A DNA stretch of 64,000 bases from Fimbriiglobus ruber (GTDB lineage Bacteria; Planctomycetota; Planctomycetia; Gemmatales; Gemmataceae): NCBI RefSeq assembly GCF_002197845.1, contig NZ_NIDE01000017.1, forward strand, positions 186,001-250,000. The letters are read 5' to 3'. The notes under the pieces were generated by a model. That model did not search any database. It was not told the DNA's origin and saw only the letters and a program-made list of their open reading frames with translations. Shown piece after piece: positions 1 to 64,000 of this stretch. The position numbers were made by a program, and so were the translations under genes. The first letter of the stretch is position 1. Each line of letters begins with the position of its first letter.

Positions 1-921
1 CCCGGGCGCGAGCGGCGGGGTGACGGTCCAGCCGTTGAAGTCGATCGCCCGGGCGACGCCGACGTTGGTCATTTTCAGACTGATTCGCAGGCAGAGTTCT
101 TTCCGCTTCGCCGGCTGTTTCGCGTTCGGGTCGACCTGCGCGACCGTAGCGGACGTGAGCGCCACGCGGACATCGCCCTGTTCCCACACGGCCTTGCTCG
201 CGTCGACCCACTCGGCCGGTTGGGGCATAAAATTGCCGTCTTTGCCGACGGCCGTGACCGGCTTCGGGCCGGCGTCTGGGTTCGTGTTCGGTCCCCACGT
301 CGCGCCGCCGAGCCACCCCGGAAAGGCGGCCGCGAGCAGGAGGGCGAGCGCGTTCAACCCCGCGCCGGCGGCCCCTACCCACTTGAACTTCTCCAATCCG
401 AGCAGACTCAGCCCGCCGAGCAAGATGCCCACGGGCGCCAGGACGACCGCGATGATTCGCCCGTAGGGGAACTGGGTGGCCAGGATGCTCAAGCCGAAGA
501 CGCCGAGGGCGATCAGCGCGAGCCGGAGTGGTTCGTTCGAGTGCCGGACAGGCGGTCCGCTCGGGATCGAGATCGTGACCGGAGGCGAACTCCGCGGCGC
601 CGACGCGGTCGGCGGACTCGGGGCGGTCGGCGGACTCGGGGCAACTGGGGCGGGCGTCGCGACCATGGGCGCCGTCACTTTGGTTACCGCGACGGCCGCC
701 TCGCTCACCGTCGGAGCGGCGGTGACGACCTCGGCGGGCTCTTCGACTTCGCCGTCCTCGAACGAGAGTGCGTATTGAACGAGCGGTGCCGCGTGTTCGT
801 CGTCGGGCACGAGCATGAACGCCTGGTTGCACTTGGGACACGTTGCCCACTTCCCGCGCTTTTTGAAGGGGGCGCGGAGCTTTGCGACACGGCAGTGAGG
901 ACAGGACGCGATGAACGGCAC
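1..921 (-). CDS. MJ0042-type zinc-ribbon membrane protein (C-terminus cut by window edge)
   Basis: An open frame enters from the window edge with no stop, so the 3' end is missing; 307 codons are visible. From the GTG at 919-921 the protein begins with a four-Cys zinc ribbon (CPHC at about residues 7-10, CPKC at 28-31) of the MJ0042 type common in planctomycetes. An Ala/Pro-rich linker (about 60-125, with a duplicated APSPPT unit) follows, then three hydrophobic segments (about 132-150, 155-175, 182-202) and the start of a non-hydrophobic domain. The ribbon is N-terminal to the membrane part and so probably cytoplasmic. The domain after the membrane segments is not recognised. The GTG start is chosen because the ribbon begins right after it; no strong Shine-Dalgarno is visible. 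Function unknown. Confidence 0.75.
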   Translation of the reverse strand, partial: MPFIASCPHCRVAKLRAPFKKRGKWATCPKCNQAFMLVPDDEHAAPLVQYALSFEDGEVEEPAEVVTAAPTVSEAAVAVTKVTAPMVATPAPVAPSPPTAPSPPTASAPRSSPPVTISIPSGPPVRHSNEPLRLALIALGVFGLSILATQFPYGRIIAVVLAPVGILLGGLSLLGLEKFKWVGAAGAGLNALALLLAAAFPGWLGGATWGPNTNPDAGPKPVTAVGKDGNFMPQPAEWVDASKAVWEQGDVRVALTSATVAQVDPNAKQPAKRKELCLRISLKMTNVGVARAIDFNGWTVTPPLAPG

Positions 922-1057
922 GGCAGCACTCGGGCGCAGGGTGAAGGACGTTAAGTCACGCCGGGCGGCAACACACTTTTAACTTTACTATACCGGCGAA
1001 CGAACCCGTGCGTGCGGCGAATTGTCCGCCAGGACCGGCGGTTAGCCTCGCCCGGCC

Positions 1058-1534
1058 TTACCGTGTCGTTCGTGCGGCTTGCTGTTGGGCAGTCTGGATC
1101 GCGGTCGCCTGGGACTGGACGGCCGCGAGTTGGTTGCTCAGGTACGCCTGCATTTGCGCGACCTGAGCGGCCTGCTGCTGGGTCAACTGCTGTTGCGCGA
1201 GCTGGGCCAGTTGCAGTTGTGCGGCCTTGATCTGCTGGGCCTGTTGCTGGGTCGCGCTAGCGAGCTGGCTCAGGTACGCCGACCGCTGCTGGGTCGACAT
1301 CTGTGACAGTGTGGCACTCAACTGCGCGGTCGTGGTCTGTGACTGCGCAGTACTCATCGAATTCTGAGTCGTTCCCCGATTACATTGGCCATTGCCCCCG
1401 CCGGATTGACCGGTCGAGTTTACGGCAGGCATCGCGACCCCCCGACCGCCCCGGTTTTGGGCGGTGGCTTCGCTCGCAAAAAACGAGAACACTCCGGCCG
1501 CGAGCGCGGCCCTCGACAGATAGTGCGGGCTCAT
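1058..1534 (-). CDS. Small secreted Gln/Ala-rich protein
   Basis: 158 residues. The start ATG at 1532-1534 opens a signal peptide (SRAALAAGVFSFFASEATA, then Q), followed by a Gly/Asn-rich stretch and, from about residue 65, a low-complexity helix dominated by Gln, Ala, Ser and Thr with recurring LAQLAQQQ and AQ spacing. It looks like a long amphipathic or coiled-coil helix outside the cytoplasm. No catalytic domain is visible and I do not recognise a family. It stands alone with about 137 bp before the next gene and 231 bp after the preceding one. The composition is unlike the antisense frames, which supports its being coding. Role unknown. Confidence 0.65.
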   Translation of the reverse strand: MSPHYLSRAALAAGVFSFFASEATAQNRGGRGVAMPAVNSTGQSGGGNGQCNRGTTQNSMSTAQSQTTTAQLSATLSQMSTQQRSAYLSQLASATQQQAQQIKAAQLQLAQLAQQQLTQQQAAQVAQMQAYLSNQLAAVQSQATAIQTAQQQAARTTR

Positions 1535-1765
1535 GGTGAATCCTTCGTTCGGTCGGTGATGTGAGAAAACTCGCTTCGACTCGCCTCCCGCAACTCTAAT
1601 CGCGAAGTGAGTGACTTCGCGGGCGCCGCCGAACCAATTTTTTAAAATTCCGTGAGAGATGGCTTCGGTCTTTCAAACGGCTCCAACAAGGGATAACGCG
1701 AGGGAGACGACGGCGTTGGCGCCCGGGGGGAGATTTTTGATTTGCGCGGGAGTGTGACCGGCTTG

Positions 1766-3577
1766 TTACCACCACGCGACCGGTAAAACATAGTCGTCGG
1801 TGGTCATCACCGTGGAGGCGTTTTTCCCGTCGTCGTCGCACACCACCAATCGCGTCGGTGGTACGGTACTCCAATCCCCAGCGTTATCTCCCCGTTGCCA
1901 GGCATAGGCGATGCGCCGGCTGTCGGGAGACCACACGCCGGCCGAGAATCTCTGGTTAACCTCACCACCAATGCACGTTGCCTTGGCCGTTTCAACATCA
2001 ATTACGAACACTGAATTCTGCCAGGTCGCCTCTTTCTTTCCGGCGAGGTCTTCACCGAAAACCAGCACGCGTTTTCCGTCAGGACTGATGCTCACTCCGT
2101 ACGGAACGATGGATGCGGACAGAAGACGCGGCGTACCACCATCAACCGAAGCGCGATAAAGTCGATTCCCGGACCAGGGTATTGCTTCGTTGTATAAGGG
2201 TATTCTTCTCGTTGTTAATACCCACCTTCCGTCCGGGGCCAGATCACGCATCATATGGTCACTGGGCAAATCGAGCATCTTCTCCCGTTTCGTCACCACG
2301 TCGACCAGTGTGTTTTTGTCAATATCCGGACGATCATCGAGGCCGATCTGTACGATCTCGAATTTGCCAATTGTCTTGCCATTTCTAGAAAGGAAGGCTC
2401 TCCTGTAGTCAGCGACGATTCCCGTGTCAATTTTTTCCGTTTGGCTATCAATGCCGCGCACGTGAAGCTTCACCGCGAAAACTAGTTGCTTTGTCTTTCC
2501 AAGGTCCAAAAACGGATCTTTTTCGGCAAACCACATTTCCTTACTGCTTGGCGTTACCCAAAGAGGGACTTCGCCATTCGTCGCCTTAATCTCCCGGCGG
2601 ATCTGGCCGTTCGGTGAGATGGCGACGAATTTGCATTTCATTTTGCCTGTCACTCTCAGCCATATCCAATTGTCTCGAACCTGTTTCGGAGCCGGCGCCG
2701 CGGTCGTCGTTGCGACCAGGGGGTTCGGCTTGTTTCCCCCACCGAGGGTCGCCATCAGTGTCCCGAAGCCGACGATCAACGCAGCGGACACAACAAATGG
2801 CACTCGTAGCCTGTTCACGATCATGGCTTTCATCACCCCGTTCGCGATCCGATCGATCGCACCTGGGACCACCCCGGATGCCAGTTCCCCGGCCCCCGCA
2901 CCGACCAGAATCCGCACCGTGCTGGCCGCGAGGGCGGACGGGACCGCAGCTGCCCCGCTTCCACCCGCCCACACCGCTCCGAGAGCCACGTCTCCCAATC
3001 CCCGGGCGGCGAACCGCTCGGCGAGAAGCTTCCGGGCTGCCGCCAGCCGGCTCGACAGCGTGCCTTCAGGTACGCCGAGTTCGGCCGCCGCGTCGCGACG
3101 GGATCGGCCGAGCAACTCACACAACACGACCGGCGCGCGATAGTGGACCGGGAGGCCGGCTACCTCGGCGTCGACGGCGTCGGCCAGTTCGGCTCGCTCG
3201 GCCGACGCGCCGGACTCACCCGCCGCCGGTTCGTCCGCCAGCGGTTCGGTGCGGTGACGCTGTCGGGTGGTCAACAATTTGCGCGACACGCGGACGGCGA
3301 CGCCGTGTAGCCAGTTCGGGAGCGACTCCGGCGTGCGGATTTGGTCGGCCCGACGGAGGAGGACCACAAACGTGGCCTGGAATGCGTCTTCGGCGTCTTG
3401 CCGATGGCCGAGAACGCGGCGGCAGACTTGCAAGACCAGCGGCCCGTGTCGGCGGACGACTTCGGCAAACGCGGCTTCGTCGTCGCCGGCTCGGACCGCG
3501 GCTACCAAGGCGGTGTCCGGGGCCAGGAAGACGAGCCCACGGACGAAAGAAAAGGCGGAATCTGCTGATCGTGTCAT
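1766..3577 (-). CDS. ECF sigma factor fused to membrane segment and TolB/WD40-like propeller
   Basis: 603 residues. The N-terminal 200 residues are a complete ECF sigma factor: region 2 about 35-105 (AFAEVVRRHGPLVLQVC, DAEDAFQATFVVLL) and region 4 about 135-190 (LPVHYRAPVVLCELLGRSR, AAAELGVPEGTLSSRL). A single hydrophobic segment lies at about 258-278, followed by a domain with propeller-like strands and phrases such as SPDGKRVLVFG and SPDSRRIAYAW. The layout implies a cytoplasmic sigma domain tethered to the membrane with a sensory propeller on the far side. ECF sigma factors with C-terminal WD40-like extensions are known from Gemmata-type planctomycetes. No separate anti-sigma gene is adjacent. 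A second fusion of the same plan lies at 4963-7380. Confidence 0.85.
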   Translation of the reverse strand: MTRSADSAFSFVRGLVFLAPDTALVAAVRAGDDEAAFAEVVRRHGPLVLQVCRRVLGHRQDAEDAFQATFVVLLRRADQIRTPESLPNWLHGVAVRVSRKLLTTRQRHRTEPLADEPAAGESGASAERAELADAVDAEVAGLPVHYRAPVVLCELLGRSRRDAAAELGVPEGTLSSRLAAARKLLAERFAARGLGDVALGAVWAGGSGAAAVPSALAASTVRILVGAGAGELASGVVPGAIDRIANGVMKAMIVNRLRVPFVVSAALIVGFGTLMATLGGGNKPNPLVATTTAAPAPKQVRDNWIWLRVTGKMKCKFVAISPNGQIRREIKATNGEVPLWVTPSSKEMWFAEKDPFLDLGKTKQLVFAVKLHVRGIDSQTEKIDTGIVADYRRAFLSRNGKTIGKFEIVQIGLDDRPDIDKNTLVDVVTKREKMLDLPSDHMMRDLAPDGRWVLTTRRIPLYNEAIPWSGNRLYRASVDGGTPRLLSASIVPYGVSISPDGKRVLVFGEDLAGKKEATWQNSVFVIDVETAKATCIGGEVNQRFSAGVWSPDSRRIAYAWQRGDNAGDWSTVPPTRLVVCDDDGKNASTVMTTDDYVLPVAWW

Positions 3578-3656
3578 GTGGCGGCCGCGACGCGAGGACG
3601 GGTTCCTACAGAGTAGTACCGCGAACCCGGCCCGCGCGTCGCGAAAATGGCCCGCG

Positions 3657-4733
3657 TTACTTGGCGAGTGACGCCCGCCACTCCTGGCCCAGTTCCACGA
3701 GCGATTTCCCGGTGATGTCTTTCCAGACGGTTTCCTTGTATTTCCCCTCGCGCATAACGGCGTTCAACTTGCGCACGGTCTCCTTGTCGTACTTCTCGGT
3801 CACGAACCCCAGGAAGGCCGCGGAGACGCGGTAACTGCCGTCGTACTTGGCCCGCTCCGGCGTGAGTCTGCCGATCTTGCCGGGCTCGTACTTGAAGAAC
3901 CGGATGTAGTCGGCCACGCCTTCGACCAGCCAGCCCGGGTTGCCGCGGGAGCGGTAGAATTGGACGCAGTGGACGGTCTCGTGGACCATCGCCCCGATGT
4001 CCTCCGGGTGGGCTTTAAAGAACTTGACCGACCCGCGAATCCGCCCGCCGCCCGCCTCGGCCACGCCGTTGTAATCACTCTTGAGGGCCATCCGGATCAC
4101 CGTCAGCGGCTTGAACCCGTCGCTCTTCAACTCCTCGCAGATCATCGGGTACTGGCGCTCGCAGATCCGGGCGGTTTTCTCGGCCCACGTTTTCATTTCC
4201 GGCGCGTCGGCCACGTCCAGAACGAACTCGATGGGGTAGCGAAACGCGGCGACGCGCGGGGTCGACTCGATGATGATTTCGTCGATCGCGAGTGGGTGTG
4301 CCAGATCCTCGGTCGGGCGGACGCGGACCGCGCGGACCTTTCGCCCCTTGAAGTCCGTCTTCGCCTTCCCGTCCGCGAACTTGGCGGCCGATTCAAACGA
4401 CTTGCCGTCCGCCGACACTTCGAGCGTCCCGGCGTCTAACGCATCCATGCCGCCGGCCCGGCCGGTGCTGACTGTGACGGAGCGCACGTCGACGGGGGCG
4501 TCGAACACGAGGGTAAAGTGGTCATCCTTACCCGGGTTCTTTTCCGAGCCGAAGTAAGAGGCCGGGTCGCCATCGAAGGCGAACTGGCGGATCTGCCGGC
4601 CGGCCGTGGCGAGGCTCGTTTCGACCATCGCGCCGATCGGAGCCGGCGACGGCATCGGGGCCGTCTCGACGGCCGCTACCGGAGACAGGCCGAACGCGGC
4701 CGTCGCAAAGAGAGAGAAGATCAACCGTTGCAT
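3657..4733 (-). CDS. Basic secretory protein (BSP)-family metallopeptidase with discoidin-like N-domain
   Basis: 358 residues from the ATG at 4731-4733; an upstream in-frame ATG would add 15 residues before a good signal peptide (MQRLIFSLFATAAFGLSPVAA), so the inner start is preferred. The first half resembles a discoidin (F5/8 type C) beta-sandwich (FGSEKNPGKDDHFTLVFDAPVDVRSVTVSTG; the frame ends near residue 150). The second half carries the gluzincin-like HExxH in MVHETVHCVQFY and downstream EGVADYIRFF, the pattern of the plant and bacterial BSP peptidase family (Pfam BSP). The predicted product is an exported zinc peptidase. It lies between two ECF sigma/propeller fusions on the same strand; a regulatory link is possible but not shown. 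Confidence 0.82.
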   Translation of the reverse strand: MQRLIFSLFATAAFGLSPVAAVETAPMPSPAPIGAMVETSLATAGRQIRQFAFDGDPASYFGSEKNPGKDDHFTLVFDAPVDVRSVTVSTGRAGGMDALDAGTLEVSADGKSFESAAKFADGKAKTDFKGRKVRAVRVRPTEDLAHPLAIDEIIIESTPRVAAFRYPIEFVLDVADAPEMKTWAEKTARICERQYPMICEELKSDGFKPLTVIRMALKSDYNGVAEAGGGRIRGSVKFFKAHPEDIGAMVHETVHCVQFYRSRGNPGWLVEGVADYIRFFKYEPGKIGRLTPERAKYDGSYRVSAAFLGFVTEKYDKETVRKLNAVMREGKYKETVWKDITGKSLVELGQEWRASLAK

Positions 4734-4908
4734 CAGGTTCCCGTGGGTACGCAGGCGCAGTGTTGGGCCAAGAAACACGTTGGGGCGAACGCCTGAGCCG
4801 TGGGAGTAAGCTCATGAACAGGTGATCGTCTTGATACGCATGTGGTACGTCAAGGATGAAAAAGATGAAAGCTGCGGGGATGTGCGGGGCGGGGACGGGA
4901 GCAGCAAC

Positions 4909-4941
4909 GAAAAACGTAGCCCGCTCGTGCATCGAGCGGGC
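4909..4941 (-). terminator. Rho-independent terminator after the ECF-WD40 gene
   Basis: On the minus strand a perfect 9-bp stem (GCCCGCTCG at 4919-4927 against CGAGCGGGC at 4933-4941, 5-nt loop) is followed within a few bases by a T5 run. It lies just downstream of the stop codon of the 4963-7380 gene. Confidence 0.8.
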
Positions 4942-4962
4942 GTATTCCCAAACGAGACACGT

Positions 4963-7380
4963 TCACGGCCGCGCCGCGAGCCGTTGAATCGACGCGGCGG
5001 CTTCGCGGGTGATGACGGCCTCGGGCGAGCCGCCGGCCAGTTTCTTCAGAAGGTCTTTCGCTGTAGGCGTGCCGAACCGCTCCAGGATTTCGACACACCG
5101 TGTTGCCCGGAGTTGGTCGGGGGACAGGGTCGGGGCGCTCAGCTTCTTTAACAGCGCTTCGGCTCGGCTGCGGACCTCGATCGAAGGCGACTCGGTCTTC
5201 GCCTTCCGCAGCGCGGCTTCGGCCGCCTGTCCCATTTTCTCCAATTCGGCCGTCGCCCGCTGCCGCGTGGCGAACTCGTCGGCGTCCATCTCCACAATCA
5301 ACCGGGCAATGTGCTTATCGTCCTCCGCGTTCGCCTGCCCGGCCGGGCGCAGCCTGTCCGCGAACAACGGGAGCGCGACATCTGGTGCTGTCTGGAGCCG
5401 CCGCATGGCCTGGGCCGCGGTCCGGGCGTCTTTGGATTCGAGGTCGGCCCAGAGCGCGGTCGCGTCGGCCGGTTTGGCGGGCGGGAGAACCGGCGCGCCG
5501 CCGTCGTCTCGGAGAACGAACCGGCCCAGGCCCGTGGCCGTCTCCCAATAACTAACCGTCCCCTCGCGACTGCCCGTGGCGAACGAGCGACCGTCCTGCG
5601 CGAACCTGACTGCCCAGGTGTTGTTCGTCGGGCCGTCCGGTCGAAGGCGGAGCGTACCGGCCGGGAAATCCCACAGGATGACCTCGCCGAGTTCCTTGCG
5701 GTTGAAGTTCCCGGCCCCGGAAAGGAGCAGTTTGCCGTCCGGCGAAAACGCCAGGGACGTGACCCCGGCCGTGTGGCCCTTCATTGTCGTAACGACGCGG
5801 CCGGAGTTTACCTCCCACACCCGGACCGAGCAGTCCCAGCTCCCGGTCGCGATCAGTTTGCCGTCGCGGGACACCGCAACACTTTCGAGCGGCGTCGTGC
5901 CGTCCTTGAGAACCACTTGTTCGGCACCTGTGGTCGTGTCGTACACGCGGGTGGTCCCGTCCTTGCCAGCGGTCACGACCCTCTTGCCGTCCGGCGCGAA
6001 CGCGACGGCCGTGACCCAGTCGGCGTGCCCGCGGAGGGTGTGGATTCTGGTTCCCTGGTCCACGTCCCACAGGCACGTGGTCCGGTCCAGTGACGCCGTC
6101 GCGACGAGCTTGCCGTTCGGGCTGAAGGCGACCGCGTTGATCGGTCCGGTGTGTTCGCGGAGGACACTCTTCAACTTCCCGGTCGCGGCTTCGTAGAGCT
6201 TGACCGTCCGGTCCCACCCGCCGGCCGCGACGACCTTCCCGTCCGGCGACACGTCGACCGCCCGGATTCCGTCCTCCTGGGGTAGCCACACTCGCGGCTT
6301 GCCGGTCACGATGTCCCAGAGGGCGATCGTGCCGAATTTCTTTTCGTCGCCGCCGCCCGTTACCAGTGTGGTGCCGTCCGGCGTAAACGCGACCGCCCAC
6401 CCGGACCCGATCGGCTTGCCGCCGCTCGTGGCCGGCGGGTCGTTCGGGGAGGCCGGTAGTGGGGTTTCGCGTGGCTTCTCCGGAACGGCGTCCGCGGTCG
6501 GGTCGACAACCGGCTGGCGGGCCGACAGCCGCACGACCCCGCCGCTCACGAGGCAGACGGCCAGGACCAGGAGAGCGGTTCGGATTTTTTGCACGAACAT
6601 GGCGCGCAACCCCTCTTTCGCCAGTTGAACGACCGGGGCCGCGATGTCGAATTCGTGCCCGTGGGCGAATCGGGCAGCCGCGGCCGCGATGGCGGCCGGG
6701 TCAGCCATCGACCGGCCGGCCGCCACCACGCACAGCCCCAGGGCGAGTGTGACGCCGCGACTGGCGAGCCGCGAACGCAACAACTCGCGGCCGCGGTCGA
6801 GCCTCCGGCGGAACGTCCCCTTGGACCACCCGAGCCGCGCGGCGGCCTCGTCTTGCGTGAGTTCTTCGAGGTAGCACAGGACGACCGGCCCGCGAAACCG
6901 GTCGGAGAGGCGGTGAATCTCTTCGTCCAGTACGGCCGCCAGTTCGCGCACGGCGGCCGCGTGCGGCGTGGGGTCGGGCAATGGGGTGGGTGGCGTGGGT
7001 GTGACGGGCCGACGAGCCAGTTTGCGCCGCTGCCGACCGGCCACCCGCCACGTCACCCCGTAGAGCCAGCTCGCGACCGACTCGCGGCGCCCGATCGTGG
7101 CCGCCTTGCGCGCCAGAATGAGAAATACGGCCTGGCAGACGTCTTCGGCGAGGTGGGCGTCGTGGAGCGCGCGGCGGGCCAGCCCGAAAACCAACGGGCC
7201 GTGCCGGCGGACGAGAGCCTCGAACGCTTGCTGGTCGTGGTCGTCTGCGAAGCGGGCAAGCAGGGCGTGGTCCGCGGCGTCATCGTCCGACGCGCCGGCC
7301 GACCGGCGGACTTGACCCAGCACGGCGTTCATGGCAGTTCGGCCCATGCGCACCCCCACTTCGATACCGCAACCCGTCAC
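4963..7380 (-). CDS. ECF sigma factor - TM - WD40 propeller - HEAT-like fusion
   Basis: Up to 805 residues; ATGs at codons 1, 12 and 17 are all possible, and the sigma domain only begins after residue 35, so a start at about 7332 is equally likely. Sigma region 2 covers about 45-112 (FEALVRRHGPLVFGLARR, AEDVCQAVFLILARKA) and region 4 about 150-205 (DEAAARLGWSKGTFRRRL). A hydrophobic segment lies at about 265-284, then about seven WD40 repeats at 325-630 (repeated AFSPDGK, VATASLDRTTCLWD, VRVWEV), then an alpha-helical C-terminal domain of a type found in planctomycete WD40 proteins. The probable role is a membrane-tethered alternative sigma factor with its sensor built in. It parallels the 1766-3577 fusion but differs in propeller type. 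Confidence 0.87.
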   Translation of the reverse strand: MTGCGIEVGVRMGRTAMNAVLGQVRRSAGASDDDAADHALLARFADDHDQQAFEALVRRHGPLVFGLARRALHDAHLAEDVCQAVFLILARKAATIGRRESVASWLYGVTWRVAGRQRRKLARRPVTPTPPTPLPDPTPHAAAVRELAAVLDEEIHRLSDRFRGPVVLCYLEELTQDEAAARLGWSKGTFRRRLDRGRELLRSRLASRGVTLALGLCVVAAGRSMADPAAIAAAAARFAHGHEFDIAAPVVQLAKEGLRAMFVQKIRTALLVLAVCLVSGGVVRLSARQPVVDPTADAVPEKPRETPLPASPNDPPATSGGKPIGSGWAVAFTPDGTTLVTGGGDEKKFGTIALWDIVTGKPRVWLPQEDGIRAVDVSPDGKVVAAGGWDRTVKLYEAATGKLKSVLREHTGPINAVAFSPNGKLVATASLDRTTCLWDVDQGTRIHTLRGHADWVTAVAFAPDGKRVVTAGKDGTTRVYDTTTGAEQVVLKDGTTPLESVAVSRDGKLIATGSWDCSVRVWEVNSGRVVTTMKGHTAGVTSLAFSPDGKLLLSGAGNFNRKELGEVILWDFPAGTLRLRPDGPTNNTWAVRFAQDGRSFATGSREGTVSYWETATGLGRFVLRDDGGAPVLPPAKPADATALWADLESKDARTAAQAMRRLQTAPDVALPLFADRLRPAGQANAEDDKHIARLIVEMDADEFATRQRATAELEKMGQAAEAALRKAKTESPSIEVRSRAEALLKKLSAPTLSPDQLRATRCVEILERFGTPTAKDLLKKLAGGSPEAVITREAAASIQRLAARP

Positions 7381-7478
7381 TCACATAGTGACATTGGGTC
7401 GCGGAGAGTGCGCAAAATTTTTGAGACTTCTTGCGGAAGGCGACGGCAGACTCGATGTCTGGGATTGGGTCTACTGCA

Positions 7479-8165
7479 TCAGGTGGCGGTCCCGGCCTCG
7501 ATCAAAGTCTTCAGGTCGTACCGGAGCAAGTCACCGACGCCGTCGACGGTGACGTCCGCGGGGGGATAGGTCACCAGCACTACGGGGTCGTGGGCGTAGT
7601 GGCCCTGGCGCGGGAAGACGGTGGTCAGCCGGTTGCCCCAGATCTTCTTCACCGCGGTCAGGATGCGCAGCTTGTCGTCCACCAGAACGTAGTGGGCCGC
7701 CGGATACCGCTTCGCCACGTCGTCCAGGTCTTGTTCCTTGTGGATGTAAATGAGGGCGTTGCCGTCGAGGGCTTTAAACAACCCGGAACGCTCGATCTTG
7801 CGCGGCTGGAACACCACGTCGCCGTCGGACAGGATGGTGGTCTTTCCCCACCCGCGGAATCGCGCGATCACGTCCAGCGCGCCGGGGAACAGCCGGTCCG
7901 CGAACGGGTACGCCAGCAAATAGTAACTGACTTCCAGGAAGTGCGGGTCGTGAGGGTTCTCGACCCGATACCGCTGCAGCGCACCGAGGTAGTCCGCGTA
8001 GCCGAGTTCATCGCGCAAGTTTTCAAAGATCGCCCAATACCGCTCCTGGCGCTCGGCCCCGAACACCTGCGTCATGTGAGCCCGCAGGTCGGCGACGACG
8101 CGGTCGTTGTCGAGAAGCGTGTTGTCGACGTCGAGCAGGAAGACCACGGGGGCTGGTTGGGTCAC
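7479..8165 (-). CDS. HAD-superfamily hydrolase
   Basis: 228 residues. Motif I is LLDVDNTLLDND near the N-terminus, with the nucleophile Asp at about residue 12. Motif II is TTILSDGD (about 109-116), and a Lys (RKIERSGLF) and motif IV-like YVLVDDKLRIL follow in order. The cap region between motifs I and II is helical. Phosphatase activity is expected; the substrate is not predictable. The start codon overlaps the stop of the upstream glucose-6-phosphate dehydrogenase gene by 4 bp (ATGA at 8162-8165), so the two are translated as one operon. A sugar-phosphate substrate is a plausible inference from that coupling. Confidence 0.85.
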   Translation of the reverse strand: MTQPAPVVFLLDVDNTLLDNDRVVADLRAHMTQVFGAERQERYWAIFENLRDELGYADYLGALQRYRVENPHDPHFLEVSYYLLAYPFADRLFPGALDVIARFRGWGKTTILSDGDVVFQPRKIERSGLFKALDGNALIYIHKEQDLDDVAKRYPAAHYVLVDDKLRILTAVKKIWGNRLTTVFPRQGHYAHDPVVLVTYPPADVTVDGVGDLLRYDLKTLIEAGTAT

Positions 8166-9550
8166 GGGGACGCCTCCTGAGCGGCGGGGTCGTGCCAGCC
8201 GCCTTCGGGCGCCAGTCGCTCGACGGCTTCGGCCGGCCCCCAGGTGTTCGGCTCGTACTCGTGCAACGGTGTCACATTCTCCAGCACCGGGTCGACGACC
8301 CGCCAGGCGGCCTCGACGGAGTCCGCGCGGGCGAAGAGGCCGCCGTCGCCGTTGGCGGCGTCACCGAGGAGCCGCTCGTAAGGTTGCATCTCGTCGGGTT
8401 GCTGGTGGTGGGCGATCAGTTCGGTCGGCTCCCCCACCATGCACTCGCCCGGCTTCTTCACCTTGGCGCCCATCGCCACCACGACCTCGGGGCTGAACCG
8501 GAAGCGGTGGTAAGTGGCCAAGCCCAGGTCGCGGTCGTCCAGCACGGGCCGCTCCGGCCGCCGGTATCGGACCACCGCCTCCGTCGCCGTGACCGGCAGG
8601 CACTTCCCCGCGCGGACGAAGAACGGCACTCCGGACCACCGGTCGTTGTCGATGGTAAAGCGGAGGGCCGCGAACGTCTCGACTTCCGAGTTCGGGGCCA
8701 CGCCCGGTTCACTCCGGTAACCGCGGAACTGACCGCGAATGACGTCGTTCGGGGTGAGCGTCCGGACCGCCTGGAGCAACCGCCCGCGCTCGTCGCGGTG
8801 GGCCTCGTGGCTCTGGCCGGACGGGCATTCCATCGCGAGGCACGCGATTACCTGGAGCATGTGGTTTTGCACCACGTCGCGGATCGCGCCCGCCTCCTCG
8901 TAAAACTTGCCGCGGCCGGCGACGCCGAAGTGTTCGGCCATCGTGATCTGCACGCTCTCGATGTGCTTGTGGTCCCAGCTGGCCTCGACGACCGGATTGG
9001 CGAAGCGAAAGTAGATCAGGTTCTGGACCGGTTCCTTGCCCAGGTAGTGGTCGATGCGGAAAATACTTTCTTCCGGGAAGAACCGCCGGAGCGTGGTGTT
9101 GAGTTCCTGGGCGGAGGCGAGGTTACGGCCGAAGGGCTTCTCCACGATCACACGGGCGTTCTTCACACCATCGACCTTCGCCAACCCCTCGGCGACGGTG
9201 GCGAACAGACTGGGCGGGATGGCCAGGTAATAGAGCGGCCGTTGCGCGCTTCCGAGGGCCTGGCGGATCTGGCTGAAGGTCGCCGGGTCGGCGTAGTCGC
9301 CGTCGATGTAGTTCAGCCGCGAGCAGAGTTTGTCGTAAGCCGACTGGTTCAGCCCGCCGTGTTTTTCGAGGCTGTCTTTGGCCCGGGCCTTGAGTTGGTC
9401 GAGGTTCCAGCCGGATTTGGCGACGCCGATGATCGGCATGTCGAGGTGGCCGCGGCGGACGAGCGACTGAAGTGCGGGAAAGATCTGCTTGTAAGCCAAG
9501 TCGCCGGTGGCGCCGAAAAAAACGAACGCATCAGAACGGGCGGCGGCCAT
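8162..9550 (-). CDS. zwf: Glucose-6-phosphate 1-dehydrogenase
   Basis: About 462 residues. It oxidises glucose 6-phosphate to 6-phosphogluconolactone with NAD(P)+, the entry to the oxidative pentose phosphate pathway. The N-terminal Rossmann motif is FGATGDLAYKQIFPAL, and the signature substrate-binding stretch RIDHYLGKEPVQNL lies near the middle. The length fits the family. Two ATGs are adjacent (9551-9553 and 9548-9550); the second is used here. The downstream HAD hydrolase overlaps it by 4 bp. No 6-phosphogluconolactonase or gnd gene is adjacent, although a propeller lactonase homologue sits far away at 37170-38441. Confidence 0.95.
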   Translation of the reverse strand: MAAARSDAFVFFGATGDLAYKQIFPALQSLVRRGHLDMPIIGVAKSGWNLDQLKARAKDSLEKHGGLNQSAYDKLCSRLNYIDGDYADPATFSQIRQALGSAQRPLYYLAIPPSLFATVAEGLAKVDGVKNARVIVEKPFGRNLASAQELNTTLRRFFPEESIFRIDHYLGKEPVQNLIYFRFANPVVEASWDHKHIESVQITMAEHFGVAGRGKFYEEAGAIRDVVQNHMLQVIACLAMECPSGQSHEAHRDERGRLLQAVRTLTPNDVIRGQFRGYRSEPGVAPNSEVETFAALRFTIDNDRWSGVPFFVRAGKCLPVTATEAVVRYRRPERPVLDDRDLGLATYHRFRFSPEVVVAMGAKVKKPGECMVGEPTELIAHHQQPDEMQPYERLLGDAANGDGGLFARADSVEAAWRVVDPVLENVTPLHEYEPNTWGPAEAVERLAPEGGWHDPAAQEASP

Positions 9551-9722
9551 CACGCTTCTCCTGTCGGGTCAGCCCTTCTCTCTTAGTCTCTGAGCGGGAA
9601 GGGTGGCCAGCCTTTTGAAACTCTCCACGATCTCGCGGCGCGGGCAGGCGCGGACCCTTCTGCTTTGTATACGCGCAAGCGGAGTCGGGGAGTGGGACCG
9701 CGCGCAGCGAGCCACGACAAGC

Positions 9723-9752
9723 GGCCGGCCTCGCACCGTGGCGAGACCGGCC
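9723..9752 (-). terminator. Possible terminator hairpin
   Basis: An 11-of-12 inverted repeat (9723-9734 against 9741-9752, 6-nt loop) lies just past the 3' end of the secreted-protein gene at 9766. There is no clear T-run on either side, so it may be only an mRNA-stabilising hairpin. Confidence 0.35.
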
Positions 9753-9765
9753 GTTCGGTGACGTG

Positions 9766-10569
9766 TCAGTCAACCGGCGGGGGCGGCGGGGCTCCGCGCC
9801 CGCCCGGAGGCGGGGGGGGTGAATTCAGCCGGCCGGGGCCGTCTCTTGGCGTTGGCGGCGGAATCTCGTCGCTTACGCGGGCGAGGTGTTCGCTCACGTG
9901 CGTCCACGCCTCGGCCGCCCGGGCCAACTCGGCCGCCCGGGGAAAGTCCTTCGCCTCGTAGGCCGAGCGGGCGGCGGCATAAGCTCGGGAGGCCGCTTCC
10001 ATAAACTCGCGACCCCCCGGACCCCCCGGTGTGATCGCCTCGCCGATCCGATCCTTGGCGCGTTGGAGTTCCGTCCGGGCCGGTTCCCATGCCTCGCCCG
10101 GGAACGGCCCGTCCGGCGGAAGGGGCAAGTCCGGGTCGAGGGGTAGGGCCGCCGTCACCCAGTGCTTCACCCCGCGGGCGGCGTCCTGAGCCGCGGCCGC
10201 CCGTTCGCGGAAGCCCGGGCCAACCGCGTCGGAAGCCTGGACGGCGTCACGGTAGAGCCGCTTGGCCGATTCCAGATAACGCCGGGACTCCGCCTCGGCC
10301 GGTCCTTCCCCCTTCTTCTTCCCGGCCGGGCGGGTCATCGCCGAGACCTCGGTCAGGATGTCATAGGTCTTCTTCAGGTCGTCCTTGTGCTTGCCGCCCG
10401 GCCCGTCCTTCGGACCGAATTTTCCTTTGTCCTTACCTTTGCCTTTATCTTTCGGGTCTTCTTTCCCGCCCGGCTGGGCGACCAGTTCCGGCGACGTGCC
10501 GAGGACCGTCACCGCGAGTGCCGCACTAGCCAGGCACCCGCTGGTCAGGATTTTTGCCAAGATCGACAT
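9766..10569 (-). CDS. Exported helical protein of unknown function
   Basis: 267 residues with a signal peptide (residues about 1-31, cleavage after ELVAQ), then a Lys/Asp/Gly-rich charged linker (about 33-65), a long alpha-helical region rich in Ala, Arg and Glu (about 65-235) that may form two helical hairpins, and a Pro-rich tail with PPPPPGG and PPPPPVD. No family is recognised. The ATG at 10567-10569 is preceded by a purine-rich AGGAGGAAATGC ribosome-binding region, supporting the start. It is monocistronic, with about 210 bp to zwf. Antisense frames here are shadows. Confidence 0.7.
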   Translation of the reverse strand: MSILAKILTSGCLASAALAVTVLGTSPELVAQPGGKEDPKDKGKGKDKGKFGPKDGPGGKHKDDLKKTYDILTEVSAMTRPAGKKKGEGPAEAESRRYLESAKRLYRDAVQASDAVGPGFRERAAAAQDAARGVKHWVTAALPLDPDLPLPPDGPFPGEAWEPARTELQRAKDRIGEAITPGGPGGREFMEAASRAYAAARSAYEAKDFPRAAELARAAEAWTHVSEHLARVSDEIPPPTPRDGPGRLNSPPPPPGGRGAPPPPPVD

Positions 10570-10826
10570 GCATTTCCTCCTTCGGAAAGCCGGCTTCCGG
10601 GAATGCTATCGTCACTCGTATTCCGTCGGCCGGACGATTCCTCGATTTGCAACCAGGGTGCCGGACGGTGCGAATTCAAAAGGCCCGTGCGTTAACAGAT
10701 TGGCAGACCTGAGTTGCGTTCAAAGAATGTCAGTGGGATGCGTCGTTGGCGACTTGTGTTCCCGGTTGGTGGCAGTCGGTGGCCGGGAGATTCCCGCCCG
10801 TCGCGGGGGGATTGTGCCCAGCATCT

Positions 10827-12203
10827 TCACTCGTGAAGGCCGTACTGGCGGATCTTGTCGAACAGTTGCCGGCGGCTGATCCCGAGCACGCGGGCGGCCT
10901 GCGTGCGGTTCCACTTTTCCTGCTCCAACGCCTGGGCAATGACCCGGCGCTCGGTCTCGGCCAGCGCGTCCCGCAGGACCAACGAGCCAGGCGGAAGTGG
11001 TGACGGGGAAGCGGGCCCGGGACCTGGGTCGGCCGCCAGGTCGGCGACCGCGATCACCCGCCCGCGGGCCAGGATCGCGGCCCGGGCCAGTACGTTCTGC
11101 AGCTCGCGTACGTTCCCCGGCCACGGCCGCCGTGTCAATTCGGCCACGACCTCGGGTGAAAGCGACAGGTGTGGCCAGTGGTACTTCTGGGCCAACGCCC
11201 GGACGACGTGTTCGGCAATGAGCGGGATGTCTTCCCGGCGGTCGCGTAAGGGCGGAAGTTGAACGGGGACTACGTTCAGGCGGTAGAACAGGTCCTCGCG
11301 GAATTTCCCTTCGGCAATCCGAGCGGACAGGTCGCGGTTCGTCGCGGCGACGACCCTGACGTTGGATTTCAACGTCGACTCGCCACCGACCCGCTCGAAC
11401 TGGCCGGTCTGGAGGACGCGGAGAAGTTTGGCCTGGAGATCGATGTCGAGTTCCCCGATCTCGTCCAGAAACAGGGTGCCGCCGTTGGCCTGCTCGAACC
11501 GCCCCCGGCGGGCCGCGACGGCGCCCGTGAACGCTCCCTTCTCGTGGCCGAACAACTCGCTCTCCAACAGGTGCGGACTGAGGGCGGCGCTGTTCACCTT
11601 GACGAACGGGCCGGCCGATCGGGGAGAGTTTCGGTGGACGGCGGTGGCCACCAGTTCTTTTCCGGTTCCGCTTTCCCCGACTACCAGCACGGGTTCGTCC
11701 GTCACTGCCACCCGGCCGATCAGTTTGAACACGGTCAACATGGACGGGTGGCGGCCGACCAACTCGTCGTCCCCCAGGTCTTCGGCCCCCGGGTCGACGG
11801 ACAGCGCCCGCACCTGCTCGGCTAACGCCCGTTGGGTGAGCGCGCGGCGGACGGCGAACAGCACTTCGTCCAGGTCGAACGGCTTGGTGATGTAGTCGAA
11901 GGCCCCGAGTCGCATGGCCTCGATGGCAGGGCCGCTGCCGCCGAACGCGGTGACGACGACCACCGGCGTTTCCTCCAACCGGTCGGCGTGTCCGCGGAGG
12001 ACAGCCATGCCGTCCTGCCCGGGCATCCGGAGGTCGAGTAGCGCCAGATCGACTGCCGGGTCGCGAAGGATCTCGGCTGCCTTCAGCCCGTCGGCCGCCT
12101 CCCGCACCTCGTACCCTTCCGTTCGGAGAAGGAGAGCCAGGTTGTAGCGGATCGTGTGGTCGTCGTCGGCGACGAGAATAGTCGCCCGCGGGCGGGTACT
12201 CAT
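10827..12203 (-). CDS. NtrC-family sigma54-dependent response regulator
   Basis: 458 residues in the classical order: receiver (phospho-acceptor Asp about 57 in [10 protein letters not shown]), AAA+ domain with Walker A GESGTGKE (about 176-183), the sigma54-contact loop GAFTGA (about 223-228), Walker B LFLDEIGE, arginine finger region [10 protein letters not shown], and a Fis-type helix-turn-helix at the C-terminus ([20 protein letters not shown]). It activates RNA polymerase carrying sigma54 once phosphorylated. It overlaps the upstream histidine kinase gene by 4 bp (12200-12203), so the pair is a coupled two-component system. The preceding transporter and phosphoesterase genes are its likely operon partners and possible targets. 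Confidence 0.95.
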
Positions 12204-13603
12204 GATTTGCCCCCAGAATCCATTGCCGTCGTCCCCGGGAGGATGACGCGGAAGGTCGCCCCGACGAGTACGTCCGTGACGAGTTCGATCCGGCCGCCGT
12301 GCCGGGTGACGATTTCCCGGCAGACGGCCAACCCGAGCCCGGTCCCGTCGGGCCGGGTGGTGAAGAACGGCTCGAACAACCGGTCGCGGATGTCGGCCGG
12401 CACCCCCGGCCCGCTGTCGGCGACCGTCAATTCGACGCCTTCCGCGAACGAGCGGGTCCGACAGACGAGTCGGCCGCCGACCGGCATCACCTGGAGGGCG
12501 TTGTTCACCAGATTGAGCGCGACCTGACGTAGGGCTTGGGCCGATCCGGCGACCGGTTCCAGATCGGACGCCAGATCGGCTTCGATGCGTACACCCTGGC
12601 GTTCCGCCTGGGCGCGGGAAAGTTCGAGGGTTTCGGTCACAATGGCGTTCAGGTCCACTGAAAGTCGCTCTTCGTGCCCGGCGCGGGCGAATTGGAGTAG
12701 TTGGCCGACCAAATCATTAATCCGGTCGACGGCAGTGACGACGGCGTCCAGCGAGGCGGGCGTTCGTGTCTGGTCGGGGAACCGCTGCCAGAGTTGGACA
12801 GTTGACCGGATCGCGGCAAGAGGATTCCGTACCTCGTGGGCGACACCCGCCAGCAGGCGGCCCAGGGCAGCCAAGTGTTCGGCCTTTCGCAACTCGTCGG
12901 TGAGCTTCTCCCGTCGGGTTCGTTCCCGCTGGAGCGAGCGTGCCAGGTTGGCCGTTAGACCTAACGCCAGCAGGATGCCCACGAGGGCCAGGATGGTCGA
13001 GATCCGGTAACGCACGAGTTCTCGGCGCTGCTGGTCGGGGCCGGTCAAACGAACCATGACCCAGGCGGCTATCCGCGCGGGCCGCACGTCCCCAACGGCT
13101 GCCGTCGCCACCCCGACCCGGCTGGGGCCGATGTCGCGGACCTCGATCAGCGGCGGGTCCGAGACCGCGTGGGTCAACGATTCCCGAGCTTGCTGGCGGA
13201 TTGAAGGGGTTTCTTTTGGCGGCGGGTCGCGGCGGCCGGGCGGGGGCGTTTGGCCGTCCGGGTGGGCGAACCCGACGAACTGGTCGACCCGGCCGTTGAC
13301 GTAGAATCCGCCTTCTAGCCCCGGGAACTTCGCGAGGGCGCGCTCCGTTTCGGCCGCGAGGTTGCGATGGAGCGGGGCCGGCAAAGTTCGGTCAACGGTC
13401 GCGTCGTCGGGAATCTCGTCCAGAAACGGGCGTGCAGCCGCCGCCAGTTCGATCGCGGCCGTCCGAAGGTTGTCGCGGGCTTCCAGCTCCTTTTGGGGCA
13501 GCAGAAACGCGGCGACGCTGTTCAGCAACAGCACGACGAGAGAGCCGGCGAGCAGTAGCACGACCAAAATCAACTGCCAATGCGCGGCGAGCCGACGACC
13601 CAT
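12200..13603 (-). CDS. Membrane sensor histidine kinase, partner of the NtrC-type regulator
   Basis: 467 residues. Two membrane segments (about 10-33 and 203-220) bracket a 170-residue extracytoplasmic sensor region containing a Pro-rich PPPGRRDPPPK stretch. HisKA has the phospho-acceptor His at about 256 in LAGVAHEVRNPLAAI; HATPase has N-box NLVNNALQ, G1 DSGPGVP, F-box and G2 GTGLGLAVC. The short distance from the second membrane segment to HisKA leaves little room for a full HAMP. The gene starts 18 bp after the stop of the permease gene and overlaps the response regulator, so the transporter and the sensor are probably co-transcribed. Confidence 0.93.
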   Translation of the reverse strand: MGRRLAAHWQLILVVLLLAGSLVVLLLNSVAAFLLPQKELEARDNLRTAAIELAAAARPFLDEIPDDATVDRTLPAPLHRNLAAETERALAKFPGLEGGFYVNGRVDQFVGFAHPDGQTPPPGRRDPPPKETPSIRQQARESLTHAVSDPPLIEVRDIGPSRVGVATAAVGDVRPARIAAWVMVRLTGPDQQRRELVRYRISTILALVGILLALGLTANLARSLQRERTRREKLTDELRKAEHLAALGRLLAGVAHEVRNPLAAIRSTVQLWQRFPDQTRTPASLDAVVTAVDRINDLVGQLLQFARAGHEERLSVDLNAIVTETLELSRAQAERQGVRIEADLASDLEPVAGSAQALRQVALNLVNNALQVMPVGGRLVCRTRSFAEGVELTVADSGPGVPADIRDRLFEPFFTTRPDGTGLGLAVCREIVTRHGGRIELVTDVLVGATFRVILPGTTAMDSGGKS

Positions 13604-13621
13604 GCACTCGACCCTTCCCCG

Positions 13622-14887
13622 TCAATACGGAACGAACCGCAGCCAGGCGACGCCAACGAGCAACGTCACGAGGGTGACCGGCACGCCGACCCGGCAATAA
13701 TCCATGAGGGAAATCGATATCCCTTCGCGCCGGGCGTTCTCGACGACGATCAGGTTGGCGACCGACCCCAGGACCGTCAGGTTCCCCGCCAGCGTACTCG
13801 ACATCGCCAGGGCCAGCCACGCGCTCTCTTGCACTTCCGGCGGGAGCCCCGGGACCACCGAGCGGAACAACAGCACGGCCGGCACGTTTGACACCACGTT
13901 CGACAGGACCGCCGATACCACACTGAGGAGGTCGATCGGGTGAGCCCGGAGCGGACCCCACTCGGCCAGCCCCCATTGCTCGACAACGTGCTTGTCGAAC
14001 GCCTGAACCACGACGAACAGGCCCGAGAACATGAGCAGCAAAGACCAGTCGATCTGCCCGTAAACCTTCTTCGGCTGCACCCGGTCGAGCAGCAGGAATG
14101 AGGCCGCCCCCAGCGCGACGAGGTGCATGGGGAGCCCGGCGAAAAACAGCCCGACGGCGATCACGGTGACCAGGCCACTCTTGACGAGGAGCCGGACATG
14201 GCGGTGGCCGCCCGGCGGCGTCGGCAGGTCCGCGGCGCCGTCGGTCTTCGGGGTGTTGCCACTGTCCGGGCGAAGGGCCGACCGGAAGATGAGGGCGACG
14301 AGAACGTAAGCGATCACCAGCCCCACGAGCGCGATCGGGGCGAGTTTGGCCGCGAACCGCAGGTAGCCGATGTGCGACAGGTGGCCGATGATCACGTTCT
14401 GGGGGTTGCCGGTCGGGGTCGCCGTCGACCCAATGTTGGACGCGAGGGCGAGGCCGATCAGGTGTGGCTTGGGGTCGAACCGCAGGTGCCGTGCGAGCTG
14501 GACGACGAGCGGTGTCAGGGCCAGGCAGACGATGTCGTTGACCAGAACGGCGGACAACAGCCCCGAGAGCGCGATGGTGGCCGCGAGCAGGCCGTGCGGT
14601 GTTGAGACCCGGTCGAGCGTGTGGACGGCCAGTCGCTCGAAGAAGCCGGCCCGCCGCAGGTAGGCGATCACGATCATCATTCCCAACAGCAACGCGATCG
14701 TCTCGAAGTCGATCGCCCGGACGGCTTCGTCGAACGTCAGGGCGCCCGCGACCACCATGCCCGTGGCCCCGACCAGGGCGAGCCCGGCCCGGTCGGTCCG
14801 CAACCCGGGTAGCCGCCCGATGGCGATGCCGGTGTAGGTCACGACGAAAATGACTAACGTCAACCAATAGATGGCGTTCTCGCCCAT
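13622..14887 (-). CDS. ArsB/SLC13 (ion transporter superfamily) permease
   Basis: 421 residues from the ATG at 14885-14887, which directly precedes the first membrane helix; an in-frame extension upstream is discarded because it reads antisense to the phosphoesterase 3' end. About 11 hydrophobic segments are visible. The family hallmarks are the paired re-entrant-like motifs VNDIVCLALTPLV and ASNIGSTATPTGNPQN, as in ArsB, NhaD and citrate/dicarboxylate carriers. The substrate cannot be assigned. The second-half repeat has SNVVSNVPAVLL and TLAGNLTVLGSVANLIV. It lies between the metallophosphoesterase (16 bp upstream) and the histidine kinase (18 bp downstream), so an anion released or sensed by the neighbours is a reasonable guess. 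Confidence 0.85.
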   Translation of the reverse strand: MGENAIYWLTLVIFVVTYTGIAIGRLPGLRTDRAGLALVGATGMVVAGALTFDEAVRAIDFETIALLLGMMIVIAYLRRAGFFERLAVHTLDRVSTPHGLLAATIALSGLLSAVLVNDIVCLALTPLVVQLARHLRFDPKPHLIGLALASNIGSTATPTGNPQNVIIGHLSHIGYLRFAAKLAPIALVGLVIAYVLVALIFRSALRPDSGNTPKTDGAADLPTPPGGHRHVRLLVKSGLVTVIAVGLFFAGLPMHLVALGAASFLLLDRVQPKKVYGQIDWSLLLMFSGLFVVVQAFDKHVVEQWGLAEWGPLRAHPIDLLSVVSAVLSNVVSNVPAVLLFRSVVPGLPPEVQESAWLALAMSSTLAGNLTVLGSVANLIVVENARREGISISLMDYCRVGVPVTLVTLLVGVAWLRFVPY

Positions 14888-14903
14888 TTTGCAGCCTATC
14901 CTT

Positions 14904-15965
14904 TTAGCAGAAGTTGGTCCGATCGACCGGGGGCCAGACGCCCGGCACGGCGGTGTATCGACCCGTCGGGTCGACGGCGAACTCGATCGTTTGTTGGCCC
15001 ACCTCGCCCGAAATATCCCGGGCCTGGGCAGCAACTGTGTGGGTGCCCTTCGTCCACTCCCCACCCGCGACATCGCCGCCCCACTCGTCGCGGACGAGCC
15101 AGTCGAGCCGGACCCACGGACCGTCGTCGATCCGCGCCTCGACCACTACCAGCGGGCGGGTCGACCAGACCCGTGTCCCGATTCGGACGCGACCGCGGAC
15201 CACATGCGCGGGTCCGGTAGCCAGCATACGCGACCGCGGGTGGGTCACAAGCACGAGCGGTCCGGCGTCCGCGATCGACCGGTACGTCATGGCGAATTCG
15301 TCCCCGCGAAAGTGGGCCAATAAGAAGCCCGGCGGTCCGCCTTCCGGGTCGCCGATCGAGCGGACGGCCACGACCGCATTCCGCCCGTCGTTCGCGACCT
15401 GCCAGTAGTGCGTATGGCCGCAGACGATCGTGTGGATACGCCGCGTCTGAACGATTTCCCGCCACGCCTCTATGCCGGGCCCCGTGTAGTCTTCCCAAAT
15501 CTGATACGGATAATTGTGCTGAAAAACCACGACCCGCTCACCCGCGCCGATGGCGGCGGCCACTTCGGCGCGGAACCAGTCGACTTGCCCCGGCGACAGG
15601 CCGGCGGGCTTCGCCTCCTGGGTGTCGAGTCGGACGAAGCGGAAGCCGCGGAACACGTGCGAGCCGTAAGGGTGGCCGACGTGCGTGCGATGGCCGAGCT
15701 TGTCCGGGTCGTCGTGCCGGTCGTGGTCGCCGACCAACGCGAACCACGGCACCCGGAGGCCGTCGGTCAGGCCGCGGAACAGCCGAAACTGCTCTGCGGT
15801 CGCGTCCTGAACGTTGTCGCCGATGAACTGCACGAAATCCGGGCGGATCCATTCGTTAACCTGGTCGATCACCCACTGGCCGACCCGGTGGTTCTCCAGG
15901 TCCGGTCGCGTCAGGTGCAGGTCGCCGGGGACGACGACTGTCACGGGCAAGGTGTGGTCTTCCAC
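14904..15965 (-). CDS. Calcineurin-like metallophosphoesterase
   Basis: 353 residues with the five metal-binding blocks of the family: GDLHL near residue 14, FIGDNV about 48, GDHDRH about 78 (canonical GNHD replaced by GDHD), FQHNYPY about 148, and GHTHYW about 179. A C-terminal beta domain of about 130 residues follows (VRGRVRIGTRVWSTRPLVVVEARIDDGPW), typical of Ig-like appendages. No signal peptide is seen. It precedes the ArsB-like permease by 16 bp in the same direction. The substrate could be a phosphomonoester, phosphodiester or nucleotide; the sequence does not decide. Confidence 0.85.
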   Translation of the reverse strand: MEDHTLPVTVVVPGDLHLTRPDLENHRVGQWVIDQVNEWIRPDFVQFIGDNVQDATAEQFRLFRGLTDGLRVPWFALVGDHDRHDDPDKLGHRTHVGHPYGSHVFRGFRFVRLDTQEAKPAGLSPGQVDWFRAEVAAAIGAGERVVVFQHNYPYQIWEDYTGPGIEAWREIVQTRRIHTIVCGHTHYWQVANDGRNAVVAVRSIGDPEGGPPGFLLAHFRGDEFAMTYRSIADAGPLVLVTHPRSRMLATGPAHVVRGRVRIGTRVWSTRPLVVVEARIDDGPWVRLDWLVRDEWGGDVAGGEWTKGTHTVAAQARDISGEVGQQTIEFAVDPTGRYTAVPGVWPPVDRTNFC

Positions 15966-16004
15966 GGTAGTCTCCGTTGGAATGCGTAAGTCCGATCGCT
16001 CCGG

Positions 16005-17240
16005 TTACTGTACGGGCTCTAGCCCAACACCGGGGGCTTCCGTAGCCCGCGTCTTGACGGCTTTTGTCGGGAGCGATTCGGGTACCAGTGTGATCACGAT
16101 GAGCGTGGCCACGCCCGCGATTCCGGCCAAAAGCCAGAACATGCCGCGGTAGCCGAGGTCGCCCACGAGCAACCCGGACACGGTCGGGCCGACCGCTGAT
16201 CCGAACACAAGGGCCGACCCGACCAGAACCTGGGCTTCCCCCACCCGCCGGGAGTCGGCCAGCCGGTCGGTAACCCACGCGGCGGCGACGACCGCGAACA
16301 ACCCCTGGCCCAACCCGTCCAATACCTGGATCGCCAACACCTGTTCCGGCGTCTGGGCCATGGCCAACAACGCCAGGCGGAGCCCCGCGGCCGCCCAACC
16401 GGCGACGAGCAGCGGCTTCCGGCCGAAGCGGTCGGCCAGCCGACCGGCGGGAAGGACGGTCAACATCCAGACCGGCATACTCACTACGAACGCGTACGCG
16501 AGGTACTGGTCCGCGGCCTCCAGATCGCTCTTGAGGAACAGGCCCAGGTAGACGCCCGCGGGCGCGTTGGCGACGTGAAACAAAACCATCGCCCCGATGA
16601 ACGCCCAGAGGGCACCGTCGATCGGTCTTTTCTTGGTGCCCCCGTTTTCGACGATTGGTTCCGGGCGAGCGCGTCCGGTGGCGGGGCGGTGTTCGTGGAT
16701 CAGAAGGGCCGTTACTACGGCCAGGGTCTGGATGATCGTCAGCGGGATGAGCAGAAACGCGATACCGAATCGGCCGCTCAGGAACGCCCCACCCAGCGCG
16801 ACGAGTACGATCGCCACCGGCCGCCACAGGCGGAGCGTACCCAGTGCCGCCCCCACCCGACCCGGTTCCGCCAGCCGGGTTGCTTCAGCCCCGGCCATGC
16901 TCTCGATGGTCGCCCGGCAGGCCCCGTTCTCGGCGAACAACACGACCAGGAGGCCGAGCCAGATTGGGTCGTGAACCGTCTGCAGGAGCCCGGTGGCGAG
17001 AGCCAAAAGTGCCAGGGCGACGACGAGGATGAGCTTCCGCGAGTTGAGCCGGTCGGACCAGATGCCGACCGGATACTGGACGAGGCCGGCCAGCGCCGCC
17101 AGCGTGGACACCAGGCCGATGTCCCGGTCCGACATCCCTTCCTGGCGCAAGTAGAGAGGTAGATACGGCAGGGTGAAGCCGATCCCGGACATGCCGAGAA
17201 AGTACGCGCCGTACAGCCCGATTCGATTCCGCAGGTCCAT
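16005..17240 (-). CDS. Major facilitator superfamily transporter
   Basis: 411 residues with 12 predicted membrane helices. The conserved loop 2-3 motif appears as GIWSDRLNSRKL and its second-half counterpart as GRLADRFGRKPL. It is of the sugar- or drug-transporter-like MFS type and the substrate is unknown. It ends 39 bp before the metallophosphoesterase and begins 55 bp after the other MFS gene at 17296-18549, to which it shows the same overall plan (second-half FHVANAP against FHLANAP, LAxxxGRKP), so the two may be tandem paralogues. Confidence 0.88.
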   Translation of the reverse strand: MDLRNRIGLYGAYFLGMSGIGFTLPYLPLYLRQEGMSDRDIGLVSTLAALAGLVQYPVGIWSDRLNSRKLILVVALALLALATGLLQTVHDPIWLGLLVVLFAENGACRATIESMAGAEATRLAEPGRVGAALGTLRLWRPVAIVLVALGGAFLSGRFGIAFLLIPLTIIQTLAVVTALLIHEHRPATGRARPEPIVENGGTKKRPIDGALWAFIGAMVLFHVANAPAGVYLGLFLKSDLEAADQYLAYAFVVSMPVWMLTVLPAGRLADRFGRKPLLVAGWAAAGLRLALLAMAQTPEQVLAIQVLDGLGQGLFAVVAAAWVTDRLADSRRVGEAQVLVGSALVFGSAVGPTVSGLLVGDLGYRGMFWLLAGIAGVATLIVITLVPESLPTKAVKTRATEAPGVGLEPVQ

Positions 17241-17295
17241 CGCTCCCGTCTCCCGTTAAGCTTCACATGAGTCACACCCCGCCCGTACCGCCCGT

Positions 17296-18549
17296 TCAAC
17301 CGGCGTTCGATTTCGCTTCTTTCGTCTCGGGCATGAAGCCGACGAAGAGGACCGCTGCCAGGGCCGCCACCCCCGCGAACACCCCAAAGGCCGCCCCGTA
17401 GCCCAGGTATTGCGTCAGGGCGCCGGTGCAGACGGGACCGATCACCCCACCGACGGCGAGAGCGGTGGCGATCACGCCCGAGAGGGCATTGAACCCGCCT
17501 TTGCCTTTCGTCAAGTCGGCACACATTGCGACCACGGCCACCCCGTAGATGCCGGCCCCGATCCCGTCGAGTGCCTGGAGCCAGACCAGTTGTTCCGGTG
17601 TGGCGGCGACGGCGTACAACGCGATGCGGACGGGGAGAACGATGAAGCCGATCGCGAACACGGGCTTGCGGCCCCAACTATCCACGAACTTCCCGGCCAA
17701 AAGCGCGACCGGAATCATCACCGCCTGGGCCACCAGGACCACGTAGGCCACCTGACGGTCCGTTCCGCCCAGTTCCTTCACATCCTGGGCGACCAGCGGC
17801 ATGACCGGGGCGTTGGCCAGGTGAAACAGCGCGGTCGCCGCGAACAGCACCACGACGCGGCGGTCGTGGAAGAGGGCGCGAATCCCGCCCGACGGTTTGT
17901 CGCCGTCGCCGGCCGCGCGGGTCTCGTCGAGTTCGTCGGTGCGGATCAAAAAGACGGACGCCGAGGAGAGAACCGAGACGGCGAGAACCGCGTAAAAAAC
18001 GGAAGTCACCCCGCCGATACTGACGAGCGCCAGGGCGACGAGCGCGGCGGCGAGGTTGCCGGCGTGGTTGAACCCTTGGTTCACGCCCATCATCCGCCCC
18101 AGGCCGGCGTGGCCGACCAGTCCCAGGGCGAGCGCCCCCAAGAGCGGAAGAAAGAACGCCTGGCCGCAACCCGAGACGAAGAGCAACGGGTCGACCCACG
18201 CGGCCGTCGCCGGGACGAGCGGGAGGATTCCGTAGCAAACGCCGAGCAGCACCGAGGCGACTGCCAGAAGCAACCGGCGGGACGGAATCCGGTCGGTCAC
18301 AATTCCGGCAGGCGTCTGGGCGAGAAATACCCCCAAGCCGGCCGCCGCCGTGGCCAGTCCGATGGTCAGCGGCTGCCAGTTCTGCTCCTTCAAATACGTG
18401 GTGATGAAAGGCAGCGTCACGCCCGTGACTTCCGCCAGAAAGAAGTTGGCCAGGTTGATGCCCGCCCAACTCCGCCAGGACAGGCCGGACGAGGCGGGCG
18501 TGGGGGGCACCGGTGCCGATGGTTGAAGTGTCACCTCGGTCTTTAACAC
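17296..18549 (-). CDS. Major facilitator superfamily transporter (paralogue of the next gene)
   Basis: 417 residues. A Pro-rich cytoplasmic N-terminus (about 1-25) is followed by 12 membrane helices; loop 2-3 reads GIVTDRIPSRRLL and loop 8-9 GKFVDSWGRKPVF. It is the first gene of a tight minus-strand series (gaps of 55, 39, 16 and 18 bp, then a 4-bp overlap) that ends with the sigma54 two-component system. Substrate unknown. The shared FHxANAP and GRKP segments with the downstream MFS suggest ancient duplication. Confidence 0.88.
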   Translation of the reverse strand: MLKTEVTLQPSAPVPPTPASSGLSWRSWAGINLANFFLAEVTGVTLPFITTYLKEQNWQPLTIGLATAAAGLGVFLAQTPAGIVTDRIPSRRLLLAVASVLLGVCYGILPLVPATAAWVDPLLFVSGCGQAFFLPLLGALALGLVGHAGLGRMMGVNQGFNHAGNLAAALVALALVSIGGVTSVFYAVLAVSVLSSASVFLIRTDELDETRAAGDGDKPSGGIRALFHDRRVVVLFAATALFHLANAPVMPLVAQDVKELGGTDRQVAYVVLVAQAVMIPVALLAGKFVDSWGRKPVFAIGFIVLPVRIALYAVAATPEQLVWLQALDGIGAGIYGVAVVAMCADLTKGKGGFNALSGVIATALAVGGVIGPVCTGALTQYLGYGAAFGVFAGVAALAAVLFVGFMPETKEAKSNAG

Positions 18550-18874
18550 GGCTTGTCTCCCGAGAATGTCGCCGATCCCGCCACAGCGTCCGTGGTCGCG
18601 GGTTGACGAATAAGCAACCGTGATACCAACTTCTAACCGGCCGGAGAAAGAATCGCTCGCGTGCGGCTACACTGTCGGAAAGACAACGAGGAGAACGGCT
18701 AACGAAGAAAAGCGGGAGTGGCCGAACAATTGGCTTTCCGTGGGGCAGCGCACGCGGTCCGACGACATGGGCACCATTCCCCCGCCTGGGCACACGGCCC
18801 CCGCCGTTTGTCGCAAAGATCAAAGCCGTCTGAGAAGACTGGCCGGAAGTACGCTCCGTCACGATAACGTGGCG
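18550..18874. other. Divergent intergenic region
   Basis: About 325 bp separate the MFS gene (minus) from the MutS-like gene (plus). An open frame extends upstream of the MutS-like protein from 18620 but shows no domain, so it is treated as leader. Promoters for both directions should lie here; I see no convincing box. Confidence 0.4.
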
Positions 18875-20701
18875 ATGCGGTCCGTTTCGTCGCCAGAGGC
18901 TGTCGTGTCCGAAAAGTCATTGCTCGACCCCCGCGCCGCTTACACCGATCGCCTGGCCGCGCGCCGCGCGACCGTCGCCAGCCTGGACGCGCGGATCGAT
19001 CGCGTCGGCGGGGCTCGCGTGGTCGTGTTCCTGGCGGCCGTGGTCGCGGCGGCGGTCGGCTGGTTCGGCGGGGCGTTTTCGCCCTGGTGGGGAGCCCTCG
19101 GGGTTGTCCCGCTGGGCGCCCTCGTGCTGGTAACGAAACTCCTCGCCCACCAGCGCGCCCGAGCCGCGGCCGCCGTGCGGTACTACCGGCACGCGCTCGA
19201 CCGGCTCGACGGGACGTGGATCGGCCGCGGGCCGACCGGGGACCAATTCGCCGACCCGAATCACCTGTACGCCGCCGACCTCGATCTCTTCGGCCGCGGC
19301 TCGCTCTTCCAGCGACTTTGCGCGGCGCGGACGGCCGACGGGCAGCGCGTTCTGGCCGGGTGGCTGCTCGCGCCGGCGGGGGCGGAGGAAGTCGTCGCCC
19401 GCCAGGGAGCCGTGGCCGACCTCCGCGGGCGGCTCGACCTCCGCGAATACCTGGCCGTCACCGGCGGGCCGGCCGCCGCGGACGTGACGGCGCTGGCCGC
19501 GTGGGGGGAAGCCCCGTTGCGAACCGTCCTGGCGTGGCGGCGAACCGCTGTCCTCATGCTCGGGTGGTTCAACCTGCTCGCGGCCATTCTCTGGCTCGCG
19601 GGCGAAACGACCTCGCTGCCGCTTCTCATCGGCGCGGTCGTGTCGGCCATCGTGGTTTGGCCGCTCATGGGATGGTCGCGGGAGGTGGCCCGCCCGGTTG
19701 AGGACGCGCTCAACGACCTGCCGTTGCTCGAAGCGATCCTGGCCCGGCTGGAACGGGAGCCGTTCTCCTCCCCGCGACTCTTGGAATTGCAACAGTCGTT
19801 GACGGCCGGCGGGGCGTCGGCGGCCAACCGGGTTCGCGACCTGCGGGCCATCGGCGACTGGTCGACTGCCCGCCGGAACCCGCTGTTTCTCCCGGTCGCG
19901 ATCCTCATGCTGTGGGACGTCCGCACGGCCCTCAAGCTCGACCGGTGGCGGACCCGGTCCGGTACACTCGTCGCGAAGTGGCTGGCGGCGGCCGCCGAGT
20001 TGGAGGCGCTCGGGAGTCTCGCCGGGTACGCCTTCGAGAACCCCGGGGACCCGTTCCCGGACGTCCGCGCGGGGGGGGAACCTGGCGTCGAAGCGAACCG
20101 CCTCGGACACCCGCTGCTCCCGGCCGACCGCTGCGTGCGGAACGACGTGGCCATCGGCGGTCCGGTCCGCTTGCTCATGATCAGTGGCTCGAACATGTCC
20201 GGGAAGAGTACGCTCTTGCGGTCCCTCGGTGTGAATATTGTCCTCGCGCTGGCGGGCGGGCCGGTCCGGGCGGAGCGGTTAGCCCTGACCCCGGTCGCGC
20301 TCGGGGCGACGATTCGCGTGCAGGATTCGTTGCACGACGGGAAATCCCGGTTTTACGCCGAGGTGACGCGCGTTCGCGCGGTCCTCGACCGCGTCGCCGG
20401 TGCCCTCCCCGTCCTCTTTTTGTTCGACGAACTCTTCTCCGGCACCAACTCCGCCGACCGCGTCCTCGGAGCGGAAGCCGTCATCCGCAAGTTGTTGGAC
20501 ATCGGTGCGATCGGGCTGGTAACAACTCACGACCTGGCGCTGACGGCAGCCACGGTTGGCCTCGGCTCACGGGCGGTGAATATTCACTTCGCCGACCAGT
20601 TCGAAGACGGCAAGATGACGTTCGATTACACCATCCGCCCCGGCGTCGTCCCGCACGGGAACGGCGTCGCGCTCATGCGAGCGGTCGGGCTCGACGTGTG
20701 A
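18875..20701 (+). CDS. Membrane-anchored MutS-like ATPase
   Basis: About 608 residues from the ATG at 18875; the GTG at 18905 is an equally good start, and an 85-codon in-frame extension upstream has no recognisable content. After an N-terminal helix come two hydrophobic segments (VVVFLAAVVAAAVGWFGGAF, then PLGALVLVTKLL), a lever/connector-like helical region containing another hydrophobic pair, and the MutS ATPase domain: Walker A SGSNMSGKSTLL (about residue 435), Walker B VLFLFDELFSGTNSADR, and a conserved TTHDLAL. The mismatch-binding N-terminal domain of true MutS is absent and membrane helices are present, so this is a MutS-related protein of uncertain role, not the repair enzyme itself. 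Confidence 0.85.
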   Translation: MRSVSSPEAVVSEKSLLDPRAAYTDRLAARRATVASLDARIDRVGGARVVVFLAAVVAAAVGWFGGAFSPWWGALGVVPLGALVLVTKLLAHQRARAAAAVRYYRHALDRLDGTWIGRGPTGDQFADPNHLYAADLDLFGRGSLFQRLCAARTADGQRVLAGWLLAPAGAEEVVARQGAVADLRGRLDLREYLAVTGGPAAADVTALAAWGEAPLRTVLAWRRTAVLMLGWFNLLAAILWLAGETTSLPLLIGAVVSAIVVWPLMGWSREVARPVEDALNDLPLLEAILARLEREPFSSPRLLELQQSLTAGGASAANRVRDLRAIGDWSTARRNPLFLPVAILMLWDVRTALKLDRWRTRSGTLVAKWLAAAAELEALGSLAGYAFENPGDPFPDVRAGGEPGVEANRLGHPLLPADRCVRNDVAIGGPVRLLMISGSNMSGKSTLLRSLGVNIVLALAGGPVRAERLALTPVALGATIRVQDSLHDGKSRFYAEVTRVRAVLDRVAGALPVLFLFDELFSGTNSADRVLGAEAVIRKLLDIGAIGLVTTHDLALTAATVGLGSRAVNIHFADQFEDGKMTFDYTIRPGVVPHGNGVALMRAVGLDV

Positions 20702-20813
20702 CAGCCGACCGTGAAGAAATGAGGAGTGGGGAAACAAAGAAAGATTCGGCCGACGCGATTGCATACCTTATACCTGGGCCAACCCTCGTCCGGTTTTCTG
20801 CCGGTATCACCCC

Positions 20814-21302
20814 ATGACCGACGACCTCAAGCGGCGGGTACTCGACGTCTACGCCGGGGTCGACGCGGCGGTGGCCGCGGCTGCCCCGCGCTGCGACGCG
20901 TCGGGACGTTGCTGCCGGTTCGAGGAGTACGGGCACACGCTGTTCCTGTCGCAATTTGAAGCCGATATCCTGCTCGCCACCGCACCGCCTTATGCGAAGC
21001 CGGTGACGCGGGCGGGCTGCCCGTTTCAAGTAAACGGGTTGTGTACCGCCCGCGCCGACCGCCCGCTGGGGTGCCGCATTTACTTCTGCGACCCGGCTTA
21101 CGAAGAGACCGGAAATCGGATCACCGAGACCGCCCTCGTCCGGCTCAAGGCGATCGCCGACGAATTCGACGCGGGCTGGCACTACGCTCCCCTGTACCAT
21201 TTTTTGAATGCGGCGGACCGCCCACTGGATCGCCCCGCCGACGCCCCGACTGCCGACGCCCCGACCGGACGAGTCCCGTTGCCACTCACCCAGGAAGGAT
21301 GA
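20814..21302 (+). CDS. YkgJ-type cysteine-cluster (zinc/iron-chelating) protein
   Basis: 162 residues. The family pattern is CDASGRCCRFEEYG near the N-terminus, followed by AGCPFQVNGLCTARADRPLGCRIYFCDP in the middle, giving eight Cys for metal binding. Function in this family is poorly defined. The gene is followed after 6 bp by the PQQ-propeller gene, so they share a transcript. The C-terminal 20 residues have a duplicated DAPTADAPT. Confidence 0.85.
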   Translation: MTDDLKRRVLDVYAGVDAAVAAAAPRCDASGRCCRFEEYGHTLFLSQFEADILLATAPPYAKPVTRAGCPFQVNGLCTARADRPLGCRIYFCDPAYEETGNRITETALVRLKAIADEFDAGWHYAPLYHFLNAADRPLDRPADAPTADAPTGRVPLPLTQEG

Positions 21303-21308
21303 CCCGAC

Positions 21309-22532
21309 ATGCGCCGCGTTCTCGCTGCCCTGACTCTGACCCTAACGCTGCCCGTTCTCGCGCCCGCCGCCGATTGGCCCCAGTTCCTGGGGCCGGCGCG
21401 GGACGGAGTGTCGACCGAAAAAGTCCCCGTCTGGTCGTCACCGCCGAAGGTCGAATGGAAGGCGCCGCTCGGGGACGCGCATAGCTCGCCCGTCGTGGCT
21501 GGCGGCACCGTCTTCGCGTTCTACCAGCCGAAGGGCAAGAACGAGGACGCCCTGGCCGCGTTCGACGCGGTATCGGGCGAAAAGCGGTGGGAGAAGAGCT
21601 ACCCGCGGGACAAGTTCGACCCGCCGTTCGGCCAGGGTCCGCGTGGCACCCCGGCGGTCGACGCCGGTAAGGTGTACACCCTCGGCGGCACCGGCGTCCT
21701 CGCCTGCTGGGACGCCAAGACTGGCGAGATCGACTGGAAGGTTGACACGCTCAAGGAGTTCAAGGCGAAGAACCTGTTCTTTGGCGTCTCCACTTCGCCC
21801 ACGGTGGTCGGAAACCTGGTCGTGGTGATGGTCGGGGCGAAGGGCGCCGGCATCGTCGCTTTCGACAAGACCACGGGCAAGACCGCGTGGCAGGCGACCG
21901 ACGACCCGGCCAGCTACGCCTCCCCGCTGACGGTCGGCACGAAGGGCGCTGAACAGCTCGTGTTCCTCACTGGCAATAACGTCCGCACCCTGACGCCGGA
22001 CGGGAAAGAGGTTTGGTCGTTCCCGTTCAAAGACCGGCTCAACGAAAGCTCGACCACACCCGTGAAGACGGGCGACCTGTACATCGCGAGTTCGGTCACG
22101 GCCGGGAGTGTGGCACTGTCCGTCTCCGGCGAGCCGGCGAAGGTGACGACCGTCTGGAAGGACCCGACCCTGACGTGTTACTTCTCGACCCCGGTCGCGG
22201 TCGGTCCGCACCTGTACATGGTCAACGGCGCGGCCACACTGACGAGCCCGACGATCACCCTGCGGTGCGTCGAATCCGCGACGGGCAAGGTGCTGTGGTC
22301 CAAGTCGAACGTCGGCAAGTACCACGCCGCCATTGTCCGCACGGGCGACGACAAGCTGCTCACCCTCGACGACACCGGCCACCTTCTCTTACTCCAACCC
22401 GACCCGACCGGGTACAAGGAACTCGCCCGCGCGAAGGTCTGCGGCCCGACCTGGGCACACCCCGCCCTCAGCAACGGCCGGGTGTACGTCCGGGACAACA
22501 AGGAGTTGGTCTGCGTGAAGGTCGGGGAGTAG
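21309..22532 (+). CDS. Exported PQQ-type beta-propeller protein
   Basis: 407 residues with a signal peptide (RRVLAALTLTLTLPVLAPAA, then DWPQFLGPARDG). The DWPQFLGP opening and repeated blades of the AFDAVSGEKRWEKSY, CWDAKTGEIDWKVDT and AFDKTTGKTAWQATD type identify the PQQ-binding-like (quinoprotein dehydrogenase-like) propeller common in planctomycetes. No catalytic alcohol-dehydrogenase Asp/Cys-disulfide motif is evident, so it may be a scaffold or binding protein and not an enzyme. The start is 6 bp after the YkgJ-type gene, preceded by AGGAAGGATG. Confidence 0.88.
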   Translation: MRRVLAALTLTLTLPVLAPAADWPQFLGPARDGVSTEKVPVWSSPPKVEWKAPLGDAHSSPVVAGGTVFAFYQPKGKNEDALAAFDAVSGEKRWEKSYPRDKFDPPFGQGPRGTPAVDAGKVYTLGGTGVLACWDAKTGEIDWKVDTLKEFKAKNLFFGVSTSPTVVGNLVVVMVGAKGAGIVAFDKTTGKTAWQATDDPASYASPLTVGTKGAEQLVFLTGNNVRTLTPDGKEVWSFPFKDRLNESSTTPVKTGDLYIASSVTAGSVALSVSGEPAKVTTVWKDPTLTCYFSTPVAVGPHLYMVNGAATLTSPTITLRCVESATGKVLWSKSNVGKYHAAIVRTGDDKLLTLDDTGHLLLLQPDPTGYKELARAKVCGPTWAHPALSNGRVYVRDNKELVCVKVGE

Positions 22533-22995
22533 AAGTCGATCGGCAACGCCAACGCACTCCAACGGCGGGAGAGCGTGTCGACCTGATCGACCCGTTGATC
22601 AAAGACTAACCTCGGCGCAAATGGCAACCGCACCAGACCGCGGTTGCCTCCCCGTTGCGGAGACCGCCCAGCATCGGGACGCTTGCCGGGGAGGAGTTTT
22701 TGCGCTTTTTGCGCCTTATATCGTGTTTCCGGAACGAGCATGAACAAGGACACCCGTCCACGAGAGGGACTTGTGGACTTTTTGCGCCTGGTTTGTGGTG
22801 GTGTGGGCGTCCCGATTGTGTTCTGCTCTGAAGCCGGCGGGACGCTCCCAATGATTGTGGGGGCAGTTTCCAACGTGCCCATACACCGCCCCTGCCCATA
22901 CGCCACCTCTCGGGCACGTTGGAAACGTGCCCCACAACTTAAAGTAGTTGAGGATCACCTCCGTTGATTCTCGGGATCATGACACGCCAGGCACT
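22533..22995. other. Intergenic region without a supported gene
   Basis: About 460 bp between the PQQ-propeller gene and the response regulator. It contains short T-rich repeats (TTTTTGCGC repeated near 22698-22715 and again near 22778) and the palindromic repeat at 22856-22936. Open frames here have no recognisable protein features. Confidence 0.5.
22856..22936. repeat. Palindromic dispersed-type repeat
   Basis: Two 25-nt arms (22856-22880 and 22912-22936) are inverted copies; the inner 14 nt (TTTCCAACGTGCCC against GGGCACGTTGGAAA) match perfectly and the outer part differs by a few bases. The 31-bp loop is C-rich. From memory, repeats with the GGCACGTTTCCAACGTGCC core are widespread between genes of planctomycetes; only one copy is in this window. 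Confidence 0.6.
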
Positions 22996-23670
22996 ATGAA
23001 ACTGCTACTCGTGGAAGACGACCCGAAGACCGTTTCGTTCCTGCGAAAAGGGTTCTCGGAGAACGGGTTCGAAGTCGAGGCCGAGACCAACGGCGCGGAC
23101 GGGCTCGCCCGCGCCGCGGCCGGCGGATTCGACTTGATCGTGCTGGACGTGATGCTCCCGAAAAAGGACGGGCAGGCGGTCCTCCGCGACCTCCGGGCGG
23201 CCGGCGTGCAGACGCCGGTCCTCTTCCTGACCGCCCGGGACGGCATCGCCGACAAGGTCGACGGACTCGAACTCGGGGCCGACGACTATCTCGTCAAGCC
23301 GTTCGCGTTCGCCGAACTGCTCGCCCGCGTCCGGACCGTACTCCGCCGCGGGGCCGCCCGCCCGCCCGACGTGATCCGCATCGCCGACCTGGAAATCGAC
23401 CTGATCCGTCACAAGGCGGCCCGCGGCGGCGAACTCCTCGACCTGACGCCGAAGGAGTTTCTGCTCCTCGCGCTCTTCGCCCGCCGGACCGGCGAGGTCC
23501 TATCCCGCGACCTCATCACCGAACACGTCTGGGACGTGAAATTCGACCACGACACGAACGTCGTCGACGTCCACGTCCGCCGGCTGCGGGCGAAGGCCGA
23601 CGACCCGTTCCCCGCCAAGCTGATCCACACCGTCCGGGGGGTCGGCTATGTCCTCGAAGTCCGCGGGTAA
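22996..23670 (+). CDS. OmpR/CusR-like DNA-binding response regulator
   Basis: 224 residues from the ATG at 22996, where the receiver domain begins at once (MKLLLVEDDPKTVSFLRKGF); a longer frame upstream adds only unstructured sequence. The phospho-acceptor is Asp 51 in LIVLDVMLPKKDG, the conserved Lys is in YLVKPFAF, and the C-terminal winged helix includes LTPKEFLLLALFARRTGEVLSR and the VDVHVRRLRAKAD recognition region. It is closest in type to the heavy-metal CusR/CopR group. The stop overlaps the start of its sensor kinase gene by 23 bp. Confidence 0.93.
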   Translation: MKLLLVEDDPKTVSFLRKGFSENGFEVEAETNGADGLARAAAGGFDLIVLDVMLPKKDGQAVLRDLRAAGVQTPVLFLTARDGIADKVDGLELGADDYLVKPFAFAELLARVRTVLRRGAARPPDVIRIADLEIDLIRHKAARGGELLDLTPKEFLLLALFARRTGEVLSRDLITEHVWDVKFDHDTNVVDVHVRRLRAKADDPFPAKLIHTVRGVGYVLEVRG

Positions 23671-25084
23671 CCGGATTCGCCCGCCGCGCCGCCCCTGGTC
23701 GATCGCGCTGCGGCTGACGGTCTGGTACGCGGCGGCGGGATTCGCGCTGGTCCTCGGCGCGACCGGCTACCTCTACTGGGCGCTGGCCCAGAACATGGAC
23801 CGGGAGGACGATCAGTTCCTAGCCGACAAGATCGGGGAGGTTTGCCGCGTTTTAGACGACCGCCCGGGCGATCGGGCCGCCCTCGAACAGGAAGTCTTGT
23901 CCAGCCGGGGCGGAGCCGAACACGAGGCCGGCCGGCTCTTCGTTCGCGTCGTCCCCGCCGACGGCTCCGCCGCCGTCGAGACGCCCGGCATGGACCAGAT
24001 CCTCCCCCGCGACGTGTTCCCGCGCCTCGACGGGCCGGCGCCCCGCGAACAGAGCGGCGAGTTTGAAGCCGGCGACGGAAAGGCGTACCGCCTCCGCGGC
24101 CGGGTTCACGGATCTTCCCCGCATCGGATTTACGCGGCGATGGATCGGTCGCACGACGAGGAGCTACTGGAGGAATACCGTCACCACCTGGCGTACGTCC
24201 TTGGGGTGAGCCTGGTCGCAGTCTCGGCTGGCGGGTACTGGATCGCCCGCCGGGGCGTGCGCCCGATCGCCGACGTCACATCCACCGCCCAGCGCATCCG
24301 CCCGACGCACATGAACGAGCGGATCGACGCAACGGGCTTGCCGGCCGAGATCCGCGACCTGGCCCACACTTTCAACCACATGCTCGACCGTCTGGAAGAC
24401 GCGTTCACCCGCCTCGGCCGGTTCTCGGCGGACATCGCCCACGAACTCCGGACGCCCGTGAACAACCTCCGCGGCGAGGTGGAAGTCACGTTGGGGCGGT
24501 CCCGCTCGCCGGACGAGTACCGTGAGGTACTCGGGTCGTGCCTGGAGGAATGCGGCCGCCTGACCCGGCTGATCGACAGCCTGTTGTTCCTGGCCCGGGC
24601 CGAAGACCCGAAGACCGAACTCGTCGCGGTTCCGGTGGACGTTAAAGCAGAGCTATCGGCCGTGCGGGAGTTCTTCGCCCCGGCGGCGGCCGAGGCAGGG
24701 GTCCGCCTGGAAGTCGAAGCCCCGCCCGACCTGATCGTGCGGGGCGACCGACAGTTACTCCAGCAGGCGGTCGGGAATCTCGTGGCGAACGCGCTGTCCC
24801 ACACGCCGGCCGGGGGAAGTGTCACCCTGTTCGCCGCGAAGGGGGCGGGCAGCGTCTGCCTCGGCGTTCGCGACACGGGCTCCGGGATCGCGAGCGCCGA
24901 CCTGCCCTATATCTTCGACCGCTTCTACCGAGCCGACGCCGCCCGGGCGTCGGCCCGCGGCCGCGTCGGGCACGGGCTCGGCCTGTCCATCGTGAAGGGC
25001 ATCGCCGACCTGCACCGGGGCACGGCCTCGGCCGCCAGCCCGCCCGGGCAAGGAACGACCGTCACGCTCGTGCTGCCGGGGTGA
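23648..25084 (+). CDS. CusS-like sensor histidine kinase
   Basis: 478 residues. Two membrane segments (about 20-40 and 175-198) flank a periplasmic sensor; HAMP follows (RRGVRPIADVTSTAQRI), then HisKA with His about 265 in DIAHELRTPVNNLRGEVEV, and HATPase with NLVANALSHTP, DTGSGIAS, IFDRFYRAD and GHGLGLSIVKGI. The HAMP/HisKA wording matches heavy-metal sensor kinases (CusS/IrlS type), but no metal exporter lies nearby, so the signal is unassigned. The gene starts inside the 3' end of the response regulator gene, implying coupled translation. Confidence 0.92.
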   Translation: MSSKSAGNRIRPPRRPWSIALRLTVWYAAAGFALVLGATGYLYWALAQNMDREDDQFLADKIGEVCRVLDDRPGDRAALEQEVLSSRGGAEHEAGRLFVRVVPADGSAAVETPGMDQILPRDVFPRLDGPAPREQSGEFEAGDGKAYRLRGRVHGSSPHRIYAAMDRSHDEELLEEYRHHLAYVLGVSLVAVSAGGYWIARRGVRPIADVTSTAQRIRPTHMNERIDATGLPAEIRDLAHTFNHMLDRLEDAFTRLGRFSADIAHELRTPVNNLRGEVEVTLGRSRSPDEYREVLGSCLEECGRLTRLIDSLLFLARAEDPKTELVAVPVDVKAELSAVREFFAPAAAEAGVRLEVEAPPDLIVRGDRQLLQQAVGNLVANALSHTPAGGSVTLFAAKGAGSVCLGVRDTGSGIASADLPYIFDRFYRADAARASARGRVGHGLGLSIVKGIADLHRGTASAASPPGQGTTVTLVLPG

Positions 25085-25120
25085 ATGGGCAATGATACCA
25101 GCCGGTCGGGGCATTTTTTC

Positions 25121-25151
25121 GTGCGAGGCGAATGTCCCACCCGCCTCGCAC
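25121..25151. repeat. Perfect 10-bp hairpin between convergent genes
   Basis: GTGCGAGGCG at 25121-25130 pairs exactly with CGCCTCGCAC at 25142-25151. The T6 run (25114-25119) lies 5' of it on the plus strand, so it is not a canonical terminator in either direction, though its place between convergent genes suggests a transcript-end role. Confidence 0.4.
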
Positions 25152-25330
25152 CTGGCCTCGTGAATTGACGGATGGCGCGGGCACGTTCGTAACGACCCGT
25201 CCGTTCGACTCGTCCCTGTTCGCAACGGCCCAGTAGCCCGCCCGGCATGCGCGGGTCGGCTCGTTGTGACTGTTCGATCCCAGGTCGGCCAAAAAGCGGG
25301 ATCTCATCTTACAACTCGATTTCATTCATT

Positions 25331-26713
25331 TCAGCGATTCACTTGAGGCTCCCACCAAATCGCGTGGGCGCCTGCGGCATACCCCGAACTCTCGGCGCGA
25401 AGTTCCAGTACGTCAATTCCGGCGACGCCGATCAAAAACGGTTGGAGTTCACGTCCCGCCTTCATGGGAGCCGAAGCCCACAGTGGTTTGCCGTCTCCAT
25501 AAACTTTGAACGTGACCGGTGATCCGGCGCCACCGGGAAGGCACGTGTCGTTTAGGCCGACACTTCCTTTAAATGATTTTGCCGCCTTACTCAGACGGTA
25601 TTTGACGACGAAGGCACTGCTATCGTTCGGGTGCGTCGACAGGCTAAAAAGGGATCGTTTTTCATTGACTATGATCGGTATATCACTGTGTAGCACCCCT
25701 TTCCCGAGCCCCCACGGCCCGGGTTTGACATCGAACTCCTCCATCTCAATCAAACGGCGGCGGGGCGCCTGGGCCATCCAGTTTTCCACCTTGGCTTTAT
25801 TTAGCGCGGTCAGTTTCGGCCGGGCTAACAGGAACCAATGATAGGACCGCATCAGCATGGGGCTTTTGTAAGGTTCCGCTTGCGTGTTCGCCAATTCGAT
25901 CCACCCCTCCCCGAGTTCGAGTTGATCGGCCGCCTCCGTCGGCTTTCGACCCTCCAGTTCCGCTAATTTTTTCAATTTCGCGTCACTCCCCATGGTGAGC
26001 AACGGGAGTCCCTTGTTCCAATCCCCGATCAGCAAGCATACAAATTTCCCGTACTCTGCGTTTGCCATGCCGTCGTTGGGATCTTTCTCCAGTTTTGCGG
26101 CAGCCGTTTTGACCTTCTCGAATTCCTTGCGTAGCGCCGTCAAGTCTTTGCCCCGCGCCTGCGATCGTGCAAGGAGGTAGGCATTTTTGGATTTCCTGGC
26201 AGCCGCTTCGGCCAATTTGACAAAGCGACCCGCGGCTTCCAAATCGTCGTCCGCGATCGCTTCTTCGACCAATTCCAGGGAAACTTCGCCGCCGTTTGCG
26301 ACACCCGCTAAAGGCACCGGCACACCGGCGGCAACTTCAAGTGCCGCCGCTTTCATGGCCGACCGACGAACTTCATAGACTTTGGCAATTTCATCCACAA
26401 TCTGGACGGCCAGGGAGACGTCTCCCGATTTGGAAGCCAGATCGTTAGCTTCGGAGAAAAGGACGAATCGAACGACAGTATCGTCTTTCGTACTCTTTGC
26501 GGCCTCAAACAACTTGGTCGCAAGCGCGTGCCGATCCGGGGCCTTTTTCTTCGCATACTCGTTTTTGAAGACGCTTTTGATTTCGGTCGCCGCCCGGGTC
26601 TGCGATTCGGCGTCCGGGACGGGTTGCTTCTTGACGGCGTCCTGGGCGACCGATTCGAGGGTGCAGCAGACGAGGAGAAAAAACCACACAGCGAGTCGGA
26701 GCGAAAAGATCAT
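25331..26713 (-). CDS. Exported protein with C-terminal NPCBM (carbohydrate-binding) domain
   Basis: 460 residues from the ATG at 26711-26713, which has a strong upstream AAGGAGAGG; a longer frame adds 13 residues and is rejected. A signal peptide (IFSLRLAVWFFLLVCCTLESVAQ) is followed by helical, TPR-like repeats (about 40-300) and, in the last 140 residues, an NPCBM domain (FSLSTHPNDSSAFVVKYRL, FKGSVGLND, VTFKVYGDGKPLWAS, GIDVLELRAES, HAIWWEPQV). NPCBM domains bind carbohydrate in glycoside hydrolases; here no hydrolase domain is attached. GC is lower than in neighbouring genes. It converges on the CusS-like kinase gene. Confidence 0.85.
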   Translation of the reverse strand: MIFSLRLAVWFFLLVCCTLESVAQDAVKKQPVPDAESQTRAATEIKSVFKNEYAKKKAPDRHALATKLFEAAKSTKDDTVVRFVLFSEANDLASKSGDVSLAVQIVDEIAKVYEVRRSAMKAAALEVAAGVPVPLAGVANGGEVSLELVEEAIADDDLEAAGRFVKLAEAAARKSKNAYLLARSQARGKDLTALRKEFEKVKTAAAKLEKDPNDGMANAEYGKFVCLLIGDWNKGLPLLTMGSDAKLKKLAELEGRKPTEAADQLELGEGWIELANTQAEPYKSPMLMRSYHWFLLARPKLTALNKAKVENWMAQAPRRRLIEMEEFDVKPGPWGLGKGVLHSDIPIIVNEKRSLFSLSTHPNDSSAFVVKYRLSKAAKSFKGSVGLNDTCLPGGAGSPVTFKVYGDGKPLWASAPMKAGRELQPFLIGVAGIDVLELRAESSGYAAGAHAIWWEPQVNR

Positions 26714-27053
26714 TGCCTCTCCTTGAGAGCCCACGATTCCGGGCGCACTCAATCAATTCTAAAATATTGTCAATGTCAGGCCGCGTGCGGGTCAAGCGAG
26801 TTATTGGGAATATTGGTCGGTCGCCGCGGAACGGCAATCAGAGTTTTAACTTTTGACCGGGCCAGCCCGATCGGTCGGGCCAAATCCCGAAGTTCGGCCG
26901 CGACATGTGAGACGTCTGAAGAACCCGCTCAGTTATTCGTCGCGTAACGCGACCGCGGCTACGCGGCATCGACCTCCCTTCACCTTGTCTTGCCATGCCG
27001 CCCGATTTCCGCCACCCTACACGCGGGCCTCCCCTCACCCGCGGACCGTTTTC

Positions 27054-30000
27054 ATGCGACTGTTTGACCCCTTGCTCCGGCTCGGCGGCCGGCTCCGGCT
27101 GTGGCAGCAGTTCGTGCTGCTCGGGTTGTTCGTCGTCGTCGTGCCGATCACCTCGACCACGCTCCGGTTCCTGTCCGGCGGCCAGCAGATCCTGACCGAA
27201 CACGAAATCATCGACCTGAGCGACGAGAGCAACCTCCGCGTCAACGAGATCCGCGAGGAGTTCGAGTACCTGACCCGGGACGCGACCCGCGAGGCTCGCG
27301 CCCTCGGGCAGCAACTCACCGGCCGGCCCGCCGGCGAGGAACGCGAACTCACGGAGAACGCACTGGCCGGGTTCGCCGCGGCGTGGTCGGCCTCGATCCC
27401 CCAGTCGGGCGAGACGCCGACCAGCGTGCGCCGGGTCCGCCGGCGGTACTTCGACGGAGCGCTCATTCATGTGCTGTCGGTGAAAATTCCTCACGCCCCC
27501 GCCGGCACCGGCAAAGGGCACGGTGGGCAGCACCACGCCGCCGTTTCCGTCGTCGTCGGTCCGGACGGCCGCCCGGTCGCGGCCGCCGACCCGGTCGCCG
27601 TCCGCGCGATCCGCGACCTGGCTGCCCGCACCACCCGCGGGGGAGCGGACGCGCCGACGTACATCTCCGACTTGTTCCTTCACCTGGGCGAAACCGACAG
27701 CGCGCCCCGGTGCTTCGTCGCCGTCGGGTGGCCGTATCGGTGGACCGAGGGGCACCCCACGGACCTGTTCGCGGTCGTCATCGACTTCACCCGGTATCTC
27801 GAAAATCGCGCGCGGATGGCGCCCCGGCACCACTTCATCGTCACCCGCCCGGACGGGACGATCCTCGTCCACCCCGTTCGCGAGTACGTCGAGCGGGGGG
27901 CCAAGATCGAGGAGGTGACGACGTGGGCCTTCCCCGACTATGCGTGGACGCCTTCGGGCGAGAGCCCGGACGCCCGGCAGCAACGGCTCGCCCGGATGCT
28001 CCATGACGGCGGCGCCCGGCTCGCGGGCGTTCCCGTCCCGGCGCTTCAGTACGAATACCGTAAGGGGAAATTCGGCGACGCGATCGGCGCCGTCCTCGGC
28101 CAAGCCCGCGTGGCTGAAGCCCTCCGCGAGATCAACCAGAAACTGGCCGCCGAGGCCGCCCGCGACCCGGGCTTGCGGTACGGCGAATTGAGCGCATTTT
28201 CCACTTACGCCGAACTGTCCCACCCCGACCGCCAGCGGATCGAGCACGTGTCCGACATGATCGGGGCCTGGTGGGATGCGTCCCGCCACGGCGGTGGGAC
28301 ATCGGTCGAGTGGACCAACCCGCTTGCTTGCAAGACCATGCAGGGCCAGCTCAATTACTTGCGCCTGGACCAGAATGACCAGGACGAGCCGCCGCGGCTG
28401 ATCGTCTCCGCGGCGCTCGAAGAACTCCACGACGACATCGACACGCAGTTCGCCCGAATCGTCTGGACGTGGGTGGTCCCGACCGTCGTGATCGCGGCGG
28501 CGTTCACCCTGATCCTCGTCTGGGCTCTCACGCACAGTCTGCAAAACCTGGCCGCCACGGCCCAGACGCTGTCCGACCCCGCCGCCCAGGTTAAGGTGAC
28601 GGCGGGCGGGTCGGTCGAGGTGGTTCAGCTCGCCATGTCCCTAGGGGACATGGCCGGCCGCCTGCGGGGGATGAACGAAGACCTGGACGCGCGGGTCAAG
28701 ATGCGGACCGCCGAACTCGCCGAGGCGAACACCAAGCTCGAAGTCGCGCTCGGGCGGGCCGAGGCCGCCGGCCGCGCGAAAGACACGTTCGTGGCTAACA
28801 TGAGCCACGAACTCCGCCAACCGCTCCACATCATCATTGGCTTCACGGAGGCGCTGCGGGAAGAGGCGGCGGACGCCGGTCGGACCGACCTCGTTCCGGA
28901 CCTGAACAAGATCCTGGCCGCCGCCAAGCACCTGCTCGACCTCATCAACGACATCCTCGACATGGCGAAAATCACGTCCGGGCGGATGGAATTGAGCGTC
29001 GCCCGATTCGACCTCCCGCGGCTCGTCGAGGACGTCCGCGGGCTGACCGTCCCGCTCGCGGGTAAGAACGCGAACGGCTTCGAGGTGGACACCCCCGCCG
29101 ACCTGGGCACGATGACGTCGGACGAGCGGCGCGTGCGGCAGATCCTGATTAACCTGCTATCGAACGCGTTCAAGTTTACCAATCAGGGCCGCGTCACCCT
29201 CCGCGTCCGCCGGGTGACCGAACTGGGCCGGGACTGGATCGAGTTCACCGTCACGGACTCGGGCAAGGGGATGACGGACGAGCAAATCGCCCGGCTGTTC
29301 CAGCGGTTTTACCAGGCCGACCCGTCGACCACCCGCGGGCAGGGCGGGACGGGGCTCGGACTGGCGATCAGCCAGAGCTTCAACGAACTGCTCGGCGGGC
29401 GGCCGATCGAGGTGACGAGTACGCCGGACCGCGGGTCGTCCTTCATCGTCCGCCTGCCGGCCGAATTGCCGCCGACGGCCGGTCCCCGCGGCACGGCTAC
29501 GACTCTGGCGATTGCCGCGGCACCCGCGCCCCCGTCCGCTTCGCCGGAGGTGCGCGGGTCGGACGGCACGATCCTGGTGATCGACGACGACCCGGTCGTG
29601 CAAGAGCTCATGGCCCGCTTTCTGGGCAAGGAAGGGTTCCGGGTCGCGGCTGCGGCGACCGGGGCGGACGGCCTGCGGTTCGCCCGGGAACTCCGCCCGG
29701 ACGCCATCACGCTCGACGTACTCATGTCCGGGACCGACGACGGGTGGACGGTCCTGTCCCGCCTGAAGGCCGACCCCGCGACGTCCGACATCCCGATCGT
29801 GATGCTCACGATTCTGGACGACCGCGGCCGCGGGTTCGCGCTCGGGGCGGCCGACTACCTGACCAAGCCGATCGACTGGTCGCGGCTCGGGGCGATCATG
29901 CGGCGGTACCAGCCTGCGCCCCGCGGCACGCCGGTCTTGATCGTGGACGACGACCCCAAGTGCCGGGAAATGGTCACCCGCTTTCTGACCCGGGAGGGGT

Positions 30001-30365
30001 GGCGGGTGACCGAGGCGGAGGACGGGGCGGCCGGCATCCGGGTCGCGACGGCCGACCCGCCGGCGCTGATTTTGCTGGACCTGATGATGCCGCGAATGGA
30101 CGGGTTCGAGTTCCTCGACGAGTTCGCCCACCGCTTCCCGGACGCGCGGACGCCCGTGGTCATCCTAACGGCCAAAGACCTCACCGCGGCCGACTTCGAC
30201 CGGCTCAACGGCCGGGTCATTCGCATTCTGGAAAAGGGCGATCTGACGCGACTCGACGCGATCGTGGAATTGGTTCGCCGGCGGGCGCGGCCGTTAGCTC
30301 AGGCGCCCGACCTCGAGCCCGCTACGGAGGGGACGGCTCATGCCGACGCTACTGGTCGTGGATGA
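27054..30365 (+). CDS. Hybrid sensor histidine kinase with two receiver domains
   Basis: 1103 residues from the ATG at 27054, just before the first membrane helix (WQQFVLLGLFVVVVPITSTTL); the frame is open 201 bp upstream without domain content. Order: TM1, a large (about 430-residue) extracytoplasmic Cache-like sensor, TM2 (VVPTVVIAAAFTLILVWALT), HAMP (about 500-550), HisKA with His about 585 in SHELRQPLHIIIGF, HATPase (NLLSNAFKFT, DSGKGMTD, GTGLGLAISQ), then two receivers (ILVIDDDPVVQEL from about residue 840; VLIVDDDPKCREM from about 960). The first receiver has LDVLMSG with its Asp intact, and the second has LDLMMPR. The downstream single-receiver gene overlaps its 3' end by 26 bp, so a multi-step phosphorelay is likely. 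Confidence 0.92.
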   Translation: MRLFDPLLRLGGRLRLWQQFVLLGLFVVVVPITSTTLRFLSGGQQILTEHEIIDLSDESNLRVNEIREEFEYLTRDATREARALGQQLTGRPAGEERELTENALAGFAAAWSASIPQSGETPTSVRRVRRRYFDGALIHVLSVKIPHAPAGTGKGHGGQHHAAVSVVVGPDGRPVAAADPVAVRAIRDLAARTTRGGADAPTYISDLFLHLGETDSAPRCFVAVGWPYRWTEGHPTDLFAVVIDFTRYLENRARMAPRHHFIVTRPDGTILVHPVREYVERGAKIEEVTTWAFPDYAWTPSGESPDARQQRLARMLHDGGARLAGVPVPALQYEYRKGKFGDAIGAVLGQARVAEALREINQKLAAEAARDPGLRYGELSAFSTYAELSHPDRQRIEHVSDMIGAWWDASRHGGGTSVEWTNPLACKTMQGQLNYLRLDQNDQDEPPRLIVSAALEELHDDIDTQFARIVWTWVVPTVVIAAAFTLILVWALTHSLQNLAATAQTLSDPAAQVKVTAGGSVEVVQLAMSLGDMAGRLRGMNEDLDARVKMRTAELAEANTKLEVALGRAEAAGRAKDTFVANMSHELRQPLHIIIGFTEALREEAADAGRTDLVPDLNKILAAAKHLLDLINDILDMAKITSGRMELSVARFDLPRLVEDVRGLTVPLAGKNANGFEVDTPADLGTMTSDERRVRQILINLLSNAFKFTNQGRVTLRVRRVTELGRDWIEFTVTDSGKGMTDEQIARLFQRFYQADPSTTRGQGGTGLGLAISQSFNELLGGRPIEVTSTPDRGSSFIVRLPAELPPTAGPRGTATTLAIAAAPAPPSASPEVRGSDGTILVIDDDPVVQELMARFLGKEGFRVAAAATGADGLRFARELRPDAITLDVLMSGTDDGWTVLSRLKADPATSDIPIVMLTILDDRGRGFALGAADYLTKPIDWSRLGAIMRRYQPAPRGTPVLIVDDDPKCREMVTRFLTREGWRVTEAEDGAAGIRVATADPPALILLDLMMPRMDGFEFLDEFAHRFPDARTPVVILTAKDLTAADFDRLNGRVIRILEKGDLTRLDAIVELVRRRARPLAQAPDLEPATEGTAHADATGRG

Positions 30366-30732
30366 CGAACGGGAGAACATCGAGTTGCTCGCCCGGCGGC
30401 TCGGTCGGCGGGGCTTCACGGTCATCGCCGCCGCGTCCGCTGAGGAAGCGCTCGCGAAGGCGGTCGCCGACCACCCCGACGCGATCCTGATGGACGTAAA
30501 AATGCCCGACGTGGACGGCTACGAGGCCACGCGCCGGCTCAAAGCCCTCCCCGCGACGCGGCACATCCCGGTCGTCACGCTGACCGCCCACGCGATGCAG
30601 GAAGACTGCAACCAGGCTCTCGCCGCCGGGGCCGACGAGTACGAGACCAAACCGGTCGACCTCGACCGACTCGTGACAAAACTCCGCACTTTACTTGCAA
30701 AGACAGCATCAGCCACGGATGAACACGGATAA
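30340..30732 (+). CDS. Stand-alone receiver-domain response regulator
   Basis: 130 residues, a single CheY-like receiver: acidic pocket VVDDERENIEL, phospho-acceptor Asp about 53 in AILMDVKMPDVDGYEATR, Thr in TLTAHAM and Lys in YETKPVDLD. There is no output domain. It begins within the 3' end of the hybrid kinase gene (26-bp overlap), so it is co-translated and is probably a phosphate acceptor or shuttle for that kinase. The gene ends inside the left arm of a perfect palindrome that also caps manA. Confidence 0.9.
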   Translation: MPTLLVVDDERENIELLARRLGRRGFTVIAAASAEEALAKAVADHPDAILMDVKMPDVDGYEATRRLKALPATRHIPVVTLTAHAMQEDCNQALAAGADEYETKPVDLDRLVTKLRTLLAKTASATDEHG

Positions 30733-30790
30733 ACACGGATCAGGAAAAGACCTATTCATCAGGTCTTTTCCTGATCCGTGTTTATCCGTG
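30724..30790. terminator. 30-bp perfect palindrome between convergent genes (bidirectional terminator-like repeat)
   Basis: The arms 30724-30753 and 30761-30790 are exact inverted copies with a 7-nt loop. The left arm overlaps the stop of the receiver gene and the right arm contains the stop end of manA on the other strand. The outer part carries a CACGGATAAACACGGAT phrase, repeated in tandem variant form just upstream (ACGGATGAACACGGATAAACACGGAT, 30716 onward). AAAA and TTTT tracts lie within the stem, not after it. Confidence 0.65.
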
Positions 30791-31762
30791 GCTACATTCT
30801 AACACCGTCATCGTCCCGCTCGGCTCAATGGTGCAGACGCCGACCGCGGCAGGCAGCAGCAGCACGCTTCCCGTTTCGATCGGCACCCGACCGCCTGACC
30901 ACACGAGTTCCCCGCGCCCGGCGGTGCCGACGACGGCTCGACACGCGCCTGCCGCCCCGACCGGGAACAGGCTGCCGTCGGTTACGCGGTGGAGGGTGAA
31001 GTGTTCGCAGTCGACGAGTCGTTCCCGGCGGCCGGACCACGCCGGCGCGACCGGGTGGCACGGGCCGGCGGCGAAGTCGGAGCATTCCAGCCCCTTATCG
31101 ATGTGCAGATCGCGGGGCTTCTTCGTCTTCGCGTCGACGCGGTCCCAGTCGTACAACCGGTAGGTGATGTCGCTGGTTTGTTGTACTTCGAAGAGGAGGA
31201 TGTTCGCGCCGACCGCGTGGACCACGCCCGCCCGCAGGAACAGGCAGTCACCCGGCGTCGGCGTGTAGCTGTGGAGGGTGTGCTGGGTCGTTTTGCTGGT
31301 CATCGCTGCGCGGAAGTCGGCGGGTGTCACGCCGGGCCGGAAGCCCGCGTAGACCTTGCTCGTGGCCGGGTCGGCGTCGAGGATCACCCAGGCTTCGGTC
31401 TTGCCGCGCTTGTCCGGGTGTTCAAGCCGGGCCGCCCGTTCGTCGTCCGGGTGGACCTGGACCGAAAGTTCCTGGGCCGCGTCGATGAACTTGAGCAACA
31501 GCGGGAACCGGCCGCCGCGGGGGACGTTCTCGCCGTAAAGTTCGCGCGGGTGGGCAGCTGCCACGTCGCGGAGCGTGCGGCCGGCGAGCGGGCCGTTCGC
31601 GATCGTACTCAGGCTGCCGTCTACGTCGCTCAACACCCACGCCTCACCAACCGGGTCGGCGGACGGGGCCGGGCGGTTGAGAAACCCGGGGAGCCGCCGG
31701 CCGCCCCACAGCATGTTCTTGAAAATCGGCTCGAACGACAGCGGGTAATTCGGGGCGGTCAT
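30782..31762 (-). CDS. manA: Mannose-6-phosphate isomerase, class I
   Basis: 326 residues from the ATG at 31760-31762 (MTAPNYPLSFEPIFKNMLWGGRRL). It interconverts mannose 6-phosphate and fructose 6-phosphate using zinc. Metal-site motifs are seen: QVHPDDERA, GKTEAWVILDADP, and FLRAGVVHAVGANILLFEVQQTSDITYRLYDW. The length suits the short class I type. An in-frame upstream extension of 44 codons is discarded because it lacks family similarity. It is monocistronic and convergent with the hybrid kinase operon, with its stop codon inside the 30-bp palindrome. Confidence 0.93.
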   Translation of the reverse strand: MTAPNYPLSFEPIFKNMLWGGRRLPGFLNRPAPSADPVGEAWVLSDVDGSLSTIANGPLAGRTLRDVAAAHPRELYGENVPRGGRFPLLLKFIDAAQELSVQVHPDDERAARLEHPDKRGKTEAWVILDADPATSKVYAGFRPGVTPADFRAAMTSKTTQHTLHSYTPTPGDCLFLRAGVVHAVGANILLFEVQQTSDITYRLYDWDRVDAKTKKPRDLHIDKGLECSDFAAGPCHPVAPAWSGRRERLVDCEHFTLHRVTDGSLFPVGAAGACRAVVGTAGRGELVWSGGRVPIETGSVLLLPAAVGVCTIEPSGTMTVLECSHG

Positions 31763-31976
31763 CGGCGGTAATCCTTGCCGGGAGATTACGAGCGGCTTGC
31801 AAGGAGGCGAACCTGACCTCCCGCGTGCCGCAAGGTCTTCGTGAGGGCGGATAATACGCCGGCCCGGTGTTCTGAGCAACGCGGGTCGGCGCAAATATTT
31901 TGCCGCGATTCGCGAACCTTTAACTAGCTGGCGCCTCTAATAAATAAGCGACGCACACAACGAACGGGTCACGACG

Positions 31977-32078
31977 ATGAAACCGAAACCTTTCAATACC
32001 GGGTTCCAGCAGCCGCAACCCAGCGGCTTCGGGTTCGGATTACCGACCCAACCCGCCCCATTTTTCCCCACCGGGTGA
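31977..32078 (+). CDS. Possible 33-residue small protein
   Basis: An ATG-to-TGA frame of 33 residues begins MKPKPFNTGFQQPQ and ends in LPTQPAPFFPTG; it is rich in Pro, Phe, Gly and Gln with an FGFG core. It stands alone in a 427-bp gap between manA and the tRNA cluster and is followed 27 bp later by a strong rho-independent terminator, so a short transcript of about 150-200 nt is likely made here. No good Shine-Dalgarno is present (GGGTCACGACG before ATG). The transcript could alternatively be a small RNA. No family is recognised. Confidence 0.45.
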   Translation: MKPKPFNTGFQQPQPSGFGFGLPTQPAPFFPTG

Positions 32079-32105
32079 CGCCCACCCACCAGCCGGACTC
32101 GATTC

Positions 32106-32157
32106 CCGGCGGCCGAGCGTCCCCCCTGGAGGGAACGCTCGGCCGCCGGTTTTTTTA
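32106..32157 (+). terminator. Strong rho-independent terminator
   Basis: A perfect 15-bp GC-rich stem (32106-32120 against 32135-32149) with additional pairing possible in the loop is followed at once by a T7 run (32150-32156). It terminates the short transcript from the small ORF at 31977, upstream of the tRNA genes. Confidence 0.88.
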
Positions 32158-32189
32158 TTCCCGCGTGTCGTGGCTTCCCGAACACACTT

Positions 32190-32261
32190 AGCGGTGTGGC
32201 CTAACGGTAAGGCGGCGCTCTGTTAAAGCGTCCGATGTAGGTTCGAATCCTACCACCGCTG
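32190..32261 (+). tRNA. tRNA-Asn (GTT)
   Basis: The acceptor AGCGGTG pairs with CACCGCT; the anticodon loop CTGTTAA gives anticodon GTT; the T-arm is GTAGG-TTCGAAT-CCTAC. The discriminator is G, as usual for Asn. No CCA is encoded. Confidence 0.93.
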
Positions 32262-32285
32262 TTTTGGTCGTGGGCGAGTCCGCGC

Positions 32286-32356
32286 ACGGGGATCGGCTAA
32301 CGGTAAGCCACCGGTCTTTGGAACCGACCATGAAGGTTCGAATCCTTCTCCCCGTA
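32286..32356 (+). tRNA. tRNA-Gln (TTG)
   Basis: The acceptor ACGGGGA pairs with TCCCCGT; the anticodon loop CTTTGGA gives TTG; the T-arm is GAAGG-TTCGAAT-CCTTC. The top pair of the anticodon stem is a C-A mismatch. No CCA is encoded. Confidence 0.9.
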
Positions 32357-32362
32357 TTATCA

Positions 32363-32436
32363 GGCCCGGTGGCGTAATTGGTAATCGCGGCGCTCTTAAA
32401 CAGCGCTTGATGCCGGTTCGAATCCGGCCCGGGTCA
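32363..32436 (+). tRNA. tRNA with anticodon TAA (Leu codon UUA) but class I fold
   Basis: The acceptor GGCCCGG pairs with CCGGGTC (one G-T); the anticodon stem GCGCT/AGCGC is perfect with loop CTTAAAC, giving anticodon TAA; the T-arm is GCCGG-TTCGAAT-CCGGC. The variable region is only 5 nt (TTGAT), whereas leucine tRNAs normally have a long extra arm. Amino-acid identity is therefore uncertain; it could be a non-canonical or mischarged tRNA. Confidence 0.8.
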
Positions 32437-32449
32437 TTCGACAATTTCT

Positions 32450-32520
32450 TCCGGGGTGGTGCAGCGGTAGCACGCCACGCTCTGAACGTGGAAACGCTGG
32501 TTCGATCCCAGCCCCCGGAA
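32450..32520 (+). tRNA. tRNA-Gln (CTG)
   Basis: The acceptor TCCGGGG pairs with CCCCGGA; the anticodon stem CCACG/CGTGG has loop CTCTGAA, giving CTG; the T-arm is GCTGG-TTCGATC-CCAGC. No CCA is encoded. Confidence 0.93.
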
Positions 32521-32523
32521 CTC

Positions 32524-32596
32524 GCTGGTGTAGCTCAAGCGGTAGAGCCTCCGCCTTTTAAGCGGACTATTGTGGGTTCGACTCCCACCGCCGGCA
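32524..32596 (+). tRNA. tRNA-Lys (TTT)
   Basis: The acceptor GCTGGTG pairs with CGCCGGC (two T-G wobbles); the anticodon stem TCCGC/GCGGA has loop CTTTTAA, giving TTT; the T-arm is GTGGG-TTCGACT-CCCAC. Confidence 0.92.
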
Positions 32597-32611
32597 CTCG
32601 GAAGTCAATAC

Positions 32612-32684
32612 CCCGGTGAAGCTCAGCAGGTGGAGCGACCCGTTGAAAACGGGAAGGTCGTCGGTTCGACTCCGACCGCCGGGA
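32612..32684 (+). tRNA. tRNA-Phe (GAA)
   Basis: The acceptor CCCGGTG pairs with CGCCGGG; the anticodon loop TTGAAAA gives GAA, with an A-A mismatch at the top of the anticodon stem; the T-arm is GTCGG-TTCGACT-CCGAC. Confidence 0.88.
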
Positions 32685-32690
32685 CTGGAA

Positions 32691-32763
32691 TGCGCTTGTG
32701 AGGTAACGGCAGCCTGCCTGTCTTCCAATCAGGGCGTGCGGGTTCGAGTCCCGCCGGGCGCAT
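32691..32763 (+). tRNA. tRNA-Gly (TCC)
   Basis: The acceptor TGCGCTT pairs with GGGCGCA (two T-G wobbles); the anticodon loop CTTCCAA gives TCC, with a T-T mismatch next to the loop; the T-arm is GCGGG-TTCGAGT-CCCGC. The discriminator is T. Confidence 0.88.
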
Positions 32764-32772
32764 GGTTTGATT

Positions 32773-32846
32773 CGGGGCGTGGGCCAGGTGGAGTGGCCGC
32801 GAGTTTCGGGAACTCGAGAGCGCGGGTTCGACTCCCGCCGCCCCGA
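32773..32846 (+). tRNA. tRNA-Pro (CGG)
   Basis: The acceptor CGGGGCG pairs with CGCCCCG; the anticodon stem CGAGT/ACTCG has loop TTCGGGA, giving CGG; the T-arm is GCGGG-TTCGACT-CCCGC. Confidence 0.93.
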
Positions 32847-32861
32847 CTGGCTGAGAGCGAA

Positions 32862-32935
32862 CGGGCCGTGGCGCAGCTTGGTAGCGCGCTTGCATGGGGT
32901 GCAAGAGGGCGTGGGTTCGAATCCCGCCGGCCCGA
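32862..32935 (+). tRNA. tRNA-Pro (GGG)
   Basis: The acceptor CGGGCCG pairs with CGGCCCG; the anticodon stem CTTGC/GCAAG has loop ATGGGGT, giving GGG; the T-arm is GTGGG-TTCGAAT-CCCGC. It is the last tRNA of the cluster, next to the AT-rich island. Confidence 0.92.
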
Positions 32936-33072
32936 CTTTTAGATCCCCGGTGACACCTAAACTATCGCGGGGGGGGGTGTTGACTTTGTAGTAGTAAAGC
33001 TGTACGTTAACCCAATTTAGGGCTTGTGAATCTTAATGACTCCTGTTTAACTAGAATCATTTAATTTTAATA

Positions 33073-34569
33073 CTATCGCTTGGATCGAACAATCGCAAAG
33101 GCAATTTGATCACCATTCGAGCTATGTTTATGAGTGATTTCCATTCCGATTTCGTCGTAAAAATATGTCACATGCTTCAAGTCAATTTCCGGAACACTTA
33201 ATGTTGTCTTGGATCTGTCTGGATAGCCGATAAATGCTCTTCTAAACGGGGCCGAATCATCTACGGCTTCAAATGTAAGAAGTCTCTTAATGTTTACAGA
33301 TAGCGCACTCTTGAATTCTTGAAAAATTGTAATTTTAGACAGGCTATGTTCACCCGGCTGCCAAATAAGATACAAAATTGTTTGTCCCATCTCGTCATTC
33401 GGTAACCGACGGCGCACATAAATTCGCGACGGGTTTGAAGTATCTTTGACACCTACCATCGAATTTGAATTACGAAGAATTTCCCATACTTCGTCGTGAG
33501 ATAGTCCCAATTTGATGCCACTAACTTTAAAATCTGCAGAAGTTGCAGATATAAGGGTTGAGGGATTATCTTTGGTAAACTCAACCCCATTTGACTGAGC
33601 GGGCGACAAATCTCGTCTTTCTGGGGCAGTGTCATCTGGTGCATTAACTAGCGGAAAGTATTTCAGCCTGGAATCCCTTGATGACATACTAAGGAGCCTT
33701 GTGACGTTAGAAACGGGAATCGCATAATTAAGGTTTTGTCCACCCTTGATTCCTCCGCTTGTAACTCCAACAACTTTTCCATCACACCCGATCAATGGGC
33801 CACCACTTGACCCAGGACTAATTGGTGCCGAAGTCTGGATTACCGTAACCTTGTTGATCTCACGATGTCCACTTATCAGACCGTCACTCAAAGTATTGGC
33901 GAATCCCAGAGGGTTCCCAATGGCGTAAACTTTCCCCCCGATCACTGGGAGTTCGTTAGCCGCAAGTTCCAGTGGTTGAGCGCCGTTCTGCCCTGAAACC
34001 TTGACGATCGCGATGTCTGTCTCTGGTTCAAAAGCTGCCACTCCGAGAACAGGGAGTTTCGTTTTGTCTGCAAACACTACCTGCGCGGTATGGGCGTTTT
34101 CTACCACGTGATAGTTTGTCGCGATTAGACCCGTCGAGCTAATAAGGAAACCTGACCCGGTGCCGATCGTATGATTGTGACGGTTTTGTATAAGGATTTG
34201 CACAACGGACGGCGAACTAAGAGCGAAAAGCTTGTCGGCTGCAAACGGTGAAGGGAATTGTTTCCCATCACCCTGTTGGGCAACACGATCCGGCGTAGTA
34301 CCTACACCTTGTAAGAGTTGCCGTCCCAAATCAGCGGTTGTCGGTGCGGAAGGCGGATCAATCTCCGTACCTGTCTTACTTCTAACGAGAAGCACCCCAT
34401 AGGCCACACCAAACACTCCTACGAAACTCGCGATGGCGATCAGCCACGGAGAAATCTTGCCTGATTTACCGCTCGCTAACGGATTCGGATTAAGCTCTAT
34501 GGTCTTGGTCTTCGATTCGATATGTTTATGTGAATCCGGTTGCGCTGTCGCGGATGTTTCATCAGCCAT
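33073..34569 (-). CDS. Membrane-anchored trypsin-like (S1C-type) serine protease
   Basis: 498 residues. A charged N-terminus, one membrane segment (about 42-62), then a chymotrypsin-fold protease with the full triad: His about 154 in ATNYHVVENAH, Asp about 185 in ETDIAIVKV, and Ser about 255 in SPGSSGGPLIG. The HtrA-like order is clear, but instead of a PDZ there is a C-terminal region of about 215 residues with no recognised fold (containing ADFKVSGIKLGLSHDEVWEIL). Base composition is much more AT-rich than the flanks, suggesting transfer. The start overlaps the 3' end of a 39-codon ORF that follows the ParA-like gene, so protease and ATPase appear to form one operon. Confidence 0.85.
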   Translation of the reverse strand: MADETSATAQPDSHKHIESKTKTIELNPNPLASGKSGKISPWLIAIASFVGVFGVAYGVLLVRSKTGTEIDPPSAPTTADLGRQLLQGVGTTPDRVAQQGDGKQFPSPFAADKLFALSSPSVVQILIQNRHNHTIGTGSGFLISSTGLIATNYHVVENAHTAQVVFADKTKLPVLGVAAFEPETDIAIVKVSGQNGAQPLELAANELPVIGGKVYAIGNPLGFANTLSDGLISGHREINKVTVIQTSAPISPGSSGGPLIGCDGKVVGVTSGGIKGGQNLNYAIPVSNVTRLLSMSSRDSRLKYFPLVNAPDDTAPERRDLSPAQSNGVEFTKDNPSTLISATSADFKVSGIKLGLSHDEVWEILRNSNSMVGVKDTSNPSRIYVRRRLPNDEMGQTILYLIWQPGEHSLSKITIFQEFKSALSVNIKRLLTFEAVDDSAPFRRAFIGYPDRSKTTLSVPEIDLKHVTYFYDEIGMEITHKHSSNGDQIAFAIVRSKR

Positions 34570-34681
34570 GTGACTTCACCTTTCGATATAAAAAGCTGAG
34601 CCGTTCACCGAGTCTGTTAAGTATTGCTCGGGATTCGCCCAGACACTTTGCGTCATTTATCCGCAGAGCAAAGCCGGTCAT
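34562..34681 (-). CDS. Possible 39-residue ORF bridging ParA-like and protease genes
   Basis: The ATG at 34679-34681 comes 4 nt after the ParA-like stop codon, and the stop overlaps the protease start by 8 bp, the spacing expected of translationally coupled genes. The peptide is basic (begins MTGFALRINDAKCLGESR, ends YRKVKSHG) and probably helical. No family is recognised. It could be only a coupling leader. Confidence 0.4.
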   Translation of the reverse strand: MTGFALRINDAKCLGESRAILNRLGERLSFLYRKVKSHG

Positions 34682-35317
34682 CTTCTTAACTTTTTGCGAA
34701 AGCTGCTTCACGGCTCGCGGGGCTTTTTTCCCGCTTGATGCGAAAGATGATCTCTTGGCATAGATCCGCAAACAATTTAGCCGGGCCGGTCTCGTACTTG
34801 TCGCGAAACGACACATACGGCTCGGTACCAGTCTGGCCGCGGGTGATTGCAACCGCGTGAGGGATTACGGTGTTGAACGGGGCTGGCAGGTTCAAATCGT
34901 CCGGGAGCTCGAATTTCATCCGCTCTCGGCCCGTGCGAATGGTCTCGACGAACTCGGAATGAGTTTGGATCTCTCGCTTCATCGACCACAGCAACCCAAG
35001 TGGACGGGTTTTGACTTTAATGTTGTGTAATCGCCGGCAGAGGTATCTGGCCCCACGAACTGATAAACGGTCGGGAATTGTCGGCACGATGTACCCGTCG
35101 GCCACCAAGAGAAAGAATCGCACCTGCCAAGCGATAGCCGGTGGGCAGTCGACCAAAATAAAGTCGTAATTTGCTTTCAGCCAGCGGCTGAACATCTCTC
35201 GCCGCTTGTCCCGGAGGAATTCCCACCCCTCCTTCATTGTCTTGGCATCCCGATTTTCAGTTGGTTTGATGTGGCTCCAAAAATCCTCCAGACGAAGTGA
35301 CCCGGGAATCACTCTGA

Positions 35318-36269
35318 GAGGCTGTCCGAAAAGTGCCCTTGCTGTAAGTCGTGAGATTCCTTTAAGTTAGTCGCTCCTTCATCATTCAGGAGCGAGGTCA
35401 TGGACGCGCCCGTTCGTAAACCGTATCTGACGGATTTGACCGATGTCCAATGGGAGACCATCGAGCCCCTTCTGCCCGCCGCCCGGTTCGGAGGGCGGCC
35501 CCGGTCGGTCGACCTCCGGGAGGTGATGAACGCGATCCTGTACGTGAACCGGACCGGGTGCCAGTGGTCCCTGCTCCCGCACGATTTCCCGGCCAAGAGT
35601 ACGGTGTACGAATACTTCGCCCAGTGGCGGGATGACGGCACCTGGCAACACCTCCTGGATGTCCTCCGGGAGGGGTATCGGGAGGTCCATGCTCCGAGTC
35701 ACGAGCCGACCCCGAGCGCCGCGAGCATCGATAGTCAGTCGGTCAAGGGGACCGAGCATGCGGGTGGGAACGGGTATGACGCGGGCAAGAAAATCCAGGG
35801 CCGGAAGCGGTCGATCGTGGTCGACACGCTCGGGTTGTTGATGACCGTGGCGGTCACCGCCGGGCACGTCGACGATGCGGCCGCGGCCCCGTCCGTGCTC
35901 GAATCGTTGGACCGTGAGGCGTACCCGCGGTTGAAGGTCGTATGGGCCGACGGGAAGTACCACAACCATGCCCTGAACGGGTGGAAGGACGGTCATCCGG
36001 AACTCAGATGGGAACTCGTCATCGTCCGCCGGCCGGACGGGGCGAAGGGGTTCGTCCTGTTGCCCAAGCGGTGGGTGGTGGAGCGGACCTTCGGGTGGCT
36101 CGGTCGCGCCCGCAGGCTAAGTCGGGACTACGAACGAAATACTAGTTCTAGTGAATCTATGGTTAAAGTGCGGTCGATTCAATTGATCCTCAATCGCATG
36201 GACCCCAAAAAGTGTTATCCCCCATTTAAATATAGAGTTGCATCAAAATAGTACTTCCCAGACAGGCTC
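35318..36269 (+). mobile_element. IS5-family insertion sequence (952 bp)
   Basis: The ends are GAGGCTGTCCGAAAAGTGCC on the left and, inverted, GAGCCTGTCTGGGAAGTACT on the right (14 of 20 match). A 3-bp TGA duplication flanks it (35315-35317 and 36270-36272). Frame restoration of the interrupted ParA-like gene confirms both boundaries. Confidence 0.9.
35400..36251 (+). CDS. IS5-family DDE transposase
   Basis: 283 residues. DDE residues can be placed in ASIDSQSVKGTE, VVWADGKYHNHAL and RWVVERTFGWLGRARRLSRDYE, the typical C-terminal signature of this IS5 subgroup; an N-terminal domain of the insertion-element type is present (LTDVQWETIEPLLPAARFGG). The ATG is preceded by AGGAGCGAGG. The frame is intact, so the element may still be mobile. 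Lower-GC codons near its 3' end belong to the IS. Confidence 0.93.
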   Translation: MDAPVRKPYLTDLTDVQWETIEPLLPAARFGGRPRSVDLREVMNAILYVNRTGCQWSLLPHDFPAKSTVYEYFAQWRDDGTWQHLLDVLREGYREVHAPSHEPTPSAASIDSQSVKGTEHAGGNGYDAGKKIQGRKRSIVVDTLGLLMTVAVTAGHVDDAAAAPSVLESLDREAYPRLKVVWADGKYHNHALNGWKDGHPELRWELVIVRRPDGAKGFVLLPKRWVVERTFGWLGRARRLSRDYERNTSSSESMVKVRSIQLILNRMDPKKCYPPFKYRVASK

Positions 36270-37050
36270 TGAGCCTTCCACCAAGGCCGCGGATGCTTCG
36301 GCTGGGAGCGGCAAACCGCGCGATCCGGTTTGGATCGAAGTCCAGATTCAGCGCTTCCGAAAACAGATCGGATAGCGTCTTTCTGCCGTCTTCCAGAAGC
36401 TCTAACTGGTCTTCACCAAGAAGTAGTGCGGATGCCCCACATTGATGGTCCGTATCGATCACTAATACCCGGTTGCCCTGCTCGGCCAGATATTCGGCAA
36501 CGGCCACCGTACTCGTCGTTTTTGCTACCCCACCTTTCAAGCTCAAAAAGAGAGTGATGGAACATCCCGCACGGTCTCGACCGATACCCTGTCGTTGCCA
36601 CATACGTCGCAAGTCGTTAAGTGCTTGGTCAGTCGCGTCCCGTAGGTCGTAGGAGTCGAGGAACGCGAATCGAGGGTGAACAGCCTCCGGTGAACAATCG
36701 CGCGCCAGAACCGGCAACACCCGGTCCGGGTATGATTCCATCAACGCGTCAAGGTTCTTCCGCTGCTCCCGTCCGAGGTCCGAGGAGAGCAACACGACAT
36801 ACCAACCCGTTGTGGGATCAGCTTGCGCTCGAACTCCTGCCAAGTTGAAGGGTAAGGCACTGATCCCTTCCAGTTTCTGGAGAAGTTGGATCAGGCGGTC
36901 GGCCAAAGTACTATCACCCGAGGCCGAGAGGACATACGCGCGTGTAGTCTTGGACATGGGAGAAGCGCAATGGTGTTACAAGCAGACGAATATAGCCAGA
37001 ATGTAGCACACCTAATTCCTCCCGGAGTCATAATTTCTATCGCTGACGGC

Positions 37051-37084
37051 GATACCGAGCCAGCTGTCGTAACCGGTCGGTATC
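37051..37084. repeat. 8-bp inverted repeat upstream of the ParA-like gene
   Basis: GATACCGA at 37051-37058 and TCGGTATC at 37077-37084 form an inverted pair about 95-125 bp upstream of the ParA-like start. It could be an operator for that operon or for the convergent region; no direct evidence. Confidence 0.3.
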
Positions 37085-37169
37085 GGTAACCCCGTGGTCC
37101 CAGGCCAAGTAGCACAATCCACTAAGATTAGTAAAGTCAGGAAGTTACGGCGGCGATAGTCACCCCATT

Positions 37170-38441
37170 TTACCCCGCCTTCTTCAAATCCAGAAACACG
37201 ATGATCGACGGATTCCCCACGGCTACGTATTGACCGGTGAAGGCGAGGCCGCCGGCTTTGCGGTCAACCCGAAAGACGGCGACGTTGTCGCCCCGCTGGT
37301 TGCAGCAGTAGAGGAACTGGCCGGTGGGGTCGAAGTTGAAACTGCGGGGATAGTTCCCGCGGGTCCACTCGTCCCCGACGTAGGTCAGCGTGCCGGTCGG
37401 GCCGACGGAGAAAATCCCGATGCTGTCGTGCAAGCGGTTGCCGGCGTAAACGAATCGGCCGTCGGCGGACATCAGGATCTCGGAGCAGAAGTTGCTGCCC
37501 GCGAACCCGGGCGGCAGCGTGGAGATCGTTTGTCGAGAGGTGAGCCGCCCCGTCGCGGCCTCGTAGTCGAACAAGACGATGGTCGAGCCTTCCTCCTGGA
37601 TGGAGTAAAACCACTTGCCGTTGGGGTGGAAATGGAAGTGCCGTGGGCCATCGCCGGGTGGCAGCGAGACCGACGGCGTTTCGCCCGGAGTGAGCACGCC
37701 CTTCTGGTCGTCGAATTTCCAGACGAAAATCTTGTCCAGGCCGAGATCGACGTGTAGCACGAAGCGGCCGGAAGGGTCGGCCTGGATCATGTGGGCGTGC
37801 GTCCGGTCGTGTCCGCTGAAGGCGAAACTGCCCGGCGGGGCGTTAGTCGCCTTGGTCGGGCCGAGCTTGCCGGCGTCGTTCTTGACATCGGTGGCCGCAC
37901 CCAGGCGGCCGTCGGCCAGAATCGGCAGCACCGCGACGGAGCCGCCGAAATAGTTGGCCACCAACAGGAATCGCCCGGACGGATGAATGCTCACATACGT
38001 AGGACCGGCACCGCCGGACCGAACGGTGTTGAGCGGCTCCAGTTTCCCGTCGGCCCGATTGATGGCGAAAGCCGTGATCGTGCCTTCCTTGCTTTCGCCC
38101 TGGCGGTCCGTTTCGTTGGCGGAATAGAGGCGTGTTCCGGCGGCGTTCACCGCCAGACAACTCGGGCTCGTGCCCATCTCGTGGACGCCGGCGGGCGTCA
38201 GCGCTCCGGTCGTGCGGTTCACCTGAAAGAGGTGGATGCCGCGGCCGTTGCCGGGCGGCAAGTCCACCTGAGTCGGCAACACGTCGCGGAGCGGTGAACT
38301 GAAAGTGCCGACATAAGCGAGGAGTGGGCCGGCGGCCTCTGCCGGTTGCGCCCGGGCCAAGCCGTCTACGAACGGGGCGGTTCCCGCGAGTGCGGCCGAG
38401 GCTTTCAAAAAGGACCGTCGGGTGCTGTCGAGTGGCGTCAT
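37170..38441 (-). CDS. Tat-exported 7-bladed propeller lactonase-family protein (Pgl/YncE-like)
   Basis: 423 residues. It begins with a twin-arginine signal (STRRSFLKASAALAGTAPFVDGLARA), then a seven-bladed propeller of the lactonase_7 family with repeats such as PTYVSIHPSGRFLLVANYFGGSVAVLPI, PSGRFVLHVDLGLDKIFVW and PRSFNFDPTGQFLYCCNQRGDNVAVF. Cytoplasmic members hydrolyse 6-phosphogluconolactone; this one is exported, so its substrate is unknown. It is monocistronic, with about 210 bp to the ParA-like gene on the same strand. Confidence 0.9.
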   Translation of the reverse strand: MTPLDSTRRSFLKASAALAGTAPFVDGLARAQPAEAAGPLLAYVGTFSSPLRDVLPTQVDLPPGNGRGIHLFQVNRTTGALTPAGVHEMGTSPSCLAVNAAGTRLYSANETDRQGESKEGTITAFAINRADGKLEPLNTVRSGGAGPTYVSIHPSGRFLLVANYFGGSVAVLPILADGRLGAATDVKNDAGKLGPTKATNAPPGSFAFSGHDRTHAHMIQADPSGRFVLHVDLGLDKIFVWKFDDQKGVLTPGETPSVSLPPGDGPRHFHFHPNGKWFYSIQEEGSTIVLFDYEAATGRLTSRQTISTLPPGFAGSNFCSEILMSADGRFVYAGNRLHDSIGIFSVGPTGTLTYVGDEWTRGNYPRSFNFDPTGQFLYCCNQRGDNVAVFRVDRKAGGLAFTGQYVAVGNPSIIVFLDLKKAG

Positions 38442-38736
38442 GGTGGGAATCGCCTGTCGGGTTGAGGAGAGGCCGGGGCACGAGGTTCGAGAGGGTGCGA
38501 AATGCCAATTCCGGTAGGAACGTCACGGGGCGTCGCTGCTTTCCGCTTCGACGCCAATCTATCGCATCCGGGTGCCGGTGGCATCGACTGGCGGCGCGCG
38601 GCGGTGCCCCGGAAACGAATTCATTGCCTGCCCGGACTGGTTTCACGGACCCGAGGCCGTTGCGGCTTCGGTGCTACGCCCGGTCTAACGTAAGTGATCT
38701 CACAAATCAGCGATCTTGGGGCTTCAGGCGACCGAA

Positions 38737-39750
38737 TCACTTCGCAAACTTCGCGATCCGACCTTTCGGTCCGGCCGCCCAGCCCACTCCCGCCGGGGTG
38801 AAGCCGACACTATTGTCATTCTCGTGGCCGAGTGGTTCCCAGGTCGCACCGTCGTCCGTGGAAGCGTCGGAGCCCGACGTACCGACAGCGACCCACCGAT
38901 CCTTCGCCCAGGCGACGCAGGAACGAAACGGCAGCGGCTTTTTGATGAGGGTCCACGTTTTGCCGCCGTCGGTGGTAATCGCTCCGGTTGCCCCGGCTTC
39001 GTTGGGCTTGCGGTAATCGCCGCCGACGATCACGCCGCGATTCCGGTCGCGGAATGCGATCGAAAAAATACCGGCCGACGCGACCCCGGCGGCGATCGGC
39101 GCCTCCACGACTGACCACGTTTGGCCGCGGTCGCCCGAGTGAAAGACTCGCGCGACTTTGGCTCCGCCCGTGCAAAACCAGACGTCGTTCTCGCCGTGCG
39201 TGACGAGGCAGGTGCCGCTGGCGGCGAAGGCGCCCTCGTTCGGCAGGGCGGGCGGCAGATTCTTGTCGTCCAGTCGCTTCCAGTTCGCCCCGCCATCGGT
39301 CGTCGCGATCAGGTGGAATCGGCCCCGGACCGGATCGCTGAGGGCGATCCCGTTCTTGTCGTCCCAAAACGCGATGGCGTCGAAGAAGCCGTCAGGTTCC
39401 GTGTTCGTGAATTGGAGCAGCCAGCTTTTACCACTGTCGGTCGTTTTGTAGATCCGGGAGCCCTCACCGGGGCCGGCGCTCATGAGGTACGCCGTCGTTT
39501 CTCCGAACGCTTCAACGTCGCGAAAATCGAGCTTTTCAGCCCCGGGCACCGTCCCGGCGGACCAGGTTTTGCCAGCGTCGGTGGTCCGACCATACGTGCC
39601 CTTCGTGCCACTCACCCACACGACCGTCGGGCTGACGACACAGAGGCCGCGGAAATCCGCATCCGTTCGGATCGTCTGTGGTTGCCACTGGCCGGTCGCG
39701 AAAGTCGTGCAGAGTCCGAGGAGCAACATGGCGATCGAGAATGGCTTCAT
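38737..39750 (-). CDS. Exported Ycf48/BNR-repeat propeller protein
   Basis: 337 residues from the ATG at 39748-39750, which opens a signal peptide (KPFSIAMLLLGLCTTFATGQ); an upstream extension of 43 codons is discarded. The body has repeated BNR/Asp-box motifs (TTDAGKTW, TTDSGKSW, TTDGGANW, SGDRGQTW, TTDGGKTW, STDDGATW) as in Ycf48/HCF136-like photosystem assembly proteins and sialidase-like propellers. A photosystem role is impossible to infer here; it is a secreted propeller of unknown ligand. It is followed 145 bp upstream by the transporter operon. Confidence 0.88.
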   Translation of the reverse strand: MKPFSIAMLLLGLCTTFATGQWQPQTIRTDADFRGLCVVSPTVVWVSGTKGTYGRTTDAGKTWSAGTVPGAEKLDFRDVEAFGETTAYLMSAGPGEGSRIYKTTDSGKSWLLQFTNTEPDGFFDAIAFWDDKNGIALSDPVRGRFHLIATTDGGANWKRLDDKNLPPALPNEGAFAASGTCLVTHGENDVWFCTGGAKVARVFHSGDRGQTWSVVEAPIAAGVASAGIFSIAFRDRNRGVIVGGDYRKPNEAGATGAITTDGGKTWTLIKKPLPFRSCVAWAKDRWVAVGTSGSDASTDDGATWEPLGHENDNSVGFTPAGVGWAAGPKGRIAKFAK

Positions 39751-39894
39751 GGCTATTCCGGGAGCAAGACGAGCGGTCGCTGGGAAAGTTTGGCAGTTCC
39801 GGACAATTGTAGCGATGGGACTTGTGCCTGATCGAGATCCACATGGCGACCGATTCGGACCCGGAATCGGCAACAGCATCCCGTCGGCAGTTAT

Positions 39895-41082
39895 TCAGAA
39901 CAAATCAGCCGGGTCCGCGGTCAGAGCCTTGCGAACAGCCACCAGCCCGGACCCGACGCACATGCCTACGGTCAGCGCGAGGACCGACGCCATCCGCTCG
40001 GCCGTCATGTCGACGGGGAAGTGGGCGGCCGTCCGGGTGACGGCATAGAGTCCGAGTGCCGCCACGTACCCGACCGCGTACCCGGCCGCCGACAAAAACA
40101 CGGCCTGCCAGGTGACGACGCGGAAGAGGTAGCCCGAGGTGTAGCCGATCGCTTTGAGGGTGGCGTATTCCGGCAGGTGTTTCTTGATGTCCGCGACCAT
40201 CATTTGATAAACGAAAATCGCGCCGACCAGGAGCGCGAGGACCACGCCGAAGTAGAAGAACTTGCCGACCGCGGTCTTGGACACCCAGTAGTCGATTTCG
40301 AGGTCGGTGATTTGCTGGCGGGTGAAGACTAGCACGTCCGGCGGCAACGCGGCCGCGACACGGGCAGCGGCTGCGGAGGGGTCGTCCCCCGGCGCGAGCT
40401 TGACCAAGCCGAGGGAGACGGACCGCGAAGAATTCCCGGTTAGCGTGGTGTACGTGTCCTCGTTCATGAGCAAGAGGCCGGTGTAGCTGAAGCCGGTGCC
40501 TAGCTCGAAGTACCCGCCGAGTTCGACCCGGCGGTTGTTGATCTCCGTGATCGTCCCGGGCGGCATGTTTCCGGGGTCGCCGAAGTCGGGGCGGGACCGG
40601 AGGTCGAGCATTACCACGTTCAGGCGACCGAGGGTGGCTCGGGCCGAGGCCAGGTCGGCCGGATCGCGGAAGACGCCGGTGCCCCGCGGGAGGAACGTCG
40701 CGTCCAGTCGGCCCGGGTCGACGGCCAGGACGGTGATCGCCCAGCGCTTGCCGCCGCGGGCCGGATCATTCGTCGGGTTTCGCCAGAGAACCTGGGTGGA
40801 CGTAAGCGGGACCACGTCCACCACCCCGGCCGCCGACCGCGCCTGGGCCAGCCGCTCGCGGTCGAGGTTCCCGGGCCGGCTGAAGTCGAGGTATTCGCTC
40901 GACGTTAGGAGGAGGTCGAAGTCGAGCCGGTCGTAGAGGAGGGTGGCCGTGTTCCGGACCGCCCCCAGAAAGCCGAGTTGCATGAACACCAATACGACCG
41001 CGAACGCGGCCCCCGTGACCGACACGGCGGCCCGGGTCCGGTCGTGGACCATGTTCGACAGGGCGAGTCGGGCGGCGATCAT
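39895..41082 (-). CDS. DevC-like ABC transporter permease
   Basis: 395 residues of the MacB/FtsX-type permease family: TM1 (about 20-40), a large periplasmic domain (about 45-275) and three C-terminal membrane helices (GKFFYFGVVLALLVGAIFVYQMMVADI, VVTWQAVFLSAAGYAVGYVAAL, MASVLALTVGMCVGSGLVAV). It fits the DevC subgroup, which works with a HlyD-type adaptor (DevB) and an ATPase (DevA) in export. It overlaps the adaptor gene by 4 bp. No ATPase gene lies next to them. Confidence 0.86.
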   Translation of the reverse strand: MIAARLALSNMVHDRTRAAVSVTGAAFAVVLVFMQLGFLGAVRNTATLLYDRLDFDLLLTSSEYLDFSRPGNLDRERLAQARSAAGVVDVVPLTSTQVLWRNPTNDPARGGKRWAITVLAVDPGRLDATFLPRGTGVFRDPADLASARATLGRLNVVMLDLRSRPDFGDPGNMPPGTITEINNRRVELGGYFELGTGFSYTGLLLMNEDTYTTLTGNSSRSVSLGLVKLAPGDDPSAAAARVAAALPPDVLVFTRQQITDLEIDYWVSKTAVGKFFYFGVVLALLVGAIFVYQMMVADIKKHLPEYATLKAIGYTSGYLFRVVTWQAVFLSAAGYAVGYVAALGLYAVTRTAAHFPVDMTAERMASVLALTVGMCVGSGLVAVRKALTADPADLF

Positions 41083-42413
41083 TTCGGCGGCAGGAAGCGG
41101 GCGCGGACCTGGAGCCCGATGAAGTCGGCCACCGCTTTCGACGACGGGTCGTCGAGCTTGACCTCGACCTCGACCACGCGGCGGTCGGCGTCTTCGCGGG
41201 GGCCGAGGGCGAACACGGTGTTCTTGGCGATCATTGGGGCGACCTGCTCGGCGGTCACGGTCCCGCGGACGGTCGGCCGCGTGGCCCCTTCCCCGACCCG
41301 CGTGTCGATCTCGACGGCCACCGGCTTGCCGCCGCTCTTGGCCAGCCAGTCGCGGAGCCGCGGCACGTCCGTTTCGTACACCTCGGCGGTAACCGACATG
41401 TGGCTCGTGTCCGCGATCTGGACGACGGGGGTGGTGCTGAGCGTGTCGCCGCCGCGGGACAGGACTTTGACCACCCGGCCGGCGACGGGCGCCCGGACGG
41501 CCGCGTCCGCGATCTTTTGTTCCGCGATCCGCTTGCTCGTCTTCAACGACTCGTCCGGCACCTGGGCGAGCGCCCGCTCGGCTTCGGCCGCGATCGCCTT
41601 CCGCTTGGCGTCGGCCGCCGCGTCCGCCGCCGCCCGCTGGTCGGCCGCCTTCGCCTTCTGAACGCGGGCACCTTCCATCTCGGTCCGCGCCTGCGTGACG
41701 AGCAATTCGGCCCGGCCCAGTTCCATGTCGGAAATGGGTACGCCGTCGGCCTTGATCCGCTTGAGCCGGTTCATTTCCGCGACCGCCTGGGATTCCTGGG
41801 CGGCCGCGGCAGTGTACTTGCCGTCGACCAGCGCGAGTTCGCCATCGGCCTTGGCCCGCTCCTGGGCGACTTCCGCGGTCAGGTCGGCGAGCTTGGCGTC
41901 GCGCGATTTGGCGAGGGCCGCGCGGAGGCTGTCGGCCTCGCGGATCTGGGCGTCGATGGCGGCCGCGCTCAACTGCCGCTCGGGGTCGCCGGACAGGGTC
42001 GCGAGGGTCTGCCCCTTGGTCACGACCGCGCCGAGCCCGACGGTCAGTTCGACGACCCGGTCGCCGGGCGGGCCGAACACGCCGATGACGCCCCCGGACG
42101 GCTGAACGCGGCCGAGGGCATTGATTTCGTCCCCGTGGGCCGCCCCGGTGCCGCCCTGCGTGGGGCCGGTGGTAGTTGGGCCGGTCTGACGGGAATACAA
42201 GGTGTGCGCGACCGCTGCGGCCAGGACCGCGTTCGCAACGAGGCTGATCACGAGGGGCACGGCAATCCGGCCGGGCCGGGTAAACCGGCCGGGGCGGGGG
42301 GGGGATCTGTCGGGCCGTGTCACCGAGGGCTTCCCTCGCGCGGGGGGCAGGCGGTATCGTGAACTCGTCGGGACTCTCACGCTATCGTGATCGGACGCCC
42401 GGCAGTAGTCCAT
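41079..42413 (-). CDS. HlyD-family membrane-fusion adaptor (DevB-like)
   Basis: Up to 444 residues; a GTG at about 42323 (VTRPDRSPPRPGR) is a plausible shorter start since residues before the membrane helix are uncertain. One TM segment (VPLVISLVANAVLAAAVAHTLY), then a biotinyl-lipoyl-like half domain (GVFGPPGDRVVELTVGLGAVVTKGQTLATL), a long coiled coil (about 160-300, Ala/Glu/Lys-rich) and the second half (VRAPVAGRVVKVLSRGGDTLS). It is the periplasmic adaptor of an ABC exporter. It precedes the DevC-like permease with a 4-bp overlap. Confidence 0.86.
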   Translation of the reverse strand: MDYCRASDHDSVRVPTSSRYRLPPARGKPSVTRPDRSPPRPGRFTRPGRIAVPLVISLVANAVLAAAVAHTLYSRQTGPTTTGPTQGGTGAAHGDEINALGRVQPSGGVIGVFGPPGDRVVELTVGLGAVVTKGQTLATLSGDPERQLSAAAIDAQIREADSLRAALAKSRDAKLADLTAEVAQERAKADGELALVDGKYTAAAAQESQAVAEMNRLKRIKADGVPISDMELGRAELLVTQARTEMEGARVQKAKAADQRAAADAAADAKRKAIAAEAERALAQVPDESLKTSKRIAEQKIADAAVRAPVAGRVVKVLSRGGDTLSTTPVVQIADTSHMSVTAEVYETDVPRLRDWLAKSGGKPVAVEIDTRVGEGATRPTVRGTVTAEQVAPMIAKNTVFALGPREDADRRVVEVEVKLDDPSSKAVADFIGLQVRARFLPPK

Positions 42414-42479
42414 GATAAAAGGTCGCGGAAAACGCTCGCGTAGCGGTCCGGCGGCCGGTGCCCATCGGTAGAATTTACC

Positions 42480-43271
42480 ATGCGAGTCCGTGTGGTCGGG
42501 GGCGGGACGGCCGGTGCAACCGGGTTCGCGCTCTCCACATTCGTGATTGACGACGTACTCGCCGTGGACGCCGGCGCGCTCGGGTGGTTCGCCGCCCCGG
42601 ACCGGCAGGCCCTGATTCGCGACGTGTTAATCACCCACGCGCACATCGACCACGTCGCCGGACTCCCGATCTTTCTCGACAACATTTACGGGCTCACGGC
42701 CGAACCGCCGACGGTCCACGGGACGGAAGACGTTCTCGACTCCCTCCGGGTTCACGTCTTCAACAATCACCTGATGCCGGACTTCGTGCGCATGTCGCTC
42801 ACCATGCGGCCGTTCCTGCGGATGCAACCTTTATACCCGGGCGAGGCGGTCCACATCGGCCCGTACCGGATCGTCCCGTTCGCCGTCGATCACGTTGTAG
42901 CGACGACAGCTTACTACATCGAGAGCGGCGAGGCGGCGATGGCGGTGGTAACGGACACGGCCCCGGTCGCCGGGCTCGCGGACTTTCTCACGACCGGGGT
43001 GGCCCGGTTCGGGGCGGACCCGCGACGCCTCCGCGCGGTTTTCCTCGAAGCCTCATTCCCGGACGACTTGGCCGACCTGGCGGGGATCAGCAAGCACCTC
43101 ACAGCCAGTCAATTCCTCGCGATCGCCGGGGAATTCCCGCCGACGGTCGCGGTGTACGCGGTCCACATCAAGCCACGGTTTTTTGACACGGTACGCAAGG
43201 TGATCGAAACGGCCGGGCTGGCTCACGTCCGCGCGGCGGAGCCGGGGGAAGTGATCGACCTCGGCGGATGA
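42480..43271 (+). CDS. Metallo-beta-lactamase-fold hydrolase, class II cyclic nucleotide phosphodiesterase-like
   Basis: 263 residues with the MBL zinc motif THAHIDHVAGLP (HxHxDH, about residues 54-59), VHIGPYRIVPFAVDHVVATTAYYI and downstream VTDTAPVAG and HIKPRF, the arrangement of class II cAMP phosphodiesterases (CpdA-like PDEII of yeast and bacteria). The substrate is not provable; other MBL phosphodiesterases are possible. It diverges from the DevB-like gene, and the short gap between them holds both promoters. The group II intron region begins downstream. Confidence 0.82.
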   Translation: MRVRVVGGGTAGATGFALSTFVIDDVLAVDAGALGWFAAPDRQALIRDVLITHAHIDHVAGLPIFLDNIYGLTAEPPTVHGTEDVLDSLRVHVFNNHLMPDFVRMSLTMRPFLRMQPLYPGEAVHIGPYRIVPFAVDHVVATTAYYIESGEAAMAVVTDTAPVAGLADFLTTGVARFGADPRRLRAVFLEASFPDDLADLAGISKHLTASQFLAIAGEFPPTVAVYAVHIKPRFFDTVRKVIETAGLAHVRAAEPGEVIDLGG

Positions 43272-44798
43272 CGAGTGAGGTCAGCCCCGGTGTCCCCGGC
43301 GATAACAAACCGCACTCACTTTGTACCGGACTGCGACCTTGCGGGCGGATTCTGCGCCCCCCGGCAAACGCTTCCCATCACCAGCATCTGGCTTGATCCG
43401 GTCGCATTCTCTGATGAATGACCCAGGAAACGAGTCGTAATGGATCGGCAATCGCACCACAGCAGCGGGTCCGCGTATCAGACGGCTGGCCCCCCGCACC
43501 GTTTTTTCCAAACGAACCCATTTTGCGCCAGGAAACTTGAGAGAGGGGGAAGCGATGGCGTGAGCATCACGGAAACTTTTCATGGCGACCCTATGGGTAT
43601 CCAATCCCATCCGGCAGAGCGTGGCCCGCAGCCGGAAGCGAGTCTTGCGTGCCGCGGTGGGGCGACCCACACCACGAAGCGTAGACCGCGAGCACTGGGG
43701 CCCGGCGATGGAGCCCCGAAAGGGTTTATGTCGTGGGGAGCCTTCCTCGTATTGGGCCGGGGGGGCCGCGCCAATCCGTCGTCATGGCCAGACGGATCGG
43801 TCCCGCCGGGGTCAGAGACTCGGGCACAGGTGCAACAGGGTGGCTCAGGAACCTGGGAGACCCGGTCGACTCCATCGTGTCAGAAGTTGGCGTGGGGCTG
43901 CCAAACCCGAACGCTCCAGGTCCGCCGGCCGGCGTCGGGCGGGACGGAAGAGACGAACACAGACGTACGCGGTGGTACCGCCAACCGAAGGACAACGAAG
44001 GGCGGCGGGACGGTCGGCCGGGAGTCGGAATGCCCCATAGTACCGTCGAGCCGGGGGAACCCGCCCCACGGGTACCCCGGGGAGGGAAGGGGGCATCTGG
44101 GAACGGACCCGTTGGAGGGAAACATGGCGGAAACATCGAGTTCCGGAACCGTGTCCACGAAACGACAACGGATCGCGGAGCTGGCGAAGCAATCGCCGCA
44201 GATGGGGTTCACCTCCCTGAACCACGACCTCGATCGCGGCTGGCTTTACGAGGCGTTTCTGGCGACACGTCGGGACGGTGCGACGGGCGTGGACGGACGC
44301 GGGTTCGAGGACTTCGCAGCGGACTTGCCGGGCCACCTGCAGTCGCTGGAAGATCGGGCCAAGTCCGGGACGTACCGGGCACCGCCGGTCCGGCGGGTGC
44401 ACATCCCGAAGGGCGGGGGGTCGACGGCGACCCGGCCGCCGGGGATTCCGACGTTCGAAGACAAGGTGCTTCAACGGGCGGTCGTCATGGGGCTGGAGCC
44501 GATTTGCGAGCAGGACTTCTTGGACTGCTCGTACGGTTTCCGCCCGGGGCGATCGACGCACCAGGCGTTAGGGGCGCTCCGGGACCAGTTGATGTCGCTG
44601 GCCGGTGGGTGGGTGGTGGACGTGGACATCCGGTCGTTCTTCGACACGCTGGACCACAGCCATCTGCGGGCGTTGCTGCAGCGACGGGTGCGGGACGGGG
44701 TGCTGCTTCGCCTCATCGGGAAGTGGCTGCGGGCCGGTGTTCTGGACCACGGGTGCGTGACGTACCCGGACGCCGGAACACCGCAGGGCGGTGTGATC

Positions 44799-46802
44799 AC
44801 CCCGCCCACAATGTTGCGAACTCGGTCCGGATCGAGACAATAATCGACCGGGCGCGGCTCCGGCCGGCCCGCGGATCGGACCGGCGTCCGGGTGGGGTGT
44901 GAGCGACCGCGGGCGCGTGTTCCGGGCCGTCCCGGAGGACACCCCATGGACGGTTCCGATCCCCCGACCCGATGTTCGAAGCCGCCCGTCACACGGGCGT
45001 TCGAGGCCACCCGCCTCGCGGACGACGTGCTCTCCGCGGCCGACGACCGACTTCTCGCGGCGACCGGACCCGCCGGCCCGGCGGAACCGGCGTCCCGACC
45101 GAGTGGCCGGCGAACCACCGTGACCGTTCCCACCCCGACAGGAGGTCGAGGCCGATGACCACGTCGCCACTGCGAGCGGCCCTCTACGCCCGCGTCTCGT
45201 CCCCGCAACAGGCCGACGCGGATACCATCGCGAGCCAGGTCGAGGCCCTTCGCGACCGCGTCCGTTCGGACGGCCTGACGCGCGACGACGAGTTCCGCTT
45301 CCTCGACGACGGGCACCGCGGAGCGACGCGGCGGCGGCCGGCCTTGGAGCGGCTCCGCGATCAGGTCGCGTCCGGCGTCGTGGATCGCCTCGACGTCCAC
45401 TCGCCCGACCGGCTGGCCCGGAGCTATGCCTACCAGGTGCTGTTGCTCGAGGAGTTCCGCCGGGGCGGGGTCGAGGTGATGTTCCTGAACCGTCCGATCG
45501 GCCGCCCCCCGGGGGAAGATTTACTCCTCCAAGTGCAGGGGATGATGGCCGCGTACGAGCCGGCCAAGATCGCCGAGCGGAGCCGGCGGGGGAAGCGGCA
45601 GGCCGCCCGGGGTGGGTCCGTGAACGTGCTCAGCGGTGCCCCCTACGGCTACCGTTACGTCGGCAAACTCGCGGGCGGCGGTCGGGCGCGGTTCGAGGTT
45701 CACGACGAGCACGCCGCGGTGGTTCGGCAGATCGTGGCCTGGGTCGGGGTGGACGGGCACTCGATTGGGGACGTGTGCCGACGGTTGCAGGAGCGGAAGG
45801 TACTCAGCCCCAAGGGGAAGGCGTTCTGGGACCGGACGACGGTGTGGGGCATCCTGCGGAACCCGGCGTACGTCGGACGCGCGGAGTTCGGTAAGACCCG
45901 GGTCGGGCCGGCCCGTCCGAAACTCCGCCCGCAGCGGGGCCAACCCGTCCACGGCCGGCGGACCGGATCCACGGATGACGCGCCGGCCGACGAGCGGGTA
46001 CCGATCCCGGTCCCAGCAGTCGTGGGCGAAGCCGTGTTGGCGGCCGTCGCCGAGCAACTGGCCGCGAACCGCACGCGGCGGCGTGAGAGCCGCCGCGGGG
46101 CGCGAGACCTGCGCCAAGGTCGTGTGGGGTGTGGCGGGTGCGGGTCTGCGTTCTATGGGAAGCCGCCGCGCCGCTCGTCCGCGAAGGGCACGACCCGGCA
46201 CTACGCGTACGACGGGTGCATCGGGACGGATGCGTACCGGTTCGGTGGGAAGCGGGTATGCGCGAACAAGCCGTGCCGGACCGACGTGTGGGACCCGGCG
46301 GTGTGGGACGACGTGTGCGCCCTGTTGGCGGACCCGGATCGCGTCCGTCGGGACTACGAGGTGCGACGGCCGCAGAAGCGAGTGAAGGGGGTCCGAGCGA
46401 GTGACCAGGTCGGCCAGTGGATCGCCCAGGTGAAGCGAGGGATCGGGCGGTTGATCGATGCGTACGAGGAGGGGCGACTGGACAAGGCCGAGTTCGAGCC
46501 CCGAGTCCGTGAGGCCAACGCCCGACTGGTGAAGTTGCAGGGGGAGGCCGAGTCGGCGGCCCAGCGGGAGTCGGAGGGCGCCGAAGTGGCGACGGCCATC
46601 GGGCAGTTGGAGGGATTCGCGGAACGCGTGCGGAGTGGACTTCCGTCGGCCGACTGGAATGCTCGGCGGGACATTCTGCGGGCGTTGGTCAAGCGGGTCG
46701 AGGTCGGAACGGGTGCCGTGAAGGTCGTGTACAAGGTGGACCCCCGCCCTTTTGACCACGGCCCCGAGAGGGGCCGTTCGCAACATTGTGGGCGGGGTGC
46801 TC
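44799..46802 (+). mobile_element. 2.0-kb serine-recombinase element with 22-bp perfect inverted ends
   Basis: The inserted segment splits the RT gene at the conserved QGGVI/SPLL motif. Its ends carry perfect 22-bp inverted repeats (44800-44821 against 46776-46797), extendable outward with one mismatch. It encodes a 70-residue ORF and a large serine recombinase in tandem. No longer target duplication is evident: GTGATCA and GTGCTCA flank it with one mismatch, which may be chance. Confidence 0.8.
44946..45158 (+). CDS. 70-residue ORF coupled to the serine recombinase
   Basis: The ATG is preceded by a strong GGAGGACACCCC ribosome-binding site. The stop overlaps the recombinase start by 4 bp (ATGA at 45155-45158), so the two are translated together. 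The middle is helical (ATRLADDVLSAADDRLLAAT) and the tail is Pro/Arg/Thr-rich. It is perhaps a recombination directionality or DNA-binding accessory factor; the sequence gives no proof. Confidence 0.55.
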   Translation: MDGSDPPTRCSKPPVTRAFEATRLADDVLSAADDRLLAATGPAGPAEPASRPSGRRTTVTVPTPTGGRGR

Positions 46803-46909
46803 AGTCCGTTGCTGAGCAACAGTTATCTGAACCCGCTGGGCCACCAGATGGCGGCCCGGGGGTTGGAGATGGTGCGCTATACGGACGACCTCGTGATCCT
46901 CTGCCGTAG
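45155..46909 (+). CDS. Large serine recombinase (resolvase + recombinase + zinc ribbon)
   Basis: 584 residues. The resolvase catalytic domain starts at the N-terminus with the nucleophile Ser in ALYARVSSPQQ (about residue 15) and the conserved Arg region VDRLDVHSPDRLARS; a recombinase domain follows (VWGILRNPAYVGRAEFGKTR), then a zinc ribbon (CGGCGSAFYG with CIGTDAYRFGGKRVCANK) and a coiled coil. The upstream AGGAGG supports the start at 45155. The last 37 codons read through the element's right inverted end into the RT gene, so the true tail probably ends near HCGRG and the final residues are host derived. Confidence 0.9.
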   Translation: MTTSPLRAALYARVSSPQQADADTIASQVEALRDRVRSDGLTRDDEFRFLDDGHRGATRRRPALERLRDQVASGVVDRLDVHSPDRLARSYAYQVLLLEEFRRGGVEVMFLNRPIGRPPGEDLLLQVQGMMAAYEPAKIAERSRRGKRQAARGGSVNVLSGAPYGYRYVGKLAGGGRARFEVHDEHAAVVRQIVAWVGVDGHSIGDVCRRLQERKVLSPKGKAFWDRTTVWGILRNPAYVGRAEFGKTRVGPARPKLRPQRGQPVHGRRTGSTDDAPADERVPIPVPAVVGEAVLAAVAEQLAANRTRRRESRRGARDLRQGRVGCGGCGSAFYGKPPRRSSAKGTTRHYAYDGCIGTDAYRFGGKRVCANKPCRTDVWDPAVWDDVCALLADPDRVRRDYEVRRPQKRVKGVRASDQVGQWIAQVKRGIGRLIDAYEEGRLDKAEFEPRVREANARLVKLQGEAESAAQRESEGAEVATAIGQLEGFAERVRSGLPSADWNARRDILRALVKRVEVGTGAVKVVYKVDPRPFDHGPERGRSQHCGRGAQSVAEQQLSEPAGPPDGGPGVGDGALYGRPRDPLP

Positions 46910-47421
46910 TCAAGCCGAGGCGGAACAGGCACTGGGCGTGGTACGCCAGTGGTGCGACGCCGAAGGTTTGATGCTGCATCCGACCAAGACTCGAATCGTG
47001 GACGTACGGGGGGACGGTTTTGACTTTCTGGGCTACCACTTCGAGACGACGCGGAAGGGCCACTTGACGCGTTGGCCGCGAACGAAGAGCCGGGACAAGC
47101 TCAAGGACACCATCCGCACGAAGACGAAGCGAACGGACGGTCGCGGGTTGCGAGTCCTCCTCGCGAACCTCAACGGTACGTTGCGGGGCTGGTTCGGGTA
47201 CTTCAAGCACAGTTGTCGGACGACATTCACGGTCCTGGACGGATGGATTCGTGGCCGCCTGCGGGCGATCCTGAAGAGACGGGACGGTCGACGGGGACAT
47301 GGCCGTGGGTGGAATCATCAGCGCTGGCCGAATGCGTATTTCACGGAGCGGGGGCTCGACAGCTTGGTAGCGGCCCACGCGAAGGCGTGTCAACCCACTT
47401 GAGGGTAAACCATCAACTGGA

Positions 47422-47454
47422 GAGCCGGATGCGGGAGATCCGCCAGTCCGGTTC
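47422..47454 (+). ncRNA. Group II intron domain V
   Basis: The 33-nt GAGCCGGATGCGGGAGATCC followed by GCCAGTCCGGTTC folds as the conserved domain V hairpin (GAGCCGGAT paired with GTCCGGTTC, with an inner stem). Domain VI-like sequence and the CCTACCCCTAT 3' end follow it. Confidence 0.85.
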
Positions 47455-47540
47455 GGAGGGAGGGGGGACCGGCACAACCGATCCTCCCTACCCCTATCTT
47501 TTCGTTTTTGACACGGCGGCCCCGGTCGAACGGCAGCCAC

Positions 47541-47701
47541 CTGGCGCTCGGCGCGGGTCTCCGACCCCGCCGTTCGGCCCGACCGCAGGTCTCCCCGCCC
47601 GCCGCTCGCCGCACGGAGTACCGACTGGAGGGGCACGCGCGGTGGGACGGGAGACCTGCGGTCGCCGAACGGCGGGGTCGGAGACCCGCGCCGAGCGCCG
47701 G
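47541..47701. repeat. Long near-perfect inverted repeat (about 53-55 bp arms)
   Basis: The left arm 47541-47595 and right arm 47649-47701 are inverted copies with one mismatch and one 2-nt indel, 53 bp apart. The arms contain GGGTCTCCGACCCCGCC, itself partly palindromic. Elements with this core are frequent in planctomycete genomes as I recall them; only one is in this window. It sits about 45 bp after the group II intron 3' end. No supported gene lies in 47498-47922. Confidence 0.75.
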
Positions 47702-47922
47702 TGCGAGGGGCGGTCATTGCGACGGGATGGTTACGCCCTGCCACCTCGTGAGCCAAAGCGGCGATCAAACGCCGGGTTCCAAATCCCGCGTTGTTGCGTT
47801 CAGCAAGAGGACTCTGGCATGGTTCAAAAAAAGCGGCTTTTCGGGTGACACCGAGCCCTCGGCGCGGACCCGTAGCGGTCCTTCTCGCGAAGGTGGGGTG
47901 CGATCCGCTTTGGCCGGTTGGT

Positions 47923-49454
47923 CTACGTCCTGACGAATCGGGTAAAGCCGAGTGATTCGAGCCAATGCGGCTGGGCTTCTCCGCAAAGAACCTCGATCGG
48001 GCTTTTATCCACCCGCTCGTGGTGTTCGCTGCGTGGGAACCGGCGGTGATTGAGGAAGAACTGGAGCAAGGCCAAGTCGTCGTGGCCCAGATGGCAGCGC
48101 AAGAAGAAGTACCCGCGGAGTCGGCTATTCCGGTTCTCGGCCAACGAACTGGCCCGGACCGTCCGTTGGCCGAGCGCTTCCACGGCTTGGGCCAGCGGGT
48201 CGTAGTGCGTCCCGAGCCCACCTCGCAAGGCGGCGTCCCGAGGCCATCGGCGCCGATCCTGGACCGCGAGCGTGCGGACCCCGAACAACTCCCGGATGAT
48301 CTGTGGGTCGAGTTCGAGTGGTTCGGCCAACGCCACGAAGGCGGCAGCGCGTTCGGCCGCAAACGCCAGGAGGTCGTCCCGTTGGCCGCGGAGGTAGCGG
48401 ACCCGTTGGCCCAGGTGAGTTGGGGCGGCGGCGGTCCGGGCGTCGCGTTCGGCGCGGAGGACGTCGTACCGGGCCACGCGCTCGGGATGCGGTGGGCCTG
48501 CCAGACCAAGGACGTCGTGGCGGAGCCCGTGGGCCAACAGGGCGACCTGGTCCGCCTGTTCGATGGCTCGGGCGTCCTCGCGATCTGCCTGGGAGAGTCG
48601 ATGGCTCACGCGGGGATCGACCGGTTGATTTCGGCGGACGCGACCGGCGACCTTTTGCCGCAGGCGATCCGCCGCCGCCATCGCCCGATCGGCCCGATGT
48701 TCCAGGAGCGAAACGACCGCGTGGACGTCCTGCAAGGCGTGGAAGACATCGCTGCGACAGGGAACCGCGGGTAAAGCGGCCGTGCGTCCGGCCCGCAACC
48801 CCCGACCGGCGTCGGCGACGATGGCCGTCGGGGCGAGACCGCGGTCGCGGAGTTCGAGGACCCGAACGGCCCAGGTGTCGGCGTCGCGGTGGTCCTCCAG
48901 GCGGAGCAAGTAGCAGGAGGTGGAGCGGGTGTCGACGCCGACCAGGACGGGTCGACCGTTCTGGACGATCTCGTCGTGGGCACCGATCCGGACCGGGCCG
49001 AGGTTCTCCCGCGCGTTGAGGGCCCGTGCCGGAGCGACCGCCTTCTGGACGAGGTTGTGAACCGTCCCGAGTGAGAGGTCGTAGTCGAGCACGTCCCGGC
49101 AGATCTCAACAACCCCCCGGAGGGGCCATGTCCGATCAGCACCAACGCGAGCGTGAACGGGTGCAGCCAGTGCTTGGTGACCGGCAGGTGGAACAAGACC
49201 GCGTCATCGGCCGGGAGGGGATCAAAGGCGTTCGCCAAGGCGCGGTCCGCGAGGGCTTGTTGCCGGTAGACGAACCGGCGACGGACGTCGTGTTGGTCGG
49301 CCCGATCGGTGATCGGGACGGTTCCGGCGAGGGCCTGGACCGCGATCCGCTGGCGTTGTGCGGGGCTGAGTGTGTGAGCCGGGCCGGCGCCCGGCGCGTG
49401 AGGGTGGGCACGAGCGGACGGGGTGGTAGAAAGACACATGCCTGTTTCGTCCAT
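47923..49454 (-). pseudogene. DDE-type transposase of unassigned family with a frame change at a G6 tract
   Basis: The first frame runs from the ATG at 49452-49454 (LSPAQRQRIAVQALAGTVPI, PVTKHWLHPFTLALVLIGHG) to a run of six G (49113-49118), where a -1 step gives GGVVEICRDVLDYDLSLGTVHNLVQ and continues to the stop at 47923. The main part contains LVGVDTRSTSCYLL, TAIVADAGRGLRAG, DVFHALQDVHAV and a C-terminal SSLAENRNSRLR, compatible with an RNase H-like transposase. It may be a programmed -1 frameshift or a lost G. No terminal repeats were found. The family is unknown to me. Confidence 0.65.
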
Positions 49455-49826
49455 GATACTGGGGCGGTGATAACCACCCGTCTGGGGGAAACAGGCATTT
49501 TTGTTAACATCACCTCAGCCGGAGTGTGACCCGGCTTTGAACCAAGCCGGAAATTCCCTTTCCGATTCGACCCGGAGGCTCTCATGTCCCCGACGACCCC
49601 GTCCACATCGCCTCTCCCCACGTGCGACGAGCGGATCGAAGCCGTGATGACCCAACTGTGGCCCAAGATCGATCAGGTCGTCCGCCAGTTGGTCGAACGA
49701 GCGGTCGATGTTCCCGAGGCCGAGGAGTTCGGGGCCATCGATCTGGAATTCCGGGATGCGGGTCAGGAACTCGTCACCGACGTCCGGCAAGCCAGTCTGG
49801 CGAGCCGGAAAAAAGGGGTACGTGGG

Positions 49827-51049
49827 CAATAGTGTTCGGCTCGAAAGTTGCTGGCTGGAATTGAGAGGCTTTGAGCCAGGGCTTTTCTTCTCCTGCTTGA
49901 GCTTTTCGAGGTGAGCCAGGAGGTTCCTCTTCCGTAGCCCACTCACTGAAGTAGAAGCAGAACATCTCATAGGTTCGCTTTGTCGCTTTCTTGCCAGCCC
50001 ATAGACTAATTAATAGGCTGGCGATCATCCCCGTGTAGATCTGAATTGTTAAACCGTTTTGGCTCTCGGCCAACAGATGACGACGGCCAAGAATGCACTT
50101 AAACCAACGAAAGAACAGTTCTACGCTCCAGCGAAAGCGATACCCGAGCGCCACCAGTTCCGCCTCCAGATCGAGCTTGTCGGTCGCCCGCAACAGCACT
50201 TCTGGTTCGCCAGTGAGGTCATTTTTGCCCGTCTCCACAGTGACAATACGCACCTTCTGCTTGAACACATCGCCACTGCTGGCGCAACCCACACCACTTG
50301 GTCGCTCCGCACACCGGCAGCGCGAGCGCTGACGCTGACGCTGACGGGACGCTCCTCGACGACCTCCCAGACGGCGTTGTTGCGGATGCGGCCAATGAAC
50401 GAACTACCCGCGTCAATGATCTCCTGGAACAGCCTGTACTCGGCATAGCCACGGTCAATGACGTACAAACAGTTGCCTATTAGCGTGGCACGTAACGGCA
50501 CGGTTTCCGAACGGTTGCCGGGCGTCACAGTGACTTTGACAGGAATTCCACGCAAGACCTCGAAGTGAACGTGCATCTTGGCGGCCGATTGTTCTCATCC
50601 ACCCACGAGGCCCAGATCATGCGTGAACAGGCCGGCGGGAGGCTACCATCGACGGCCGTCAGATCTTTGAGGGCGGCCCATTCGGGCTTGGGAGTCACCG
50701 GGACAACACGATCGACCAGTTCTCCAAAGATCCCCTCCACAAGAGTCGCGTCAAAGACGCCTTGGGCTTCGCTCAAGGCCCCGATGGAAAGACGAGCGAC
50801 ACCAATGATCTTTTGCACTTTTTGGAGATTGGTGGCTTGCTGTAAGCCATTGAGACTGGTGAGGATGGGGTTGAAAAAGTAAAGTAACAACAGGGCCGCA
50901 TACTGGTCGAAAAAGAGTCGCCGGTTGCCCGCCTTATCACGCAAGGTGCCGGTGTCTCGCAGTCGTGCGAGCAAGGGGACCACGGCGTCAAAGTATTTGA
51001 AACCTTGGAGGTCTTTGGCCGTGACGGGTTTGCTGGGTGTGCGTGCCAT
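49827..51049 (-). pseudogene. IS4-family transposase broken by two frameshifts
   Basis: Three successive minus-strand frames make one IS4 transposase: first from the ATG near 51049 (ARTPSKPVTAKDLQGFKYFD, FDQYAALLLLYFF, LTAVDGS), then HVHFEVLRGIPVKVTVTPGN with LYVIDRGYAEYRLF, then VFKQKVRIVTVETG with YRFRWSVELFFRWFKCILG. The first break (near 50583) is explained by one missing G (NRAAKMHVHFEV restored), and the second (near 50285) by one missing base (VVLGCASSGDVFKQ restored). The last frame has no stop before the element's end and reads out to 49774. The DDE residues (DGS, DRGYA, E of the YREK-like block) are recognisable. Confidence 0.85.
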
Positions 51050-51172
51050 GCCGGTGTCATACGGGAAACGTTCCCGAATCACCGGGAGGCAGCATGCGAG
51101 GAAATGACACCTGAGATCCCGACTTACGGGCGGTGGGTGGCATGCCAGCAACTATCGAGCCGAACACTATTG
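49827..51172 (-). mobile_element. IS4-family insertion sequence (1346 bp)
   Basis: The terminal inverted repeats are 29 bp with one mismatch (49827-49855 and 51144-51172, starting CAATAGTGTTCGGCTCG). The 9-bp target GTACGTGGG is duplicated on both sides (49818-49826 and 51173-51181). It is inserted inside the ISKra4-type transposase gene. Confidence 0.92.
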
Positions 51173-52431
51173 GTACGTGGGGTGCAGCGTGACGTGTCCG
51201 GATTGCCAGTACGCGGCCAAGTTCCATTCCTATCAGACGTGCCGCGTGCTCACGGTTCACGGCGACGTACAGGTCCAGCGGGCGTATTACCGGTGTGCCC
51301 GATGCCCGCAGAGTTTCATTCCGTACGACGACGCGGTCGGGTTGCGGGATTCGATCAGCCCCGGGTTCCGGCCGCTGGTGTGTCTGGCGGGAACCCGGGC
51401 CCCGTTCGCGGATGCGGCCGAAGACATCGTCCGGCGCTACACGGGCGTTCGTCTGTCGGCGTCGACGGTCCTGCGATGCACGGAGGCCGAGGGGGAACGG
51501 TTGCGGGCTCAGTTACGTCAGGGCCGCATGGTTCAACCGATCGTGACGGAGCCGGGTTGGACGAAACCGCGGGAAGGGCAAGAACCGGCGGCCTATGTGG
51601 GTCTGGATGCGTTTAGCGTGCCGATGCAAGGGGCCGGAACCGGACCGGCGGATCACCACATGTTGTATACGGCCGTCGTCTACACGCCGGATAAGAAACA
51701 CCACCGCGACCTGGTGGATTTCGAGTTGGACGTGTTGGCTGAGCAACTGCGGTCGCAGACGCGGGCGTGTGGGTTGACGGACGTGAGTCAGTTGGTGGCG
51801 ATCACCGATGGCGGGAACGGTTTGGAAGAGGCCCTGCACCGGCATCTGGCGGACAGCTTGGCGACCGTACTCGACTGGTATCACGCGGCCGAACACCTGA
51901 GCGACTTCGCCCGCGTGCGGTTCGGCCCGAACGAGGGGTTACGCGCGGCGTGGACCGAACAGGCGAAAGGCATCCTCTATGAGCAAGGGGGCGAAGCGTT
52001 GCTGACGCACCTCCGTGGCGTGGTGTTGCCGCCGGACGCCGGCGACGATGTCCACGAGGCGTTGCGCCAGGTGATCGGGTATTTCGGGAACAATCGTCAT
52101 CGGACGGACTATCCGACGTATCGAGCGAAGGGTTGGGACATCGGCAGCGGTCCGACGGAAGCCGGGTGCAAGATCATCAGCGAGCGGTTAAAGGGGTCGG
52201 GCATGCGTTGGGTGGAGGACGGGGCCGCAACGGTCGGAGCGTTGCGCGCCCTCTACGTGAGCGGAGCCAAGGTCTGGGATGGCTTCTGGAGTCAACCCCA
52301 CCAACTGGCGGCGTGAGAAAAGCCACCCAAGTTAAAGACACTCACCCGTTTATCCCAAGGGTGGCGAAGTCAAATCTTGACTTGCTCCACTCCCGGAACC
52401 TGCTCCGCCCCATTTGGATCACCTTGACTAC

Positions 52432-53937
52432 TTCTACTGTTTCCCGGGTTGACATCCCGTAACTGGTTTTAGGACAATCTCTTCCGTGGATATCATGCCA
52501 CGGAGGAAAGTCATCGTGGACGACCGCTTTACCGCTCGCCGGCGCGAGATGATGGCCGAAACGGAACTCCCGGCCGGGGTGACGACCGGATTGTTGGAAC
52601 GGCTCCGCTCCTTCGTGGTCCCGTTCGCCGCGTCGCTGTCGGAACCGGTGCAGCGGACGCACACCCGCGAGTATGTGAGTGGACTGTTGTCCCCGTTGGA
52701 GCGGAAGACTGGGGAAGCGATCGCCTATCTCCACGAGCACGAGCGGCAGGGGATGCAGAAGTTTATGGGTCATGTCCCGTGGGACCATCGGCCCCGGATT
52801 GCGGTTCTGGCCGAGCAGGTGAGTCAGACGATCGGGGAGCCGGACGGGGTGATCGTGTTCGATCCGTCGGGGTTTGCCAAGAAGGGGACGAACTCCGTCG
52901 GGGTGGCCCGTCCGTGGTGCGGCCGGCAGGGCAAGATCGATAATTGTCAGGTCGGCGTGTATCTGGGGTACGTGTCCCGCCGGGATCCGGCCCTGGTCGA
53001 CGTCCGGTTGTATCTACCGGAGGCGTGGACGCGGGATCGGTAGCGGTGTCGGAAGGCCGGTGTTCCGAAGGCGGTCCGGTTCCGGACCCGTCACGAGCAG
53101 GCTCGGGAGATGCTCGCCGAGCACGGTCCGCGGTTGCCCCATCGGTGGGTCACCGGGGATGACGAGATGGGCCGCTCCGCGAGTTTCCGCCGGGAATTAC
53201 GGGCCCGGGGCGAATCGTACGTCCTGGCCGTCCCGTCGAACACGCTCGTTCGGGACGACGAGGCCGATCCCCCCGTGTACACCGGTCGGGGTCGGCGACC
53301 GGGGGTGCCGTTCGGTCGGGTGGACCGGTGGGTCACCGCCTTGCCGACGTCCGCGTGGACGACGATCACGGTCCGCGATGGCGAGAAAGGACCACTGGCC
53401 GTCGACGTGGTGTGCCGTCGGGTGACCGCCCGGATGGGCCGCAAGGTGGGTGCGCCGGAGACCCTGTTCGTGACCCGCGAGCGCCTGTCGGACGGGGGGT
53501 CCAAGCACGACTACTATCTGGCGTCCGCGGCGGACGGGACGACCCCGGCGGAATTCGCTCGGGTGACCAAGGCCGCGCACGAGATCGAGGAGTGCTTCCG
53601 GCAGGCGAAAAGTCAGGCCGGGTGGGGCGACTATCAAGTGCGGAATGGGATGGGTTGGCACCATCACCAGACGTTGGCATTAATCGCGTCGTGGTTTCTG
53701 AGCGTGGAAACGCGGCGGGGGGAAAAAAGAGACCCCGGCTCTGACGGCCCCGCGATGGAAGGACATTATCGCCAGCCTGTTGGTGGAGGAATGGGAGTAC
53801 CACACCCCGCCGAAGGTCCGCTGGCGTACAACCCGCTGGCTCCAACGGATCGAACAGGCGCGCTTCTATTGGCATCGTGCGCGTAACATCTTGCCCAAGT
53901 TGAGGAAAGAGCTGCAGCCACCCGGGAAACAGTAGAA
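52432..53937 (+). mobile_element. IS701-family insertion sequence (1506 bp)
   Basis: It has perfect 18-bp inverted ends (52432-52449, TTCTACTGTTTCCCGGGT, against 53920-53937). The 4-bp CTAC duplication is at 52428-52431 and 53938-53941. It lies within the 3' end of the IS1182-type transposase gene, whose frame is restored by its removal. Confidence 0.93.
52486..53935 (+). pseudogene. IS701-family transposase with one nonsense codon and one frameshift
   Basis: The frame from 52486 has the IS701 hallmarks VIVFDPSGFAKKGTNSVGVARPWCGRQGKIDNCQVG. An in-frame TAG at 53041-53043 interrupts DR-RCRKAGVPKAVRFRTRH, probably from AAG (Lys). The same frame continues with LAEHGPRLPHRWVTGDDE to ALIASWFLSVETRRG, then a frameshift at the G6A6 tract (53717-53728, one extra G) moves to KETPALTAPRWKDIIASLL and ends at 53935 inside the right inverted repeat. 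Confidence 0.88.
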
Positions 53938-55591
53938 CTACACATAACAGCCAAAACCATCGCGCTGGACCTTCACCGGCCTCCGCGATCCTCTTCCACC
54001 TTCCCGACGCAACCGCGCGCAACAGGTTCCAACCCGCCACCTTCATATAAATCGCATGGAACATCGCTTTTCGACCACGCACGCGCAGCCTCCCCAGCCC
54101 CAGCCGACGCTCCAAGCCACGGTTCGTCGACTCAATACCTGATCGTTTGGCATACCTCTCTTTGAACACATCGGCCTCCTCTTCCTGACGACGTCCCTCC
54201 AGACGTCGTTGCTTGTCTGTGTGCCGCAACCGATACACTTCACCCGATTTCTTAATCGGACGCGACGATCGGAACGAACACGTCACGCCATCCGTCGCAC
54301 GCATCGCGATCGTCGCGGTCCCCAACTCGCGATCGTAAACCGTTTGCAACGGAATCCGACCGGCCGGACCTGCCGTCGCTTGCCCGGTGCGCTCGTCCAC
54401 CGCGAAATCGTCGACCGTCAAAGGCGCCCTCGCGGACACCGCCGCGGCCGCCGCGTCCTCGGCCTGAACTTCTCCTTTCGGGCCCGCCACCGGGCGCACC
54501 AACGCGACACCCTTCTCCGCCGCCATTCGCACCTTCTCGTCGCCCCCGAATGATGTGTCCGCCAGCATCGAATCCGGCCAACGGTCGTTCTTCTCCGAAT
54601 CGCGCAGCACCTCGGCCAAAGCCTCGGCGTCCGGACTCGCCGCCGTCTGCGGCAACGTCGCCACGATCCGCTGGACGTCGTTGTCCTCCGAACACGTTTC
54701 CGACAACTGCACCTGGTACCCCGGTCCCTTGTGCGCATCGTACGTCGCGTCCGGATCGGAAGGATTCTGCCGACACGATCCGCCCGCCTTGGCACGCACC
54801 TGCACCCGGTCATCCACGATCTCGCACGGCTGCGCGAAGATCGTCACGCGGGTCTTGTAGCGGGACCGCTCACGCCGGCCCGCATGGTCGGCGAAACGCT
54901 CGATCAACCCCTGCAGATCGTCCGCCACGTGCTGCCGGGTCCGGTCTCGATCTTCCGCCGACGGACCCGTGACCGCGAAGAGTCGGGCCGGCGAAGGTGC
55001 GGAGCGCTGACGCAACTTCGCCGGCAACGCCGTGTAATCCGCCTCGTGATGACGCTGGACTTGCGTGAGAAACCGCTCGATGGCCACGCCCATCAAGCGG
55101 GTGCGGCCGAAGCGGCCCATGTGGCTGAAGGTGTGCGTGGAATCGAGCCGTTGCCGATCGATGGCCAGTTGAAGGTGCTCGATCAGCTGGCCGGTGACGG
55201 CGTCCATGACCTTGGCGGCCAGTTCGTCATCGATAAAGAGGGCGCGGTCGCGTTCGAGTGTGCGATCGCACATCTCATCGCTGCCGGGTTCGAGATTGAG
55301 GGCGTACGGGACGTCGGTCCGAAAGAGGTAGGCATCGACGGCTTCGGCCGTGGTCCAGTTGTTCATCTCTTGGAGGAAGAGCAAGCCGGCGACGGGATAG
55401 CGTTCCTTGGTGGGACGTCCGACGGCGGGATCGCAGTGTTTGCCGAGTTGGCGAACGGGCATGAGTTGGAGGAGTGAATGACGGAAGATGGCTTGCCATC
55501 CGTCTTCGATTCGCTTGCGTCCGAGTGGTGGGATGATTCCGTCGGAGGGGTCAAAGAGACGTCCTTGTCGCGGATCGACGGCGTGTCGCAT

Positions 55592-55956
55592 TGTGGTCGC
55601 AACTCCATTTAATGTATGGGTTTATGATAATTCCTAAAGTGGACGACAACAAGAGCGAAATGAATTAAAAACATATATCGTATGGAGTTATGTCAGGAGA
55701 GGGTTTTGTCGGAGGTATCAATATTAACTCACACCAATCGCTTCGTGCGGGTTTTCACAGATTCATCGGCCCCTCATTTTTTGTGGAACTTTGAGACCTC
55801 GGCGTTCGTCTAACCCCCCGGAACATGCCGCCTACGGGTGCGAGCCACCCATGCCGTGAAGTTGCTTTTCGCCCCGGACATTCCCTCGCTTTCGATGTTG
55901 AGTCCGTTGATAATTGACCGCGTGGCCGGCCTTCTTTCCCCACCGCCGAGCGACCT
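55592..55956. other. AT-rich intergenic region downstream of the mobile-element block
   Basis: About 365 bp between the IS1182-type transposase start and the TPR gene. The first 160 bp are notably AT-rich (ATTAAAAACATATATCG), probably including the outer end of the IS1182 element; the rest returns to normal GC and should carry the TPR operon promoter. No gene or clear terminal repeat is seen. Confidence 0.45.
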
Positions 55957-58452
55957 ATGCGTAGCCCCCGCGCCGCGTTCCGAGCCCTGACCCGATCGGC
56001 CGGTATCGTGACCGCGTTCGCCGTCGTGGCTCTCGCCGTCGACGTGCGTCCGCGCGTGGCAGGTGCGCAGGACGCCAAGGATAAGGACAAGGCTGCGCCG
56101 GCCGAGCGGGGGTCGATCGTCGAGGACCGGACCGCCCGCAAACTGCTCGAAGCCGGCGACGCCCGCCTGGAAGCGGGTGAGCCCGGGAAGGCCGTCGAGG
56201 TCTGGCAGTCGGTCATCGAGCGTTACCCGCGAAGCCGCGTCCGGTTCGACGCCCACCTCAAGCTCGGGAATTACCTGCTCGCGAAAGAACGGGCATTCGA
56301 CCGGGCACGGACGTATTTCGAGTCCGCGGCCGTGGACGAGAACCCGAACGAGGACCAGCGGGCGGAAGCCACCCTCAAGATCGGCGTCTGCTACTTCGAG
56401 GGGCGGAACTACGGCAAGTGCTTCAAGTTCATGCGAGACGTGATCGAGAAGTATCCCGTCAGCCCGCAAGTCAATCAGGCGTATTACTACATCGGCCTCG
56501 GCCACTTCCAGCAGGGGCACTACAGCCGGGCGATCGCTGCCCTGGAGCGGGTCGGGACGGCGCTGCCCAAGCCGGAGGAAGGGGCGAAGGCGGGGCCAAC
56601 GGCCGAAGTGTTGGAAGCGGGCAAGCGACTGTTCGTCCGCGTTGAAGACGCGGATCTGGCGGCACTGGAACCGGGCAAAGCCGTGAGCGTCCGCTGCGAA
56701 ACGGTCGGCGGCGACACCGAGACCGTCGATTGTTTCCCGATCGGCCGGAACGTCCGCGTGGTCGTCGGGTCGATCCCGACCGCCCTGGGCAAGCCGCGGC
56801 CGAACAACGGCCGGCTCGAAGTCCGCGGCGGCGACTCGATCAAGATTTCCTACCGGGATATCCACACGTCCGAGGGGGCCAAGGAAAAGATCGTTGTGAA
56901 GGACGTCCCGATCGTCGGCACCGCGACGGCCGCGATCATGGACGGGGCCTATTCCGAGACGCTTCAAGGCGTCGTCCTCGGCCGCGGCGTGAACTTGCAA
57001 GTCGTGGACGCCGACTTCGACCTGACCGACGGGGCCGACATCGTGAAGGCCACCGTCGAGGTCTACCGGGAGAAGTCGCCCGAGGAACTGGCGGCCGAGG
57101 CCGGCGCGGTCCCGGGTACGCCTCCTGCCGCCGGAACGCCAGCAAAGGCCGACCCGAACAAGCTCGATCGCTTCAAGAAGATCGACAAGGTCGACGTGAT
57201 CCTGACCGAAGCGAAGATCATCAAGGTCGTCAAGGAAGATGTGCCGCTGATCCTCACCCCGAAAGAAGGGGAGAAGAAGGACGACGAGAAGAAAGACGGC
57301 GACAAAAAGCCGGAAGCGGACAAGAAGCCGGACGCCCCCGCCGAACCGAAGAAGGACGCGGCGCCCGCCGAGCAGCCACAAGAACAGCCCAAGCCCGTCG
57401 AGCAACCGAAACCGATCGAAGACGACGGCACCATTCACAGCGGCACGTTCCGCGCGGTCGTCTCCATCGAGAAGGCCGAGAAGGCGATTCCGGGCGACCA
57501 GATCTTGCAGGCGCAGCCGAACGACCTGATCGTCTTCACCTACCAGGACGACAAGAACGCGGCCGGCGAACCGCGAACTGTGGTCTACAAGGCCCGCGCG
57601 GTCGAAGGGAGCCTCGGCAGCGTCCGCGTCTCCCAGACGCAAATCTCCGACCAGGAACTCCGCGTCCGCACGCAGCTCAAGACGGCCAGCGCGTTGACGA
57701 ACATCGGCAACCGATACAAGGAATTCGGCCTAAAACAACACGCCGACCTGAAGTATCAGCAGGCGATGACGCTCTGCGAAGAGATCAGCACCGAGGCCCA
57801 GAAACTCGGCGGGCGGACGCTCGAAGAGACCTACGTCCAGCTCTGGAAGATCTACTTCGAGATGGACAAGCTCGACCTCGCGGCCGCCATGAGCGAGCGG
57901 CTCCAGCGCGACTTCCCGAACAGCGAATTCGTGGACGCGGCCCTGCTCTCGCTGGCCCAGGTCGCCCGCAAGCAGAACCAACTCCAGCGGGCGATCGGCA
58001 TTTACGCCAGCGTCCTTCGGCTCGAAAAGAGCCCGCTCCGCGGCGAGGCCCAGTACGGCATCGCCGAGTGCTACGAGGACATGGCCCGGGCGGCCGACGG
58101 TCCCGGCGGGGCACAACTCTTCGACCAGTCGTTCCAGGAATACAAGAAAGTCTTCGACCAGTTCCCGGACAGCGGCCGGGTCGGCGAGGCCGTCGCCAAG
58201 ATGGCGAATTACTACTACGTCCAGAAGGACTACGCCCGGGCGATCGACGTGTTCGAGACCGTTCTCCGCACCCACCCGGACGCCAAATTCCTCGACGTAA
58301 TCTTGTTCAATTACGGGCGGTGCCTGTACCGCCTGGAGAAGAAGCCCGAGGCTCGCAAGCAGTTCGACCAGATGATCGCGGACTTCCCCGAGAGCCCGCT
58401 CGCGCCGGACGCGAAGAAGATTTCCGAAGCCCTCCGCAAGGCGGGCTTCTAA
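55957..58452 (+). CDS. Exported TPR protein with internal beta-domain
   Basis: 831 residues. A signal peptide (AFRALTRSAGIVTAFAVVALAVDVRPRVAGA, then QD) is followed by TPR-like units (about 60-195; EAGEPGKAVEVWQSVIERYPRS, GHYSRAIAALERV), a beta-rich region (about 215-390) with the motif LQVVDADFDLTDGADIVKA, a Lys/Glu/Pro-rich low-complexity linker (about 430-490), a second beta part (GTFRAVVSIEKAEKAIPGDQI), and a C-terminal TPR array (about 575-825; YKKVFDQFPDSGRVGEAVAKMANYY, VFETVLRTHPDAKFLD). It resembles BamD/YbgF-like outer-envelope TPR proteins in plan, but the function is unknown. The next gene starts 48 bp later. Confidence 0.88.
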   Translation: MRSPRAAFRALTRSAGIVTAFAVVALAVDVRPRVAGAQDAKDKDKAAPAERGSIVEDRTARKLLEAGDARLEAGEPGKAVEVWQSVIERYPRSRVRFDAHLKLGNYLLAKERAFDRARTYFESAAVDENPNEDQRAEATLKIGVCYFEGRNYGKCFKFMRDVIEKYPVSPQVNQAYYYIGLGHFQQGHYSRAIAALERVGTALPKPEEGAKAGPTAEVLEAGKRLFVRVEDADLAALEPGKAVSVRCETVGGDTETVDCFPIGRNVRVVVGSIPTALGKPRPNNGRLEVRGGDSIKISYRDIHTSEGAKEKIVVKDVPIVGTATAAIMDGAYSETLQGVVLGRGVNLQVVDADFDLTDGADIVKATVEVYREKSPEELAAEAGAVPGTPPAAGTPAKADPNKLDRFKKIDKVDVILTEAKIIKVVKEDVPLILTPKEGEKKDDEKKDGDKKPEADKKPDAPAEPKKDAAPAEQPQEQPKPVEQPKPIEDDGTIHSGTFRAVVSIEKAEKAIPGDQILQAQPNDLIVFTYQDDKNAAGEPRTVVYKARAVEGSLGSVRVSQTQISDQELRVRTQLKTASALTNIGNRYKEFGLKQHADLKYQQAMTLCEEISTEAQKLGGRTLEETYVQLWKIYFEMDKLDLAAAMSERLQRDFPNSEFVDAALLSLAQVARKQNQLQRAIGIYASVLRLEKSPLRGEAQYGIAECYEDMARAADGPGGAQLFDQSFQEYKKVFDQFPDSGRVGEAVAKMANYYYVQKDYARAIDVFETVLRTHPDAKFLDVILFNYGRCLYRLEKKPEARKQFDQMIADFPESPLAPDAKKISEALRKAGF

Positions 58453-58500
58453 CGGCGGCCGCGTCCCTCCCGAACACCCTCACGACCTCCCGCGGTTCCC

Positions 58501-61500
58501 ATGCTTACGCGAACCCTCGCCATACCCGCCCTGATCCTCGGCCTGTTCGCGGTCGTCGTCGCCCAGACGCCGCCCGCGACCGACCCGGCCAAGCCCGCTG
58601 TTCCGGCCGGGGCCGACCAGGATCTCGACCCGGTCAGCAAGCAGGCCGCCGCGCTCGAAGCGCAGCTCGCGAAGGCGAGCAGCGTCACCCCGGCCGCCGC
58701 CGACCTGATGCTCAAGTTGATCGACCTGTACTACGAGAACGGCCGGCCGTTCGGGCTCGTCCGCGTGGCGCAGATGTTCGTCGGGCTGCACACGACGCAC
58801 GCGCGGCACAAAGAGGTGATGCTGAAGCTGATCGACGGCCTCCAGACGACCGGCCGCAACAAGGAACTCATCGCGACCGGCCGCCAGTTCATTACCCGCC
58901 ACCCGGCCGACCCCGCCTGCGCCGAGATCGAAACCTGGCTCGCCCCGATGCTGCGGAAGGCGAACGACATCGCCGGAGCGGTGGCCGTGATGGAAGCCCA
59001 CTGGAAGCGCGTCGGCCCAACGCCGGACGGCCAGCGGGCCGGGCGGGAGGCGATCTATTACTACTACCACGCGATCGGCACCCCGGACGCGCTCGCCAAG
59101 ACCGCCGCCCTCGGCGAAGACATGCTCAACAAGCTCCCGGCCGGCGGGGTCGCCACGTCCGTCGGCACCAGTGCGATCGACGCCCACGAACGGCTGAGTG
59201 CCTGGGCTAAGGCCAGCCTCGTGGGGACCAAGCTCCTCGCCAAGAGTCCGCCGACCGACCCGCTCCAACTCCAGACACTTCACGCGCGGGTGGCGGAGAA
59301 TTACAACCGCCTCGGCCAGCGGGTGAACGCAGTCGAGGGTTGGCGAAAGGCGCTGGCCGTACCCAATACGCCCGCCCGCCCGGACCTTGGCATGAAGCTC
59401 ATTGAGGAGCTATACCACACGAACCCGAAGCCGGCGGAGTTCGAGCCGGTCGTGGCGGCTTACGTCGCGAAATACCCCGACCGGCTCGACCGTTTCGCGG
59501 CCCAGATCCGCCTCGCCGCCCTCTTAATCACCTCCAAGGAGCCGGCCCGGGGCGAACAGATCCTGGCCGCCGTCCTCCCGTTCGATTCGCGGTCGCACAG
59601 CGCCGTGGGCCTGTACACCCCGCTCTTCGGCAATGAACCCGACATGAACGCCCGGGCCGCCCGCCTGGCCGTCGCCGAGCGGACGCTGCGGGAGGCGATC
59701 GCGAAGAGTACACCGGCCAACGCCGGCGCCCTCCGGTACGCCCTGGCGACCGACATTTACCGCGACCGGATCAAGGACGTGGCTAAGGCGAAGGCCACCG
59801 CGGCCGAGGTCGCGTACCAGTTCCCGTCGAACGACGGCTACACCGGCGGCGCGGTGACCTGGCTGCTCGACATTGCCGCGAACGACGCCGAGTTCCAGGC
59901 CGAAGTCGCCAGGGTGGCGGACGCGCGGAAGCGATTCCCGTGGATCTCGACCTACCGCGCCACCCTGGCCGCGTGGGCGCAGGGGCGGCTCGCGAACAAG
60001 GATCTGGCGAAGCGGGCACAGTTCGCCCAGGCCGAACTGGCCAAGTCCGACAAGGAGCCGGGTAACGCGGACTGGCTGGCTTACGAGACGGCCGTCGGCC
60101 AAAACGTCTGGTCCCCCCAGTCGGCCGCGGCCCGCGGGAAGCTGCTCGCCCCACAGGCTCTCGCCGCGTACCCCGACCCGCTCGCCAACGAACTCTTCTA
60201 TCACCAGCAGTACTACCTCCGCCACTTCTCTCCGGAGGCCCAACGGCCGCAGTCGATCGACGTGGCCAAGGCGTGGGCGGCCCGCCTGCCGCAGTCGTTC
60301 GACGCGGCCGGGACGTACCTGTCGTGGGCCACCGACTTCGCCAAGCCGGACGCCTCCCGCGACGCCGCGCTCGTGGTCATGAAGCTGGAACCGCCCGCGC
60401 GGAGCCCGGACCTCGCCCGCCGGCTGTTCCAGGCGGCCGGGCAAGCTAAGGACGCCGCCCTCGCCAAGCAGGCGTGGGAGTGGACGAAGAAAATGCACGA
60501 CAAGCACGGGTACGACTCCCAGGGCGCCAGCGGCATGGGCGACGTACTCGCCGCGTTGAACTTGAAGGAAGAAGCGAAAGACTGCTGGCAGCGGGCGTTG
60601 GCCGGAAGCCCGGACTCCCAGGAATTGCGCGAGTCGGCGAACCGGCTCGTGGCCCTCCAACCGGACGCCGACAAGCCGAAGTTCCTCGACACACTGATCG
60701 CCAAAGACACCGGCTGGCAGTTCGGCTTCGCCGTCATGCGGGCCGACTACCTCGTCAAAGCCAACGACATCGACGGCGCCGCCCGCCTCATCCTCCCTGC
60801 GGCCGAGAAGGTCCGCGCCCGGATCGGCGGGGCGAGCCTCGACCACGAATACAGCACCCTGACCCAGTGGGTGTCCGCTTACCGGGCGGACCTGAAGGCG
60901 ACGCCCGCGGACAAGCGGAAGGTGTACACCCTCGTTCGCGACCTGAACGTGACCCGCGCCTCGATGGTGGCCGCGGCCGCGCTGCTCGAACTGCCGGACG
61001 AGGCCGCCAAGCTGCCGCCGATGAAGCGACTGCTCGCGCTGAGCGCCGTCGCCCGCCTCGGTGCCGGCGACTCCACCGACTTCGACATGCTCTCGCCTTA
61101 CGCTCAGGCGGCGATGGGCCGGAAAGACTACCTTGGGGCCGCCACCCTCGTCAGCGGCATGTTGGCCAGCCTGCCGAGTCTCGACGAGAGCCGGCGGAAG
61201 GGCGGCCGCGATCTGCTCACGCAAGCGTACACTCGTCTCGGCGCGGCCGGCGGGGCCGTGATCGACGAGAAAAGTCCCATCGCGCCGCTCCTCTCCGCGG
61301 CGCTGCAACTACGGCTCGGCGACCAGAAGCTGGCGTTCGAGACTTACCTCGCGAACCAGAAGCTGTTCGACGCGCACAAGGCCGAGGCGCCGGTCGACCT
61401 CGTCGTCTTCGTCTGCGAAAGCCACATCGCGGCCGGCGGCGACGAGAACCACGCGCGGGTCGAAGACATCCTCCGGGCGTGGCTCATCAAGAACGCCGAC

Positions 61501-64000
61501 GTGAAGGAGATCGACGACACCGAGAAAGCCCGCGTGCAACTCCTGCTCGCTCGGAACTACTTCCGCGCCAAGCGGTACGACCTCGCCCGAGCCGAGTTCA
61601 CCACGCTCCTGAATCGCTACAAGGGCACGCCCCAGGCGGTCGAGGCCGACTTCGGGATCGGCGAGACGTTCATGGAACAGAAGGTGTATGACCAGGCCGA
61701 GCAAGCCTTCGAACGGCTCGCGGGTAGCCGCGAACGGGACGTGGTCATTCGCGCCGAGTTCCTCCGGGGCGTCCTCGCCAGCCGCCGCGGCGACCGCGAC
61801 GAGGCCCGGGCCATCTTCCGCGGCGTCCTCGAACGGGTGCCGAACATCGAACTCGCCAACCAGGCGCTCTTCAACCTCTCCGAAGTGTACGGGGCCGAAC
61901 AACGCTACGTCGACCAGCTCGAACTCCTCCGCACCGTCGGTCGCCTGGGCCGCGCGAGCAAGCGCTACCACACGCCCGGCGAACCGCTCTCCATCGTTGT
62001 GCAGGACAGCGACCTCGGCGTCAGCCGCGGGCACAGCCGCATTCCGGTTCGCGTGACGACTGAACCAGGCGGTGACGAAGAGACCATTTACCTCCTCTCG
62101 GGCGGCGCCGGCAAAGGGCTCTTCCGCGCGGACCTGGAAACCCGGCTCGGGACGGCGGCCAAGAACGACCGCGTGCTGCAACTCACCGGCAAGGACGTGA
62201 TCCGCGTCGACTACCCGCCCGAGTTCAAGAAGGAATTCAAAGACGCCCCCTTGCCCGACGCCGAGATCAAAATCGCCTCCGACGGGAAACTGGAGATCGG
62301 CTCCGGCAAGATCGTGGACGAGGACGAGGAGACCTTCAGCCAGCGGCTCGCCCGCGAGAACCGCGGCGGCGCGGACGAAGATGACAAGCGGAAGGGTCTG
62401 GTCCGGCCGAAGGATCAGGTCAAGCCGGGCAACACGATCTACCTCCGCGTCAAGGACGCCGACCGGGACGTGAGCGACCAGCCGGACGTGGTGACCGTCA
62501 AGCTGACGGCCGCCAGCGGCGACCAGGTGACGGCGACGCTCAAGGAGACCGGCCCGCACACTGGCATTTTCGAGGGGACGGCCAAGACGGGCGAGCTCCC
62601 GGCCGGCGCCCTGGCGACCAACACCGCCATCGACCACAGCCCGCTCATGGCGATCGACAAGGACAAGAAGAGCGCGTGGCTGAGCGAGCCGGACGGGGTG
62701 ACGCCGAAATTCCTTAGTATCGACATGAAAGACCTCAAGCGGACCGACCGCGTGACGGTCTGGACGCCGGACCCGAAGCAGAACGCCCCGATCCGCATGA
62801 CCTTAGAAGGGAGCGACGACGGCCGCCTCTGGTTCCGCCTCGCCGGCACCCATCCGGACGCCAAGACCGCGCCCCTCGCGATCGACTCCGGCCGGATGAC
62901 CACGCGGATCTACTCGGGCACGAACGCCACCGGCTTCGGTAACTGGGACCAGGTGGTCGCCCTGACCAAGAACACGAAGCCGACGACCGAGGGCAAGGCG
63001 GCCGACCTCTTCTGGACGCGGACGCCGGACGAAAAAGAAAAGCCGGCCGTCGCCATCGTCTGGCACGGCAAGGTCGTGCAACCGCGGGCCGGGGCCGCCC
63101 GTATCGCCGTGACCGGCGAAGCCACCGGAATCATGGTCGACGGCCGGCTCGAACTCCCGGTCGGGCCGAACGGCCGCTACGCCGACGTTTACCTCGACGC
63201 CGGCACGCACGACGTGACCATCTTCGCGGCCGCCGGCCCCGGCACGAACGCCCTCGAAGCGCGGTGGGCCCGCGGCGAGGCGGCGTCCGAGACGGTCGAC
63301 CCGGTTCCGTTCCGCGAGTCCGATTTCGACCTCGACCGCCCCGAGGCCAAGACAGTTGGCACCGCCCGCAAGCTCGGCGAGGCCGTGGCCGACAAGGACG
63401 GCACCTCGTGGGACTTCAAGTTCCCGCCGGTGAGCGTGCGGCACGTCCGCACGGTGATCCACGAGTACCGTGGCGAGGCGGTCGCCATCAGCCACGTCGA
63501 GATCCGCGACAGCGAAAAGAACGTCCTGCACATTCCGACCGAGGCCGACCTGCTCTCGCTGGCCACGAACGATACCCTGGAAATCGCCGGCGGCGACGTG
63601 GTCACGGGCACGTACATCGACGACGTGAACCAGACCGGCAGTTCCCGCCTGCTCACGGCAAAGCTCACCGCCACGTACCACAACGCGACGATCACGGCCA
63701 TCGCCTACGACTTCGTGAAGACGCAAGCCGGCGACGTGCAGCCGATCCGCAAACAACTCCTGCGGATCGACCCGGGCGAGCGGATCGTCCTCGAAGTCAC
63801 CGACTTCGACCAGGACGTGACCGCCGGGCCGGACAAGATAGCAGTGCAGGTGGCCGTCAACGAAGGCTCGCCGGTCGACCTGGAAGCGACCGAGACGATG
63901 GAAACGAGCGGCGTCTTCACGAAAGAAATCGACACGGCCGGCGCCCCGGCCGAAGGCAAGCTGGTGGTCAAGCCGGGGGACCGCATCTTCCTCCGCTACC
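58501..64000 (+). CDS. Giant exported TPR/beta-domain protein (C-terminus beyond the window)
   Basis: An open frame of at least 1833 codons runs to the window end with no stop. A signal peptide (LTRTLAIPALILGLFAVVVAQ) is followed by a very long alpha-helical TPR-type array (about 40-1180, e.g. YDLARAEFTTLLNRYKGTPQA), then beta-domains: YLRVKDADRDVSDQPDVV (about 1311-1330), a discoidin-like stretch (AIDKDKKSAWLSE, MTLEGSDDGRLWFRLAG), a PA14-like unit (WHGKVVQPRAGAARIAV, GIMVDGRLELPVG, DAGTHDVTIFAAAGPG), and another LEVTDFDQDVTAGPDKI near 1760. The motif is shared with the gene just upstream, so the two probably act together at the cell surface or in the periplasm. The start is 48 bp after the upstream gene. 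Confidence 0.88.
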   Translation, partial: MLTRTLAIPALILGLFAVVVAQTPPATDPAKPAVPAGADQDLDPVSKQAAALEAQLAKASSVTPAAADLMLKLIDLYYENGRPFGLVRVAQMFVGLHTTHARHKEVMLKLIDGLQTTGRNKELIATGRQFITRHPADPACAEIETWLAPMLRKANDIAGAVAVMEAHWKRVGPTPDGQRAGREAIYYYYHAIGTPDALAKTAALGEDMLNKLPAGGVATSVGTSAIDAHERLSAWAKASLVGTKLLAKSPPTDPLQLQTLHARVAENYNRLGQRVNAVEGWRKALAVPNTPARPDLGMKLIEELYHTNPKPAEFEPVVAAYVAKYPDRLDRFAAQIRLAALLITSKEPARGEQILAAVLPFDSRSHSAVGLYTPLFGNEPDMNARAARLAVAERTLREAIAKSTPANAGALRYALATDIYRDRIKDVAKAKATAAEVAYQFPSNDGYTGGAVTWLLDIAANDAEFQAEVARVADARKRFPWISTYRATLAAWAQGRLANKDLAKRAQFAQAELAKSDKEPGNADWLAYETAVGQNVWSPQSAAARGKLLAPQALAAYPDPLANELFYHQQYYLRHFSPEAQRPQSIDVAKAWAARLPQSFDAAGTYLSWATDFAKPDASRDAALVVMKLEPPARSPDLARRLFQAAGQAKDAALAKQAWEWTKKMHDKHGYDSQGASGMGDVLAALNLKEEAKDCWQRALAGSPDSQELRESANRLVALQPDADKPKFLDTLIAKDTGWQFGFAVMRADYLVKANDIDGAARLILPAAEKVRARIGGASLDHEYSTLTQWVSAYRADLKATPADKRKVYTLVRDLNVTRASMVAAAALLELPDEAAKLPPMKRLLALSAVARLGAGDSTDFDMLSPYAQAAMGRKDYLGAATLVSGMLASLPSLDESRRKGGRDLLTQAYTRLGAAGGAVIDEKSPIAPLLSAALQLRLGDQKLAFETYLANQKLFDAHKAEAPVDLVVFVCESHIAAGGDENHARVEDILRAWLIKNADVKEIDDTEKARVQLLLARNYFRAKRYDLARAEFTTLLNRYKGTPQAVEADFGIGETFMEQKVYDQAEQAFERLAGSRERDVVIRAEFLRGVLASRRGDRDEARAIFRGVLERVPNIELANQALFNLSEVYGAEQRYVDQLELLRTVGRLGRASKRYHTPGEPLSIVVQDSDLGVSRGHSRIPVRVTTEPGGDEETIYLLSGGAGKGLFRADLETRLGTAAKNDRVLQLTGKDVIRVDYPPEFKKEFKDAPLPDAEIKIASDGKLEIGSGKIVDEDEETFSQRLARENRGGADEDDKRKGLVRPKDQVKPGNTIYLRVKDADRDVSDQPDVVTVKLTAASGDQVTATLKETGPHTGIFEGTAKTGELPAGALATNTAIDHSPLMAIDKDKKSAWLSEPDGVTPKFLSIDMKDLKRTDRVTVWTPDPKQNAPIRMTLEGSDDGRLWFRLAGTHPDAKTAPLAIDSGRMTTRIYSGTNATGFGNWDQVVALTKNTKPTTEGKAADLFWTRTPDEKEKPAVAIVWHGKVVQPRAGAARIAVTGEATGIMVDGRLELPVGPNGRYADVYLDAGTHDVTIFAAAGPGTNALEARWARGEAASETVDPVPFRESDFDLDRPEAKTVGTARKLGEAVADKDGTSWDFKFPPVSVRHVRTVIHEYRGEAVAISHVEIRDSEKNVLHIPTEADLLSLATNDTLEIAGGDVVTGTYIDDVNQTGSSRLLTAKLTATYHNATITAIAYDFVKTQAGDVQPIRKQLLRIDPGERIVLEVTDFDQDVTAGPDKIAVQVAVNEGSPVDLEATETMETSGVFTKEIDTAGAPAEGKLVVKPGDRIFLRY

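Follow-up and report, generated by a model that had tools for sequence, protein, structure and literature searches.

Large serine recombinases (LSRs) act at attP sites of about 50 bp with a 2-bp crossover core. Homing endonucleases and inteins occupy conserved active-site codons, and their broad host range comes from the conservation of these codons together with tolerance of wobble changes. Durrant et al. (2022; PMC10083194) report diverse LSRs converging on one conserved coding site, in the magnesium chelatase and prolyl isomerase genes; group II introns are not mentioned in the main text of that paper. According to two accounts of the IS607 family (PMC6188088, PMC4058570), the DNA-binding domain comes first in TnpA, the elements lack terminal inverted repeats and are minimally specific for their targets, and a tnpB gene is usually present. 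IStrons consist of a group I intron and an insertion sequence (PMC4227781), and homing of group II introns into related intron open reading frames (ORFs) was described by Dai and Zimmerly (2003), judging by the title cited in PMC3236041. IStrons and introns nested in intron ORFs are the nearest ideas to the element analyzed here. No description of LSR elements dedicated to the reverse transcriptases (RTs) of group II introns was found in the open-access literature searched, supplements aside.

The locus lies in a 64,000-nucleotide stretch of Fimbriiglobus ruber DNA (hereinafter, the window) on contig C17 of a 12.36-Mb genome. The element found there is an LSR mobile element, and thus belongs to a known class, with a new niche, a minimal build and a symmetric attP. 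We consider it very likely to represent a family of minimal LSR transposons in which crossover between a near-palindromic attP of about 50 bp and an attB formed by RT codons takes place at a 2-bp core, in a wobble-tolerant manner. The element resembles serine integrases (phiC31, TP901-1, A118, SprA of SPbeta, TnpX/TndX and CcrB) in the combination of the Resolvase and Recombinase domains with zinc-ribbon cysteines, as well as in the predicted attP of about 50 bp, the putative 2-bp core and the location of the target in a conserved gene. Unlike these integrases, it is a stand-alone 2-kb unit without phage, ICE or cargo genes, with a perfect or near-perfect palindromic attP, two insertion orientations and a target that is the RT of another mobile element. 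The targets described by Durrant et al. (PMC10083194) are cellular genes, whereas that of the present family is the group II RT. Similarly to IStrons, a transposon and a self-splicing intron are physically combined, but IStrons are stable chimeras (PMC4227781), whereas this family represents repeated independent insertions into group II RTs. Nested group II introns also land in the RT ORFs of group II introns, but retrohome by way of RNA, in contrast to the DNA recombination that the LSR would perform. The likeness to homing endonucleases and inteins lies in the reading of conserved codons; the enzyme is different, and the window element itself supplies no self-splicing protection.

The element spans 2,002 bp (44798-46799). 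Each of its ends is formed by a 24-bp terminal inverted repeat, given here on the forward strand, and the two repeats are identical at all 24 positions: the left repeat, a predicted attP half-site, is CACCCCGCCCACAATGTTGCGAAC (44798-44821), and the right repeat is GTTCGCAACATTGTGGGCGGGGTG (46776-46799). Comparison of the junctions places the 2-bp crossover core at 44796-44797 on the left (AT) and at 46800-46801 on the right (CT), the two copies differing in the first base; the element plus one core accounts for the net 2,004 bp. Between the repeats, on the forward strand, are a 70-aa ORF (44946-45158) and the LSR gene, the stop codon of the former overlapping the start codon of the latter within an ATGA. 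Neither the terminal repeats nor the small ORF were recorded in the initial annotation. The small ORF contains the motif FExxRLxxxxLxxAYxxLxP, and an iterated HMM search detects a homolog at the same place, immediately before the recombinase gene, in 79 of the 90 loci examined, the window included. Pfam returned no match to the window ORF, and most members of the family belong to no Pfam family; however, a ribbon-helix-helix domain passes the Pfam cut-off in the small ORF of one plasmid member (L177) and narrowly misses it in that of another (L178). That this protein would be a regulator or a directionality factor is a reasonable guess.

The LSR frame (45155-46909, forward strand; core of 540 aa, 45155-46774) has no stop codon of its own and continues across the right repeat into RT DNA. 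The encoded protein contains PF00239 (Resolvase, E-value 1.3e-28) followed by PF07508 (Recombinase, 2.5e-16); PF13408 itself was not matched, but cysteines 326, 329, 355 and 369 are retained in at least 97% of the family. The matches in the PDB are the recombinases of TP901-1, gamma-delta, TnpX and SPbeta; the window protein is an LSR. The score against NF033518, a measure of membership in the IS607 family, is 28, compared with a cut-off of 110. DUF4368, which characterizes the multi-targeting TndX-like LSR clade (PMC10083194), was not found in a Pfam scan of the window recombinase (E 0.001). As a small serine-recombinase insertion sequence, the element is reminiscent of IS607 but lacks the traits given for that family (PMC6188088, PMC4058570): the inverted repeats match at 24 of 24 positions, the catalytic domain comes first (residues 8-154 of 540) and there is no tnpB within the element, so that membership in IS607 was ruled out. 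The serine of the catalytic motif (S15), R86 and R89 are conserved in the family and present in the window copy. Two other positions are substituted in this copy, E133A (glutamate in 100% of the remaining members) and R136P (arginine in 95%); because of these changes, the window copy may be inactive despite the open recombinase frame and the perfect repeats. The same genome contains about a dozen other serine-recombinase genes (L009-L020) with equal scores for the Resolvase domain, mostly in a 722-aa frame and not beside RTs, which belong to a different, high-copy serine element.

All components of the target lie on the forward strand. The consensus region of group II intron domains I-IV (43601-43821; Rfam group-II-D1D4-6, cmscan 105.1 bits, E 1.1e-28) is followed by the N-terminal half of an RT/maturase (44124-44797), the translation of which ends with GTPQGGV and the AT of the next codon. 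The C-terminal half (46800-47402) starts with LSPLLSN and precedes domains V-VI (47420-47497; RF00029, 51.6 bits). The profile ranges of the two halves adjoin (RVT_1, 1-124 and 125-205; TIGR04416, 6-186 and 186-352); the C-terminal half also contains the GIIM domain, and YTDD in place of the usual YADD. Given that Rfam identifies RNA domains on both sides, outside the RT halves, the interrupted sequence, with its RT/maturase, domains I-IV and domains V-VI, is a genuine group II intron extending from 43601 to 47497. In the same genome, two 5' fragments of this intron, 94-95% identical and without an RT, are truncated copies (L022, C17:1555766-1556389; L023, C5:328852-329031), and at least six unoccupied RTs, four of them identical, contain a matching TPQGG...SP site. 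Elsewhere in the window, an array of nine tandem tRNA genes with short spacers (Asn, Gln, Leu, Gln, Lys, Phe, Gly, Pro, Pro; 32189-32936, forward strand) was observed.

The initial annotation had proposed that deletion of 2,004 bp restores an RT of 424 residues, and this is the case: when 44797 is joined to 46802, the frame is open throughout. It had also placed the junctions between GTPQGGVI and SPLLSN, with the element at 44799-46802; in nucleotide terms, the crossover is offset from these coordinates by one or two bases and coincides with the first and second bases of the I/L codon. A remnant with a similar right end, on contig C4 of the same genome, adjoins a divergent RT at the same base, as does a relative with 60% identity in another genome (G020). 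The exact restoration of the RT frame, and a weak resemblance of the window LSR to XisF (below the cut-off of that family), could suggest a programmed switch, comparable to the skin/sigK or fdxN elements, in which excision reconstitutes the RT under some condition. We consider such a switch highly improbable: the family resides in many unrelated introns and in transposase genes, the RT next to the C4 remnant is frameshifted, and there is no sign of a benefit from a regulated intron RT.

To collect relatives, 84,980 genomes were scanned with a small alignment that contained the recombinase and nothing else, blind to the flanking sequences. This resulted in 192 stretches encoding relatives, of which the best 80, with identities of about 37-81%, were kept. 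The flanks were then scanned with HMMs of the RT halves seeded from the window, the C4 remnant and the G020 relative. In 69 of these best 80 loci, an RT half adjoins the element at the same codon, so that the check suggested by the initial annotation, namely, whether homologous recombinases are flanked by group II RTs split at this codon, gave a positive answer. Both halves are present at 45 of all 90 loci, and five of the eight plasmid relatives, inspected separately, are inserted in an RT. By comparison, the control scan of 64 loci comprising other serine recombinases and retrieved relatives yielded no split RT and one RT fragment at an edge, the element itself and the G020 relative aside; among the unrelated serine-recombinase loci, 0 of 58 showed the split. 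The occurrence of the same split in 69 of 80 independent relatives, against 0 of 58 unrelated loci, therefore excludes chance.

An insertion within the ORF of an intron should be cheap for the host, and one could imagine that domain IV is simply tolerant, so that random insertions survive there and others are lost. However, all aligned RT insertions are at one codon and in one register, and the unrelated serine recombinases of these genomes are located outside RTs. Single-codon precision excludes this reading, to which we assign a negligible probability. Carriers are found in at least 12 phyla, including Planctomycetota, Chloroflexota, Pseudomonadota, Acidobacteriota, Actinomycetota, Verrucomicrobiota, Spirochaetota, Bacteroidota and Patescibacteria. 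RT-inserted relatives in this range of phyla bear out the expectation of many landing sites across hosts. The further proposal that the recombinase targets group II introns in general is upheld by the 69 of 80 loci and by the phyletic breadth, but is limited by the approximately 14% of relatives that are inserted elsewhere: RT targeting is strongly preferred, not absolute. It is apparently ancestral; in the recombinase tree, RT targets are represented throughout the clade, with non-RT targets nested inside. Viral contigs yielded only two close relatives, neither in an RT. Phage records contain recombinases of Wolbachia phage WO (HQ906663, KX522565, MN180249, KY695239) that share 35-49% identity with the one in the window.

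The distribution over RTs could also reflect an ancient fusion of a recombinase with an intron that spreads as a composite, in the manner of IStrons with their group I introns. Support for such a stable chimera comes from Candidatus Fukatsuia symbiotica, where one intron has seven full copies, scattered over several separate sites in the genome, and each of them carries the element; hence part of its spread may be due to being carried along by the intron rather than to insertion into it. The search for an unoccupied copy of the same intron recovered the RT-less 5' fragments in the F. ruber genome and these seven occupied copies in Fukatsuia, and no empty site. Nevertheless, recombinases that are 100% identical reside in RTs that are 38% (L073/L074) or 37% (L069/L070) identical, and a pair with 99.8% identity (L070/L071) in RTs with 24% identity, which argues for repeated independent insertion rather than shared descent. 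Co-inheritance of the RT and the element was rejected, given that the recombinase and RT identities are uncoupled. Over the 90 loci, the element points in the same direction as the RT in 44 cases, in the opposite direction in 22 and is mixed in 7, and both orientations occur even within the identical Fukatsuia introns. The occupied introns are of several structural classes (domain I-IV classes 1, 2, 3, 4, 6 and 7), and some near-identical copies of the element lie outside RTs altogether. The missing co-divergence largely refutes the stable chimera, which we regard as very unlikely compared with mobility of the element itself. At four Fukatsuia loci (L093, L094, L096 and L100), the flanks are the same RT half twice, in inverted arrangement (N-terminal halves in L093, C-terminal halves in L096 and L100), which suggests chromosomal inversions between copies of the element.

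The predicted architecture of attP was assessed by comparison of the element ends. The 44 elements with both ends found are 1,718-2,289 bp long, and their two repeats match, on average, at 20.8 of 24 positions, compared with 14.8 for random pairings (24 in the window). The left and right cores are equal in 24 of 41 elements, compared with a mean of 12 and at most 20 over 2,000 shuffles. In 32 of 41, the outermost base of one repeat complements that of the other, compared with 13 on average and at most 23 after shuffling. Equal cores and complementary flanking bases fit a near-palindromic attP that is about 50 bp long and has a core of 2 bp, as predicted. The most common core is AT, a palindrome. 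Placement of the core within TCA or GTG was dropped, the 41 junction pairs showing an element-encoded complementary base on each side. The remaining 17 elements, the window element among them, have unequal cores, so that core matching is looser than in well-studied LSRs; mismatched cores could be tolerated and then resolved by repair or replication. On the attB side, the information content is about 1-2 bits at the first and second positions of the QGG, SP, L and AN codons, with little or none at most wobble positions, which means that the enzyme must tolerate synonymous changes. The off-target copy L115 reads an RT-like MTPMLANL opposite to the coding strand of an MMPL transporter gene, which fits recognition of the DNA sequence.

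These features can be accommodated in a single scheme. The mobile unit, 1.7-2.3 kb and similar to an insertion sequence, would consist of the two inverted repeats, the small companion ORF and the LSR. Its ends, presumably joined in a circular intermediate, would form attP (24-bp arm, 2-bp core, 24-bp arm), and attB would be provided by the codons of the conserved RT motif of group II introns, GTPQGGV followed by I-SPLL(A/S)N. The LSR, by the chemistry expected of such enzymes, would cut within the I/L/V codon, at its first and second bases. With attB recognized mostly at non-wobble positions, very different RT genes would be usable, and the symmetric attP, together with the palindromic AT core, would permit entry in both orientations. 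Insertion would destroy the RT and spare the RNA domains of the intron, which would presumably continue to splice; because these domains are spared, the host gene is probably intact, and the insertion would be harmless to the host.

About 11 of the best 80 relatives (approximately 14%) are not beside an RT. L138 is inserted in a gene for a PEP-utilizing enzyme, and its DNA is 98% identical to that of the RT-inserted L102; L122, located in non-RT sequence, is identical to the RT-inserted L119; and next to L140 there is a gap in the sequence. Several copies are associated with other mobile elements: L088 lies inside istB of an IS21 element and L108 inside an IS5 transposase gene, the host gene of L089 is probably an IS1182 transposase, and in L060, from the same genome and with a recombinase 84% identical to that of the window, the left repeat adjoins an IS1634 transposase, the right end being lost. 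Side lineages may thus have switched to other transposition genes. These cases, nested in the RT-targeting tree, would also be compatible with a general hunter of mobile-element genes, for which the RT is the most common prey and specificity resides in conserved codons of transposition proteins. They are, however, few; L138 and L115 are in ordinary genes, and L107, L109, L146, L171 and L172, like L145, L158 and L175, have no clear target, so that we find this generalization doubtful relative to a family dedicated primarily to RTs. A related possibility, which we put forward tentatively, is that of a phylum-crossing LSR lineage preying on mobile elements, with the codons of the RT catalytic core as the ancestral site, sublineages at IS5, IS21 istB and IS1182, codon-periodic and wobble-tolerant reading of the target, and the effect of a natural brake on the spread of retroelements.

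Dozens of attP/attB pairs that differ by matched synonymous changes occur naturally in this family, making DNA recognition by LSRs testable position by position, and the family could be a source of recombinases for genome engineering. Insertion in both directions would be explained by the near-palindromic attP and the core, which is palindromic in most cases; together, these features amount to a natural experiment on LSR directionality. In this family, single-codon precision is combined with a huge host range, by way of those codons that vary least in a retroelement present in many phyla. For bacterial mobile elements, it represents a concrete example of hyperparasitism, in which the RT of the victim is destroyed and its ribozyme domains remain.
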